Positions 1 through 45,615 of a DNA stretch of 45,615 nt are shown here, in pieces. The DNA is from a virus. The stretch is taken from positions 1 to 45,615 of IMG/VR virus record IMGVR_UViG_3300049181_000084; one strand, written 5' to 3'. A model generated the notes under the pieces. That model saw only the letters and a list, made by a program, of their open reading frames with translations, ran no database searches and was not told where the DNA came from. Each line of letters starts with the position of its first letter. Position 1 is the first letter of the stretch. A program made the translations under genes and the position numbers.

Positions 1-853
1 AAAAAAATCCGGATTAATGAGAAAAACAACTATAAACCATTATGTTTCCCTAGGGAATACACTTAGAGAGTTTGAAAAGAAAGCAAAATTTCCTCTTGAT
101 ATAAGTAAAATCAATAAGGTTTTTTACAATAAATTCAGAAAGTATAGACTACAAGATCAAGAAAACCCGGTTAAGCCAGGTACATTCGGGGAGCAGGATA
201 TTAAGCTGTTAAAATCATTTCTTGAATGGGCTTTTTGGCAGGAATACCCGGTAGATAAGATTTATAAAAAGTTTGAAAAACCAAGAGTTGAGCCAGACCT
301 AAGAAGCCTTACAGAAGATCAGATCTTATTACTGTGGGAAATGGATCTGAAGGACGAACAGTGGAAGCTGGATATATTCCTGAATATGATTTCTACCTGT
401 TTCAGTGTATCAGATCAAGCCAGGTACAATTCAAGCTGGATTCAATCAGTAGCAACTTATGACAAAGGAGTCAGGACTGACCGAAAGGTAATTGTATTTA
501 AGCGGCAAAAGTCCAGTTCTTTCTGTTATATCCCCTTTGAAGATGATTTATATTTCAGGCCAGTATTTATTTTTAACAAGTACAATGGCGAGCTGCCGAA
601 AATATCAGATCAGTACTTCAATAGGTGGTTAAAAGAGCTTTCAAATAAACTTAATTGGGGGATAGACTTAAGCTCAAAGGTTGCACGTAAAACAGGGGCA
701 ACGCAAAGGCGACGATTAGGAATGAACCTTGAAAATATTATGAAGATTACAGGCCATAAGTCTGAAAAATCTCTAAGATCATATTTAGGAATGAATGTGG
801 AGGACATGCTGAAAGACCATGCAGACAAAGCGGTTTATATGAAGGTAAGTTAA
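1..853 (+). CDS. int: Tyrosine recombinase (integrase), C-terminal part; gene continues from the other end of the window
   Basis: This is the catalytic part of a 414-residue integrase whose N-terminal part lies at 45104-45615; the reading frame is continuous through the shared 117 bp. In full-protein numbering, the usual triad region reads QK at 300-301, KVAR at 357-360 (the HxxR box with Lys for His), TGHKS around 381-385 and Tyr392 in RSYLG. The position of the first catalytic Arg, in TCFSVSD, holds Ser266. IntDOT of CTnDOT, the Bacteroides conjugative transposon integrase, is known for the same Ser substitution and for an Arg two residues before the conserved Lys; here that pattern is Arg299-Gln-Lys301. 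It should catalyse phage integration and excision. Stop TAA is at 851-853, and the next two genes are on the opposite strand. Confidence 0.9.
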   Translation, partial: KKSGLMRKTTINHYVSLGNTLREFEKKAKFPLDISKINKVFYNKFRKYRLQDQENPVKPGTFGEQDIKLLKSFLEWAFWQEYPVDKIYKKFEKPRVEPDLRSLTEDQILLLWEMDLKDEQWKLDIFLNMISTCFSVSDQARYNSSWIQSVATYDKGVRTDRKVIVFKRQKSSSFCYIPFEDDLYFRPVFIFNKYNGELPKISDQYFNRWLKELSNKLNWGIDLSSKVARKTGATQRRRLGMNLENIMKITGHKSEKSLRSYLGMNVEDMLKDHADKAVYMKVS

Positions 854-860
854 AAGCAAA

Positions 861-888
861 AGCCGGTACAGATCTATGCTGTCCGGCT
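861..888. other. Hairpin just after the integrase stop
   Basis: AGCCGG at 861-866 pairs with CCGGCT at 883-888, extended by ACAG/CTGT with one bulged T. There is no T run, so a simple intrinsic terminator is not obvious. It could be a terminator for int, or part of an attachment site, which often lies next to int; I cannot tell which. Confidence 0.45.
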
Positions 889-918
889 CCCGAATCTAAA
901 CACCTCCGATTGGAAGGG

Positions 919-1203
919 TTAGCTTAATTCATACTGTTCTGTCCCAAAATTATACCTTTCAACCTTTTGAGTTTCCATGTTGTAGATATCAAAATTAAAT
1001 CCAAGCATTGCAGCAACCTGCATAGGAACAGGCCCAGACATTGGGTTATGATAATTATCTAAATCCTTCTCACAGTCATAGCACCATATATTACCGACAA
1101 ATTCTGACCAAGCAAGGTTATTACCATTACAACAAGGACAAACTATATCAAATCCTTGTGGAGGTGTAATGTAATACCAGGTTCGCTTTTCTTTCTCCTT
1201 CAT
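919..1203 (-). CDS. Small zinc-ribbon protein
   Basis: A 94-residue protein with CPCC near residues 22-25 and CYDC near 41-44, a spacing typical of a four-cysteine zinc ribbon. No other domain is recognisable. It follows the antirepressor gene on the same strand after a 30-bp gap, so the two are probably co-transcribed from the operator-controlled promoter near 2.0 kb. A regulatory or nucleic-acid binding role is an inference only. Confidence 0.7.
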   Translation of the reverse strand: MKEKEKRTWYYITPPQGFDIVCPCCNGNNLAWSEFVGNIWCYDCEKDLDNYHNPMSGPVPMQVAAMLGFNFDIYNMETQKVERYNFGTEQYELS

Positions 1204-1233
1204 AATGTTACTCTTAAATCGTTATCTCTTGTT

Positions 1234-1962
1234 TTATCTTGATAGTTCTGTTGGTATTACTCCAACCTGCAATAATCCCTCAAACATTGCTACAGCATGA
1301 ACAGTAGTTAGTTTTAAAGCCTGTTCTTTATCCATACCCATCTTAACAAGATTATCAGTAAATGACATTGCACAAGCAATAGCTGGCTTTGTATTCCTTA
1401 ACACTTCTTTCCCTGATGTTCTTTGTTTTGATGGCATACCAGCTTCTTTTGCTTCCTTTACAATCTCTGATGGGAATTTTCCGGTAAAAGACTTACACAA
1501 TAGCCTATTATATTCTGTTACCGACTCAACCCCGCCAATCATATATTGGTAAGAATTTACCTCCTTAGAATTTTTCTTTTGGATTGACACTTTGCCATGG
1601 TCGGCTATATTTTGAACTGCTTCAAAAGTTCTTTTAGCAATTCTTTCACATGCCAAGAAATATTCTTTAACCTTATTGCCTTGTATATTATTTGTACCCA
1701 TTGCTATTTTCTTTGCAGAATCCAGCTTTATAAGGTACTCCTTCTTTTTTCTACCCTTTCCTATTTTTACCGTTTTTTCGGTAAAATTGCAATAATCCTT
1801 ATTTTCAGAAAGTTGGTGATCTTTCATCTTTCGATCCATCCAACCATTATACCTTTCTTTAACTTTTAGGAATTGATACAATTCAGTTGCTTTGACAACC
1901 TTGTTTCCCAGTTCTGTCTCATAAACAGGGATAACTTCATTTTTGAAAATGGTTAGATTCAT
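1234..1962 (-). CDS. AntA/AntB-type phage antirepressor
   Basis: 242 residues. The N-terminal part (about 15-100) matches the AntA/AntB pattern: KATELYQFLKV, then W..RK, then LSENKDY..F, then the basic GKGRKKKEYLIKLDSAKKIAM stretch. The C-terminal half (about 130-240) is helical and may bind a partner. Such proteins inactivate phage repressors and trigger induction. The promoter immediately upstream carries an operator-like sequence also found before the small gene ending at 44131, so this gene is probably silenced by the CI-like repressor (44407-44817) and released on induction. The start at 1962 sits 9 bp downstream of the operator. The target repressor is inferred. Confidence 0.85.
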   Translation of the reverse strand: MNLTIFKNEVIPVYETELGNKVVKATELYQFLKVKERYNGWMDRKMKDHQLSENKDYCNFTEKTVKIGKGRKKKEYLIKLDSAKKIAMGTNNIQGNKVKEYFLACERIAKRTFEAVQNIADHGKVSIQKKNSKEVNSYQYMIGGVESVTEYNRLLCKSFTGKFPSEIVKEAKEAGMPSKQRTSGKEVLRNTKPAIACAMSFTDNLVKMGMDKEQALKLTTVHAVAMFEGLLQVGVIPTELSR

Positions 1963-1971
1963 GGATATATA

Positions 1972-2009
1972 GTGTTGCTGTTTTTACTATTATTGATAAC
2001 ACTAATATA
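1972..2009 (-). promoter_or_regulatory. Operator and promoter box of the antirepressor gene
   Basis: Bases 1972-2002 form an imperfect dyad with GTGTT and AACAC ends. Read on the minus strand, the interior TATCAATAATAGTAAAAACA nearly matches the element at 44315-44342. A box TATATTAG at 2002-2009 (minus strand) differs at one base from the Bacteroidetes -7 box TAnnTTTG and holds the same position relative to the dyad as at the other site. Repressor binding here would cover the transcription start. Confidence 0.65.
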
Positions 2010-2159
2010 GCCAAAAGAAATTATTTGGGAAATAGTTTGGATATATTTTGAAAACAAAAGTACAACGGAAGTATAACGGAAAACAAGGAAAAACTATAGC
2101 GTAGACAGAAGTATAACGAAGTTAAGTAATTGATTAATAGGGGTATTAGGAATAATTAT

Positions 2160-2178
2160 GTGATCCTGTCGGGATCAC
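2160..2178. other. Perfect 7-bp hairpin
   Basis: GTGATCC at 2160-2166 pairs with GGATCAC at 2172-2178 around a 5-base loop. It lies just before the terminator-like hairpin at 2193, between repeat clusters. It may be part of a double terminator or a protein-binding site. Confidence 0.5.
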
Positions 2179-2192
2179 TTCAGTAAAAAGAA

Positions 2193-2217
2193 AGCCCCAA
2201 TATTACCGGGGCTTTTG
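2193..2217. terminator. Bidirectional intrinsic terminator
   Basis: AGCCCC (2193-2198) pairs with GGGGCT (2208-2213). TTTT follows on the plus strand and TTTCTTTTT on the minus strand. On the minus strand it ends the two small genes at 2280-2659 and insulates the antirepressor promoter. Confidence 0.75.
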
Positions 2218-2279
2218 CTATTTTAAAGGCTTAGTATAACGGTTGTATAACGGTTTGGCGACATAATGGCGACAGTTGA

Positions 2280-2471
2280 TTACTTTGGCACCGGTGAACG
2301 CCACTCATCTAATGTTATTCCGCCAATTATTTCCATCATTTTTTTTTGTATATACTCTGATAAATGATCATTATGTTCTTGAAATCCTATTGATACAGGG
2401 AGGCTTCCTATCCCATAATTCAGCGAAACTTTATTTTCCTTTAAAAATTGTATTACCTCTTGTTTTGTCAT
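2280..2471 (-). CDS. Hypothetical 63-residue protein
   Basis: Reads MTKQEVIQFLKENKVS at the start and ends DEWRSPVPK. It overlaps the upstream gene by 4 bp (ATGA), indicating translational coupling. No family is recognised. It is followed by the terminator at 2193-2217, so with its partner it forms a small two-gene unit placed after the late operon terminator, possibly an independently transcribed cargo. Confidence 0.6.
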   Translation of the reverse strand: MTKQEVIQFLKENKVSLNYGIGSLPVSIGFQEHNDHLSEYIQKKMMEIIGGITLDEWRSPVPK

Positions 2472-2659
2472 TGCTGTTCCTCCTTATTTTTCTGCCAGAT
2501 AGATTTCGATCCCGGCTGGAAGGTGGTGTCTCCCGGTTTCTCCCCTGTTAATATCTCCTGTATCGCTTTTAACTTACCTTCAAGTTCCTGAATCTTTTTC
2601 TTTAGCTCAACATTTTCATTGAGCTGTAGCATGTAATTTTGATACCATTGGTCGTCCAT
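2468..2659 (-). CDS. Hypothetical coiled-coil protein, 63 residues
   Basis: Residues about 12-40 (LNENVELKKKIQELEGKLK) have heptad-like Leu/Ile spacing and predict a coiled coil. The C-terminus is polar. It is coupled to the next gene by an ATGA overlap. Upstream on the minus strand there is an AT-rich stretch containing TTATTTTGG that could act as a promoter; the divergent small ORF at 2696 lies on the other side. Confidence 0.6.
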   Translation of the reverse strand: MDDQWYQNYMLQLNENVELKKKIQELEGKLKAIQEILTGEKPGDTTFQPGSKSIWQKNKEEQQ

Positions 2660-2695
2660 AATACCAAGTTAACCAAAATAACCTATATTTAGGCC

Positions 2696-2803
2696 ATGAT
2701 CAGAAACAGAAAATTAGAAGAATACGGGGGTAAGTTTATTGGATGGTTGGTAATAATTGTGCTGGTATTAAATGGTGTGGAGTGGGTTTGGGGTTTAATA
2801 TAA
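2696..2803 (+). CDS. Possible 35-residue single-span membrane peptide
   Basis: ATG at 2696 opens a short rightward frame: a basic N-terminus (MIRNRKLEEYGGK), then one hydrophobic span (FIGWLVIIVLVLNGVEWVWGLI), and TAA at 2801-2803. The stop abuts a strong hairpin, and the neighbouring leftward genes leave exactly this gap. The charge pattern fits a real small membrane protein, but length and lack of a known family keep confidence low. Confidence 0.4.
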   Translation: MIRNRKLEEYGGKFIGWLVIIVLVLNGVEWVWGLI

Positions 2804-2832
2804 AAAAATACCAGGCTATTGAAGGCCCGGTA
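2802..2832 (-). terminator. Intrinsic terminator of the late leftward operon
   Basis: On the minus strand, TACCGGGCC pairs with GGCCTGGTA-like sequence (TACC/GGTA and GGC/GCC with one A-C mismatch) around TTCAATA and is followed by seven T. It stands 48 bp after the last gene of the late operon (stop at 2881). Confidence 0.8.
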
Positions 2833-2880
2833 CTTTGCAATGTGTTAGAGTTTGGCGGCTCTTAAATGAACCTCAATTTA

Positions 2881-3063
2881 CTAAATTCTATTCCTGCAAT
2901 CAAGCTCCTCCTTGATTAAATCGTACTTTTCGTAATCGTCGGAATTCTTGCGTTTCTTATTCATTATACGATTCATTTCATCCAGTAATTCATCAAGGCT
3001 GGCCAGTTTATAATCTCTTCCATTAATCCTGTAATCGGCTGCTGGTATCTCATATTTTGCCAT
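2881..3063 (-). CDS. Hypothetical 60-residue charged protein, last gene of the late operon
   Basis: Starts MAKYEIPAADYRINGRDYKL and ends in a Lys/Glu/Asp-rich helix. An upstream in-frame ATG at 3138 would add a hydrophobic stretch, but that stretch lies wholly inside the coding end of the metallophosphatase in another frame. The ATG at 3063 overlaps the phosphatase stop by 14 bp and gives the simpler gene. No family recognised. Confidence 0.6.
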   Translation of the reverse strand: MAKYEIPAADYRINGRDYKLASLDELLDEMNRIMNKKRKNSDDYEKYDLIKEELDCRNRI

Positions 3064-3961
3064 AGATCTTACCATTATAATTACAAAGGCCATTAATAAT
3101 AACATGAGGAGAACCGAAGAAAACAGTTTTATCTCCATCCTTTACAAAGTCTACAGTTACAAATCCATTTTGCCAATCTGCTATTTTACCAGTTGGTAAA
3201 TATTCAACTTCTTGAGCTATCCTGGTGCAGCCTAATTCAAACCATACATAAGGAGCCTTTTTATTTGTCAGGAATTTAGAGTTTAATCTGTGGGTGTGAC
3301 CGGTTGCTCCGGAACTCATATACTCATATATGTTCTTTTCGCTGGCGTTCTTTGCAAGGCTTAATCCGTGGGTAACATCGAATATATTAAAGTAGGTATA
3401 AACGTCTGATGGATCATAAACAAACCCATCATTCAAACCTAACATCTTATCAAATTCAGTTGTCTTTAATTCCTTGTAAAGAACATTTAATCTTTCAGCC
3501 TGTGATTGTCCTAATGAATTTGGTTTAGTTATCCGCTCATCATGGTTGCCTATTCTTACCCGGATCTTTGCATCTGTGGATAGTCTAAGAGGTTTCAGGA
3601 TCTGCTCCCGGGTATATTCAATCTCCCCTACCTCAGAATACCCTTTTAAAATTCCGTCTTCATAAAGCTTTTTTGGGTGCCTGGATAGATAGGGTAAATC
3701 CATTATATCCCCGTTTATACACACCTCGTCAAAGTGATTATCCTGCAAAACTTCATTGATACACTTCAAGACTTTAAGATCTGCCAGCCAGCCGTGAGGA
3801 TCAGAGAAAAGTAAAACCCGGTAAACTTTTGAATCGTGAATTTTCTTTTGTGACTCCTCTTCTGAAAGAAGTAATTTCTTTAACTGGGGTTCCGGTAATT
3901 CCTTTAAAAGTGGTATGTACTTTTCAAAGTATTCCGGAAGTCTTGGGCGTACCTGTGTCAT
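3050..3961 (-). CDS. Calcineurin-like metallophosphoesterase
   Basis: With the start at 3961 (ATGA overlap with the preceding stop) the protein is 303 residues. The metal-binding signature is complete: SDPHG at 53-57, GDIMD at 84-88, GNHDE at 138-142, then VTHG and GHTHR in the C-terminal half. The fold hydrolyses phosphomono- or diesters using two metal ions. The substrate cannot be read from the sequence. It sits among the lysis genes; whether it acts on nucleic acid, cell wall precursor or nucleotide is unknown. An upstream ATG at 4018 is possible but would overlap the spanin gene by 61 bp. Confidence 0.85.
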   Translation of the reverse strand: MTQVRPRLPEYFEKYIPLLKELPEPQLKKLLLSEEESQKKIHDSKVYRVLLFSDPHGWLADLKVLKCINEVLQDNHFDEVCINGDIMDLPYLSRHPKKLYEDGILKGYSEVGEIEYTREQILKPLRLSTDAKIRVRIGNHDERITKPNSLGQSQAERLNVLYKELKTTEFDKMLGLNDGFVYDPSDVYTYFNIFDVTHGLSLAKNASEKNIYEYMSSGATGHTHRLNSKFLTNKKAPYVWFELGCTRIAQEVEYLPTGKIADWQNGFVTVDFVKDGDKTVFFGSPHVIINGLCNYNGKIYGKI

Positions 3962-4392
3962 TTTCGGAGGATTAAGAGGAGAATAATAATTACGGCAAGT
4001 ATTCCTATTACCGGCCATACCCAGGAGGGAAGATTTTCTTTAAATGTGATTCTTTCGGTAATTACCGGAACCTGTCGGATAATAGTATCTCCCTTGCATT
4101 CACCATAGATATACACTGAATCCCGGGTATGAATATACTTTACAGTAAGGTTGTTCTTGTGTATTACTACAGTGTCAACTGACGAAGAAAATACTGTATC
4201 AGCCTTTACAGTTTCAGTTATCAGTGTATCTTTTATCCAGGTGGTATCAGTGGTAAACAACTTTGGATGGTTCTTTTTTAATATTGCCATCCTGCGAGCA
4301 GGGGAACAGGAAAATACAACTACAATCAGCGCAAGAAAGAGCAGAAAGAAAAATATCTTCTTCCACGTAAACCAATCAATTATTATTCTCAT
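3958..4392 (-). CDS. Probable unimolecular spanin (u-spanin)
   Basis: 144 residues. The N-terminus carries a hydrophobic signal (FFFLLFLALIVVV) ending in a lipobox-like VFSC with Cys29, then a Thr/Val-rich, beta-prone periplasmic part with no obvious coiled coil. The C-terminus has a second hydrophobic span (WVWPVIGILAVIIILLLIL) before RK. An outer-membrane lipoprotein N-terminus joined to an inner-membrane C-terminal anchor is the architecture of u-spanins, which fuse the two membranes at the end of lysis. Position among holin and lysis genes and ATGA overlaps on both sides support the role. It could instead be a membrane protein of other function. Confidence 0.65.
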   Translation of the reverse strand: MRIIIDWFTWKKIFFFLLFLALIVVVFSCSPARRMAILKKNHPKLFTTDTTWIKDTLITETVKADTVFSSSVDTVVIHKNNLTVKYIHTRDSVYIYGECKGDTIIRQVPVITERITFKENLPSWVWPVIGILAVIIILLLILRK

Positions 4393-4559
4393 TTTTTATA
4401 ATTCTTCGCCACAAGACCAGCAAAGGCAATGACTCCGATTACCACCTTTAACCACTTAGGTACAAAATCAAAGTTCAGAAAGTAACTGGCAGACTCATAC
4501 ACAGCTATCAGAATACCAAGAGCAATATGAGGAAAGTTCTTTTTAATTAAGGTTTTCAT
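4389..4559 (-). CDS. Small membrane protein, second holin candidate
   Basis: 56 residues, starting MKTLIKKNFPHIALGI. Two hydrophobic stretches (about 10-30 and 38-52) with positive ends. It overlaps the DUF5675 gene upstream and shares ATGA with the spanin gene. The size, two spans and location fit a holin or pinholin, or an antiholin to the protein at 4959-5183. Confidence 0.6.
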   Translation of the reverse strand: MKTLIKKNFPHIALGILIAVYESASYFLNFDFVPKWLKVVIGVIAFAGLVAKNYKK

Positions 4560-4962
4560 CTTTGTAAATTATAGTTACTTCTCCTTTGTCGATTGCCTTT
4601 GAAATTATCGGGTAAATCTTATTGTAGGTGTCTCTTGATTTTAAAATACAGTTCTTGCCAATCAATTCCCCAACAAGCAAACAGCCCTCTGTATCTTTTG
4701 CGGTATTCCCAGGATGGATCAATATATATTCAAATCCCGGGACTCCATAAACCCACAACATATCATGTTTATAAATAGGGCTGAAACGGGGAGAATATCT
4801 TTTTTTGAGCGCATAGGTTCCGGCCGGTATCCGTGTCTTGCCTTTTACTTTAGAATCTCGTTTTGTATCCTCTAAAGTGTAACATTGAAATTTACCATCA
4901 ATGTATAATTCACCAATAGTTTCAGTAGGTGTTAAATATTTTCGCTGTACAGTGACTATCAT
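4543..4962 (-). CDS. DUF5675-type lysis-region protein
   Basis: 139 residues resembling the DUF5675 family seen in phage lysis cassettes. It begins MIVTVQRKYLTPTETIGELY, has the short-peptide motif RIPAGTYAL in the middle and the segment ILIHPGNTAKDTEGCLLVG near 80-98, in which a His precedes a Thr/Glu-Gly-Cys group. That His...GC arrangement recalls L,D-transpeptidase-like enzymes acting on peptidoglycan peptides. With no other murein hydrolase visible in the window, this is the best endolysin candidate. Cleavage activity is inferred. Confidence 0.7.
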   Translation of the reverse strand: MIVTVQRKYLTPTETIGELYIDGKFQCYTLEDTKRDSKVKGKTRIPAGTYALKKRYSPRFSPIYKHDMLWVYGVPGFEYILIHPGNTAKDTEGCLLVGELIGKNCILKSRDTYNKIYPIISKAIDKGEVTIIYKDENLN

Positions 4963-5183
4963 TTTGATTCCTTTAAAGCCTGAATTATTTTAATCAGTGA
5001 TAAAGTACATGCAAGAAGAAAAGAAATAATTGACACTCCTTTTAAAAACACACTTAACAAACTATCAAGATATCCAATATTTTCAGGCTGAAACCATACT
5101 GCAATACCTGATATTGCTGCCAGTCCATGAGTTGTCAACCATAACTTGGTTGAGGTAAGTGCGTCCATGTATTTGTGTGTCAT
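4959..5183 (-). CDS. Holin-like protein with two membrane spans
   Basis: 74 residues. Two hydrophobic segments (about 17-33 and 43-65) are separated by a short polar turn (QPENIGYLDS); the C-terminus ALKESK is charged. It is followed by the DUF5675 gene with an ATGA overlap, the usual holin-then-endolysin order. Pore formation in the inner membrane is inferred from topology and place. Confidence 0.65.
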   Translation of the reverse strand: MTHKYMDALTSTKLWLTTHGLAAISGIAVWFQPENIGYLDSLLSVFLKGVSIISFLLACTLSLIKIIQALKESK

Positions 5184-5186
5184 AAA

Positions 5187-7712
5187 TTAAATTTTTAAAA
5201 CAGTTACCCATGTGTTAGCTGCGGTTGCAACAAGGTGTAAATGGGTGCCAGCAGCTACAGAAATGCTGGCATTTGAACCATCAAATGTTACACCTGACCC
5301 ACAGGCAACCGTTAACCCGTTAGAACCGGTATTTTTAAATATTTTCTGTACTCCGTTAATTGTTCTGCTGTCTGAAGCCATAGTTTGTGTCAGCGCTCCT
5401 GAATTAGTGTTATTTAAATAAATCTCACTTCTATTTTTTGGCGCAAGATTATTATTTGATGTGAGTGTTTGTGTTGTCCATTGTGTGTCTGTAATCCAAC
5501 TTCCCCAGGTTCCGTTAATCTGTGACCGGGTAAACATTTCACCATCGTTATTAAATAAAGTCTGAATAATATATCCACTACCAGCACTTACCTGATACCC
5601 CTGAAAAAATGCCCCTGTATATGGGCCGTTGGTAGCAGTGATATCTCCAATAATAAAACACTGACCTGTAGGTGTGTTGAAGTTTGTAACTCCTGTTACC
5701 AGATTTACCTTTGCATTGATCTGAGCCTGAACCTTACCAAATGCACTGTAAATAGTATCATTGGTTGTGATAGCTGAGTTGCTTCCGATTGCATATTGGT
5801 ATAATCTGCTTTGTGGAACATCTCCATGACGGCTTATATTTCTAATGTTTATCCCATCATAATAAAACTCAAAAGTCAGAAAGGTTGAATCTGTAACAAG
5901 TCCTGGAGCTGCGCCATTTAGCCAAAGTATCCGAGAATCCCATCCGGTTATGGTGTGACCAGCTGGTAAACTACCCTGAAGAACAAGCTGGAAAGGTTGG
6001 TTTTTCAGCATGTTGGTAAACGTAAGCTGGGTAATATTACCAGTTATATATGATGTTGCAATTTCAGAATATCGAAAATCTATCTCAAAAACTCCTGTGG
6101 AATAAGGCCAAAACTGAGTTTTCTGAGCTGAGTAATTTATTACCTCAACCCATTTATCAGCAGCCGGAGCTAGTTTTAATTCTAAATATGATCCTGTTCC
6201 CCTTACATATCTGCTTATTTCAAGATTACTGCTTCGTGCAATGACTGTATTATCATCATTGATTAATATTTTAATAACCTGACCAACTTTACCTCCTTGT
6301 ATAGCTGTAATTACAGTACTGGCAGTGTTGGCAGTTTCAAAGTATGTCTCACCAGTTGAAATATTAGGTGTAGCCGAATTAACCTGCAGTATTTCATTGT
6401 AAGAAACATCCCCAAAGGAAGTTGATGCATTGTTGTTTCCTGGGAACTTAAGGTTTTTGGAGTCCGTTGTTTTATCCATCGGTCCAAGATTGGATCCAAC
6501 CACTGTTACACCATCACATTTGCCGAATTTTATATGCCATGTTGCAGGAGCTTTACTTATGCATCCAAGAATTGAAACATCCTTAACATCATTATATGTT
6601 CTGCCTGCTGGAGTTGCAGAGCTGTCTCCAATAGAATAACCATAAGCTATAACATTACTGGTTTTGCAATTCGTCAGGACTAAATCCCGTAATGTGATGT
6701 TATTAGAGTTGTTTGTAGAAAAATAATCCCTGGAATAAATATTGAATCCTATGTTTGTATCATGTGCTTCACAATCAGTAAGAGAGTTATCCAGACATTG
6801 AGAAGGTGCACTGACACCGGTTATATTATCAGAAACCAAAGCAAATCCATCCTGAGACGCATTGAATGACCGGCAGTTTATAAACTTGACTCGCTTTGCC
6901 TTAGAAACAAAGCCATGAATTCCGAAAAAGGAATCACAATCTTTAACTGTTATATCCGAAACTGTTGTTCCGTATTCCTCAATAAGTACTCCATGATTAT
7001 ATACATTAAATAAGCAGTTTTCAATACCTACAAGAGTTGCTGATCTAACCTCTATACCATTACTTCCGGTTGCTACAGACAGGTTTTCAAAACCTAAATT
7101 ATACACCTCTACACCAGTTGCCCTTATTGATATTTTACCGATAATAACAGTTCCACCTGTGAGATTTACTCCATTCCAGTAAGGCTTTACCCCCTCAATT
7201 GTTATTCCTGCATTATCTTCTATTACATCAATCTTCCAACGTCCTTCAGGAAGAAATAATTTTTTAGCCTGAGATCTTGCCTGTTCGTAAACCTCTGTAT
7301 TATCAACTGTTTCATCCAGTGAAGGATTCCACCAGAGAAAATTAGCTCGTTCGAATACTCTTAAATAGTAATAACTACCTTTTTTACGATAGACTCCGAT
7401 ACCAGGAATTATATCATCATCGGTTATTGCTGAACCACCTGGTTTGGTTGTAGCCCGTTTCCAGGTTGTATTCTCTCCAGTATAATCATCGAGTAGCCCA
7501 TACAGATAGTTTCCTTTTGAATTCGCCTTACCGTTAAATGTTCCGCTTTGACCATCATCGAAATATTCAGTACAGAATGAGTATTTTGTCACACCACCAA
7601 CTGATACTTCCTGATTAATCGTAGTTGTCTGAGATGATACATTTTGTACAATAGTATCTCCCTCATGGACAATAGTCTGATTAATCGGTCTGGTTGTTTG
7701 CGTTATTATCAT
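5187..7712 (-). CDS. Tail spike or fibre with beta-helix
   Basis: 841 residues. Residues about 150-400 contain repeated short strands of the kind NCxxxN/V and GIEV, DGFAL, ITVKDC and LVLTNCKTS, typical of a right-handed parallel beta-helix. The N-terminus (MIITQTTRPINQTIV) is likely the virion-binding part. Around 690-740 the segment ending NGTWGSW resembles pyocin-knob-like fibre modules, and the C-terminus is Ser/Thr/Gly-rich. This is the likely receptor-binding or glycan-cleaving protein. No catalytic site is evident. It is the last structural gene before the lysis cassette. Confidence 0.75.
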   Translation of the reverse strand: MIITQTTRPINQTIVHEGDTIVQNVSSQTTTINQEVSVGGVTKYSFCTEYFDDGQSGTFNGKANSKGNYLYGLLDDYTGENTTWKRATTKPGGSAITDDDIIPGIGVYRKKGSYYYLRVFERANFLWWNPSLDETVDNTEVYEQARSQAKKLFLPEGRWKIDVIEDNAGITIEGVKPYWNGVNLTGGTVIIGKISIRATGVEVYNLGFENLSVATGSNGIEVRSATLVGIENCLFNVYNHGVLIEEYGTTVSDITVKDCDSFFGIHGFVSKAKRVKFINCRSFNASQDGFALVSDNITGVSAPSQCLDNSLTDCEAHDTNIGFNIYSRDYFSTNNSNNITLRDLVLTNCKTSNVIAYGYSIGDSSATPAGRTYNDVKDVSILGCISKAPATWHIKFGKCDGVTVVGSNLGPMDKTTDSKNLKFPGNNNASTSFGDVSYNEILQVNSATPNISTGETYFETANTASTVITAIQGGKVGQVIKILINDDNTVIARSSNLEISRYVRGTGSYLELKLAPAADKWVEVINYSAQKTQFWPYSTGVFEIDFRYSEIATSYITGNITQLTFTNMLKNQPFQLVLQGSLPAGHTITGWDSRILWLNGAAPGLVTDSTFLTFEFYYDGINIRNISRHGDVPQSRLYQYAIGSNSAITTNDTIYSAFGKVQAQINAKVNLVTGVTNFNTPTGQCFIIGDITATNGPYTGAFFQGYQVSAGSGYIIQTLFNNDGEMFTRSQINGTWGSWITDTQWTTQTLTSNNNLAPKNRSEIYLNNTNSGALTQTMASDSRTINGVQKIFKNTGSNGLTVACGSGVTFDGSNASISVAAGTHLHLVATAANTWVTVLKI

Positions 7713-8068
7713 TCGTGAGAACAGGTATCTTTAATTATCCAAACGCCTTTAAATCTGTCGTAATCACATGTATCATCTGCGTAAGTTGTCTTCATATCAA
7801 AGAGGTAATTTCCTCCTGGTATATTGACCTGCGTTAATGATGGAGAAATTACTATTGTTGTATCATCGGCTTTCGTTATGCCGGCACCAACTGTTAACGT
7901 CATTACCGAAGCTGAAAACCTGCGATCCTTTTTTAAGACTATTTTAAAATCCCAATCAGCAATTGTTTCACCATCCCCCAGCTCATCAGCAAAACTGATC
8001 TGAAACTCAATAGTGCTGTTTCGATTAGATTCAATTCTAAATGTTCCGTCTGGTAATTGGGTTATCAT
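7709..8068 (-). CDS. Hypothetical tail-associated protein, 119 residues
   Basis: Starts MITQLPDGTFRIESNRNSTIEFQISF; beta-rich with acidic loops and a late Cys pair (DTCDYDRFKG, DTCSHE). It overlaps both neighbours by ATGA. In Bacteroidetes phages small beta-rich proteins of this kind sit between fibre genes, so an adaptor or fibre accessory is plausible. No family recognised with certainty. Confidence 0.6.
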   Translation of the reverse strand: MITQLPDGTFRIESNRNSTIEFQISFADELGDGETIADWDFKIVLKKDRRFSASVMTLTVGAGITKADDTTIVISPSLTQVNIPGGNYLFDMKTTYADDTCDYDRFKGVWIIKDTCSHE

Positions 8069-8487
8069 ATTAATCCCTCTAAAGTCTTAATAGTCTGAAA
8101 GTGGAATGTATTCAAAGAAACACCAGGATATTCTCCATTTAAAACTTTGAAGAAGAACTGAATTTCAGTAACTCTTCCCGCTCCTGGCTCCTGAAACAAT
8201 TTCCCGAATTCTGAAAAATGATTAACCGGATCGGCTCCCATGTATTCATCTGCGTTTACATTGGTAGAATAATCCTTTTTCCATAACAATTCACCAGTAC
8301 CTTTTTCAATCAGGAATTTCTGGTATAGAGTGACTGCCCTTTCTCCGGCGTGATCAAATTCCAGGAATCTCGAAAACACAGTCACGAAATCGTTGTCGAA
8401 TTCATCAGTAAAAGCCACACCCGGACATAAGCCTTCTGCGCTTACCTGAAACTGACCATTAACTATTTTGTAAAGATTCTCCTGCAT
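8065..8487 (-). CDS. Hypothetical tail-region protein, 140 residues
   Basis: Starts MQENLYKIVNGQFQVSAEGL, aromatic- and acid-rich, with no signal peptide or membrane span. It overlaps the gene at 8459-8608 by 29 bp and the next by ATGA. Place suggests a structural accessory of the tail tip. Function unknown. Confidence 0.6.
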   Translation of the reverse strand: MQENLYKIVNGQFQVSAEGLCPGVAFTDEFDNDFVTVFSRFLEFDHAGERAVTLYQKFLIEKGTGELLWKKDYSTNVNADEYMGADPVNHFSEFGKLFQEPGAGRVTEIQFFFKVLNGEYPGVSLNTFHFQTIKTLEGLI

Positions 8488-8608
8488 TGAGTTTGTCTTT
8501 TATTACCTTGATTGATTCCTGTAAAATCACATGATCCTGCTTTGTTCCCATGAATGCATCACATGCTTTCTGAATGTTCTGTAATGCCTGTTCAATTGTT
8601 ATTTCCAT
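8459..8608 (-). CDS. Hypothetical 49-residue protein between fibre genes
   Basis: Frame from ATG at 8608, which shares TAATG with the fibre stop, to TAA at 8459. It reads MEITIEQALQNIQKACDAFM and continues as a mostly helical peptide. The TAATG coupling supports expression. Function unknown; its end overlaps the next start by 29 bp. Confidence 0.6.
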   Translation of the reverse strand: MEITIEQALQNIQKACDAFMGTKQDHVILQESIKVIKDKLNAGESLQNS

Positions 8609-10059
8609 TATAATGCTGCTATTGTTGTTATTGTACCACTTGAACTACGCGCCTTTAGCGCTCCTGAATCGTAATACACATATATCTTGCCCGATGCCGG
8701 ATTACTCCCTGGCACTCCGTTGTAAAATAAAATATTGCTGAATAGAGAAAATGAGCCGCCGGAGATCAATGTTAATTCAAGGTCTGAAAGCTCACTGGCC
8801 GCTGTGTCAGTGTTATTTGTCAGAGCAAACGAAGCGCGTCTGATCGCGTTTGATCCATTAGCACGATTAAATGACAATCCATTGGTATTATCAACAGCAA
8901 CAGAAAATGTACCTGCTGCTGCATTTCCAGTTGGATTTATGACTAAGTGACCTGTTTGATTTGAACCTGCGGATGTTAGCCTATAAGTCATTGTACTACT
9001 TTGGCTTATAGCAACACCGCCACCTGTAGGCATTATAATTCTGTCACTGCTATTATTCCGCAAACTGAATGTTCCGGAAGGTGAGTTAATAAATAGTGCT
9101 GATCCTGTTTTTAACAGTGTATAATTATTGTCACTTGGTGTAGCATTTAACCATATACCAGTTGAGTTCGTCGGCGAGCCGACAGTTCCCGTATTCAGAC
9201 AACCTACTAACATCACATTACCCAATGTCTGAGCAGAAGAACCCGAAGCCGCAATCTGTGGAGCCTGAAGTGTTACAAGTGCGCTGATATTTGTACTTGT
9301 TCGTACACCGCCCCCGGTTCCTTTACCTGCCTGAATAACCAGGTCAGTTCCGACAATATCCGTTCCGCTTGCGTTATCTGCTGCGAGTAACCTGGAATAA
9401 GCTGCTGTTAGTGCAAGTGTTGAGCCTCCGATTGAATGGGTATTATTTGCGCTCAAAACAACACTACCTGAAAGCGTATCACCAGCCCGGTTAAATGGAG
9501 TGTAACCTAATGCAGTTGTGACGTTTCCACTGGTGATTCCAGTAATATAACCTGATCCGTTTGTTAGCTGGTTGTTATTGGTGATTGTGCAGGCGATCGT
9601 TCCACCAACAATTGAAATTCCGGCACCGGATGAAAGAGCTGATTGTTTATTGTTGAATGTATTCCAATCAGTAGAGCTTAAATAACCATTCTGCGAACCT
9701 GAAGCGGCTTGTATTGTAAAAGCTCCAGTAGTGTCGTTGTAGTTTAACGGAGAGCTGGCTGATAATGCAGTTAAAGCGATGGCATTGGCAGAAATACCGG
9801 ATAGCTTTGTTTTCTCTGTGGTTGTGTAATCCTCGGTTGATAAACCTTTACCGATTACTTTATCAACCTTGTTGTTAAGCTCTGATTGCAGATCAGTCTG
9901 ATCAGATAAGGTGCCGGTAATGCTTCCCCAGGCGCCGCCTCCGGTAACAAGGTTACTCTTCTTTACATTTTTCGTAATACCTCCCTGTACAATGGGAATT
10001 AAGTCATTGTCTCCAGGCGTGGTTGTTTCCGGTAATTCACTTATCTTTATTTCAGCCAT
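8608..10059 (-). CDS. Tail fibre protein
   Basis: 483 residues, Ser/Thr/Gly/Asn-rich. The N-terminus MAEIKISELPETTTPGDNDLIPIVQGG is a widespread fibre start. The middle holds repeats typical of fibre shafts (LSGISANAIALTALS, SSTDWNTFNNKQ, TSGNVTTALGYTPFNRAGDTLSG). The C-terminus lacks a recognisable chaperone or peptidase. It probably trimerises on the baseplate and contributes to host recognition. It shares TAATG with the gene upstream. Confidence 0.8.
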   Translation of the reverse strand: MAEIKISELPETTTPGDNDLIPIVQGGITKNVKKSNLVTGGGAWGSITGTLSDQTDLQSELNNKVDKVIGKGLSTEDYTTTEKTKLSGISANAIALTALSASSPLNYNDTTGAFTIQAASGSQNGYLSSTDWNTFNNKQSALSSGAGISIVGGTIACTITNNNQLTNGSGYITGITSGNVTTALGYTPFNRAGDTLSGSVVLSANNTHSIGGSTLALTAAYSRLLAADNASGTDIVGTDLVIQAGKGTGGGVRTSTNISALVTLQAPQIAASGSSAQTLGNVMLVGCLNTGTVGSPTNSTGIWLNATPSDNNYTLLKTGSALFINSPSGTFSLRNNSSDRIIMPTGGGVAISQSSTMTYRLTSAGSNQTGHLVINPTGNAAAGTFSVAVDNTNGLSFNRANGSNAIRRASFALTNNTDTAASELSDLELTLISGGSFSLFSNILFYNGVPGSNPASGKIYVYYDSGALKARSSSGTITTIAAL

Positions 10060-10826
10060 TAGAGTATTAAATAATCCCCTGTTTCAGTTGTCAGGTAGTC
10101 ACTGGATTCAGTTAGTAGTAAAGTTGTTTCAGTGATGGCAACCTCTTCATTTACTCCTGTTCCATATATTATACCATTTTTAACCCTGTGATTAAATTGG
10201 GTTATATCACTGATTAAATTCTTATCGTAAGTAAATGTATTTCCGTAAATAGAGGCTGTGTTTATGCTATCAATATTAGAATCCTGAAGGAGTTTTATTA
10301 AATATTCTGTAGTTCCATAAGTCATTAATGCGATATCAAAAACTGATTGTCCATCAAGACCGTTAATTGTGGCTATGCTTGATTCATCTTCTTTTTCGAT
10401 AACACTTACCTCGGGTATATTTTCAGAAGTTGCCTCAAAACTTATACTATCTGAAAAATCTCTTACCGATCCGTTTGTAGTTGTGTAAACCAGGTATGTC
10501 TCTCCGGTTATAAAAATAGTCTCATCACACGAAATAAATGTCTGACCAACGATAGCAACGTATGAACTTCCGGTTATTTTGTATTTCTCATTTTCAAAAA
10601 TAAAATATCCTCCAAGTGGAAATAAATCTCTCTGATCCCCTGATAGTTTAAAATTGTATGAATTTGAAGCAACAACGGAAAATGAATCCTTACTAACAAT
10701 TGGTACTGTGTCCGAAAATGTCATGTTATTCTGCTGCAATACAGAAATAAGGTGTTCTGAATTAGACCCCCCTCTAACTAAAACATCAAAAATGCTTTCA
10801 TTATCAAATATTCTTTGGTGCGGCAT
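10059..10826 (-). CDS. Baseplate protein with two LysM/tail-X-like repeats
   Basis: About 255 residues from the ATG at 10826 (an ATG at 10850 is also open but lies deeper inside the gp25 gene). Two similar segments, NESIFDVLVRGGSNSEHLISVLQQNN near the start and GQSVFDIALMTYGTTEYLIKLLQDSN around 165-190, have the pattern of LysM-like P2 X-type tail proteins, which sit at the hub. The duplication is clear. The segments between are beta-rich. Confidence 0.6.
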   Translation of the reverse strand: MPHQRIFDNESIFDVLVRGGSNSEHLISVLQQNNMTFSDTVPIVSKDSFSVVASNSYNFKLSGDQRDLFPLGGYFIFENEKYKITGSSYVAIVGQTFISCDETIFITGETYLVYTTTNGSVRDFSDSISFEATSENIPEVSVIEKEDESSIATINGLDGQSVFDIALMTYGTTEYLIKLLQDSNIDSINTASIYGNTFTYDKNLISDITQFNHRVKNGIIYGTGVNEEVAITETTLLLTESSDYLTTETGDYLIL

Positions 10827-11118
10827 ATATTTCGAATTGATAAGTACCATCAGGCATTAAAATTGACCTGATTTTTAAATTACCTTTACCATCCATCTGA
10901 AGATTTACAGCAATTGCTCTGTCGAGTTCCTGTTGTTTACCGCTTGTACGGTTATACTTTTGAAGTCCTACGCCAATAGAGGGGAATTCCTTGTACCATC
11001 CAGGCTCAGCGATGATGATATTTTCCACATGTTGACTATCAGATTCAACCAGTTCAAAATCATTTGTTACCGGGTTAATATATAGGCCGTTGTTAACCAG
11101 TTTAAAATCTTTACCCAT
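10804..11118 (-). CDS. Baseplate wedge protein, gp25/W-like
   Basis: 104 residues matching the GPW/gp25 family: LVNNGLYINPVTNDFELVES, then GWYKEFPSIGVGL, then RAIAVNLQMDGKGNLKIRS. This small protein starts sheath assembly at the baseplate in contractile tails. It follows the spike gene with an 8-bp overlap, the same order as in P2-like and Mu-like phages. Confidence 0.85.
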   Translation of the reverse strand: MGKDFKLVNNGLYINPVTNDFELVESDSQHVENIIIAEPGWYKEFPSIGVGLQKYNRTSGKQQELDRAIAVNLQMDGKGNLKIRSILMPDGTYQFEIYAAPKNI

Positions 11119-11647
11119 GAGTTATTTTGTCGTTTTCAAGTTCTGATTTATCTGTTTCTGTTAATGGCAATATGTCTCCGAAATCCGCTATAAGCCCATA
11201 AGTGCCTGATGGAGCTAAAGGAATTACAACACTTTTTAATGTATCAAGTATGGTATTTAACTTTTCTTCCAGGTTATTAATTTTTTCTGTCAGGTTATTA
11301 ACCTTTACTAAACCACCATATGCACCATCATTAAACTGAAATTCATCCTGAATTGAATAAATCTTATCACACTCTGAGAACATCAGAACAAAAGGAGAAT
11401 TATTATCCGTTACTGCGATAATAACATTTGATCCTACTTTTGGGATCCTCAGAAATCCGTCATTAGACTCGGCAAGTAAATTAACATCAGGGATTTCTGT
11501 TTCAGACTCCCCGGTTACCTGTGTAACTATACATGTTCTTTCTGATTCATCCACACTTACAATCTCTGCCAAAATAATTTGCACATAATCTTTACCCCAG
11601 GTTCCGGCTATCTTCTTAATGCTTTCGGTTATATCTCTTTCATACAT
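11111..11647 (-). CDS. Baseplate spike, gpV/gp45-like
   Basis: 178 residues from ATG at 11647, which overlaps the hub stop by 8 bp; an ATG at 11695 would extend further into the hub gene. Residues about 20-95 form an OB-like beta domain (IILAEIVSVDESERTCIVTQV, IPKVGSNVIIAV), followed by a short coiled coil (VNNLTEKINNLEEKLNTIL) and a Gly-rich end. This is the domain order of short membrane-piercing spike proteins. It lacks the usual HxH iron-binding tip. Confidence 0.7.
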   Translation of the reverse strand: MYERDITESIKKIAGTWGKDYVQIILAEIVSVDESERTCIVTQVTGESETEIPDVNLLAESNDGFLRIPKVGSNVIIAVTDNNSPFVLMFSECDKIYSIQDEFQFNDGAYGGLVKVNNLTEKINNLEEKLNTILDTLKSVVIPLAPSGTYGLIADFGDILPLTETDKSELENDKITHG

Positions 11648-12779
11648 AAATCTCAGATGTTTTAATATGAAGCTGAATTTTCTGCCTGTAACCACCCTGA
11701 CCGAAAGTATAGTTCACACCCTTGGCCTTGTATATCCCGTTTCTTTCAGGTAATACCGGATCGATTATTTTAACGTTGTCACCATGCTTTATAAATGGCA
11801 TGCCGAAAGTTAAAAATGATCCGTAAAAACCTTCATAATGCAGCTTACTTAACTGTTCTTTTGCGAGTGTGACCAGTTCGTCTTCTGTTTTTACATCAAA
11901 GAAATAAAGGGTTCTTTTCTCTCCTTCAAATCCTTCCTCGCTCACTTTCCCATCCTTGGTTACAAATACCTCCAGGCGTTTCTTTTTAGTTTTCTTGGTT
12001 CCATCCTGCCTTGTTTCGCTTTGCTGTTCATCTTTAATAGAGTAGGCTTTAACACCAATATTTAAATCATCCTTTCTTCTGTATTCAAGATCATCCTCAA
12101 TAATATTGTGAGTAAATTTAAATGTCTCGTCATTTGAATCTGTATAGTTGTAAGCAAGCCCGGAACATCTTAATTCTGTACCTCTGAAGTAGCTTTCCAG
12201 GCCATATTTCTGAAGCCTGTTTAATACCTGTGCGGCAGTCTCATTATTAGTTCTGAAATCGTTTCCTATAGTTGTCTTTGCGTCAATATTTACAGTAAAT
12301 TCTGTTCCTTTCAGAATTTCTTTCATCATTGATTGTAGTGTGTAACCTTTCCAGACCTTATTAGGAACAGAGATCTGTTTAAGTTTATACATGTTATCCT
12401 CACACTCTAATTCGAGCGGAATTCTTGGATTAACTTTGCTTATAAATCCTTCAAATACAGTATTTGAATCAGTTGCCTTCTGGTTAAACTCATCAATGTA
12501 TATATACCCAAGTTCAATTTTTATTTTGTCTCCCCGTAGAATTACCGGGTTCGTTTTGGTGCTGATTATATTTTTCCCCTCCAGTGAAACATTCTGATTA
12601 TTTTCATCCAGGAAGTAAAGGTTTTTAGGGAAAACAACCTTCGCTGTATCAGTCAGATTAGCCCAGGAAGAATTTATTTCAACTTCATGCACAAAATCAA
12701 AATTCAGTGATTTATTCCGACTCGGGTAGTCCTTTGTGGGAACCTGTGTAAGGGTGATATTTGAGATTAAGCGAAGCAT
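11640..12779 (-). CDS. Baseplate hub protein, gpD/gp44-like
   Basis: 379 residues. N-terminal beta domain (NFDFVHEVEINSSW, KIELGYIYIDEF, FEGFISKVNPRIPLELECED) followed by MYKLKQISVPNKVWKGYTLQ and a C-terminal part with DVKTEDELVTLAKEQL and FGMPFIKHGDNVKIIDP, as in late-control gpD/hub proteins of myophages. It links spike and tube. It shares TAATG with the upstream gene. Confidence 0.75.
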   Translation of the reverse strand: MLRLISNITLTQVPTKDYPSRNKSLNFDFVHEVEINSSWANLTDTAKVVFPKNLYFLDENNQNVSLEGKNIISTKTNPVILRGDKIKIELGYIYIDEFNQKATDSNTVFEGFISKVNPRIPLELECEDNMYKLKQISVPNKVWKGYTLQSMMKEILKGTEFTVNIDAKTTIGNDFRTNNETAAQVLNRLQKYGLESYFRGTELRCSGLAYNYTDSNDETFKFTHNIIEDDLEYRRKDDLNIGVKAYSIKDEQQSETRQDGTKKTKKKRLEVFVTKDGKVSEEGFEGEKRTLYFFDVKTEDELVTLAKEQLSKLHYEGFYGSFLTFGMPFIKHGDNVKIIDPVLPERNGIYKAKGVNYTFGQGGYRQKIQLHIKTSEIYV

Positions 12780-13372
12780 TATTTCAATCTTAATTGTACC
12801 GGTTTGTCACTTAATGCCATTAATGTAAATGGTACTTCAGAATATCTTCCCGGCTCCTGTGGTATCTCTGCATCTGTTATTACGATGTTGTAAATACCAG
12901 CTTCTCTCAGATACCAGGAATTCACCTCTATACTTACAGGAGCGTCTTTTACAGCAATTAAATCTTTGTATTGCTGAAGCGGAAAAACTCCATTAGTACT
13001 GGTTATTTTACCTTTAATAGTAATCAGTCGGTTTTTATTTGAAATGTATTCGATTACCGAATCACCACCCTGTATGTCTGTGATTACAATATTTTTGGAA
13101 AAACCAATAATAAAAGTAACCACATCGAACTTTAAAGCAGGATAGGAAATAGTTTCCCCGTTAATTGTGTAGCTTCCTGCTTTAGTCTCAAAGTTTGACA
13201 TTACAGGAGTTCCGAAACTGGATGGATATATCCCCTCATCCTGTGTAACATCAGGAATATTACCCTTGTAAACAACAGCCCTGGCAGCTCCACCAGCAAC
13301 GGTTCTAATAACCATTCTACCGGTATTTACGGCTTGTTCCTGACCTTTTGGAATATCATATCTGTCTGCCAT
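12779..13372 (-). CDS. Tail-tip protein, possibly DUF6046-like
   Basis: 197 residues. It lies between tape measure and hub and shares TAATG with both. The middle contains KDAPVSIEVNSWYLREAGIYNIVITDAEIPQEPGRYSEVPFTL (described here in two parts: the NSWYLREAGIY core and the QEPGRYSEVPF core), which I recall from tail proteins of Bacteroidetes phages, possibly DUF6046. It may be the functional counterpart of N/P-type DNA circularisation or hub-adaptor proteins. Role inferred from position. Confidence 0.6.
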   Translation of the reverse strand: MADRYDIPKGQEQAVNTGRMVIRTVAGGAARAVVYKGNIPDVTQDEGIYPSSFGTPVMSNFETKAGSYTINGETISYPALKFDVVTFIIGFSKNIVITDIQGGDSVIEYISNKNRLITIKGKITSTNGVFPLQQYKDLIAVKDAPVSIEVNSWYLREAGIYNIVITDAEIPQEPGRYSEVPFTLMALSDKPVQLRLK

Positions 13373-14775
13373 TACTGATTAGCTAGTCTTTGTGAATCAT
13401 TTACAACAGTCACTAAAGCCTTTGAGAGCTCTTCAATTACTACCCCTACAGATTCTTTTATTGTGGTTGTATTAAATGTCAGATTACCGATCTGATTACC
13501 TATGTCAATATTAATCTGAGTTGGCCTGGATGCTTTAGTAAGGTTTTCATTCTTTGCTTTTGTTTCATCTTTAGTTTTTGCTTGTTTATTTTTAAAAGAA
13601 TCCAAAATAGACACCGCAGACAATCCTTTTAATGCTTTTATTTTTTCCTCAATTTTAGCATTGCTTACCTCCATTTTGTCTAAAAAAGCCTGATCTTCCT
13701 CAGAAAATTCCCGACCAGATAGCCCATTAATAAACTTACTAAGCATGTCATTTTTTGCAGACTCTCTATAATTTAAAAATGTGTCTTGTCCTTCACTTAA
13801 TTGCGCTCTTAATTCTGAAATTGTTTTTTCAATATCTTTAGATATAATTGAATCAGCAGCAACTTCCCATTTGCCACCTTTTTTCTGCATATTTTTAACG
13901 ACCTCAATAAACGACTTTTCTTTATCATTTTTAAAGTCTATTACCTCTTGTGCAAATCCATTTTTCCCCCTCTCTCCAGCCGTTAACATCATGTCGGATA
14001 CAGTATTAAGCATGTTTGAAATACCTTGTATTGTTTGTCCGATAAATCCGTCTGTCCGGCTACCCATTGTGTTTAAAAGATTATCCCAGGAGTCACCAAG
14101 GTTTGATAGCTGACCGCCTAATGTTTGAGAAATCTTTTCCATTGATCCAGCAACTCCCTCCATTCCACCCAGGCCAGTTATATAATCCTTTATTGCATCT
14201 GAAGTATAATTTACTTCCTTTGTAATTCCTTTGAATGTGAATTTTACTTTGTCTCCATGTTTCTCTGCTCTTACACCAAACTCTTTCAATCGCTCAAATT
14301 CTCCAACCTGTGCGTCAATAATTGCCTCTGTCAACTGATCAAAACCTTTTCCAGTAGAACTTGCAAGATCTCCTAGTTTTATCATTTCTTCAGATGTTGG
14401 TTTGAATCCCTGATTAACAAGTTTCACAAATGCACCGGACAATTCCTGAACTGAAAAAGGGGTTTTTGAAGCAATATCCTGTATTAATGAAAGTTGCAGC
14501 CCTGCCTCTGCGTCACTTCCTAATGATGTTGAAAGTACTGCCTGAAACTTCTGAAACTCTGCCCTGACTTCAATCATCTGAGTTAACACATCTTTAACTG
14601 ACGATAAAGCCAAATACCCGCCTATTGCACCGCCAATTTTACCTCCAAGATTATTAAATCCCCCCTGAAGGTTTGATAGACTGGATTCCGCCTGGTCTGA
14701 GGCTTTTGTAATATCTTTTAGCTTACTTGAAGCAAGATCTCGGAGACTTAAAACATATTCAACACTATTAGACAT
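13372..14775 (-). CDS. Tape measure protein (short)
   Basis: 467 residues. Contains the tape-measure domain signature SKTPFSVQELSGAFVKLVNQG, then TSEEMIKLGDLASSTGKGFDQLTEAIIDA and EFERLKEFGVRAEKHGDKV at about 110-190; the rest is helical with several Gly-rich turns. The N-terminus SVEYVLSLRDLASSKLKDI is also typical. At the usual 0.15 nm per residue it predicts a tail near 70 nm, short for a myovirus. The gene begins inside the end of the frameshifted chaperone. Confidence 0.85.
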   Translation of the reverse strand: MSNSVEYVLSLRDLASSKLKDITKASDQAESSLSNLQGGFNNLGGKIGGAIGGYLALSSVKDVLTQMIEVRAEFQKFQAVLSTSLGSDAEAGLQLSLIQDIASKTPFSVQELSGAFVKLVNQGFKPTSEEMIKLGDLASSTGKGFDQLTEAIIDAQVGEFERLKEFGVRAEKHGDKVKFTFKGITKEVNYTSDAIKDYITGLGGMEGVAGSMEKISQTLGGQLSNLGDSWDNLLNTMGSRTDGFIGQTIQGISNMLNTVSDMMLTAGERGKNGFAQEVIDFKNDKEKSFIEVVKNMQKKGGKWEVAADSIISKDIEKTISELRAQLSEGQDTFLNYRESAKNDMLSKFINGLSGREFSEEDQAFLDKMEVSNAKIEEKIKALKGLSAVSILDSFKNKQAKTKDETKAKNENLTKASRPTQINIDIGNQIGNLTFNTTTIKESVGVVIEELSKALVTVVNDSQRLANQ

Positions 14776-15261
14776 TTTTCCCTGTGGTTAAAATCCAGTT
14801 TAATTGTGCGTATTTTCTAGCAAATTTTTCATCATCCCATTTTTCCGGATCTTCTTTAAAATAAAAATGCAATAAGCCATCGATCTGACTTATTGCATCT
14901 TCTTCTATTCCTTGTGAATACTTGTTTATAAGATCGTCGAGTTCTTTTTTTTTGCAGGTGTAATTTTATCAAGTTCCTTCATTGCATTAAGGAACAAATC
15001 ATCATCGGCAAAGATTTTAGGATCTGTTAACTCGTCAATCTTACAGGAATTCCAAAGTAATTCATATGCAAAAACCGGATCACGATCTATAGTTGCAAGC
15101 ACTGGAGATATTTGATATCTGTTAGGCTTTTTGATATATGCCTGTCTTAAAACTCCTTCATCCCAAATGTTGATTTTAAGAACAGTTCCATATTTTTCTT
15201 TTATTGCAGCATCCTTTTCTCTTTCAATTCTATCTGCTTCTTTTTTTTCTTCCTCTGTCAT
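14768..15261 (-). CDS. Tail assembly chaperone, -1 frameshift product
   Basis: The short chaperone frame (stop at 14926) contains nine A then G on the coding strand. Slipping back one base there opens a second frame reading KKKELDDLINKYSQGIEED and ending WDDEKFARKYAQLNWILTT, with TAA at 14768-14770. The extension adds roughly 60 residues and fills the space to the tape measure exactly. Programmed -1 frameshifting between two tail chaperone forms is conserved in phages with long tails (lambda gpG/gpGT, Mu gp41). The Trp-rich acidic end fits the T domain. Confidence 0.8.
14926..15261 (-). CDS. Tail assembly chaperone, short form
   Basis: 111 residues, MTEEEKKEADRIEREKDAAIKEKY at the start, then IWDEGVLRQAYIKKPNRYQISPVLATIDRDP and KIFADDDLFLNAMKELDKI. 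The order (tube, chaperone, tape measure) identifies it as the G-like chaperone that coats the tape measure during tail assembly. It overlaps the tube stop by ATGA and ends at the slippery run described separately. Confidence 0.8.
   Translation of the reverse strand: MTEEEKKEADRIEREKDAAIKEKYGTVLKINIWDEGVLRQAYIKKPNRYQISPVLATIDRDPVFAYELLWNSCKIDELTDPKIFADDDLFLNAMKELDKITPAKKKNSTIL
14944..14953 (-). promoter_or_regulatory. Slippery site for -1 frameshifting
   Basis: On the coding (minus) strand this is nine A followed by G, read in frame 0 as GCA AAA AAA AAG. A slip of one base on the A run keeps all pairing. Frame 0 stops 19 bases later. Confidence 0.8.
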
Positions 15262-15674
15262 CTCTGAATATCTCCTATGATTATCGGAATGGTAACAAGT
15301 AATTTCGTATCTCCTTGATTGGCATCTAGTGGATTTTCCAGATACTCAACAAATTTTAAAACATCCTTATCTGCAAGAACCCTGGAACCTCCGAATATTA
15401 TTGGTATATCAAAAGGAGCAATAGAAAGCGGGTCTCGATTAGGAGAAGCGGCAATTATTTTCTTCCATTCATCAGTATACATTTCAATAGAGCCTTCATA
15501 CTCATAATTACCATACCCTCTTGAAATAGGCTTTGCGCCTGCCCCATAGTTATTATCCTTAGCCTGTTTTGCCTTGTATGATATTTTGGTAATTCCTATA
15601 ATTGGAATTCCAAAATGAATCATCTGTATATTAGCCCAGGAATAATTAACTCCGTTTATTAATGGTGCTGCCAT
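15258..15674 (-). CDS. Tail tube protein
   Basis: 138 residues directly after the sheath gene, the conserved place for the tube. The sequence (INGVNYSWANIQMIHFGIPI, KISYKAKQAKDNNYGAGAKPISRGYGNYEYEGSIEMYTDEW) matches the pattern of Mu gpM-like and related tubes, with the ARGYG-like loop and beta sandwich. It forms the inner tube through which DNA passes. Confidence 0.8.
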   Translation of the reverse strand: MAAPLINGVNYSWANIQMIHFGIPIIGITKISYKAKQAKDNNYGAGAKPISRGYGNYEYEGSIEMYTDEWKKIIAASPNRDPLSIAPFDIPIIFGGSRVLADKDVLKFVEYLENPLDANQGDTKLLVTIPIIIGDIQR

Positions 15675-15683
15675 TTTACAATT

Positions 15684-17210
15684 TTACAATGATTGTGTAT
15701 ATCCTATTTTAACTTCAAAATTCCTTGCAACCGGTGAGCTTATTAACTCGGTTGAAACAGATACTTTACCAGTAGACTGAGGCTTCTGTGTGGTGTCAAT
15801 TGTTGTCGAACCTGCGGAAATTTCCTCATCTCTTATCATCTGCTCTAGTGCCTGATTGCCTAATGATTCCAGATAAGCAATCGTACCATCTGTCATTGTT
15901 CCATCAGAGTTTAGTCTAAGGTTTGAATTCAGAGCTGGCAAAAGTGCGGCTCTCTGCATCCTGATTGCCTTATCAATTGTTCTGACATTCTCAATGTAGC
16001 AGTAATCAGATGTTGCGCTGGTACTGGTGTGTGAATCATTAAAATATGTTCCGGTAAGTCCATCTAGTTTTCTCAGGAAAATGTATTTATACATGTTGAT
16101 CTGAGATAGAAGAGAACTGGAAACATCCCTGAACTTTGTTCCGTTTGCGAATGCTGCAACTTCTAATTCAGTACCTGTGCTTAGATTACATTTTGCTACA
16201 TTTCCGATATTCTCATGCACTTTAATTGCTGCTAGGGTTCCTAGAGTTGCACCGCCACATGTAATTGATTTACCGTAAGCTTTGAATAACTCAAAACCGG
16301 TGTTTGCTCCATCCTGACCAACTACAACACTGACATTTTCACTATCCAGTGATCTTAAATCTGAAAGAGATGAAAGATTAGTTACAGCTGCAATATTGCC
16401 AGCATATAAAATCGAAAGTGGTGCATGTTCTTCGCTCAGTGTGTCAACAACTCCCTGAATTGTGGTTACCTGAGATGTTGCAAATGCTGTAAAATCATTA
16501 TATACAAACATCTGCCTGATTGTTTTCTCAGCGTATGTCTGTACCGTTGAAATCTCTGTGAAGGTTGGAGTACCCCCAGGAACCGCATACATTCCCACAT
16601 AAAGCTTACCCTGTCCACTGATTTTTTCAATCATTCTGAAGTACTCAGAAATATGATAATGATGCACAGCAAGAACTGAAGCAACACCACCAGTAAACTG
16701 TGTTATTGTTCCGGCAACTGTTCCTGAGATTGTTACACTTAGCGGAGTTCCAGAATTTAGAAATATTCCTAATCCCTGACGCGCTGTAATTGTTACTGTA
16801 GCAGTTGCAACTGAAGCAGTGTAACCGTGAGTATCTGTACCAGCATTAATTGCGGCTGTGATTGCTGTCGCAACTAATGCGGCAGTAGTATCTGTGGATG
16901 TTCTCGTGTAGGAGCAAAGCGTTACAGTATCAGTGTGTTCAGCAACTTTAACAGTAACAGTATCACCTTCAGCTCCAGCATTAGTTACAAGGTAAGAACC
17001 TGTGGCTTTTGTTTCGTCTGAATAATCATCAGTAATACCGGCAGCCTCTGCATCCTCAATCTGATAAAAAACTTTAACCCTGTCAGAAGAAGTAAATCCG
17101 GATGGCAAGGAACTTACATAGCCAATATAGCCGGCAATATAATCTTCTCCGTCCTGCGGTCTCCCTAATCCTCCCTGGCTTTTTCTGAATATAATATCGT
17201 TTAGTGCCAT
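15684..17210 (-). CDS. Tail sheath protein
   Basis: 508 residues. N-terminus MALNDIIFRKSQGGLGRPQDGEDYIAG is typical of Bacteroidetes phage sheaths (DUF2586-like). An Ala/Thr-rich beta insertion lies at about 85-175. The C-terminal part contains LRKLDGLTGTYFNDSHTSTS, YIENVRTIDKAIRMQRAALLPALN and a final strand SPVARNFEVKIGYTQSL, matching the sheath C-terminal arm that links neighbouring subunits. Presence of a sheath shows that the phage is a myovirus. Confidence 0.85.
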   Translation of the reverse strand: MALNDIIFRKSQGGLGRPQDGEDYIAGYIGYVSSLPSGFTSSDRVKVFYQIEDAEAAGITDDYSDETKATGSYLVTNAGAEGDTVTVKVAEHTDTVTLCSYTRTSTDTTAALVATAITAAINAGTDTHGYTASVATATVTITARQGLGIFLNSGTPLSVTISGTVAGTITQFTGGVASVLAVHHYHISEYFRMIEKISGQGKLYVGMYAVPGGTPTFTEISTVQTYAEKTIRQMFVYNDFTAFATSQVTTIQGVVDTLSEEHAPLSILYAGNIAAVTNLSSLSDLRSLDSENVSVVVGQDGANTGFELFKAYGKSITCGGATLGTLAAIKVHENIGNVAKCNLSTGTELEVAAFANGTKFRDVSSSLLSQINMYKYIFLRKLDGLTGTYFNDSHTSTSATSDYCYIENVRTIDKAIRMQRAALLPALNSNLRLNSDGTMTDGTIAYLESLGNQALEQMIRDEEISAGSTTIDTTQKPQSTGKVSVSTELISSPVARNFEVKIGYTQSL

Positions 17211-17404
17211 TATTTCTTTTTATTTGGCGGTTCAGGTTTAATTTCAAACACTTCCAGGCCCTGATCTTTAGCATGAGCCTTTATTGTGTCTGCATTTCCA
17301 TTTAGATAGAATGATCCATCACTGGTAGCAATTACACTTTTTGCCTTTTTGCATTGCTCCGAAAGCTGGGTTCTGGCGTGTTCTTTTGCTTCTTCAAATG
17401 TCAT
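17210..17404 (-). CDS. Hypothetical 64-residue protein
   Basis: Starts MTFEEAKEHARTQLSEQCKKAKSV, then a short strand-turn-strand (ATSDGSFYLNGNADTI), and ends PEPPNKKK. Coupled to both neighbours by ATGA/TAATG overlaps. Lies between the capsid-decorating genes and the sheath, so it may be a head-tail joining accessory. The overall pattern resembles small phage proteins predicted to be tied to capsid genes. Not identified. Confidence 0.6.
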   Translation of the reverse strand: MTFEEAKEHARTQLSEQCKKAKSVIATSDGSFYLNGNADTIKAHAKDQGLEVFEIKPEPPNKKK

Positions 17405-17553
17405 TTTTCAGACTTCTTTTTTTCGTTTAGGATTTCATCACGTGATACTTCACGATATCCAGGACGCGGATAGAACAACCACTCATTTTTTTCATTGAGG
17501 TAAACCCTCTCAACTGAGGGCTTACTCTTCAAATATTCTTTCAGGATTTCCAT
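17401..17553 (-). CDS. Hypothetical 50-residue protein
   Basis: Frame from ATG at 17553 to TGA at 17401: MEILKEYLKSKPSVERVYL at the start, a middle WLFYPRPGYREVSRDEIL and a Lys-rich end. It shares TAATG with the upstream stop and ATGA with the next gene. Both overlaps support translation. It is similar in size and place to small head-joining accessory genes. Function unknown. Confidence 0.65.
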   Translation of the reverse strand: MEILKEYLKSKPSVERVYLNEKNEWLFYPRPGYREVSRDEILNEKKKSEK

Positions 17554-17912
17554 TACGGCTGAACAAATCTTGAAATTTCAATCCAGGATGTTCCGTTAAA
17601 TCTGAATACAGCAGAAGCATTTTTATTTATTGCTGCTGTCAATGTTCCGGCACTGACAAAGTTGGTTCCGAAAGTCGTTACCCTGGCAGTTCCATCTGCA
17701 CTCAGAAGAAATGTAATTTCATCATCAGGCGCAGAATAAGTTGTTGTTGCGTTAACTGTCATTGCTCCGGTAAGCGCAATCTGATATGTAGTTCTTGAAT
17801 GCTTTGGAGTAATTGCCAAAGTTGCTGCGTATGCTGTGGTTGGATAGTCACAGGTAATTAATCTACCTGTGTTATCACTGTTTGCTGAGTATCTTGGTTC
17901 TGATAGTGCCAT
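17553..17912 (-). CDS. Likely head decoration or fibre-like head protein
   Basis: 119 residues, Thr/Ala-rich beta pattern (LAITPKHSRTTYQIALTGAMTV, DDEITFLLSADGTARVTTFGTNF, AVFRFNGTSWIEISR). The last motif, FNGTSWIEISR, recurs in many capsid decoration and fibre domains. It follows the major capsid gene closely, the usual place of a decoration protein. Binding to the capsid is inferred. Confidence 0.6.
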   Translation of the reverse strand: MALSEPRYSANSDNTGRLITCDYPTTAYAATLAITPKHSRTTYQIALTGAMTVNATTTYSAPDDEITFLLSADGTARVTTFGTNFVSAGTLTAAINKNASAVFRFNGTSWIEISRFVQP

Positions 17913-17917
17913 TTCGA

Positions 17918-18847
17918 TTAAGCTTTATAAAGTACTGTTTCCGCTCCCCATCCGAAGTTTACATCGGCTTCCATTTTCATTTTAATGAACCACAGGTCAG
18001 AGTTTGCCTGAAGTGGTGCCAGTTTCAAACCTTCATCAGATACTGAGTTAAGACCAAGCCACAGGTTAGATTCTCTGCTTGCGCTTCCTCTTGCGATGAA
18101 ATATGTATTTGCGGGGAAGTCGGCAATCCTTACTATTTTAAGACCTTTGTAAGTATCCTTACCTCTTTGAGTAAAGTCATTCCCTTTATAGGTCTGGGCT
18201 GTCTGCGCTTGCTCATAAAGCTCAAAGCTGGCATAGCTCATAAAGATCTTCATTGAAGCATCCTGCTTTAAAGCATCAGGAATTAGTACATACCCTTTTT
18301 CAAGCTCTGCAACAATGTTTGAAGCTGTAAGAGTAGTTGGTGAAGCAACATCGACTACAGTAGAATCTGCGACAGCCTTTGTAATAATACCATCATAATA
18401 TTTGTAAATTCCGGCAGTTGAGGTATCTCCATTCCAGATCTGCTTATTCATATACTTTGCATGTCTTGCAAGTACAGCCTGAACTACCACAGACTCTACT
18501 GTATATGGCAATGCGCGATCGATAAGATCTTTATTTAATTGAGTTGCGTACCAGTGATCGGCGAAATCATTCGGATCAAACTCGGTATAAATCATGTACG
18601 GTTTCGGCTCCAGTGTCTTTTTATCCACTGTGAATGCTCCCTTTGGCGAAGGAGTAGGAACCGTGTCCTGAATGAAATCTTCGTAATCTGCATCAAAAGT
18701 TGGGATAGTAAATTTCTTTTTGATCCCATCTTTTACATAAATATGACCACCGCTTACAGTGTCATTACCAGTAAGGGCTTTCAGAATGAACTGTGAAGCA
18801 ACTTCACCGGCATATGTGGTATCATTGATTGTAAATCCTAATGCCAT
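17918..18847 (-). CDS. Major capsid protein
   Basis: 309 residues, directly after the protease-scaffold gene. Features seen in HK97-fold coats of this lineage: MALGFTINDTTYAGEVASQFI, KKFTIPTFDADYEDF, then the E-loop side EPKPYMIYTEFDPNDFADHWY and the C-terminal FIARGSASRESNLWLGLNSVSDEG and NSDLWFIKMKMEADVNFGWG. It assembles the icosahedral head. The gene is followed within 6 bp by the decoration candidate. Confidence 0.85.
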   Translation of the reverse strand: MALGFTINDTTYAGEVASQFILKALTGNDTVSGGHIYVKDGIKKKFTIPTFDADYEDFIQDTVPTPSPKGAFTVDKKTLEPKPYMIYTEFDPNDFADHWYATQLNKDLIDRALPYTVESVVVQAVLARHAKYMNKQIWNGDTSTAGIYKYYDGIITKAVADSTVVDVASPTTLTASNIVAELEKGYVLIPDALKQDASMKIFMSYASFELYEQAQTAQTYKGNDFTQRGKDTYKGLKIVRIADFPANTYFIARGSASRESNLWLGLNSVSDEGLKLAPLQANSDLWFIKMKMEADVNFGWGAETVLYKA

Positions 18848-18849
18848 TT

Positions 18850-19947
18850 TTAGTTTTGGTTTTTATTGTTGATTGTTGCCATCAGTCCAGCGGCAGTATA
18901 TTTCGGAACATCAGATTTTACTTCGTTCACGATTTTAATTCCGGTTTTATTCACTGGCATTGCTTCCAGCTTCTTCTTTGTGCCTTCATAATCTTTTTTT
19001 GCATCCTCAATCCACAGGTTAACGACCTCCTGGTCATTACCGATTTTTGCTGTGAATTTGTTTACAAGATCCTTTGCACTGACTTCTTTAGCATCCTCTT
19101 CAGCTTGCTTTTTAGCAGTTTCAGCCGCCTCTTTCTCCTGCTTTAGAGTATTGAGTGCGGATTCCTTTTCTGTAAGCTGGTTTTTAACCTGCTCCAGTTC
19201 TGTTTTCAGGCTGTTATTGAGAGTCTCAGATTCTTTGGCTCTGTTCTCGATCTTCTCAATAGCCGTCAGAATAGAATCCTCATTTGCCTGATCGTTCAAA
19301 CCTAGTTTGTTTGTGACCTTTAGCATTGTATTTATTTTAGGTGTAATTACTTTGTTAAGTATGAGAGTAGCATCTTTCCAAGCCATTTCGATCGACTCGG
19401 TTCTCATGTGTTTCCTGTTGGCCTCAGAGCTTGCGACTATCTCGTCACACATTCCCATTTCCACGGCTTCAGAAGGATTTATAAATGTTGTGCGGTTCAT
19501 TAAAGAACTAAGCTCGTCTTCGGATTTATTAGATCTGCCTGAAGTGAGCTTTAAAAGGGAATCTTTAAATGTTTTAATTACCTCTGAGTTGGTTGATCCT
19601 TGTGGGTTGTGGATCATAAGGAAGCCGTAATCAGCCATATGTCGTTTCCGGCCGGACAAGTAGATCAGTGCTGAAATACTTGCAGCCATACCCATACAAT
19701 GAGTATCAACCTTTGTTTTTGTATTCAGAATGGCTGAAATAATACTGTAACCGTCTGTTACTGCTCCTCCTGGACTATTTATCCAGATGTTGATTTTCTT
19801 TTTACCAAGAGAATCAAGAGTTAATAATTCCCTTGAAAAATCACTACCAATTACTCCGTATCCATCCTGTTCGTCATAACCTATATGCTTGTCTATAAGC
19901 ATTATAGGTTCGTCTGCATTAGGATCTATGGTGTAAAGGAAATTCAT
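18850..19947 (-). CDS. Prohead protease with fused scaffold, ClpP (S14) type
   Basis: 365 residues. The N-terminal 160 residues are ClpP-like: INSPGGAVTDGYSI at 57-70, catalytic Ser90 in GMAAS and His113 in MIHNP. Residues about 225-300 are a long charged coiled coil (ESETLNNSLKTELEQVKN, EKESALNTLKQEKEAAET), the usual internal scaffold. The C-terminus ends in a capsid-binding like basic helix. The protease trims scaffold and coat during head maturation. Immediately upstream the operon is interrupted by the rightward cargo cassette. Confidence 0.9.
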   Translation of the reverse strand: MNFLYTIDPNADEPIMLIDKHIGYDEQDGYGVIGSDFSRELLTLDSLGKKKINIWINSPGGAVTDGYSIISAILNTKTKVDTHCMGMAASISALIYLSGRKRHMADYGFLMIHNPQGSTNSEVIKTFKDSLLKLTSGRSNKSEDELSSLMNRTTFINPSEAVEMGMCDEIVASSEANRKHMRTESIEMAWKDATLILNKVITPKINTMLKVTNKLGLNDQANEDSILTAIEKIENRAKESETLNNSLKTELEQVKNQLTEKESALNTLKQEKEAAETAKKQAEEDAKEVSAKDLVNKFTAKIGNDQEVVNLWIEDAKKDYEGTKKKLEAMPVNKTGIKIVNEVKSDVPKYTAAGLMATINNKNQN

Positions 19948-20004
19948 GTTTGAAAGGTAAAAAAGTATACACTTTCAATGCCTTTAGTAGCTTACTTGTA
20001 GCTT

Positions 20005-20027
20005 ATTAAAACCTTTGTTTTATACCT
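20005..20027 (+). promoter_or_regulatory. Promoter-like repeat, copy 1
   Basis: A 23-bp element starting ATTAAAACCTTT and ending TTATACCT, 19 of 23 bases identical with 20284-20306. It lies 44 bp upstream of the start at 20049. TACCTTTA just inside its end is one base from the Bacteroidetes -7 box. It probably drives the rightward cargo genes. Confidence 0.5.
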
Positions 20028-20048
20028 TTACTTTAAGTAAATTGAAGT

Positions 20049-20270
20049 ATGGGAAAATATCGCAGTTCCTCACTAGATAGGCGCATTGCGCTGTATCCAC
20101 ACCCGAAAGTTCACTTATTATTTAAAGCTTTTGTTTATGAGAATGATATGTCAGGATCTGAAGGAGCCGAAATGATGGTGAAGACTTTTCTTGAATCATT
20201 GCCAGAGGATAAAAAAGAAGCAATGATGAAGCGTTATATGATAAGCCTTAGGGAAAAGGCTTCTGAATAA
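20049..20270 (+). CDS. Small ribbon-helix-helix-like protein of the cargo cassette
   Basis: 73 residues: MGKYRSSSLDRRIALYPHPK, then VHLLFKAFVYENDMSGSEGAEMMVKTFLESL. A strand followed by two helices with SGSEGAEMMV in the turn is the arrangement of RHH or Arc-like DNA-binding proteins. It is first of three rightward genes placed against the late operon. It may regulate the repeated promoter element next to it, or be unrelated to DNA binding. Confidence 0.55.
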   Translation: MGKYRSSSLDRRIALYPHPKVHLLFKAFVYENDMSGSEGAEMMVKTFLESLPEDKKEAMMKRYMISLREKASE

Positions 20271-20283
20271 GCACATTTCCCAG

Positions 20284-20306
20284 ATTAAAACCTTTTACTT
20301 ATACTT
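20284..20306 (+). promoter_or_regulatory. Promoter-like repeat, copy 2
   Basis: Second copy of the element at 20005-20027. It ends TTATACTT followed by GCG, giving TATACTTG, one base from the Bacteroidetes -7 box. It is 50 bp upstream of the start at 20334, between the first and second cargo genes. Confidence 0.5.
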
Positions 20307-20333
20307 GCGTTAAACTGATAAATTTTTAACGCT

Positions 20334-20771
20334 ATGAAATCGCTTTTTATCCTTTTGCCTTTCCTGGCTACTCCATTATCATTTTATCAAAACAGTATAA
20401 GATGCCTATATTCTGATACTCATACAGTTTTTAATGAAACCGGATTAATTAAAAAAAACACTCCAGCCTGTGCATGTTTTGATAATACTTACTTTGCATA
20501 TTATCGGAAAGAAGTAGGTAGTAGAGTGTTTAGGAGGGAGCATATAACCAAAAGCTTAACCACTGACGGTTACCCTAGAGAGATGTTTGTTAATGGAGAA
20601 TCTGAAACAGTTCCTGAAGGTGATTTAAGTTTTCAAATTGATTATGGACCTACTATTAGTATTATGATTAATTATAGCAAGCATGGTCAAGCTGTATTAA
20701 TTCAAGGAAAGGAATTTATCGGAACAACAAACCCATTCATAAAAGAACATATAAACATACCAGGCCTATGA
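20334..20771 (+). CDS. Secreted protein of the cargo cassette
   Basis: 145 residues. The N-terminus MKSLFILLPFLATPLSFYQNS has a basic start, a hydrophobic core and a short polar end, as in a Sec signal peptide. The mature part has a Cys-Ala-Cys motif (ACACFD) near 46-51, so a disulphide is possible. No family recognised. The stop overlaps the next start by ATGA, so the two secreted proteins are made together, perhaps as a pair. Confidence 0.6.
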   Translation: MKSLFILLPFLATPLSFYQNSIRCLYSDTHTVFNETGLIKKNTPACACFDNTYFAYYRKEVGSRVFRREHITKSLTTDGYPREMFVNGESETVPEGDLSFQIDYGPTISIMINYSKHGQAVLIQGKEFIGTTNPFIKEHINIPGL

Positions 20772-21301
20772 AAGCTTTATTTTTAATTTTGTTTATAACA
20801 TTTTCATTCAGTGGTTTTTCACAGAAAACTGTTAGTCTTTGGGAGTTTTCGCATAAGGATAAGACTATTCAGGTTGGTGATACTGCTTGGGTTAAAATTG
20901 GATACCAGCAAAGTTATTTCCAGTCAACTGATAATTTTTCAATAAAATATTTTGAAGTAAATCCTGATAATACCCTAAATGGTAATCAACATATCGTTTT
21001 TCAAGGAAAGATATCTGAATTAAACTCTTTGCCATTTAATTCAGATAATGTAACCAAGACTGTTAAATTTAAAATAGTTGATGATTATAGTGGTAAATCA
21101 AAATTATCTATCCAATATGTTACTGATCCTACTCCACAATATTTTTTTACCTCAAAGGTTCTTAGTATTAATGAGTCAATATCCAATGAAGCAACATGCA
21201 TCTACTTTGACCTTTACGGCCATGAAGTAAAAAGTCCAGTAAATGGTTTTTACATTTACCGGACCAATACAGGAGAAACAGGTAAGATTTTTATTCCTTA
21301 A
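20768..21301 (+). CDS. Secreted protein with a T9SS-like C-terminal sorting domain
   Basis: 177 residues. Signal peptide MKALFLILFITFSFSGFSQ, cleaved probably after FS or SQ. Residues about 22-130 form a beta-rich domain. The C-terminus, IYFDLYGHEV at 145-154 and NGFYIYRTNTGETGKIFI at 159-176, matches the pattern of type A Por/T9SS sorting domains (vYDlxGrxV...GiYivrv...gkkfv). Type IX secretion is restricted to Bacteroidetes, so this fits host and suggests that a lysogen exports this protein. Its stop overlaps the leftward fibre stop (TTAA, 21298-21301). Function of the exported domain is unknown. Confidence 0.6.
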   Translation: MKALFLILFITFSFSGFSQKTVSLWEFSHKDKTIQVGDTAWVKIGYQQSYFQSTDNFSIKYFEVNPDNTLNGNQHIVFQGKISELNSLPFNSDNVTKTVKFKIVDDYSGKSKLSIQYVTDPTPQYFFTSKVLSINESISNEATCIYFDLYGHEVKSPVNGFYIYRTNTGETGKIFIP

Positions 21302-22122
21302 TGCTTATACCTGATGTTTATATAGTAATTTTTATCAATACCATATTCTGACATATTTGCTATCCCTAATGATGATCGACCAATATCCAGGTGAGCAAAA
21401 CTAAATACAACAGAGGAATCTGCGGCGGACACAGGAAAGGTTAAATTATACTGAGGCCTTGCTCCGGAATCAATTACAGCAATTTGTGGGTTAGTTGCAG
21501 AAGCACCATTTATTGCCCCCTTTATATGAACATACCCAAATTGATCTACTAAATATTGTAACGTTTGCACCGCAGTCCATCCATTTAATAAAGATATTGT
21601 CGTATACGAGCCTTGATTTTTATCGGCTTTTACAGAATTAGTGGTGTCTAAGTCAGACTGTTCAGCTTTATTATATAGCTTATGCAGGTATTTTATTTCA
21701 GAGCCATTGTAATCAGCAAGTCCGGAACCTGAAACAGCATTACTTAAAACCATTTTACTTACTTTATGCTGATTATACCCTGTTGAGTCAGAATACAAAA
21801 CTGGATCTCCAGCATCAAAGGAATTTGATATACTCCAAACCAAAGTATTAGAAGGCGAATTGATAGAAGCATTTGCATCCACCCGGTAAACCTCACCATT
21901 GTAATAAATAGCTCCTTCGGTTACAGAACTGGTTGTTCCTATGTTTGCTGTTACTTCGCATCCATGCAAAATTACGAGATCATCAGCTGTATACGAACCA
22001 TATAAAGCTTTTACAAGATCCTCAATTCCTTCTGCAATTGCTTCATTATAGAACTCTAAGGTTCTCTTTACAATCGGTGATTTAACGTCACCGGTGATGT
22101 TACTGGTATCTATTTTTTTCAT
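21298..22122 (-). CDS. Tail fibre, baseplate-linked
   Basis: 274 residues, MKKIDTSNITGDVKSPIVKRTLEF at the start, a pattern common at the N-terminus of fibres that follow tail protein I. The middle includes GAIYYNGEVYRVDANASINSPS, and the C-terminus HLDIGRSSLGIANMSEYG is beta-rich. It follows baseplate I within 3 bp, the normal I-then-fibre order. The fibre probably anchors to the baseplate. It meets the cargo cassette head-on. Confidence 0.65.
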   Translation of the reverse strand: MKKIDTSNITGDVKSPIVKRTLEFYNEAIAEGIEDLVKALYGSYTADDLVILHGCEVTANIGTTSSVTEGAIYYNGEVYRVDANASINSPSNTLVWSISNSFDAGDPVLYSDSTGYNQHKVSKMVLSNAVSGSGLADYNGSEIKYLHKLYNKAEQSDLDTTNSVKADKNQGSYTTISLLNGWTAVQTLQYLVDQFGYVHIKGAINGASATNPQIAVIDSGARPQYNLTFPVSAADSSVVFSFAHLDIGRSSLGIANMSEYGIDKNYYINIRYKH

Positions 22123-22124
22123 AC

Positions 22125-22805
22125 TTAATATGATTGATACCCTACAGTAGTTCCGTAGAGTTTGAATTTGTCAACTATTGCAACCATTTGTTTATACTTT
22201 GGATCACTTTCCTCTAATGGAATTACAGTAACAGGATAGTATACTTTAAAATTGGTGGTTGAAATACCAGATTCTTCAGGCACAAAATATTCCTGAATTC
22301 CTGAATAACTGGCTACATATGATGTATTGGGAGAGGTTTCACCAACAAAGAAGTTATTACTGTTTTCGTTAGTGTTTCGGATATAAAACTCACTGTTTAC
22401 TGACTCATCAATAGGTTTTGAAATAAATGTTGTTCCGAACCACTTATTTAAAATGTACTCCAGTACAAGTTTCTGACCATTGTATTTAATCCGCTGCCTG
22501 GCTCCTCTGAAATCTTTGTTTACCTCAATCCAGTATGCTGTATTTGTTGGAGCATTTCCGGTAGATTCTTTAATACACTGATAAATCCGGTTGTTGTACC
22601 TTACTTCCTGAAACAGTGCATAAGATGTGCCGGCATCGTATTCCAATGCGCTGGAACCGTCCAGATACTCACTAAAGAAGTTATCGTGATTCCATTGAAG
22701 AGGTTTAACCAGGGATGTACCCCAGGATAAATTAGGCTCCACCCTCTTATCAACCGGCAGGATCTGCTTGAAAATGATGCTATAATCAACATCGTAAATA
22801 CTCAT
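22125..22805 (-). CDS. Tail protein I-like baseplate protein with a small carbohydrate-binding-like module
   Basis: 226 residues. Position after baseplate J indicates tail protein I, which joins baseplate and fibres. Residues 56-95 (YDAGTSYALFQEVRYNNRIYQ, then NTAYWIEV) match the Trp/Tyr pattern of small chitin-binding (CBM5/12-like) modules: YxxGxxYxxGxxVxYNGxxYxCxxxxxxxPPxxxxYWxxV. The insertion is similar to one in the gene at 27051. The remaining sequence is aromatic and polar. Confidence 0.65.
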   Translation of the reverse strand: MSIYDVDYSIIFKQILPVDKRVEPNLSWGTSLVKPLQWNHDNFFSEYLDGSSALEYDAGTSYALFQEVRYNNRIYQCIKESTGNAPTNTAYWIEVNKDFRGARQRIKYNGQKLVLEYILNKWFGTTFISKPIDESVNSEFYIRNTNENSNNFFVGETSPNTSYVASYSGIQEYFVPEESGISTTNFKVYYPVTVIPLEESDPKYKQMVAIVDKFKLYGTTVGYQSY

Positions 22806-23665
22806 GCAGCTATGAAGGTTATTTTATCAGTAAAAGTGTTTCCGGTTTCGGCCTCTTCAATTATATATCCTGACGATGTCGGGTATTTCAGGTTATTTGT
22901 TCCAGTGGATAGTTTGAAGATCACATTCCGGCTGACAAATCCAGTTGTTGCAGACCTGGCTGAAACTTCAATAAGCTTAACTCTCTTTACTCCATCTACT
23001 GCATAAATAGCTTCTTCAACTGCATTCAATTCTACTTCACCGTTAAAATTATCTGCGGAAGAAAGGTTCTTACAATAGTCCTGAAGTGCTGTAATTACAG
23101 ATGTCTGAATACTTTCTGAGTATTGACCATCGTAATAAACCTGCGCTTCCACATATAGCAGGTCAGGATCTTCAGAGACGACATTTATCTGAGTGCCGGC
23201 AAACTGAATCTGTTTAATGTAGAATTCTAATTCTGTTTTTTCTGAGTCACTTAATTTCTCTGGTGGATCGGATTTAGCAACCTTGGCCTTTACAAGCCTG
23301 TTACCATCCTGTGTAACTGAGCAGCGGGTGAGTATTTGTTTTACTGTGTCAATTATGGCGTATTCAACTTTTCCGGTACTGGAATTAAATGCAACATAAT
23401 CGCCTTTCTGGAATTCCAGTATTCTTTCACGCAACCAGGGAACTGTACCAACTCCAGCTTTAGAAATACTACTTTCAATCTCATCTTTGGCAACATCTAA
23501 AAGTTGTTCCAGGATGTTTATACAGGCTGCTGTATCATACGCAACTGCATTTCCTATACCTGCCTTAGAACCCCCTTCTTCAGCGAATTTCAAATCATCC
23601 AGTTCAGAGTGAGTGTTCTTTTCCTCCCGGATCTGTGCCTTAATCGTTGCTATGTTGCGAGCCAT
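22802..23665 (-). CDS. Baseplate J-like protein
   Basis: 287 residues. Residues about 150-245 (QINVVSEDPDLLYVEAQVYYDGQY, ALQDYCKNLSSADNFNGEVELNAVEEAIYAVDGVKRVKLIEV) match the baseplate J C-terminal pattern, with the NGxVxxxxLxxAIxxVxGV line characteristic of the family. It forms the wedge ring. It has an upstream copy of the 13-bp motif 39 bp before its ATG. Its place, ahead of the capsid module, differs from Mu where J comes last. Confidence 0.8.
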   Translation of the reverse strand: MARNIATIKAQIREEKNTHSELDDLKFAEEGGSKAGIGNAVAYDTAACINILEQLLDVAKDEIESSISKAGVGTVPWLRERILEFQKGDYVAFNSSTGKVEYAIIDTVKQILTRCSVTQDGNRLVKAKVAKSDPPEKLSDSEKTELEFYIKQIQFAGTQINVVSEDPDLLYVEAQVYYDGQYSESIQTSVITALQDYCKNLSSADNFNGEVELNAVEEAIYAVDGVKRVKLIEVSARSATTGFVSRNVIFKLSTGTNNLKYPTSSGYIIEEAETGNTFTDKITFIAA

Positions 23666-23703
23666 GACCGAAATATCATAAAGAGTGATTAATCAAAGCG
23701 TTC

Positions 23704-23716
23704 TTTATGCTATCAA
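23704..23716 (-). promoter_or_regulatory. 13-bp motif before baseplate J
   Basis: Minus strand TTGATAGCATAAA. The 3' end is 39 bp from the ATG at 23665, the same distance as at 24812 and 27830. Possible late promoter or activator site. Confidence 0.6.
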
Positions 23717-24225
23717 TTTTCATACTCACCGGTAATTTCCAGGTCTGTTGGTGGTTCTTTCTCAAGAAATCCGACAGGTTCTTCTCTTGAGGAATCAATG
23801 TAATTGGTGGTGTATGTCTGAATGAAGTGGTAAACGTTATTATGGTCAAAGTCCTGTTCTTCACCTGTTCTTATAAAAGCAACAGCACCATCCGGTTCAA
23901 ACTTTTGCAACACTGCATAAACAGCTTGTCCATGGTCAAACACCCGGGTATTTTCCTCCATGTTATCTCCATTGTAAAAATCATCTACAATGTGAATTCT
24001 GACAGGCAGTGGATCATATATCTGAACCCCGTTCCCCAATTGCTGTATATTATCTGAAGAAGTTACAATCTCTACAAATAATGCCGGCAAAGGCCAGGTA
24101 TTAGCTGAATAATCGTCAGGGTCTCTGTTCTGTATAGCTTCTACCTGGTTATTCCAGATACCTATATAATTGAATCCTGAGACCTCCTGAAGCTTTGTTT
24201 TAATATCCGAATATAGCTGTTTCAT
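23713..24225 (-). CDS. Tail terminator or gp37-like neck protein
   Basis: 170 residues. It follows the gpG-like protein and has the pattern of small tail-terminator proteins: MKQLYSDIKTKLQEVSGFNYIGIWNNQ at the start, LPALFVEIV, LPVRIHIVDDFYNGDN and HNNVYHFIQTYTTNYI in the second half, where the last strand-like segments are common in Mu gp37/gp17-like folds. Order in the operon favours a role at the head-tail junction. Identification is by position and shape. Confidence 0.55.
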   Translation of the reverse strand: MKQLYSDIKTKLQEVSGFNYIGIWNNQVEAIQNRDPDDYSANTWPLPALFVEIVTSSDNIQQLGNGVQIYDPLPVRIHIVDDFYNGDNMEENTRVFDHGQAVYAVLQKFEPDGAVAFIRTGEEQDFDHNNVYHFIQTYTTNYIDSSREEPVGFLEKEPPTDLEITGEYEN

Positions 24226-24773
24226 TTTTTAAATAACTTATCCATTTCTTTTACAATCGTGGTTTTTATCTTTATATCCAACTTTCTGGATCTACCCATA
24301 AATTGCCGTTTAGGAATAGTTACCATCTTAGAATACCCTTCAATAGTCTTACTCCCGGTTTTATATTTTTCGGTTCTTTTACGCTCTTTTTTCGTTTTTA
24401 TGGAATAAGTACCTGTTCCCACTTTTCTTTTACCAAATTCTCCCCTTTGATGTGTCTTAACTTTAACAATTCCCTTGAACCCCTCATTATGCACCTTCGC
24501 ATAAGGCACACTGGTTTTAATCACGGTTCTATTCCATGAAGTATATCCTCGTTGAATATCTCTCCTTAATCTACCAGACTTTACAAGTATTGCACCGCGT
24601 CTTTTTGATTTTCTTGGCGCCCATTTCTCAACTGTTTGATTTAAGAAACCCTGACGCCTGAAGCTATCCTGAAAGAATTTTACGGATTCTTCACCAGTAA
24701 TTATGGGTAATTCCTTTTTGAGTTGTTTAAACTTTTTAAGCTTGTCGGAAAAATCAAATTTCTTACCTGCCAT
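24222..24773 (-). CDS. Tail completion protein, Mu gpG-like
   Basis: 183 residues from ATG at 24773 (MAGKKFDF). The ATG at 24791 is also open, but the 13-bp motif lies 39 bp before 24773 as in two other genes. Contains SFRRQGFLNQTVEKWAPRKS, LVKSGRLRRDIQRG and VPYAKVHNEGFKG, a signature of the phage virion morphogenesis (gpS/gpG) family: W.pr, LxxSGxLrxS and YaxxHNxG. Strongly basic. It probably acts at the head-tail joint. Confidence 0.8.
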   Translation of the reverse strand: MAGKKFDFSDKLKKFKQLKKELPIITGEESVKFFQDSFRRQGFLNQTVEKWAPRKSKRRGAILVKSGRLRRDIQRGYTSWNRTVIKTSVPYAKVHNEGFKGIVKVKTHQRGEFGKRKVGTGTYSIKTKKERKRTEKYKTGSKTIEGYSKMVTIPKRQFMGRSRKLDIKIKTTIVKEMDKLFKK

Positions 24774-24811
24774 ACTGGAAATGTACAGCAAGTATTATTT
24801 CATAAGTGGCT

Positions 24812-24824
24812 TTTATGCTATTAA
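24812..24824 (-). promoter_or_regulatory. 13-bp motif before the gpG-like gene
   Basis: Minus strand TTAATAGCATAAA, 39 bp upstream of ATG at 24773. It also lies just outside the stop codon region of the upstream 63-residue gene. Confidence 0.6.
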
Positions 24825-25012
24825 TTAGAAGGGAGTAAGGCGATAATAGAGGCTGACCAGTTTTTGGTTTTCTTACTGAAGGTTATTTTATGAGTCTTCC
24901 TGTCTTGTTTATACTCAGAGTCTACATGAAGAAAAAAGTCTTGCATCTGCTCTTCCTGTTGTTCTGTTACTTTGTGGTATTTGACTAACTGAATAAGATT
25001 GCCGAGATCCAT
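24821..25012 (-). CDS. Hypothetical 63-residue protein
   Basis: Starts MDLGNLIQLVKYHKVTEQQEEQMQDFFLHVD. Polar and helical, ending SASIIALLPSN. It lies between the F-like and gpG-like genes; its stop overlaps the 13-bp motif. Not identified. Confidence 0.6.
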   Translation of the reverse strand: MDLGNLIQLVKYHKVTEQQEEQMQDFFLHVDSEYKQDRKTHKITFSKKTKNWSASIIALLPSN

Positions 25013-25021
25013 CCTGGCAAG

Positions 25022-25783
25022 TTAATCAATTTCCGGAACCGGCAAATCAAAATTTCGTTTTGCGTAAGCTTTATATTTTGTCGGAACTTCGGTGAAATAA
25101 GGATGATGTTTATTAAACACCTCTCCGGTTAGTCCGGGGTTATTCTGAAATAATGGCGAAGGATTAATCAGGTTTTTAGGAATCCTACTGATTTCCCCCT
25201 CTCTGATTTGTCGTTTCAGGCACCGGCATTGATAGTGATTTAATGGGCTGTGAGTCTTCCAAAGCGGATCGTTAACCGGAAGAATTAACCCGTCAAGTTG
25301 CCGGCAAACCTGACTTGTGTTCTCATCAATTACTGCGACATACTCAACCAGTGGAAATATTTTCTTTTCTGCCTGTATTTTTAACTCTGACCTTGCCGAT
25401 TGCGCCTGACCTATTGATGTGCGATATTCAGCTTCTAGCCAATGTTCATTATACTGCTCGTATAGGTCTGCTGCTTTCTTTTTGAATTCATTGTAAGGTA
25501 ACAACTCATTGCCCTCAAACATTAACTCTTCAGTGCTTAAAACATAGTTGAATGTCTTGGCTCCTGAGAAAAAATAAACATTCTCCCTGAGTTCTTTAAG
25601 CATCGCAAGATCCGGGGAATTGTACTCAAATGATTTTAAATTACCTCCAAATCCTTTATAAACCCCGCTTCTCAGATGTTCGGCTATAGCAAAATATAAA
25701 CCCTGTGGTAAATTCATTACATTCACCACACCATCATATATTGCCTTTATTAAAGCCCGGATCTGATCTTTAGAGTAGTTCAC
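25022..25783 (-). CDS. Phage head morphogenesis protein, Mu gpF/SPP1 gp7-like
   Basis: 253 residues. The C-terminal part contains YRTSIGQAQSARSELKIQA, AVIDENTSQVCRQLDGLILPV, and SPLNHYQCRCLKRQ: this T.VC..LDG...PVNDPLW..H.PLN.CRC line is the hallmark of the family. These minor head proteins bind the portal or enter the capsid with DNA. It overlaps the portal stop by ATGA. Confidence 0.85.
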   Translation of the reverse strand: MNYSKDQIRALIKAIYDGVVNVMNLPQGLYFAIAEHLRSGVYKGFGGNLKSFEYNSPDLAMLKELRENVYFFSGAKTFNYVLSTEELMFEGNELLPYNEFKKKAADLYEQYNEHWLEAEYRTSIGQAQSARSELKIQAEKKIFPLVEYVAVIDENTSQVCRQLDGLILPVNDPLWKTHSPLNHYQCRCLKRQIREGEISRIPKNLINPSPLFQNNPGLTGEVFNKHHPYFTEVPTKYKAYAKRNFDLPVPEID

Positions 25784-27051
25784 AGATAAATCTGATCTAA
25801 TTTATTCTTTACCACAGGCCCAACTTTTACCGGCTGCTCTACTTCCTTCTTCTTCACCTTAAACCCGGTAAGTTCTTCAATCTGCATTGGATCAACTTCA
25901 AATCCGGAATCTGAAAGTTGCTTTATTGTATCAGCAACAAGCTTATTGCTCTCATTCTTCTTTTGTGCTGCTTCTTCGACTTCCTTGTCATTTTTGAATT
26001 TAAAAACGTATCCTTCCGGAATCGGAAATCCCAGGCTGCGAAGTTTAGGGAATAATTTCTCAGTAATTATATTTTCAAGAAATGCGTTATCTATCGCCTC
26101 AATTGCCGATAGCGCTTTACCCACTCCATCGTCTTCGGTTCCTTGGTTACCTAGTTTGCCGGCAGTGCTATCCATTGCATCAGCATGACCAAGTATGATT
26201 TTAGAAATTTTCTGTTCACAACGTTTCTCAAGATTATCAAATGTTAAATGACCCTGCCCGTTGGATGTTCCGGATAGAAATTCTATCTCGTCAGTTAGAT
26301 CTGAAATCAGTACAGTATTTCCTCCACGAGCGTCCAGATCTGATTTAAGTGTTTCCCTATCCTCCCCTTGTGCTGATGTCTTAGCATGAACAAAAGGAAG
26401 GCCATACAATTCATTATAGGTGTTATTGTCGCCTAATGTATTTCTAAGCACGATTTCATACGCTGCAACCCGGTACAGATAGCCGTAACCACAAGGTGAC
26501 TGCCCGTTTTCTGTCGGGGTATCAACATATAAAGTCCATTCATGCAATTCAGGATCATCAAAGCTTTTTCCGGTATACATATTGGCATACTCAGTATAAT
26601 TCCTGCGATCAGGGCTAACTAAATGCCTTGGATAGATGACAATTTCCTTTAATTTACTATCTTCAATTGCTGACCAGTTTATAAGATTGTACCCGTACGC
26701 CTTAGCATCAAGTATGTGAGAGCATAACTGGAAGAACCAGTCCTGATTCTTGAATAGTTTGGTTATGTTCTCGTCTTCTTTATCAACTCCGATCCAAAAG
26801 TCTTTAAGCAGTGAAAGGTTTTTCCGCTTCTCCATTGCTGCGAAAACATGACCATTTAAAACAGTGTCATTATATATACGCTGCATTTCAACCCGGAAAG
26901 GCATGTAGTCTTGTTCAGCCTGTTTAATCGCATTACGCCATGATTCAAAGTTTTCCCTGATCCGGTGTAATTGTGTTGCCCTGGTGGATTTCCGCTCTGT
27001 GAGTTTCTTACCCTGAGTAAGCTTGTTATATACTCGTTTGAAGTAATTCAT
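25780..27051 (-). CDS. Portal protein, DUF935/Mu gp29-like
   Basis: 423 residues. Opening MNYFKRVYNKLTQGKKLTERKSTRATQ is followed by RRENFESWRNAIKQAEQ and FQLCSHILDAKAYGYNLINW (family signature around the clip/wing), then LDARGGNTVLISDLTDEIEFLSGTSNGQGHL and KIILGHADAMDST. It forms the dodecameric portal through which DNA is packaged. The gene is flanked by the gp36-like gene upstream (sharing the 27051 boundary) and the F-like gene downstream. Confidence 0.85.
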   Translation of the reverse strand: MNYFKRVYNKLTQGKKLTERKSTRATQLHRIRENFESWRNAIKQAEQDYMPFRVEMQRIYNDTVLNGHVFAAMEKRKNLSLLKDFWIGVDKEDENITKLFKNQDWFFQLCSHILDAKAYGYNLINWSAIEDSKLKEIVIYPRHLVSPDRRNYTEYANMYTGKSFDDPELHEWTLYVDTPTENGQSPCGYGYLYRVAAYEIVLRNTLGDNNTYNELYGLPFVHAKTSAQGEDRETLKSDLDARGGNTVLISDLTDEIEFLSGTSNGQGHLTFDNLEKRCEQKISKIILGHADAMDSTAGKLGNQGTEDDGVGKALSAIEAIDNAFLENIITEKLFPKLRSLGFPIPEGYVFKFKNDKEVEEAAQKKNESNKLVADTIKQLSDSGFEVDPMQIEELTGFKVKKKEVEQPVKVGPVVKNKLDQIYL

Positions 27052-27791
27052 TAGTAATAGTTATTACGTCTTACATTGCCACCTAACATAAACCTCTTGT
27101 AAGTCTCAGGCTGAACCAGTGGTATGTCAGTCATCCTTGCACCGTCATTAATTTCCTTCAGTGCTGTTACTGCTGCGTTATACCTGTCAATTCTTAGTGG
27201 TGGAATATTCCTGGGAGCTATCCGGCTTAAAACATGATAAAGGGTTACATCTATCATGTACATTACAATTAGAGGATTTCGGTTGTCTCCGGCCGTCCAT
27301 TTGCTTGTATCTGTCGGAAGTGTGGCAGTTATGGTATAGGTTGTTCCAGTTCCCCAATATGGCTGTCCTTCGATTGTGTCCGGAGCATAGTTTAAATAAG
27401 GAATGTTTTTATACTCTCCATATTGCAGGGCTTCTGAATGTGAAATACCAGGGCTGTCTTTTTGTGCCGTATAAACCTTATCTTCCCACAGAACTAAATC
27501 ATCGGTATAGTAAACCTTATTATATTTAAATCCTTCTGCTGGAGGGGTAACGTAATACAACTGACCATTGTAACTAACCAGGGAATCTGATTTATAGATT
27601 ACTGTATCGTTGTAAATGGTGGTTTCTCTGAACTCCTTTGATGTGTCGTATTTAGAGGAAATTAAACTAACTATCTCGCTTTGTGCCGTGGTTTCTGCGT
27701 CAATAAGAATCTGTGGATCATTGCTTATAACCTGGTTCAGATTCTCTGACTGTATTTGCTTATGATAGTCTCGTGAGGTAAGGTAGCCCAT
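27051..27791 (-). CDS. Head-tail connector, Mu gp36-like (DUF1320), with carbohydrate-binding-like insertion
   Basis: 246 residues. N-terminal helices (MGYLTSRDYHKQIQSENLNQVI, AQSEIVSLISSKYD) and C-terminal helices (NPLIVMYMIDVTLYHVLSRI, PPLRIDRYNAAVTALKEIN) form the DUF1320 all-helical connector. Between them, about residues 61-160, lies a beta-rich insertion with two YNGQLYYV and WEDKVYTAQKDSPG units resembling small chitin-binding modules. DUF1320 proteins are usually about 140 residues, so the insertion is extra. Placement before the portal is unusual. A 13-bp motif lies 39 bp upstream. Confidence 0.75.
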   Translation of the reverse strand: MGYLTSRDYHKQIQSENLNQVISNDPQILIDAETTAQSEIVSLISSKYDTSKEFRETTIYNDTVIYKSDSLVSYNGQLYYVTPPAEGFKYNKVYYTDDLVLWEDKVYTAQKDSPGISHSEALQYGEYKNIPYLNYAPDTIEGQPYWGTGTTYTITATLPTDTSKWTAGDNRNPLIVMYMIDVTLYHVLSRIAPRNIPPLRIDRYNAAVTALKEINDGARMTDIPLVQPETYKRFMLGGNVRRNNYY

Positions 27792-27829
27792 GCGGGCAAT
27801 TACCTAAAAATATTGGGATTAGGATGGGG

Positions 27830-27842
27830 TTTATGCTATTAA
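27830..27842 (-). promoter_or_regulatory. 13-bp motif before the gp36-like gene
   Basis: Minus strand TTAATAGCATAAA, 39 bp upstream of ATG at 27791. It lies in the 54-bp gap after the 67-residue gene. Confidence 0.6.
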
Positions 27843-27845
27843 AAA

Positions 27846-28049
27846 TTAATCTCCAAAGTTGTAATCAGAGTCAAAATGCAAATAATAAATACCAACTTGA
27901 TTGTTATATGCTGGTAACAACCTTCCTCCATGTTCTAATTTGCAAAAATCTTCAAAGCTAATAGGGTTTCTTTCTATACATTCAATACCATCTTCATCTA
28001 ATCCTGCTTTATAGAGTTCATTTAAATATCGCTTATACTTTTCTTCCAT
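27846..28049 (-). CDS. Hypothetical 67-residue protein
   Basis: Starts MEEKYKRYLNELYKAGLDEDG and contains ISFEDFCKLEHGGRLLPAY, ending YLHFDSDYNFGD. Acidic and aromatic. Between terminase and head-tail genes. No family recognised. Confidence 0.6.
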   Translation of the reverse strand: MEEKYKRYLNELYKAGLDEDGIECIERNPISFEDFCKLEHGGRLLPAYNNQVGIYYLHFDSDYNFGD

Positions 28050-28083
28050 ATCTCAAAATATTTTTTATACTTAAAAGTCGGCT

Positions 28084-28317
28084 TTAGGCTTGCTTAGCCT
28101 TTGTTTTGTTCAACTTCTTTTTAAGTTTACGAGGTAAGCGGATCTTTTTAAGAGTTCCACCCAAACCCTTTGTTACGCTTTTTAATTGCCTTATCTGCTT
28201 ATGTGTTACAGTAATTTCCATAGGTGTAACATCGATAACCTTATCTCCCAAAAATACTTTAACATCAGCCCATGTGTACTCTTTGTTGTTCAGCAGTGTT
28301 GTTTTATCAATATCCAT
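28084..28317 (-). CDS. Hypothetical 77-residue basic protein
   Basis: Starts MDIDKTTLLNNKEYTWADVKVFLG, then TPMEITVTHKQIRQL; the C-terminal 25 residues are very basic (KIRLPRKLKKKLNKTKAK). It overlaps the terminase stop by 11 bp. A DNA- or RNA-binding role is possible from the charge. Function unknown. Confidence 0.6.
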   Translation of the reverse strand: MDIDKTTLLNNKEYTWADVKVFLGDKVIDVTPMEITVTHKQIRQLKSVTKGLGGTLKKIRLPRKLKKKLNKTKAKQA

Positions 28318-29785
28318 TTCTCCTGTTTGATCTTCCTTTGGTAATATTCATGCCTTTGCGACCTGTTAAATATAACTGATATTCCTGAGGAAACAGCATT
28401 GTAAACAGGTATCTTTTTGCATCTGAGAAGTGACCGAATTCCTGGTATTTAACATTGGTTTCAGGGTTTCTTATCTCTGCCTTCCATACATTACCGTTCT
28501 GATCTTCTAAGGTATATGTGTAATCATGGATAGACTTTTTACAGTTAGATCCTATTCTTATTGAAATCCCTTCAAACTCTACAGCATAACATTCATCAAC
28601 AAAGTTCCTGGACTTATTAACAGGTGGATTTCCTGAAGGCATTCTTAATCTAGGGCGATAATCGTATAGGTGTTTTAATATACCAGTATAGAAATTATCT
28701 CCCTTCTCTTTGGCTGTATCTTCTTTGATAGCTGTTCTATCACCATATACAAACAACCCGGCAACAACATGAGCTGGGTAACGTTTCATAAATTCATTAC
28801 AAACATGCTTTGTATTATTTAGCGGATCCTCAAAGGCAAATTCATCTATCTGCCAGATCTTTTTATTTTCTGTCTGCCATAATGAACAAGGTAAATATGG
28901 ATTTACGTTATCATCCCAGGTCATATGAATAGGAAGATCAGGCCTAAATAGCTGTCTTTTATCATTCTCAACTACATGCCTATTAGGATCAAATGACTTC
29001 CAGAATTCTCCACCAGTTCTCAATCTTCCCCAGTTGCCAAGTGCATAGATCTGATAATAAGCGTTATCATTTATCTTATCTACTTCGAAGTCATCTATTG
29101 TATGCTTATCTACGAAATGAGGCCCGACAATGTATTTATTATTTAGATATGTAACCTTATAAACCACAAAATTACCTTTGTCGCTGATTTCTTTACTGGT
29201 TATATTGGTGTTTGTGTCAACCTTCCTTAATCCCTGCTTATCAAATAGATTAATCTTCAGCCAGTGTTCCTCTGAAATCGGGTTGAAAATTCCGATTATC
29301 TGTTGCCCTTCTTTACCCCTTAATCTTTTTCGGATCTGCTTAAAATCTTTTTCATCAAACTGTGAAATCTCTTCCAGGATAACTCTTTTGAAGTTGGATA
29401 TACCTTTTACCTTCTCTGAGTCATCAAGCCCTCTGAAGCGCACGTACGAGCCTGTAGAAGGACAAATAATAAGATTCTGCTGGAATACAAAAAAATCATT
29501 CAACTCCCAGCTACTTACTACACCTTTAAAATCAGAATAGATTGAGTCTTTGATGTCAGTTGAGAACTTACGAAGTATCAGGGTGTTTTCCTGATGCCTT
29601 AACATTCTTGTTATTACCTGCTGAACGGCTGTGTATGTCTTAGAAGCGGATGAACCACCATATAAAAAAATAAACCTGATATCCGGGTTCTGGAAGTCTT
29701 CTTCCAGGTGCCAGTACAAGTCATTAAATAAATCAGGGTTAAAATCAATTTGTATCGCTTCCGGGTTCTGTTTTTCCATACCCAA
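28307..29785 (-). CDS. terL: Terminase large subunit
   Basis: 492 residues. The ATPase half shows the Walker A-like GGSSASKT at 43-50 and Walker B VILEE at 135-139, followed by SQFDEKDFKQIRKRLRG. The C-terminal nuclease half has acidic candidates in TWDDN (291-292) and YGDRTA (349). It drives ATP-dependent packaging and cuts concatemers. Type assignment (Terminase_3/6-like) is by pattern only. The GGSSASKT form is common in PBSX-type terminases. The gene overlaps the small subunit by 41 bp, so an alternative start at residue 3 changes little. Confidence 0.9.
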   Translation of the reverse strand: MGMEKQNPEAIQIDFNPDLFNDLYWHLEEDFQNPDIRFIFLYGGSSASKTYTAVQQVITRMLRHQENTLILRKFSTDIKDSIYSDFKGVVSSWELNDFFVFQQNLIICPSTGSYVRFRGLDDSEKVKGISNFKRVILEEISQFDEKDFKQIRKRLRGKEGQQIIGIFNPISEEHWLKINLFDKQGLRKVDTNTNITSKEISDKGNFVVYKVTYLNNKYIVGPHFVDKHTIDDFEVDKINDNAYYQIYALGNWGRLRTGGEFWKSFDPNRHVVENDKRQLFRPDLPIHMTWDDNVNPYLPCSLWQTENKKIWQIDEFAFEDPLNNTKHVCNEFMKRYPAHVVAGLFVYGDRTAIKEDTAKEKGDNFYTGILKHLYDYRPRLRMPSGNPPVNKSRNFVDECYAVEFEGISIRIGSNCKKSIHDYTYTLEDQNGNVWKAEIRNPETNVKYQEFGHFSDAKRYLFTMLFPQEYQLYLTGRKGMNITKGRSNRRNGY

Positions 29786-30041
29786 TTTTTATTACTTGAG
29801 TCTTATCATCTGTTGTAACTTCTGATTTAACCCGTGATAATTTCGGCAGAACATATTCAGCAAGGTCTTTTAAAAAGTACGCTCTTTCTTGAGGCTGCAT
29901 CTTTTTAACATCAATTGCAAGCTGCTCGATGTTATCCTCCAGTAGTTTAACAAACGCTTCCTTTATTCTTGCAGTAGCTTTATTTTCAGCACCTTTGGGT
30001 CTGCCGTTTGGGTTTCCACTTTTACCTTCTTCAAATGGCAT
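29745..30041 (-). CDS. terS: Terminase small subunit
   Basis: 98 residues. It opens MPFEEGKSGNPNGRPKGAEN, the GNPNGRPKG motif of DUF5681-like phage small terminases, then a helical dimer part (TARIKEAFVKLLEDNIEQLAID) and a charged C-terminus. It precedes and overlaps the large subunit gene. It probably recognises the packaging site. Two copies of the TAGCATAAA core lie 47 and 58 bp upstream. Confidence 0.85.
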   Translation of the reverse strand: MPFEEGKSGNPNGRPKGAENKATARIKEAFVKLLEDNIEQLAIDVKKMQPQERAYFLKDLAEYVLPKLSRVKSEVTTDDKTQVIKIGYGKTEPGSDTN

Positions 30042-30087
30042 AAAATTGTATTTTGTTGTTTTTTACAATATCCCGGTTTTAAGGGTT

Positions 30088-30111
30088 TTTATGCTACTTT
30101 TATGCTATTAA
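30088..30111 (-). promoter_or_regulatory. Double copy of the late motif before terminase
   Basis: Minus strand TTAATAGCATAAA at 30099-30111 and AGTAGCATAAA ending at 30088; the cores are 11 bp apart. The spacing of one helical turn suggests side-by-side protein binding. ATG of terS is 47 bp from the nearer copy. Confidence 0.6.
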
Positions 30112-30213
30112 AGTAATTAGGCTAACTATTATCAACCCTATCCACTTAATCCAGTGGTTATACTTAGTGAAAATAATCCAAAACCATGTAAGGGGTGATT
30201 TAAAGTTTATCAT
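30100..30213 (-). CDS. 37-residue single-span membrane peptide
   Basis: ATG at 30213 shares ATGA with the preceding stop; TAA at 30100-30102. Sequence MINFKSPLTWFWIIFTKYNH then WIKWIGLIIVSLITLIA, one membrane span at the C-terminus. It closes the early operon, its stop overlapping the double motif. Function unknown. Confidence 0.55.
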   Translation of the reverse strand: MINFKSPLTWFWIIFTKYNHWIKWIGLIIVSLITLIA

Positions 30214-30725
30214 TGTTTTATCTGTTTACTTACTACAATTTCAGACTGAAGGTGTTCTATGTAGCTTGCGTGTTCTGATTTCATGCGGTCGATGGTGGAT
30301 TGAAGGTCTTTGACTTTCTTTTCTGAATCTGCGTATTTTTTCACTATATCCTTAAAAATATATCCTGGAGCACTATCTAATAATTTTTCAACTACTTCTT
30401 TTAAATTATTATTCAGCCTCTCGTTCTCCCTCTTTAGTTCCTCAATTTGCTCGTCTTTTTTATTTGAGAGAAATTTATTATAATCCACCTCTTCACATTT
30501 TAAATTAAGCTTATCTACTAACTCCTCTATCTCCTGTTCTGCTGCGGTGAGGGCTTTCTTATAATATCCATGTTGGTTTTCATGATACGCAATATGCTTT
30601 TTTAATTTACTGTAAGCATCTTTTTCCTTATCTGTTTCACAAAGGTCAAATAGTATCCACATCGAACCTAAAAATTCATCTAGTGATATACCCATCTCCC
30701 GGCTGTTTTTGTTCTCTGATTTCAT
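30210..30725 (-). CDS. Hypothetical coiled-coil protein, 171 residues
   Basis: Long heptad repeats from about 45 to 165 (ALTAAEQEIEELVDKLNLK, EQIEELKRENERLNNNLKEVVEKL, DLQSTIDRMKSEHASY). No known domain. ATGA overlaps link it with both neighbours. It is one of several coiled-coil proteins in the accessory chain at 30.2-34 kb. Confidence 0.65.
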   Translation of the reverse strand: MKSENKNSREMGISLDEFLGSMWILFDLCETDKEKDAYSKLKKHIAYHENQHGYYKKALTAAEQEIEELVDKLNLKCEEVDYNKFLSNKKDEQIEELKRENERLNNNLKEVVEKLLDSAPGYIFKDIVKKYADSEKKVKDLQSTIDRMKSEHASYIEHLQSEIVVSKQIKQ

Positions 30726-30919
30726 TGTTCCTTCTTAATTTTCTGTATTTCACTTTGAACATTAGTGTTTAAAATGGTAAGCATTTCCACCTCCTGTTTT
30801 AGCTCTTCTATTTGCTTATCTTTAGATTCTTTTAATTTAGTCAGGAATATCTCCCGGCTGTTTTTCTCTTCTTTCATAGGCTCTCTTATAATTTGTCTTA
30901 TCATCTCATAAGGTGTCAT
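30722..30919 (-). CDS. Hypothetical coiled-coil protein, 65 residues
   Basis: Starts MTPYEMIRQIIREPMKEEKNS and continues with a heptad stretch (DKQIEELKQEVEMLTILNTN, VQSEIQKIKKEQ). It shares the phrase KNSREIF/EMG with the protein downstream, KNSREMGI, which suggests duplication or recombination. ATGA overlaps on both sides. Confidence 0.65.
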   Translation of the reverse strand: MTPYEMIRQIIREPMKEEKNSREIFLTKLKESKDKQIEELKQEVEMLTILNTNVQSEIQKIKKEQ

Positions 30920-31170
30920 TGTTCCTCCTTAAAGTGGTGATTAATCTTCTGTTCTTCTCCTTCCTGGTAAAAGAAATCAACAGGGTATTTTGTGATAGTT
31001 GCAATCATTTGAATCCAATCATTATTAACGATAAGCACACTTTTATTTTCCAATGACATTACAATAATAAGAGGAACGCCTGACAGGTCTGATAATTCCT
31101 TATGGGTTAACCCTCTTGACTCCCTGGCAAGTTTAAACATTACTGGATTATAAAAGTCTCTGTCTCTCAT
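30916..31170 (-). CDS. Cro/C1-type helix-turn-helix protein
   Basis: 84 residues. Residues about 12-70 are an XRE-like HTH: KLARESRGLTHKELSDLSGVPLIIVMSLENKSV, then WIQMIATITKYPVDFFYQEGE, the last part typical of Cro/C1-family ends (xxxLxxPxxFFxxG). It lies inside the early operon, not next to int, so it may repress early or lysogeny promoters late in infection. Its targets are unknown. Confidence 0.75.
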   Translation of the reverse strand: MRDRDFYNPVMFKLARESRGLTHKELSDLSGVPLIIVMSLENKSVLIVNNDWIQMIATITKYPVDFFYQEGEEQKINHHFKEEQ

Positions 31171-31412
31171 TGTTCCTCCTTGGCTTTTATGGCTTCCTCT
31201 AATTCTTCTATTATTTGTTGCTGAATTGATTCTTCTTTACTGGAAAAAGGAATTCCAGCCATTTTATCATTGGCAGCACCCAGCCTTTCTTCCAGTATTG
31301 CTATCTCACAGGCGGTTTTAGCGAATTGCGATAATATAATTGGAAGATCTCCTTCCTCTTGAAAACCGATATAATCTTGTTTTCTCTCTATATATTGTTC
31401 TGCTCTGGTCAT
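31167..31412 (-). CDS. Hypothetical 81-residue protein
   Basis: Starts MTRAEQYIERKQDYIGFQEEGDL; the rest is helical with acidic ends (SKEESIQQQIIEELEEAIKAKEEQ). It shares ATGA with the HTH gene. No family recognised. Confidence 0.6.
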   Translation of the reverse strand: MTRAEQYIERKQDYIGFQEEGDLPIILSQFAKTACEIAILEERLGAANDKMAGIPFSSKEESIQQQIIEELEEAIKAKEEQ

Positions 31413-31415
31413 GGG

Positions 31416-31598
31416 TTAAATAGTTATTACTTGTCTCATTAATTCAGGTCTGTATCTTTTTCTTTCCCGAGATTCTTCTTGCGCTTGTTTACACCTTTCA
31501 AGGGTTTTAATTACTTCTGAATCGTTAAAGTCAACCTTTTTCACTTCCCAGTTAGCACCAGGTTTAAGTATGTCTTCAATTCTTAACCTTTTGGTCAT
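31416..31598 (-). CDS. Hypothetical 60-residue protein
   Basis: Start at 31598 (MTKRLRIEDILKPGANWEVK) follows the upstream stop by five bases; an upstream ATG at 31637 would overlap it by 34 bp. Basic, with EERSRERKRYRPEL-like end. No family recognised. Confidence 0.55.
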   Translation of the reverse strand: MTKRLRIEDILKPGANWEVKKVDFNDSEVIKTLERCKQAQEESRERKRYRPELMRQVITI

Positions 31599-31603
31599 GG
31601 GGT

Positions 31604-31789
31604 TTAGTTTATTCCTGACATAAATCTTACCTCCCAAATTGAGAATCGGGAGCTTTGAACTATATTAAAGAAGCCCAAGCAAAAAGGCTTCATGTATCCT
31701 AACTTCATATCGTTAGGCATTCTACTTCTAAATTCCTTCTTGAATCTATTTCTTAAAAATATCTCATGAACTTCTTTTTCTCTTCTCAT
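31604..31789 (-). CDS. Hypothetical 61-residue protein
   Basis: Start at 31789 (MRREKEVHEIFLRNRFKKEFRSRMP) shares ATGA with the upstream stop; a longer reading from 31822 is possible. Basic N-terminal half, hydrophobic second half (PFCLGFFNIVQ). Not identified. Confidence 0.5.
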   Translation of the reverse strand: MRREKEVHEIFLRNRFKKEFRSRMPNDMKLGYMKPFCLGFFNIVQSSRFSIWEVRFMSGIN

Positions 31790-32196
31790 CCCTCTTGTGT
31801 TGAATGGTTGGAACTTGGACATGGTTTAACTTGGTCTATGATTTTTGATACCACTTCAAAATCAAGATAATCACCATCAGGCTGTATTTCTTCTTTTCTC
31901 TCAACAAAACTCCCATCAGTTAGAACAACATCCCATACATCTATTCTGCCTCTACTTAGGGACTCCTTCAGCTTCTCTTTGTATTCCTGGATAGCCTGGT
32001 TCTTGTATTCTTCCGAGTATCCCTTGACTATATTGTAAACTCTTTCTATTGAAAAGGGACTTGTATTTCCTACTGTATGAACACCAGCAATTGAATCCCG
32101 GATATATAGTAATATTTTATCCTTTTCACTTAATTCCTTGTCAAATGGACTTAAACATCTTACTCTTTTCTTATCTTCTACTGTTATCTTTTCCAT
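31786..32196 (-). CDS. Hypothetical 136-residue protein
   Basis: Starts MEKITVEDKKRVRCLSPFDKELSEKDKILLYIRDSIAG, with a basic-acidic middle (VYNIVKGYSEEYKNQAIQEYKEKLKESL) and an ending of CPSSNHSTQEG. Soluble. It has the look of small accessory phage proteins. No recognisable family. Confidence 0.6.
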   Translation of the reverse strand: MEKITVEDKKRVRCLSPFDKELSEKDKILLYIRDSIAGVHTVGNTSPFSIERVYNIVKGYSEEYKNQAIQEYKEKLKESLSRGRIDVWDVVLTDGSFVERKEEIQPDGDYLDFEVVSKIIDQVKPCPSSNHSTQEG

Positions 32197-32201
32197 GTGT
32201 T

Positions 32202-32426
32202 CTATTCTTTAGGGGGTTCAGGTAGTGGCATCCAGTGGGAAATACGCTCAAATGGATCAAGATCTGAATAATGTTCCACTGTTTGCCAATATTCAAGATG
32301 ATAAAATTCACCTTTATAAAACACAGCACAGATAACAACATCTGTTCCATTATGCCTGCTGTTTACAATTACCTGTTCCGGTTCTTCACTTTCCGACAAT
32401 CTTTCTGTTACACTTATCCAGTTCAT
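32202..32426 (-). CDS. DUF551-domain protein
   Basis: 74 residues. The opening MNWISVTERLSESEEPEQVIV and the ending HWMPLPEPPKE are the two conserved ends of DUF551, which is frequent in phage early regions. Function of the family is not established. It overlaps the upstream stop by ATGA. Confidence 0.85.
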   Translation of the reverse strand: MNWISVTERLSESEEPEQVIVNSRHNGTDVVICAVFYKGEFYHLEYWQTVEHYSDLDPFERISHWMPLPEPPKE

Positions 32427-32572
32427 ACTTCTTCATTTACCACCATCTCTATTAAATCAGGTGTTTTGGTTGTACTTATTTTAGGGTCTTTAGATCCTCT
32501 TAATTTAAGATAGTCGGTTATGGCTTGTCTTTTGATTTGCTTTAGTTCGGATTCTGTATAAAGCTTAACCAT
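32423..32572 (-). CDS. Hypothetical 49-residue protein
   Basis: Start chosen at 32572 (MVKLYTESELKQIKRQAITDY); an upstream ATG at 32659 would run over the small membrane gene before it. One helix, then KDPKISTTKTPDLIEMVVNEEV. ATGA link to the DUF551 gene. Confidence 0.55.
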   Translation of the reverse strand: MVKLYTESELKQIKRQAITDYLKLRGSKDPKISTTKTPDLIEMVVNEEV

Positions 32573-32579
32573 GAAAAGT

Positions 32580-32747
32580 TTAATTAGGATCTTTATCATC
32601 CCATTGAAGTATATTGTGCCAAGCCTCTGTAATATGGTAAGCTGGCTTATCTCCACCAAGCAACCAAATACTAAGTAATATTGGGGATAATATCACCCAA
32701 GCAACAACTATCAGTAAGCATGCAATTATTAAGGGTAGTCTTTTCAT
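32580..32747 (-). CDS. 55-residue membrane protein
   Basis: MKRLPLIIACLLIVVAWVIL then SPILLSIWLLGGDKPAYHITEAW; one long or two short hydrophobic spans and an aromatic, polar end. ATG at 32747, TAA at 32580. Small membrane proteins like this in early regions may be superinfection-exclusion factors, but nothing here shows that. Confidence 0.6.
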   Translation of the reverse strand: MKRLPLIIACLLIVVAWVILSPILLSIWLLGGDKPAYHITEAWHNILQWDDKDPN

Positions 32748-32758
32748 TTCTCTTTCCT

Positions 32759-33088
32759 TTATTCGGTTGAATTACTTGGTTGGTCACTTATAATTTTTGA
32801 TAACATCGAAACCCTGTAACCATTGTATTTATCAATAGTCTGCTGAATGTCATGAAATTCTACATTCTTTGTTCTATCTTTCTGAAGCTTATAACCATGC
32901 TGGCCCATAAACCATAAAAAGTAATCAATGGTAAAAATCATATTATCCCTAAAGTTATTAGGGACAGGGTTGTCATCCTTATGATATAAATTATGGATAG
33001 TTTTAAAGACATCTTTCTGATCATGGAAGTCTTTCAAAAATTCCGGCAAATGCTTTCCTTCTTCTGTATAATCTGACGGCTTAATCAT
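32759..33088 (-). CDS. Hypothetical 109-residue protein
   Basis: Starts MIKPSDYTEEGKHLPEFLKDFHDQKDVFKTIHNLY; contains MIFTIDYFLWFMGQHGYKLQKDRTKNVEF. Aromatic and His-rich, likely soluble. Unidentified member of the accessory chain. Confidence 0.6.
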   Translation of the reverse strand: MIKPSDYTEEGKHLPEFLKDFHDQKDVFKTIHNLYHKDDNPVPNNFRDNMIFTIDYFLWFMGQHGYKLQKDRTKNVEFHDIQQTIDKYNGYRVSMLSKIISDQPSNSTE

Positions 33089-33140
33089 ACCTAAATATAC
33101 TAATTTGCAACGTTTTAATCAATCTTTTGTGACTGATTTG

Positions 33141-33473
33141 TCACTGGTTTTTGAGTAACTTTTTAACATCCTCATCAGGCTCCCATTCACCTTTTAACCA
33201 CTTCATAACCCACTCAAACAATGAGTCAGGAATATTATTATCTGGTTCAGCTCCAGGAAACGAAAATGTATTTACTGCAAACCTATAATCATATCTACCC
33301 CTGAATTTTATACACCATATATCAGAAAATCTTGTATCGTAAGTGCAATCGATATATTTAATACTATATGAATGCTTTGTAACAAGATCTTTTTCGGGTA
33401 CATAATAAAATTGGTGATGCTTCTGAATAAACTGTAATACTTCAGCATATTCACTTATTGTCATAGCTTTCAT
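33141..33473 (-). CDS. Hypothetical 110-residue protein
   Basis: Starts MKAMTISEYAEVLQFIQKHHQFYYVPEKDLVTKHSYSIKYIDCTYDTRFSDIWCIKF, beta-rich and aromatic; the end is a helix and WMKWLKGEWEPDEDVKKLL. ATGA overlap with the upstream gene. No family recognised. Residues are described, function is not known. Confidence 0.6.
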   Translation of the reverse strand: MKAMTISEYAEVLQFIQKHHQFYYVPEKDLVTKHSYSIKYIDCTYDTRFSDIWCIKFRGRYDYRFAVNTFSFPGAEPDNNIPDSLFEWVMKWLKGEWEPDEDVKKLLKNQ

Positions 33474-33730
33474 CCTTCTATCTCCTTTATCTGGTTGGTG
33501 AGGGTTTCGAGTTCAGCTTCTGCATCCTTAAATTGTTTAATATGAACACAATCAACTACCAATTTTAGTCTCTCAATTTCCTTCTCCTTTTCCTCCCTGA
33601 GTTTTTTAAGGATGAGAAGGTGAATTCTTTTAGTAGCTTCTCCTGAATCAAAATCATAGGCTCCGGGACTGCAATCACACTCCACCTCTTCACGTATGAT
33701 TTTATCTATTTCATCTTGTAAATTATCCAT
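33470..33730 (-). CDS. Hypothetical 86-residue coiled-coil protein
   Basis: N-terminus MDNLQDEIDKIIREEVECDCSP includes a CDC motif; from about 40 on, a helix rich in Lys and Glu (KKLREEKEKEIERLKLVVD). It overlaps the upstream gene by 8 bp. Unidentified. Confidence 0.6.
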   Translation of the reverse strand: MDNLQDEIDKIIREEVECDCSPGAYDFDSGEATKRIHLLILKKLREEKEKEIERLKLVVDCVHIKQFKDAEAELETLTNQIKEIEG

Positions 33731-33905
33731 TGGCTACCTCCATTTCCTTTTTTAGTCTTTCAAGGTCGGAGACTACTTTATTAAATACCCCACGTCTTGC
33801 GATCTGCTTTACGAGATCGTCCTTTTCTGATGTTTCATTTATTGTTTCGGTACAGCTCTTTATCTGTACCTTATAGTCTTGTATTAGTTGTTCTATTGGG
33901 TTCAT
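33723..33905 (-). CDS. Hypothetical 60-residue coiled-coil protein
   Basis: Starts MNPIEQLIQDYKVQIKSCTETINE; helical throughout (VVSDLERLKKEME near the end). The start lies 2 bp from the upstream stop (TAAAATG). Likely dimeric; function unknown. Confidence 0.6.
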   Translation of the reverse strand: MNPIEQLIQDYKVQIKSCTETINETSEKDDLVKQIARRGVFNKVVSDLERLKKEMEVANG

Positions 33906-33906
33906 T

Positions 33907-34155
33907 TTAAAAAAGATTTACTTGTTTTGGATTAGTTGGGGTGTGATTTTCTTTCTTACCTTTTCCAAGTTCAAAAACTCCAGGCTTAATTCTTATTAGA
34001 AAACCAGACTTAACAAGTCTTGAAAGAACATCTCCTGTGTGTTTTGCTCCATTGCAGTAATACGTTCCACCAATCAGATTTACCGCATCCTGCTTTGTCA
34101 GCTTATTTCCGTTTGACCTGGCAAACTCTATAAGCTTTCTTTGCTTATCAGTCAT
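33907..34155 (-). CDS. Winged-helix-like DNA-binding protein, 82 residues
   Basis: MTDKQRKLIEFARSNGNKLTKQDAVNLIGG followed by GDVLSRLVKSGFLIRIKPGVFEL fits a winged helix: first helix, then HTH, then a wing strand ending in IRIKPGVFELG. A transcription or repair role is likely but not named. ATGA link to the upstream gene. Confidence 0.65.
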   Translation of the reverse strand: MTDKQRKLIEFARSNGNKLTKQDAVNLIGGTYYCNGAKHTGDVLSRLVKSGFLIRIKPGVFELGKGKKENHTPTNPKQVNLF

Positions 34156-34430
34156 TTTAAAATCTCCTTTACTCTGTTTCTGAATTCTTCATCTGATAGA
34201 TCTGACCGATGCGAAAGTGAATCTATCTGCACAATTACCAAAGACATCCACCGGTATTTTCTTTTGGAGGCTTCCATGTATTGCGCCTGATCCAGTATCT
34301 CTTCTATCGCATGATCGCACCACTGACCAAAGTCTAAGTCTTTACGATCCATAGTCTGCCCGTACTTCTGTAGTCCTACTTCAGCACGGGAAACTATCTT
34401 ATCTGCTATGGTTTGGGTTACTGGTTTCAT
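34152..34430 (-). CDS. MazG-like nucleotide pyrophosphohydrolase family protein
   Basis: 92 residues. Motif RAEVGLQKYGQTMDRKDLDF followed by WCDHAIEEILDQAQYMEASK matches the KYG...W..Ha.EEllDa.vYl pattern of small phage MazG-like (dNTP-pyrophosphohydrolase) proteins; the two Glu of HAIEEILD would hold metal. It may adjust nucleotide pools in infection. Confidence 0.65.
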   Translation of the reverse strand: MKPVTQTIADKIVSRAEVGLQKYGQTMDRKDLDFGQWCDHAIEEILDQAQYMEASKRKYRWMSLVIVQIDSLSHRSDLSDEEFRNRVKEILK

Positions 34431-34612
34431 TTTAGTTTTGCAACCATACTTAAATTAAATACTCCGCAGACTATCCCTATTATGTATACACTCATACATT
34501 CCCAGAATTCTGTTGGTGTTTTGTAAACCTCTGGATATATTACCGAATAAATACACCCACAAATTGACAAGCACATTGCAAGTGAGATCACAATTATTGT
34601 CAGCTTTTTCAT
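34427..34612 (-). CDS. 61-residue membrane protein
   Basis: MKKLTIIVISLAMCLSICGCIYSV is signal-like with Cys residues that could form a lipobox (LSICGC), and a second span (MSVYIIGIVCGVFNLSMVAKL) follows. Two-span topology or lipoprotein plus span are both possible. Function unknown. Confidence 0.55.
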   Translation of the reverse strand: MKKLTIIVISLAMCLSICGCIYSVIYPEVYKTPTEFWECMSVYIIGIVCGVFNLSMVAKLK

Positions 34613-34944
34613 TTTACTTCCTCCTTTACTTCGTCTTTAATTTTTTCTTTACCCAGTTTTATTATAATGTGACCAGGTTGAATAGTCCATTTAAGACCAT
34701 TAGAAAATTCTATTTTCTCTGTCCATCCAGCAATTACAAACCCTCGGAATTCAAAAATTTTCTTTTCTCTTCCTTTACTGTATCCATTACAAATTTCAAC
34801 AACATCGTAATTTTTTGGATTTCCGTTTTTATCAATTATTCTGGAAAGTATCCATTCAGTAGGCTCACGTAGTTCATAAGGTTTTTCAGGCGTGCCAGTA
34901 ATCTGAAAAGCTTGATTACTCAGTACAAGGTTTAATACTTTCAT
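34609..34944 (-). CDS. ASCH-domain-like protein
   Basis: 111 residues: MKVLNLVLSNQAFQITGTPEKPYELRE, then RIIDKNGNPKNYDVVEICNGYSKGREKKIFEF and FVIAGWTEKIEF. The start (MKxLxLxL...Fxxi..G.K..E.R) and the later beta-barrel strands with R...G are those of ASCH/PUA-like proteins, which bind RNA or modified bases. The catalytic residues of known ASCH nucleases are not clear. Confidence 0.6.
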   Translation of the reverse strand: MKVLNLVLSNQAFQITGTPEKPYELREPTEWILSRIIDKNGNPKNYDVVEICNGYSKGREKKIFEFRGFVIAGWTEKIEFSNGLKWTIQPGHIIIKLGKEKIKDEVKEEVK

Positions 34945-34975
34945 GGGTTATTGCTGTTGTTTATGATTTTTACTT

Positions 34976-35116
34976 TCATTTTTTTGGTAAATAAATTCTT
35001 ATGTATTCCTTTAAAAGTGGATATGAAACAAAGTACTTATCAGGGATTCCTTCAATTATCCAACAGGTAGAAAAGTGATAAAATACTTGTTTTACCTTAT
35101 AGCCTTTGATTAGCAT
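34976..35116 (-). CDS. 46-residue small protein
   Basis: ATG at 35116, TGA at 34976. MLIKGYKVKQVFYHFSTCWIIEG, then IPDKYFVSYPLLKEYIRIYLP. A second tiny frame (MKVKIINNSNNP) overlaps its stop and ends beside the ASCH start, suggesting translational coupling through the gap. Unidentified. Confidence 0.5.
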   Translation of the reverse strand: MLIKGYKVKQVFYHFSTCWIIEGIPDKYFVSYPLLKEYIRIYLPKK

Positions 35117-35181
35117 TATCCTGTTTTTCTGATTGTTAAAGTTAAACTAATATAGTGACTAACAAGTCATTTTGCAATTAA

Positions 35182-35535
35182 TCAGGCTGATTTTTTTACG
35201 GAATTTTCATCCTCAACCACATGTACAGAGCCGTCTACCCAAGCAATTAACAATTCTACCAGCTCTTGCTTTAATTGTGGTGTTGGTGCGTTAATTATCT
35301 TCTCTAATGCCCGGCTGAATTTCTCTGAAATATCGTAGTATTGCTCTGCGGTTTCAGGTTCTTTCAGTATCTCTTTCTCAAGCAAATCAATAAGTTTTGT
35401 GTTAGCCTGATGCGCAATTCTGAATTGATTCTTTGCTTCGTTAAGGTTGCTGTTTTTTATTACCCATTGCCATTCGTAAGCTTGCTTCTGTAGATTCAGA
35501 AACATCATCAGGGCTATTTGTCTATCGGTTATCAT
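35182..35535 (-). CDS. Hypothetical 117-residue helical protein
   Basis: MITDRQIALMMFLNLQKQAYEWQWVIKNS then long helices (FRIAHQANTKLIDLLEKEIL, QELVELLIAWVDGSV). ATGA overlap with the DnaA-like gene indicates it belongs to the replication operon. No family recognised. Confidence 0.65.
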   Translation of the reverse strand: MITDRQIALMMFLNLQKQAYEWQWVIKNSNLNEAKNQFRIAHQANTKLIDLLEKEILKEPETAEQYYDISEKFSRALEKIINAPTPQLKQELVELLIAWVDGSVHVVEDENSVKKSA

Positions 35536-35894
35536 AGGGTTGCAAGGGTTTGGTACATCTTAATTTCATTTTCCGGAGTAATCCCTGATAGATCAACATT
35601 GCAAATATCTGACTGGTATAAGTCAAGTATTTCCCTTAACTCCATCCTGTAATTACTATGGTTTGTGTCAAGAATATTCTCAAACTCTCTAACTCCGTGA
35701 ATTACTGTTGAATGATCGCAAATAAACTCTATCGCTATCCTAGATGGGCCGTCGTTTCTATATCTTCTAAGGACATACATTGCCAGGAATCTTCTGTGTA
35801 CAAGTGGCTGGCTTCTGTCTTTGGTTATCAATTCACCAGGTTTTAACTGGTAGTAATCTTCAACTATCTGTATTAATCGTTCTATGTGGTTCAT
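35532..35894 (-). CDS. DnaA domain-IV-like DNA-binding protein
   Basis: 120 residues from ATG at 35894; an upstream ATG at 35987 runs into the previous gene. IERLIQIVEDYYQLKPGELITKDRSQPLVHRRFLAMYVLRR is the DnaA C-terminal pattern (vadyyxlkxedLxsksRxxxlvxxRxxaMYLxR), and CDHSTVIHGVREFE at 59-72 is its signature helix-turn-helix (DHSTVxhAxxxi). Full DnaA domains I-III are absent. It probably binds DNA at or near the origin, possibly to recruit or block host DnaA. It lies 1.3 kb from the iteron cluster. Confidence 0.8.
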   Translation of the reverse strand: MNHIERLIQIVEDYYQLKPGELITKDRSQPLVHRRFLAMYVLRRYRNDGPSRIAIEFICDHSTVIHGVREFENILDTNHSNYRMELREILDLYQSDICNVDLSGITPENEIKMYQTLATL

Positions 35895-35895
35895 T

Positions 35896-36093
35896 TTAAA
35901 ACATGTTTGATTGAATGAATTTTGGTTTCTCCGGTTCTTCCGGTTCTTTCTTATCTGATTTCCGGGGCTTCTTCCGGTCAGTCTCAACTTTCTCCTTTTT
36001 CTCAGGTTCCTTTACCTCTTTAGCGACACCAGTAAGTCTGATTATCTGCTCCTGGTGCCACGGAACTAAGATTTCAAAGGGGTTGAAACTCAT
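35896..36093 (-). CDS. Hypothetical 65-residue Lys/Glu/Pro-rich protein
   Basis: MSFNPFEILVPWHQEQIIRLTGVAKEV then a highly charged Lys-Glu-Pro stretch (KVETDRKKPRKSDKKEPEEPEK) and the end KFIQSNMF. Disordered and charged, it may be a linker or clamp in the replication complex. ATG overlap with the loader (36090-36093) supports coupling. Confidence 0.55.
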   Translation of the reverse strand: MSFNPFEILVPWHQEQIIRLTGVAKEVKEPEKKEKVETDRKKPRKSDKKEPEEPEKPKFIQSNMF

Positions 36094-36893
36094 TGCCGCT
36101 TATCTGTGATACTTTCAGGAAAAACAACAACATTGAACATTTCCCGAAGCCTGGACCTTACACGCTTGCCGTAAAATTCTTCAATCTCATCCCCGTTTAG
36201 GTTCGTTGATGCATGGGTCAGAACCTCGTTTTCATATCGACTTAAAAAAACCTCAGCCATAACATTACACTCATTACCGAAGTGTTTTGACAGTGACTCT
36301 GTACCTAAATCATCATAAGAAATAGCTAAAAACCGTTGTCCAAATGTTGCAAAAGGGTTTTGTGATGGCACCATTCCAAAATATTTGTCAATATTTCCAT
36401 CTTTTGAATGATCTTTTGCAACCTGTCGGCAGGATGTCACCAGATAACTTTGTTTTGGGTTGTTTGAAAACAATTTCATTGCAGTTGTTTTCCCACATCC
36501 TAACCCCCCAAAGAACAAATTACCTTTTTTTAGGTCTAAGCCGGCTTCTGTTGCACGTTCGTCACCTGTGTAATAGTAGGACAGGTTTGTATAAATTTGA
36601 AGCTCTACGGGGCTTAATTTAAAGTTTTTAATTTCTGTCTCAGCTTTCCTCAAAACCATCTCTAAAAACTTTTCTGCGGTAATTACCTCATGTACCTCTG
36701 GAGTCTTCAGTTTCCTGGTGTATTCTTCAAGGTTTAACTTGGCCTGTTTTACCCTCACAGCCTCCCTGAGTGCTGCGTGTTTTTCCTCCTCAGTCAGAAT
36801 ATCAAAGCTTTCCAAAGGTTGTATTTCCTTTGAATTCTGTTGGATTTGGTTTATTACCTGGCTTATTGATTGAGTTTGATTGCTGCGTTCCAT
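36090..36893 (-). CDS. DnaC-like helicase loader ATPase
   Basis: 267 residues. Walker A GGLGCGKTT at 129-137 and Walker B AISYDDLG at 190-197 define an AAA+ ATPase of DnaC/IstB type; a final Arg-rich segment (GKRVRSRLREMF) carries the arginine finger region. The gene follows the initiator, with which it overlaps by 92 bp. Since no DnaB is in the window, it probably loads the host helicase. First 60 residues are helical and may contact the initiator. Confidence 0.8.
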   Translation of the reverse strand: MERSNQTQSISQVINQIQQNSKEIQPLESFDILTEEEKHAALREAVRVKQAKLNLEEYTRKLKTPEVHEVITAEKFLEMVLRKAETEIKNFKLSPVELQIYTNLSYYYTGDERATEAGLDLKKGNLFFGGLGCGKTTAMKLFSNNPKQSYLVTSCRQVAKDHSKDGNIDKYFGMVPSQNPFATFGQRFLAISYDDLGTESLSKHFGNECNVMAEVFLSRYENEVLTHASTNLNGDEIEEFYGKRVRSRLREMFNVVVFPESITDKRQ

Positions 36894-37605
36894 TGTAGTT
36901 ATCTTTTAGTGGGAATAATCCCTGCCATGAATTTTTAATTGATTGTTGCAGAATTGCGATTGCTTTTGCTTTGTCATCGCCTGAAAGTTTCTGAAGTTCT
37001 TTAAGACCTAAAGTTTCTCCGTATTCAGTTATGGGTTTCTTCAGCTTTACCCGCATCTGTTTGAATTCTTTCCAGACAGATTGAAATTCAGAGTCAGCAA
37101 AAGTGAAATCCTGGAAGATGTTTGTTTTAGAAATTTCAGCCCCTTTTTCTTTTTCTTTATCCTTGTCTTTTTCTTTCTCTTTTTCTTTCTCTTTATCCAT
37201 AGGACCTATACAAGGTCCTTGCAAGGGGCTTACAAGGGGCTTATTTTTTTTTATCTCATTTTTATCATCATCCCAAAAACCATAATGCTTTAAGGTTTTT
37301 ATGACTGCGGTATGTGCTCGGTTCTCTTCATTTAAAACTCCGTACTGGAATTCTATAAAGTCAAGAATCAACCATTTGTCACCACTATCAATCTTGAGGA
37401 TTTTTTCTGAGAAAATTTGTTCTGCGAGGGTTTCATCAAGGGTATTATCGCCAAGTCTGAGACGGGCAACATCAAAATCAACTATCCATACTCCGGCATG
37501 GTCACACTCATCAAGAATGTACAGCCAAAGGAGCTTATAAGGTCCTTCCAAGGACCTTATAAATTTCTTCTTCCACTTATCAGTGTCAGTAAATCTTTTC
37601 GCCAT
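36802..37605 (-). CDS. Replication initiator (DnaD/O-like) with internal origin
   Basis: 267 residues. N-terminal domain (about 1-100), MAKRFTDTDKWKKKFIRSLEGPYKLLWLYILDECDHAGVW, is the winged-helix DNA-binding start seen in many phage initiators. A charged linker with 17 Lys/Glu/Asp residues (KEKEKEKEKDKDKEKEK) and a helical C-terminus (LKELQKLSGDDKAKAIAILQQSIKNSW) follow. Its gene contains six copies of an 11-bp iteron, as in lambda O. It should bind the origin and recruit the loader. Start ATG at 37605 is preceded by an AT-rich leader. Confidence 0.75.
   Translation of the reverse strand: MAKRFTDTDKWKKKFIRSLEGPYKLLWLYILDECDHAGVWIVDFDVARLRLGDNTLDETLAEQIFSEKILKIDSGDKWLILDFIEFQYGVLNEENRAHTAVIKTLKHYGFWDDDKNEIKKNKPLVSPLQGPCIGPMDKEKEKEKEKDKDKEKEKGAEISKTNIFQDFTFADSEFQSVWKEFKQMRVKLKKPITEYGETLGLKELQKLSGDDKAKAIAILQQSIKNSWQGLFPLKDNYNGTQQSNSINKPGNKPNPTEFKGNTTFGKL
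37199..37562. other. Candidate replication origin with phased palindromic iterons
   Basis: Palindromic units of type AAGGnCCTT: AAGGTCCTT at 37212 and AAGGGGCTT at 37223 and 37234 (11-bp spacing), with ATAGGACCTAT at 37199-37209, and a perfect 28-bp palindrome 37535-37562 made of AAGGTCCTT (37539) and AAGGACCTT (37550), again 11 bp apart. T-rich and pyrimidine-rich DNA flanks the first group (37141-37200 and 37243-37262). Confidence 0.65.
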
Positions 37606-37739
37606 TAAAATTTGCAGGTTTAAAACACAAATAATATATTCGCGCCCAGGTAGGAATATTTTGCAGTTATTCCTATTGGACTTTCAGAGAGTTATTTGCA
37701 GTAACAATCTGACATTTAAAACTCACAGGTTTATTTATA

Positions 37740-37760
37740 GAGGGGGCTACACACCCCCTC
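37740..37760 (-). terminator. Strong hairpin after ssb
   Basis: GAGGGGG (37740-37746) pairs with CCCCCTC (37754-37760) around a 7-base loop. It lies 13 bp after the ssb stop and separates ssb from the replication operon. There is no T run on the minus strand, so its efficiency as a terminator is uncertain. Confidence 0.6.
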
Positions 37761-37772
37761 GTTTACCTCCCA

Positions 37773-38183
37773 TCAAAAAGGCAAATCTTCAAGATCTTCA
37801 TCAGGTGCAGGTGGTGGAACAGGTGAACTACTTGTTTGCGTTGTACCAGTATTAGGCCTTGAATCCAACATTGTTAATGTCTGCCCTTCAATATCTGTCG
37901 AATACTTTTTAACTCCGTCCTGCTCGTAGCTGCGGGTTCTTAGTTTACCTTCGATATAAAGTTTACTGCCTTTTCTGACGTATTTTTCAATTACATCTAC
38001 AAGTGGCCCCCAGAAATTTATGTTATGCCACTCGGTCTTTTCAACTCTTTCACCGTTTTTATCTTTGTAGATTTCGGTTGTGGCCAGTGAAAAACTTGCT
38101 ACCTTTTTGCCATTTTCAAAGGCTCTGATTTCGGGATCTTTCCCGGAGTGGCCTATTAAAATTACTTTGTTTACTCCTGCCAT
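37773..38183 (-). CDS. ssb: Single-stranded DNA-binding protein
   Basis: 136 residues with the complete SSB OB-fold pattern: VNKVILIGHSGKDPEIR at the start, KTEWHNINFWGPLVDVIEKYVRKGSKLYIEGKLR and the C-terminal acidic tip DLEDLPF. The disordered linker (SSSPVPPPAP) is short. It protects single-stranded DNA in replication and recombination, and the tip recruits partners. The last five residues match the conserved D(D)(D)LPF tail. Confidence 0.95.
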   Translation of the reverse strand: MAGVNKVILIGHSGKDPEIRAFENGKKVASFSLATTEIYKDKNGERVEKTEWHNINFWGPLVDVIEKYVRKGSKLYIEGKLRTRSYEQDGVKKYSTDIEGQTLTMLDSRPNTGTTQTSSSPVPPPAPDEDLEDLPF

Positions 38184-38186
38184 TAT

Positions 38187-38459
38187 TTATTCTGTTAAAA
38201 TTGTTTCGTGAAATATTCCGTAAAGGGTCTTTAATTCCTCCAGTGTGTGAATTCTGACGTTAATCATTTTTACACCTACTATCATTTCTACCCATCCAGC
38301 GAGATATTCTCCTTCTGAGCTTATTGTGTAGATGACATTGATTGATACTCCTGGTTGTGGATACTTCCGGTATCGTCTCTGACTCATGCCGTCGATTGCA
38401 AATTCGACAAGAAAGAACCCTAGATCTTTACACTCTTCTTCAGTTATTTTGAATTCCAT
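38187..38459 (-). CDS. Hypothetical 90-residue protein
   Basis: Start ATG 38459 (MEFKITEEECKDLGFFLVEF) follows the PP-loop stop; an ATG at 38495 is also open. The phrase TEEEC recurs in the small protein at 43648-43902 (TVTEEECEVL), and both have beta-like middles, hinting at a shared family. Otherwise unidentified. Confidence 0.5.
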   Translation of the reverse strand: MEFKITEEECKDLGFFLVEFAIDGMSQRRYRKYPQPGVSINVIYTISSEGEYLAGWVEMIVGVKMINVRIHTLEELKTLYGIFHETILTE

Positions 38460-38488
38460 GCTATTGAAAGAAATTTGAATTTTTGATA

Positions 38489-39262
38489 TTACCATTTACA
38501 TGTACTACAAGTGCTTTCCTGGCCTAAATCACGGCCAAAGGTTGAATAAAACTCTGCTTCATCCCTACCCCAATACTTTTTTAAATCACTGCTTAGTTGC
38601 ATAGCATCATCATAGTATGAGGGGTAATATTGCTTTATAGCCTCTATTTCGTGAGGGTACATATTTTTACAAGGAAGGCAATTGTTGTGCTTAAATATCC
38701 TTTTACCTTTAGAGTCTAAGATGTCATAAATTGCCGGATACCAGCCAATATGTTTTTTGACAATCTCAAAACACCAATCATCTGTAAATTCCCCGATTGG
38801 ATATAGTTTATCAAGAGAAAACAAGCCCCTATCCATATTCTTCTGCTGTCTTTCTCCTCGCCTCTTTACTTCATGCTTAACATATCCCACTAGGTCAATG
38901 AATATTCCATTGCTAGCTGCATAATTATTGATAGGGTAAATTTTAAGCCTTTTAGAGCATGGAGAATTTGCCGGATGTGGTATTATGTTTTCCTTCCTGA
39001 AGAAATCAAGGACTGAATTTCGTACAACACTTACATGTACATTGCTTAGTTTCTGCCTGGCATATCTGATTATATCCTTTACAAAAGGAAATGTATCAGG
39101 TGAATGCTCTTTAAAGTGAGCATAAAATAAATGCACAGACTTGGGTTTGTATCCTGATTCAATCAGCCACATAACCACTGCTGCTGAGTTTATCCCTCCT
39201 GAAACACCTATCAGAATATCCTTGCCGTTTAAATCTTCTATTGATTCAGGTATTTTTTCCAT
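38489..39262 (-). CDS. PP-loop ATPase, PAPS reductase-like family
   Basis: 257 residues. SGGINSAA at 21-28 is the PP-loop (SGGxxSxA) that binds ATP alpha/beta phosphates in PAPS reductases, QueC, MnmA and TilS-type enzymes. NSPCSKRLKIYP near 102 and the C-terminal CLPCKNM and STCSTCKW supply Cys pairs, plausibly a metal or iron-sulphur site. PP-loop proteins in phages are known for nucleobase modification (for example dpd/Dnd-like and queuosine-type pathways) and for sulfur chemistry. The substrate here is unknown. Confidence 0.75.
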   Translation of the reverse strand: MEKIPESIEDLNGKDILIGVSGGINSAAVVMWLIESGYKPKSVHLFYAHFKEHSPDTFPFVKDIIRYARQKLSNVHVSVVRNSVLDFFRKENIIPHPANSPCSKRLKIYPINNYAASNGIFIDLVGYVKHEVKRRGERQQKNMDRGLFSLDKLYPIGEFTDDWCFEIVKKHIGWYPAIYDILDSKGKRIFKHNNCLPCKNMYPHEIEAIKQYYPSYYDDAMQLSSDLKKYWGRDEAEFYSTFGRDLGQESTCSTCKW

Positions 39263-39325
39263 TTTTTGAAATTTTAATAAACAATTGTATTTTCGCCCGG
39301 TTTTTAATTTACCGGAGATGTGTAC

Positions 39326-39478
39326 TTACCTTATTTTCTTAGGGTAAAATTTTTTGAGACGCTTTGATTCTGTGATCCTTGCATAATATCCAAACACAAA
39401 GTGGTGTAAGATAAAGACCAGGAACAGAGATGAGAAAAACACAGGGATTCCCCTTGTAATTACATAGTCAGGTATCAT
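39326..39478 (-). CDS. 50-residue membrane protein
   Basis: ATG at 39478 shares ATGA with the previous stop; TAA at 39326. MIPDYVITRGIPVFFSSLFLVF then ILHHFVFGYYARITESKRL, one span with a basic C-terminus. Function unknown. Confidence 0.6.
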   Translation of the reverse strand: MIPDYVITRGIPVFFSSLFLVFILHHFVFGYYARITESKRLKKFYPKKIR

Positions 39479-39654
39479 CGTCTTTTATCTAATAATTTCT
39501 GAATTGATTCGATTGCTTCTTCGCGGGATTCTACCAGGTTCCTGGTCATGTACTTTTCGTTCAGCTTTGGACCCTGAGAGGGTGGATTGCTGTTGTTATT
39601 TCTGATAGTTAAATCGGGCTTCCCGTCTAACCTTCGGTTATAGATTCCTTCCAT
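39475..39654 (-). CDS. 59-residue hypothetical protein
   Basis: ATG at 39654, TGA at 39475. MEGIYNRRLDGKPDLTIRNN, then a polar Pro/Ser/Asn stretch and a C-terminal basic helix (SREEAIESIQKLLDKRR). ATGA link to the membrane protein downstream. Not identified. Confidence 0.6.
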   Translation of the reverse strand: MEGIYNRRLDGKPDLTIRNNNSNPPSQGPKLNEKYMTRNLVESREEAIESIQKLLDKRR

Positions 39655-39731
39655 TTATGTACTGTTATGTAGAGTTGGTTTCATATGGTTAGGGTTTAGG
39701 GTGATTAACAATTTCTGATTGTATATTTTTT

Positions 39732-40088
39732 TTATTCCATCCAGGAATATTTTTTTTCTTTTGGCTTAATCCCTAGCCATTCGCTAAAAGTTAGACCTGA
39801 TTCAGAATTTAACCAATCTCTATATCTTCTTTTTGAGGCTGTCATTTTCTCAATTGGCGGTTTGTAATTAAATGATTCAAGATATTGTACTTCCCATGTT
39901 GGGTGACATGGCGAAGGTTCAACAGTTTTTTTGTCATAAAAATGAACACCAATATAGCCTCCCATATCTTTTGTTATTACCCCCTTTTTGCCGTCAACAA
40001 TAACTTCACGATGCATTTCAGCAGGAACACCATATCTGTTTTTTATGTATTCAAATTCTGTACTTTCTGAATCTTCAAGTCCTTTCAT
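39732..40088 (-). CDS. Hypothetical 118-residue protein
   Basis: MKGLEDSESTEFEYIKNRYG, then VIVDGKKGVITKDMGGYIGVHFYDKKTVEPSPCHPTWEVQYLESF (a beta-barrel-like stretch) and a helical C-terminus (SKRRYRDWLNSESGLTFSEWLG). Looks like a small beta-domain with a helix-turn end. ATGA overlap with ninG indicates co-expression. No named family. Confidence 0.6.
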   Translation of the reverse strand: MKGLEDSESTEFEYIKNRYGVPAEMHREVIVDGKKGVITKDMGGYIGVHFYDKKTVEPSPCHPTWEVQYLESFNYKPPIEKMTASKRRYRDWLNSESGLTFSEWLGIKPKEKKYSWME

Positions 40089-40504
40089 TTCTTAATTAAT
40101 TTTAGTTTCTCTGTGTATTCTTTGATTAGTAAGTCAAGGGTAAAGGCATCGGGTGCGAATTCGTTATTCTTTTTCCATTCCAGTTTATCAAGAATACCTA
40201 CACCATGCTTTCTGATTAAAGCAATTGTAAAAGCTGGTTTATTCCCTTCCTGCATGCAATTACAAGCGTAACATTGAACCTCAGTATTAGCCTCTTCCCA
40301 TCTTACTGACAAGTGTCTCCGGCTCCAGTAGTGACCACAATGTAAATTCTTTGGATCATCTCTTTTGCCACATGTAAAGCACCTAGCAAGTCCATTGTTA
40401 TCAAGATCTCTGTACCGGATATACAGAGAGTAAACTGTGTCTAATTTTTTAATTAGTGCTGATTTACTCTTTTGCTTTGGAAGCTTTTGTTTCTTTGGAC
40501 ACAT
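40085..40504 (-). CDS. ninG: NinG/Rap-like recombination protein
   Basis: 139 residues. The zinc-binding and HNH-like core is clear: RCFTCGKRDD at 41-50, NLHCGHYWSRRHLSVRW at 53-69 and VQCYACNCMQEGNK at 76-89, matching the NinG family, which assists branched-DNA processing in lambda recombination. Cysteines 42, 45, 56, 78 and 81 probably coordinate zinc. It follows the tRNA-like RNA region. Confidence 0.85.
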   Translation of the reverse strand: MCPKKQKLPKQKSKSALIKKLDTVYSLYIRYRDLDNNGLARCFTCGKRDDPKNLHCGHYWSRRHLSVRWEEANTEVQCYACNCMQEGNKPAFTIALIRKHGVGILDKLEWKKNNEFAPDAFTLDLLIKEYTEKLKLIKK

Positions 40505-40524
40505 CAGGGTAAGAGGTTTAAAAT

Positions 40525-40545
40525 GTGACCTGATTCAGCGGTCAC
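40525..40545. other. Hairpin upstream of ninG
   Basis: GTGACC (40525-40530) pairs with GGTCAC (40540-40545) around 9 bases; on the minus strand the base after the stem is ATTTT. It lies 20 bp before the ninG start and after the RNA cluster. It could end the RNA transcript or shape the ninG leader. Confidence 0.5.
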
Positions 40546-40620
40546 CCCTTAGACTAACTTCAATTAAGTAACCTCACTCGGTATTAGTCAGAACGGGTTC
40601 AAAACATTGTGTCGTTACCC

Positions 40621-40734
40621 TGTAGAGAGAGCCTGATTCGAACAGGCATTATCATTTCCATATGAACCACGAATCGAACGTGCTATTTACCAGGTTTTTC
40701 CTGGGTAAGCGTCTACCAATTCCGCCATCTCTCT
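40621..40734 (-). ncRNA. tRNA-like RNA 1 (Leu/Ser-type, abnormal anticodon arm)
   Basis: On the minus strand: 7-bp acceptor AGAGAGA/TCTCTCT, then TGGCGGAATTGGTAGACGC, which is the exact D-arm context of bacterial tRNA-Leu, and a T-arm GCCTG-TTCGAAT-CAGGC. The anticodon stem TTACC/GGTAA encloses 12 bases (CAGGAAAAACCT) that pair internally and lack the needed T33 arrangement. A second T-arm-like hairpin (CACG-TTCGATT-CGTG) lies in the long variable region. Looks like a tRNA-derived RNA that cannot decode normally. Confidence 0.6.
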
Positions 40735-40740
40735 ATATTT

Positions 40741-40760
40741 GTCCGCTACTATTCCCGGAC
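40741..40760. other. Hairpin between the two tRNA-like RNAs
   Basis: GTCCG (40741-40745) pairs with CGGAC (40756-40760) across a 10-base loop. It separates tRNA-like 1 from a stretch 40761-40852 that has a T-loop-like TTTGAAT and a terminal GCCA but no cloverleaf I can close. Confidence 0.45.
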
Positions 40761-40852
40761 TGGTCAACCAATCGTATGGCTGGCAACTTAGATTCAAACC
40801 GACATATCTCTAAGTGAAACTTTATTCTTATTGCGCAATTAGTCAGTCACTT

Positions 40853-40931
40853 TGAAGAGTAGAAAGGGTTTGAACCTTCATGTATTGTTACTGGCCAGCC
40901 AATACGTTTTTCCAACTTAAACTACTACTCT
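40853..40931 (-). ncRNA. tRNA-like RNA 2 (abnormal anticodon loop)
   Basis: On the minus strand: acceptor AGAGTAG/CTACTCT (7 bp), TA, D-arm GTTT-AAGTTGGAA-AAAC, anticodon stem TATTG/CAATA, T-arm GAAGG-TTCAAAC-CCTTT. The loop in the anticodon arm is 12 bases (GCTGGCCAGTAA) rather than 7 and contains a CTGGCCAG palindrome. All other helices are normal in length, so the difference is limited to the decoding loop. It shares the 12-base loop length with tRNA-like 1. Confidence 0.6.
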
Positions 40932-40952
40932 ATTATTTGTACCGTGCATCTT

Positions 40953-40967
40953 CACACGGGTTAAACC
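40953..40967. repeat. 15-bp direct repeat, right copy, flanking the 165-residue gene
   Basis: CACACGGGTTAAACC, identical with 41518-41532. The first bases pair with CCGTG at 40942-40946 to form a hairpin. The copy abuts the stop codon of the gene at 40968. Confidence 0.7.
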
Positions 40968-41465
40968 TTATTTGAATGTTTTATTAATATCTAATACTAA
41001 GCCTTTTTCTATAAGTCCAAATACATCGAAATGCCATTCGAATAATTTTTGAAACATCTCTAATTGATTGCTTACATGTATAGCCTGATCTATATATAAG
41101 GAAAAGGCTTGACCGTCAAAATAAAACGAACCTCTTTTTTTATACACCCCTTGATCTGGGTTTGTAATTTTAAAATGTAATTGATGTGGTTGATTATGAT
41201 ATGTAATTTCCGATAACATTACATTGTTGATGCCTAAGCTAATTTTAAACAATTCAAGAATCGGTACAAATCTTTCTCCATTATGCTCTACTTCCTCTAT
41301 AAGATCTGAAAGAGGTCTTAGTGTTATTTTTCTATCAAAAAAACCATCTACAAAAAGCATGATAATTGCAGCATGTAGCTCTTTGAATATATCTCCTTTT
41401 TGATATGGATATATTTTTACACCATAAGGCAAATAAGGGGCAATATGTGTTAATTCTATTTTCAT
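40968..41465 (-). CDS. Hypothetical 165-residue protein in a repeat-flanked cassette
   Basis: MKIELTHIAPYLPYGVKIYPYQKG begins it; the phrase HIAPYLPYGLK is one I associate with small Bacteroidetes phage proteins of unknown function. It continues with ITLRPLSDLIEEVEHNGERFVPILELFKI and ends VLDINKTFK; beta-rich and soluble. The gene lies exactly between two 15-bp direct repeats, with tRNA-like RNAs on the downstream side and a structured element upstream. Confidence 0.65.
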   Translation of the reverse strand: MKIELTHIAPYLPYGVKIYPYQKGDIFKELHAAIIMLFVDGFFDRKITLRPLSDLIEEVEHNGERFVPILELFKISLGINNVMLSEITYHNQPHQLHFKITNPDQGVYKKRGSFYFDGQAFSLYIDQAIHVSNQLEMFQKLFEWHFDVFGLIEKGLVLDINKTFK

Positions 41466-41517
41466 ATTTGTTTATTTTTTGAATCCGTGGAGGGTTGCGA
41501 TCCCTCTTAATGTCGCA

Positions 41518-41532
41518 CACACGGGTTAAACC
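41518..41532. repeat. 15-bp direct repeat, left copy
   Basis: CACACGGGTTAAACC. It is the end of a structured element at 41481-41532: AATCCGTG (41482-41489) pairs with CACGGGTT, enclosing GAGGG-TTGCGAT-CCCTC. Read on the plus strand all pairs form with one G-T wobble. Confidence 0.6.
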
Positions 41533-41551
41533 AGGCCTTTCTAAAACCTTG

Positions 41552-41728
41552 TTAATTATTTTTACTTGCAGCTTTCTCAGCAAACAGTAGAAATATAATC
41601 AAAGACAAGTTGGTTAAGATTATCTTTCCCAAGAGTACAGTAGGAAACCATATTACAATTACAAGAAGGATAAACATTAGAAGTACACTTAATCCTCCAA
41701 TGACTTCAATTTTTGATTTTAAATCCAT
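41552..41728 (-). CDS. 58-residue membrane protein
   Basis: ATG at 41728, TAA at 41552. MDLKSKIEVIGGLSVLLMFIL starts a span (about 12-32) and a second follows (about 37-50: IILTNLSLIIFLLFA); the end is EKAASKNN. Two-span topology. It sits between the exonuclease and the repeat-flanked gene. Function unknown. Confidence 0.6.
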   Translation of the reverse strand: MDLKSKIEVIGGLSVLLMFILLVIVIWFPTVLLGKIILTNLSLIIFLLFAEKAASKNN

Positions 41729-41794
41729 AATATCTTTTCTCTTTTTAAATAAATCCCCGGCTGGTCAACTACTCCAACCGGAGATAACTAAACC

Positions 41795-42487
41795 CTAACT
41801 TAATTTATGCTTTAACAATGCTTTTGTATACAGCTCTTTCACGAGTTCTGATACCTCTGTAATTCTTTCTCTGATAGCTGTTATAATCTCTTCGTTTCGC
41901 TCAACCCGGACAATAAAGATTTTTAGTTTGTCTTCATTTACTCTCGGATCGTAGCTTATGAAATCGCACCACTTCCGGCTAGTAACCATCATGTTACCCT
42001 GAACCTGGAACAAGTATTTATCAGGAACCTTGTTGCTTAAAATGTATTCAATATGGTTTGCAGGATTGAAAGGACATTTAACTTCAATTATACCATCATC
42101 ACCGACCAGGCCATCAGGAGTACCACCGGCAAATTCTCCGAATTCAATAAAATCAGCTGGCGTAACTTTGTTACCTGTTTCCTCCTCATATTTTTTTATT
42201 GCTTCGGCTTCCATGTTTGACCCCCAGGTCATAGCCTGAGATTCTACAACATGTGGAGCATTAGTTAGAAGTTCAGCGACCTTTTCGTATACATATTTCA
42301 TGCACTCTGTGCCGAATCTTTTTTCTCCTTTGCCTTTCTGCATCATGTTTTCATACCTGGAAGATGTTAGTTTGCCAAGTCTTTTTTGGTGCCATTCATC
42401 CCGTGAAGTTGTTACTTCGGCTGAATCTTCATTGTAATTTATGCTATCAAGTTGCTCATTAAGCAGGTCGAAAATATCAGAGGCCAT
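41795..42487 (-). CDS. YqaJ/lambda-exo-like recombination nuclease
   Basis: 230 residues. Motifs of the PD-(D/E)XK fold: RDEWHQKRLGKLTSSRY at 29-45, WGSNMEAEAIKKYEEETG at 88-105, GGTPDGLVGDDGIIEVKCP at 121-139 (Asp125, Glu135, Lys137) and YLFQVQGNMMV. It is a 5'-to-3' exonuclease of the YqaJ family and works with the annealing protein encoded just upstream (11-bp overlap). Confidence 0.9.
   Translation of the reverse strand: MASDIFDLLNEQLDSINYNEDSAEVTTSRDEWHQKRLGKLTSSRYENMMQKGKGEKRFGTECMKYVYEKVAELLTNAPHVVESQAMTWGSNMEAEAIKKYEEETGNKVTPADFIEFGEFAGGTPDGLVGDDGIIEVKCPFNPANHIEYILSNKVPDKYLFQVQGNMMVTSRKWCDFISYDPRVNEDKLKIFIVRVERNEEIITAIRERITEVSELVKELYTKALLKHKLS
42438..42450 (-). promoter_or_regulatory. 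Extra copy of the 13-bp motif inside yqaJ
   Basis: Minus strand TTGATAGCATAAA within the coding sequence near residue 14-17 of the exonuclease. An out-of-frame ATG is 39 bp downstream but opens only a short frame. It may be chance. Confidence 0.35.
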
Positions 42488-43001
42488 AGACGTTATAGAT
42501 TTGGCTTATTTCATCATTATTTAAATCACTCCCGAATATTCTACCAAGTGCTTTCGCTGCGTTAGAAACTGCAAAAGATTTAGCTGCTGGTATATTCATG
42601 TGTAGAGCTTTCGCTTTTATCTTGTCGAATTCTAAAGGGTTTGCTCCTTGTTCCAATTGAATTGGAACTGCTCCAACTCCGGCATATGTAAGCCATTCTT
42701 TTAAAATGGGGTGGAATACTTTTAATTGAACCGACACGACAACACTGTTTCCGATAATATGTGGCTGTCCGTTCATTTCAACCTGGTACACTCCAAAGAA
42801 TGATCTTAGAAGTGATTCAACTATCCTTATCGGCAAATACTTTGCGTTCTGTGCGTGCTTGTTTACCTTTACCCACTCTAGTTTTGGTGGCTTATTCAGG
42901 TAGTTATTAAATTGCAGGAGTACCGGAAAAGTAGGATTAAGATCTTTAGAGATCATTTGTAAATCCACTTCTTGCTTTTCTGTTTTGGTTATAGCAGTCA
43001 T
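42477..43001 (-). CDS. Rad52-like single-strand annealing protein
   Basis: 174 residues. YLPIRIVESLLRSFFGVYQVEM followed by VVSVQLKVFHPILKEWLTYAGVGAVPIQ and AKSFAVSNAAKALGRIFGSDLN resembles the Rad52/Sak line of phage annealing proteins, in which a late Ala-rich helix (KSxAxxxAxKxxGxxFG) is conserved. It would anneal strands resected by the adjacent YqaJ nuclease. Family placement (Rad52, RecT or Erf) needs a profile search. Confidence 0.65.
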   Translation of the reverse strand: MTAITKTEKQEVDLQMISKDLNPTFPVLLQFNNYLNKPPKLEWVKVNKHAQNAKYLPIRIVESLLRSFFGVYQVEMNGQPHIIGNSVVVSVQLKVFHPILKEWLTYAGVGAVPIQLEQGANPLEFDKIKAKALHMNIPAAKSFAVSNAAKALGRIFGSDLNNDEISQIYNVYGL

Positions 43002-43014
43002 AAAAAAAAGTTTA

Positions 43015-43179
43015 TTACTCGTTTATAGATTTGATTAGAGCTTTGTTTTTATCTTTCAGAATCTTATAATATGCTTCCTTGTATTCTTTGTGATCGAAAC
43101 ATATTATTTTATCCCATAAGCCTTTCGGTGTTGGCTTATCATTGATTATTGCATCAGCAAGCTTTTCGTACAGACTCAT
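43015..43179 (-). CDS. 54-residue hypothetical protein
   Basis: ATG at 43179, TAA at 43015. MSLYEKLADAIINDKPTPKG then LWDKIICFDHKEYKEAYYKIL; charged and helical. It overlaps the upstream gene by 26 bp. Unidentified. Confidence 0.6.
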   Translation of the reverse strand: MSLYEKLADAIINDKPTPKGLWDKIICFDHKEYKEAYYKILKDKNKALIKSINE

Positions 43180-43381
43180 TTATGTAGTATTTAATCATGT
43201 CGTTTTCCACAAGACCATCAAACACCCAACTTTCTTTATGTATCAGACCGGTATCAATTCCAAGTTCATTAAAAATGTCTGTTACTTCCTTAGATACATT
43301 CCTATTGTAAGGAGCAGCCGGAGCAACATTGGCCTCAGAGATCCTCCGCATGTACCTTATAAATTGTTCTGCTGTGATCAT
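43154..43381 (-). CDS. 75-residue hypothetical protein
   Basis: MITAEQFIRYMRRISEANVAPAAPYNRNV then a helical C-terminus (TGLIHKESWVFDGLVENDMIKYYI). Early operon, short gap to the upstream stop. No family recognised. Confidence 0.6.
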   Translation of the reverse strand: MITAEQFIRYMRRISEANVAPAAPYNRNVSKEVTDIFNELGIDTGLIHKESWVFDGLVENDMIKYYINESVRKAC

Positions 43382-43384
43382 GGC

Positions 43385-43648
43385 TTATTCTCCTTTAGCT
43401 TTTTTAATGGCTGATTGTGCATTTCTAATGGCTTGTGACTTTGAAAAACCATCCATTGAGTAAGCATACTTTACAAGTTTTTCCAAAGCCTCCAGCAACT
43501 CCGGAGCCGCTGCATTTAATCTCTGTCTCGCCTGTATGTCTTTGTTCTTACAAAGCGGTTCAGACATTTCTTTATAGGTTGGTACTTTACCCGTAGTTTC
43601 TCCGAGCTGTACACCTGGGAATGATTTTTTATATGTTGGCTGGTTCAT
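43385..43648 (-). CDS. Phage small protein with AAPELLEAL motif
   Basis: 87 residues. RQRLNAAAPELLEALEKLV followed by a helix with QAIRNAQSAIKKA is a motif shared by many small phage proteins of unknown role (the A-A-P-E-L-L-E-A-L family). TAATG coupling with the upstream gene. Confidence 0.7.
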   Translation of the reverse strand: MNQPTYKKSFPGVQLGETTGKVPTYKEMSEPLCKNKDIQARQRLNAAAPELLEALEKLVKYAYSMDGFSKSQAIRNAQSAIKKAKGE

Positions 43649-43902
43649 TACTCATGTTCTCCTTTTCTTTTTTCGTAGTTTTTATGGTGCAAAAACTCTC
43701 TGACTTTCTCTCTGTAATATTCTATCAGTTCCGGTTCTACCTCTTCTCCATCCGCAGTATTGATAGTAATTGCTTGTGAATGATTGCACAATTCATAACC
43801 TATAGTTACATATCGACCAGATACCAATACCTCACACTCTTCTTCAGTTACAGTGTAGCGAGGAAGTACTACCTGAGTTTGTTTGTTAAGGGTAGCTGTC
43901 AT
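43648..43902 (-). CDS. 84-residue hypothetical protein
   Basis: MTATLNKQTQVVLPRYTVTEEECEVLV, then beta-like segments (RYVTIGYELCNHSQAITIN) and a basic end (REKVREFLHHKNYEKRKGEHE). Shares TEEEC with the 38187-38459 protein. Unidentified. Confidence 0.6.
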   Translation of the reverse strand: MTATLNKQTQVVLPRYTVTEEECEVLVSGRYVTIGYELCNHSQAITINTADGEEVEPELIEYYREKVREFLHHKNYEKRKGEHE

Positions 43903-43907
43903 CGTTT

Positions 43908-44114
43908 CTAAGTTCTGAATCTTTCTAGTTGACGGATTTTGTATCTGAGGGCAAAAATCAACAGGTCTTTATCAGAAATATCCTTTCCGTTTACTGCTTC
44001 TTTGATAAGATATTCCCAGGCATCTAAGTATTGCCATTTTTTAGGCTTCACCTGATACTCAAAATGTTTGACTTGCTGCTCAAAATCCGCTTCAAGGAAT
44101 TGTAAAATATCCAT
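43908..44114 (-). CDS. 68-residue hypothetical protein
   Basis: MDILQFLEADFEQQVKHFEYQVKPKKWQYLDAWEYLIKEAVN, ending IFALRYKIRQLERFRT; helical, aromatic and basic. It follows the small DNA-binding protein and is second in the early operon. Unidentified. Confidence 0.6.
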   Translation of the reverse strand: MDILQFLEADFEQQVKHFEYQVKPKKWQYLDAWEYLIKEAVNGKDISDKDLLIFALRYKIRQLERFRT

Positions 44115-44130
44115 AGCGGTTTTTTTATAA

Positions 44131-44313
44131 TTATGCTGTCAGACCTTTATATAGTAAATCGATTATTACAGCGTTCTCAGCTACACGCTTACCTTTTATA
44201 GCGGTTAACTCCCCAGCTCTTTTTGCAATGGCTTTTTTTAGGTCTTCTGGAACGCGACTTGGCATTTGAACATAATTTGTTACATTTGCGCCTGAATCAG
44301 AATGTGTATTCAT
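44131..44313 (-). CDS. Small ribbon-helix-helix-like regulator, first early gene
   Basis: 60 residues from ATG at 44313: MNTHSDSGANVTNYVQMPSRVPEDLKKAIAKRAGE, with a strand (NYVQMPSRV) followed by two helices (PEDLKKAIAKRAGELTA, VAENAVIIDLLYKGL), the arrangement of Arc/CopG proteins. An ATG at 44367 is in frame but lies upstream of the promoter box at 44342-44349, so it is unlikely to be used. It is the first gene of the leftward early operon and is preceded by the shared operator. Confidence 0.65.
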   Translation of the reverse strand: MNTHSDSGANVTNYVQMPSRVPEDLKKAIAKRAGELTAIKGKRVAENAVIIDLLYKGLTA

Positions 44314-44314
44314 A

Positions 44315-44349
44315 GTATTGCTGTTTTTGCTATCATTGATACAAATATA
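44315..44349 (-). promoter_or_regulatory. Early promoter and operator of the leftward operon
   Basis: On the minus strand TATATTTG (44342-44349) fits TAnnTTTG exactly, with a TTG about 20 bp upstream of it. The operator 44315-44342 follows (imperfect dyad GTATT...GATAC, interior ATAGCAAAAACAGCAATAC) and nearly matches 1972-2002. It lies 2 bp before the ATG at 44313. The CI-like repressor is divergently encoded from 44407. Confidence 0.7.
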
Positions 44350-44406
44350 TATCCATTTTGATTCCATGTCAATTTAAAAAGGAAATATTTTGGAAGTATT
44401 TTTTGT

Positions 44407-44817
44407 ATGGAAGACAAAGAAATGAATCCACGAACGCCAAAAGACCGAAGGTTCCTGGAGGTGATAGCGGAGTTAATTCAGAATGGTACTGTTAAAAGCG
44501 GAAGAGCTTTACTAATGGAATTAAAGATTGATAATCTGACTTTGCTTAACAGGCTAAAGAAGGGGGATTTTTCTGTGCAGGATGAATATGTTACTCGCCT
44601 TTCAGAAAGGTATAATATAAGTGAAGAATGGATAAAAGCAGGTACAGGTGAAAAGTACACAGTCAATCAGGTAACACCTGAAGCAATTGAGGCGTTAAAG
44701 AATGAGTTGTCTAAATTAAAAAAGGAATTAGAAAATAAGGATAAAATACTTTCAGAGGTTTTAATGGAAAACAGGGAGTTAAGAAAGAGATTAGACAGTT
44801 CTAATCCCAATTCTTAA
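44407..44817 (+). CDS. CI-like repressor with C-terminal coiled coil
   Basis: 136 residues. Residues about 13-85 are a Cro/C1-like HTH (RALLMELKIDNLTLLNRLKKGDFSV, then RLSERYNISEEWIKAGTGEKY, the Y.i...W...G.GeM end typical of Bacteroidetes repressors). Residues 96-131 form a coiled coil (ELSKLKKELENKDKILSEVLMENRELRKRL). No S24 peptidase part, so induction would be through an antirepressor rather than RecA cleavage, which suits the AntA gene. It likely binds the two shared operators. Confidence 0.75.
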   Translation: MEDKEMNPRTPKDRRFLEVIAELIQNGTVKSGRALLMELKIDNLTLLNRLKKGDFSVQDEYVTRLSERYNISEEWIKAGTGEKYTVNQVTPEAIEALKNELSKLKKELENKDKILSEVLMENRELRKRLDSSNPNS

Positions 44818-44952
44818 TTTTAATTCAGTATTTTCATTTTTTACTTTTTCGATTTGTTCGTCCTTTTCTTTAATAGCTAGTTTAATTTGCTTAATTTCTT
44901 CCAGTAGATTCTGGCACTCCTTTAGATGGTTGGATTGGGGGTTGTGTTTCAT
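44791..44952 (-). CDS. 53-residue coiled-coil protein, antisense to the repressor end
   Basis: ATG at 44952, TAA at 44791. MKHNPQSNHLKECQNLLEEI then KDEQIEKVKNENTELKLRI. The last part resembles the repressor coiled coil KDKILSEVLMENRELRKRL with the same register. It overlaps the repressor gene convergently by 27 bp. A -7-like box TAATTTTG lies at 44971-44978. It might form heterodimers with the repressor; this is an inference. Confidence 0.5.
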   Translation of the reverse strand: MKHNPQSNHLKECQNLLEEIKQIKLAIKEKDEQIEKVKNENTELKLRIGIRTV

Positions 44953-45012
44953 AAAAATGCCTTAATAAAACAAAATTAAACTAATACATCACATTCAGTT
45001 TGCGGTTTTAAT

Positions 45013-45049
45013 GTTTTAACACATATTAAAAAAAATAATTGTGTTTAAC
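45013..45049. promoter_or_regulatory. Inverted repeat before integrase
   Basis: GTTTTAACACA (45013-45023) and TGTGTTTAAC (45040-45049) are imperfect inverted copies separated by 16 bp. The stretch 44953-45103 is AT-rich and holds the divergent promoters of int and the 53-residue gene. Possible operator. Confidence 0.5.
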
Positions 45050-45103
45050 CTATTTTTTAATAATAATTCTAAATAAAAAGCATTATATACAAATTACAAT
45101 TTT

Positions 45104-45615
45104 ATGGGTGTAACTGTTCGCCTTCTTAATCCGGAATTTAAGTATACGAAGATTCAAATTGATATAAATTGGAGCGGAAACAGGCATCAATTTAGTACAG
45201 ACTTTCAGATCCCTCCAGATGCCTTTATACCAGCACCGACCAAAAAGCATAAAGCCTCAATTGATCCAAGAAACAAAGAGTTAAAAAGCTATGGTGTGTT
45301 GTTAAATGACTTACTTGTAAGCATTGACAAAGTGTTTAACATATATTCATTGGTACATAAAAGAGTGCCAACCAAAAAGGAGTTAATAGAAGCCTTAAAG
45401 CCTAAAGAATCAGAGGAAATACATGAATACACTCCACCTAAATCAGATTTCTTTGAAATATATGAGGAGTTTTTAAAGGAGCTTCCAAGCCGGACAACAA
45501 AATCCGGATTAATGAGAAAAACAACTATAAACCATTATGTTTCCCTAGGGAATACACTTAGAGAGTTTGAAAAGAAAGCAAAATTTCCTCTTGATATAAG
45601 TAAAATCAATAAGGT
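45104..45615 (+). CDS. int: Tyrosine recombinase (integrase), N-terminal part, continues at position 4
   Basis: Residues 1-136 before the shared stretch: MGVTVRLLNPEFKYTKIQIDIN, an arm-binding-like beta domain (YTKIQIDINWSGNRHQFSTD), then PTKKHKASIDPRNKELKSYGVLL and a helical core-binding domain beginning near YEEFLKELPSRTTKSGL. The frame runs in phase into the ATG at 45512 and on through the repeat into the segment at 1-853. Full length 414 is normal for this family. Start at 45104 follows a long AT-rich leader. Confidence 0.85.
   Translation, partial: MGVTVRLLNPEFKYTKIQIDINWSGNRHQFSTDFQIPPDAFIPAPTKKHKASIDPRNKELKSYGVLLNDLLVSIDKVFNIYSLVHKRVPTKKELIEALKPKESEEIHEYTPPKSDFFEIYEEFLKELPSRTTKSGLMRKTTINHYVSLGNTLREFEKKAKFPLDISKINK
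45499..45615. repeat. Terminal direct repeat (assembly overlap of a circle)
   Basis: 117 bp identical with 4-120 on the same strand; base 3 differs from 45498. The repeat lies inside the integrase gene and its removal leaves a single intact gene. This is the signature of a circular or circularly permuted genome, not of biological terminal repeats. Confidence 0.85.

Follow-up and report, generated by a model that had tools for sequence, protein, structure and literature searches.

Short CTDs were reported from Prevotella intermedia as signals of the type IX secretion system (T9SS), with cleavage and glycosylation shown experimentally (Ye et al. 2025, PMC11969387). That study divided a set of 80 predictions for P. 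intermedia, and it describes this species as the only one reported to have CTDs of either length. Motif B of the short CTD includes an invariant Gly, a conserved Tyr, and a preferred Arg or Lys, while motif D consists of GxY followed by Ile. The gap between motifs B and D is 1–6 residues, and a basic residue is present in motif E (PMC11969387).

Phage-encoded T9SS cargo is also on record. Cryophage encodes type A sorting domains on an endoglucanase, a GH39 enzyme, and a PA14 protein (PMC7468147), and crAss-BACON cluster 2 contigs encode proteins with T9SS sorting domains (PMC6949934). In the literature found, such cargo is rare and known by prediction only, and the initial annotation of the locus described here was fair in calling it seldom described. 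This locus resembles Cryophage and the crAss-BACON contigs in that genes of a Bacteroidota phage are predicted to use the host T9SS. Those phages carry T9SS sorting-domain proteins, whereas here a small orphan protein has a short-CTD-like tail and is encoded in a reversed cassette beside an inverted RHH-like gene of a predicted temperate Mu-like myovirus. Phage T9SS cargo has already been reported. New are the short type of tail, the placement of a reversed cassette next to a conserved RHH-like gene that is itself inverted, and the recurrence of the slot in which the cassette lies.

The phage and the reversed genes

The IMG/VR virus record IMGVR_UViG_3300049181_000084, 45,615 bases in length, was analyzed as a whole and is called the window. 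Profile searches revealed ORFs for a tyrosine integrase-like protein, an AntA antirepressor, Terminase_3, Portal_Mu, a ClpP-like protease, and a DUF2586 sheath. Judged from this predicted gene content, the window phage is a temperate Mu-like myovirus of Bacteroidota. The closest catalogued phage relatives are Flavobacterium-infecting Winoviridae, with terminase identity of ~42%; Winoviridae is the family of these relatives and not an assignment of the window phage. A tRNA-Ala (GGC) is located in the early region (40854–40931, minus strand). By inspection, the ORF at 38489–39262 is PAPS-reductase-like (SGGINS motif), and that at 3050–4018 is metallophosphoesterase-like (GNHDE motif). In locus L001, the product of a gene between capsid and sheath (L001:2679-3107) appears to have a signal peptide (MKKLFALIAFVFAVAVVNAQ); the window ORF in a similar position (17553–17912) lacks one.

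The three rightward genes set against the leftward late operon are present where the initial annotation had placed them, with leftward virion genes on both sides (Table 1). The cassette is tightly packed, since ATGA is shared by genes 2 and 3, and gene 3 runs 4 nt into the convergent virion gene. The position and N-terminus of the latter gene resemble those of the gene preceding the slot in relatives.

Table 1. Features of the cassette in the window and of the cassette in the related prophage L006.
Feature	Coordinates	Strand	Basis or remark
ClpP-like head maturation protease	18850..19947	-	PF00574, E=4e-26; bounds the slot
Repeat copy 1, TTAAAACCTTTGTTTTATACCTT	20006..20028	+	5' of gene 1; candidate promoter or operator
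P0001 (gene 1), 73 aa, RHH-like	20049..20270	+	HMM from 29 relatives, E=1.8e-16; orientation survey
Repeat copy 2	20285..20307	+	5' of gene 2; 18/21 over the core, with the same putative function
P0002 (gene 2), 145 aa, hydrophobic N-terminus, likely exported	20334..20771	+	searches gave no relatives; lacks a C-terminal sorting tail
P0003 (gene 3), 177 aa, beta-rich middle, short T9SS-type tail	20768..21301	+	signal peptide by inspection
Predicted signal peptide of P0003, MKALFLILFITFSFSGFSQ	20768..20824	+	inspection and hydropathy
Short CTD-like tail of P0003, residues 137-177	21176..21298	+	37-tail profile; motifs from PMC11969387
Virion protein, fibre-like	21298..22122	-	phrog_5339, E=2e-7 (weak match to virion structural PHROGs); bounds the slot on the other side
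L006: reversed three-gene cassette	16829-18692	minus	between spike-like and gpW-like late genes
L006: middle protein of the cassette, T9SS long CTD	17527-18258	minus	signal peptide by inspection

Signal peptides had been claimed for genes 2 and 3. That of P0003 is classical by inspection (MKALFLILFITFSFSGFSQ|K) and shows high hydropathy, while P0002 has a hydrophobic N-terminus without a standard cleavage site. Gene 3 has a GC content of 29.8%, compared with 37.0% over the whole window, and falls in the lowest 0.9% among stretches of its length. Opposite strand, absence of homologues in the searches performed, and deviant GC of gene 3 are all observed, and the cassette is well supported as phage cargo (moron).

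The searches for homologues covered several collections. Exact peptide patterns found no close relatives of P0001–P0003 in IMG/VR, tblastn of P0003 and P0001 against phage records gave chance-level matches only, and so did P0003 and P0002 against 395 Bacteroidota genomes. In these genomes, P0002 was repeatedly aligned to ORFs of ~400 aa, and the alignments were not convincing as kinship. Pfam, NCBIfam, PHROGs, and PADLOC gave weak leads only for the cassette, with no match in PADLOC. These leads, PF07703 (E=0.009, under its cut-off) and phrog_23923, of unknown function (E=5e-4, residues 26–83), were rejected. A PDB search found no relative. The mean pLDDT of the AlphaFold models was 41 for P0003 and 46 for P0002, and the models were left out of fold searches.

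The slot and its RHH-like gene

The sheath was used as bait and retrieved 80 viral loci as well as two MAG prophages. In nearly all visible loci, a small RHH-like gene lies between the fibre-like gene and the protease. A profile of this gene from 29 relatives matched P0001 and no other among the 370 ORFs of the window, and the claim that gene 1 encodes an RHH-like protein is borne out. In 41 loci the gene lies on the strand of the late operon; the window, L058, and L080 are the only cases of inversion, and the inverted gene of L080 stands alone, with no cargo. The inversion probably happened more than once, since the sheath tree groups L058 with L080 and places the window elsewhere, with L063. 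In L063 itself an inverted ORF of 51 aa is present at the slot (L063:6877-7032, minus strand), possibly a remnant or a divergent RHH gene. On profile and position, gene 1 of the window is the predicted conserved small RHH-like gene of this phage group, inverted, and not cargo. The proposal of a three-gene cargo cassette holds for genes 2 and 3 and is to be corrected for gene 1.

Several relatives (L022, L040, L046, L062, and L083) have different accessory genes in the slot, and these are often reversed; the slot is therefore a cargo site. A reversed gene pair is found at the slot in Winoviridae phages. In lotta8-1 and FPSV-S1, where the slot lies between tail-completion genes and the protease, the pair (~60 aa and ~167 aa) is directly upstream of the protease, as a counterpart of the arrangement in the window. 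The pair differs in that no resemblance in sequence to the window genes is visible and in that neither a signal peptide nor a CTD is clear in the larger protein. These Winoviridae pairs are located at L002:18856-19531 and L004:20975-21678 (minus strand), and searches found neither homologues of them nor a function. The ~60 aa ORF is unannotated in FPSV-S1.

The C-terminal tail of P0003

The C-terminal letters of P0003 quoted in the initial annotation are exact, and they had been read as a type A sorting pattern. The check proposed there was a search with the sorting models TIGR04183 and TIGR04131, with the lack of any Por profile match counting against the claim. Neither model matched P0003, nor did PF18962. 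A long-CTD profile built here gave P0003 4–5 bits at rank 28, not separable from decoys. These results speak against a long type A sorting domain. They are not a refutation of a sorting tail as such, because TIGR04183 also missed both (2/2) short-tailed host proteins tested, each from a T9SS-positive genome.

The tail fits the short CTD class instead. It consists of SISNEAT, CIYFDLYGHEV (motif B), KSPVN, GFYI (motif D), and ...GKIFIP (motif E), and it shares with the short CTD cargo of P. intermedia (PMC11969387) the length of ~41 residues, motifs D (GxYI) and E, a motif B in divergent form, and the short gap between B and D. The invariant Gly of motif B is present (G151), motif D corresponds to G160-F-Y-I163, the gap KSPVN has 5 residues within the allowed 1–6, and motif E has a basic residue (K173). 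A candidate cleavage region (SI) is found 8–9 residues before motif B. Differences are also evident. P0003 is phage-encoded. In motif B, F147 is aligned with the usual Tyr (Y146 is adjacent), and H152 replaces Arg/Lys after the Gly; Phe at the Tyr position is also seen in the host tails L250, L255, and L257. The D–E hairpin is longer than in most short CTDs, and the terminal Lys is missing. In a single-sequence AlphaFold model, the tail had a pLDDT of ~30 and yielded no prediction of the three-stranded CTD fold.

The significance of this similarity was evaluated with a profile of host tails. Among the 395 Bacteroidota genomes, the sole sorting-tail-like match to the P0003 tail was a host protein (L204) with a short tail at the end of a long ORF. 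Short tails were gathered via L204 and an alignment (A4), and a consensus short-tail query found nothing. From 40 tails fetched, the 37 with a match at the C-terminus trained the profile; they came from other genomes, which have SprA, and each forms the very end of an ORF, in most cases a long one. The search chain started from the P0003 tail, but selection of the 37 training tails did not use P0003; it relied on four host tails, of which three had come via L204 and not via P0003. The scoring set of 9,510 sequences combined 6,510 C-termini of six-frame ORFs, those of the window included, with 3,000 shuffled versions of the P0003 tail. P0003 ranked first of the 9,510 with 19.1 bits (E=3.1e-4), and the runner-up, a shuffle, scored 11.1 bits. 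The tail is significantly similar to short CTD-like tails in T9SS-positive genomes, and the part of the original claim that survives is a T9SS-type tail better than chance. A regular-expression test of the tail, devised after the motif had been seen, was given no weight. One Bacteroidota genome (G549) showed 62 matches to the short-tail profile against 15 to TIGR04183, and G549, G546, and G517 appear to have both CTD lengths, unless they too are Prevotella.

P0003 could instead be a plain Sec-exported periplasmic or outer-membrane-associated beta protein, still encoded by a cargo cassette, whose tail resembles a CTD by convergence with no involvement of T9SS. The negative results with the standard models and the long-CTD profile, the non-ideal motif B, the missing terminal Lys, and the longer D–E hairpin weigh on the T9SS reading, and all but the last of these have been counted for convergence. 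The middle of P0003 is predicted to be beta-rich in a low-confidence model, so a C-terminal hairpin would be expected. Against convergence stand the first rank with its 8-bit margin and the joint fit of GFYI, the B–D spacing, and the placement at the very end of the protein to a short CTD. This explanation is considered possible and rather unlikely. Export of the gene 3 product through the T9SS remains, on the evidence of its predicted signals, the likely reading.

Possible control, proposed export, and a related prophage

The repeated element noticed before gene 1 and gene 2 is real. Its 21-nt core is identical at 18 of 21 positions between the two copies, and a match of at least 18/21 between the two intergenic stretches occurred in 0.07% of 1,500 Markov simulations (p ~7e-4). 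The Bacteroidota promoter TTTG-N17-23-TANNTTTG has a match with two mismatches in each upstream stretch, which is at chance level, as 18% of random 100-nt stretches match equally well. It is attractive to infer that the RHH protein controls both elements as an operator common to both transcription starts. An RHH-like protein and the same element in front of genes 1 and 2 would also suit a regulatory or addiction-like unit, in which this protein represses its own promoter and that of gene 2 through the 21-nt repeat and genes 2 and 3 act in the envelope (e.g., superinfection exclusion) with no T9SS, yet ~40 relatives have the RHH gene in the late operon without genes 2 and 3, so that it is no dedicated antitoxin or partner, PADLOC found no match, and such a unit is improbable. 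The RHH protein may nevertheless regulate the cassette, which makes this view partly compatible with the preferred reading.

The preferred reading, which has a fair probability in its favor, is that of a cargo cassette whose last product would be exported by the host T9SS through a short CTD. The cassette would have been inserted in reverse at the recurrent accessory slot flanked by the fibre-like virion gene and the ClpP-like protease, and the slot's own RHH-like gene, inverted, heads it. Genes 2 and 3 are probably translationally coupled. P0003 would most likely be exported by Sec via its signal peptide, and its short CTD (motifs B, D, and E) would then be recognized by the host T9SS, with release or anchoring of the protein at the cell surface. 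We infer that such export does take place, that the cassette is expressed during lysogeny, and that its product has a surface role, such as superinfection exclusion or altered host interaction.

The related prophage L006 also has reversed genes inside the late operon, and as in the window, one of a closely spaced gene pair encodes a protein with a predicted signal peptide and a T9SS-type CTD. This protein is above both curated cut-offs, with 29.8 against 23 for TIGR04183 and 31.5 against 27 for PF18962. The L006 case differs from the window in that the CTD is long, the junction is spike-like/gpW-like and not the RHH slot, and no similarity to P0003 is seen. No relative of the L006 protein was found in viral collections, and TIGR04183 had no match in 44 other related virus records. 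The host of L006 is a Sphingobacteriales MAG, which has SprA and no fewer than 150 matches to TIGR04183. SprA and T9SS cargo are present in the hosts of the relatives L006 and L007, which are not the window phage's own host. L006 supports the general idea of T9SS cargo in this phage group, without proving the window case.

On a broader scale, it is tentatively proposed, with low confidence, that in a family of temperate Bacteroidota phages the RHH slot and other late-operon junctions dock reversed, independently expressed cassettes whose products would be displayed by T9SS on the lysogen, with the short CTD as a portable tag. A tail this short (~41 residues) would be easy to transfer as an export tag. 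Short-tail cargo may be under-counted in phages, because the standard model tested misses such tails. If the tail works, a phage may display a protein of its own on the outside of its host cell. Concrete genes for asking whether lysogeny alters the Bacteroidota cell surface come from the slot and from L006.
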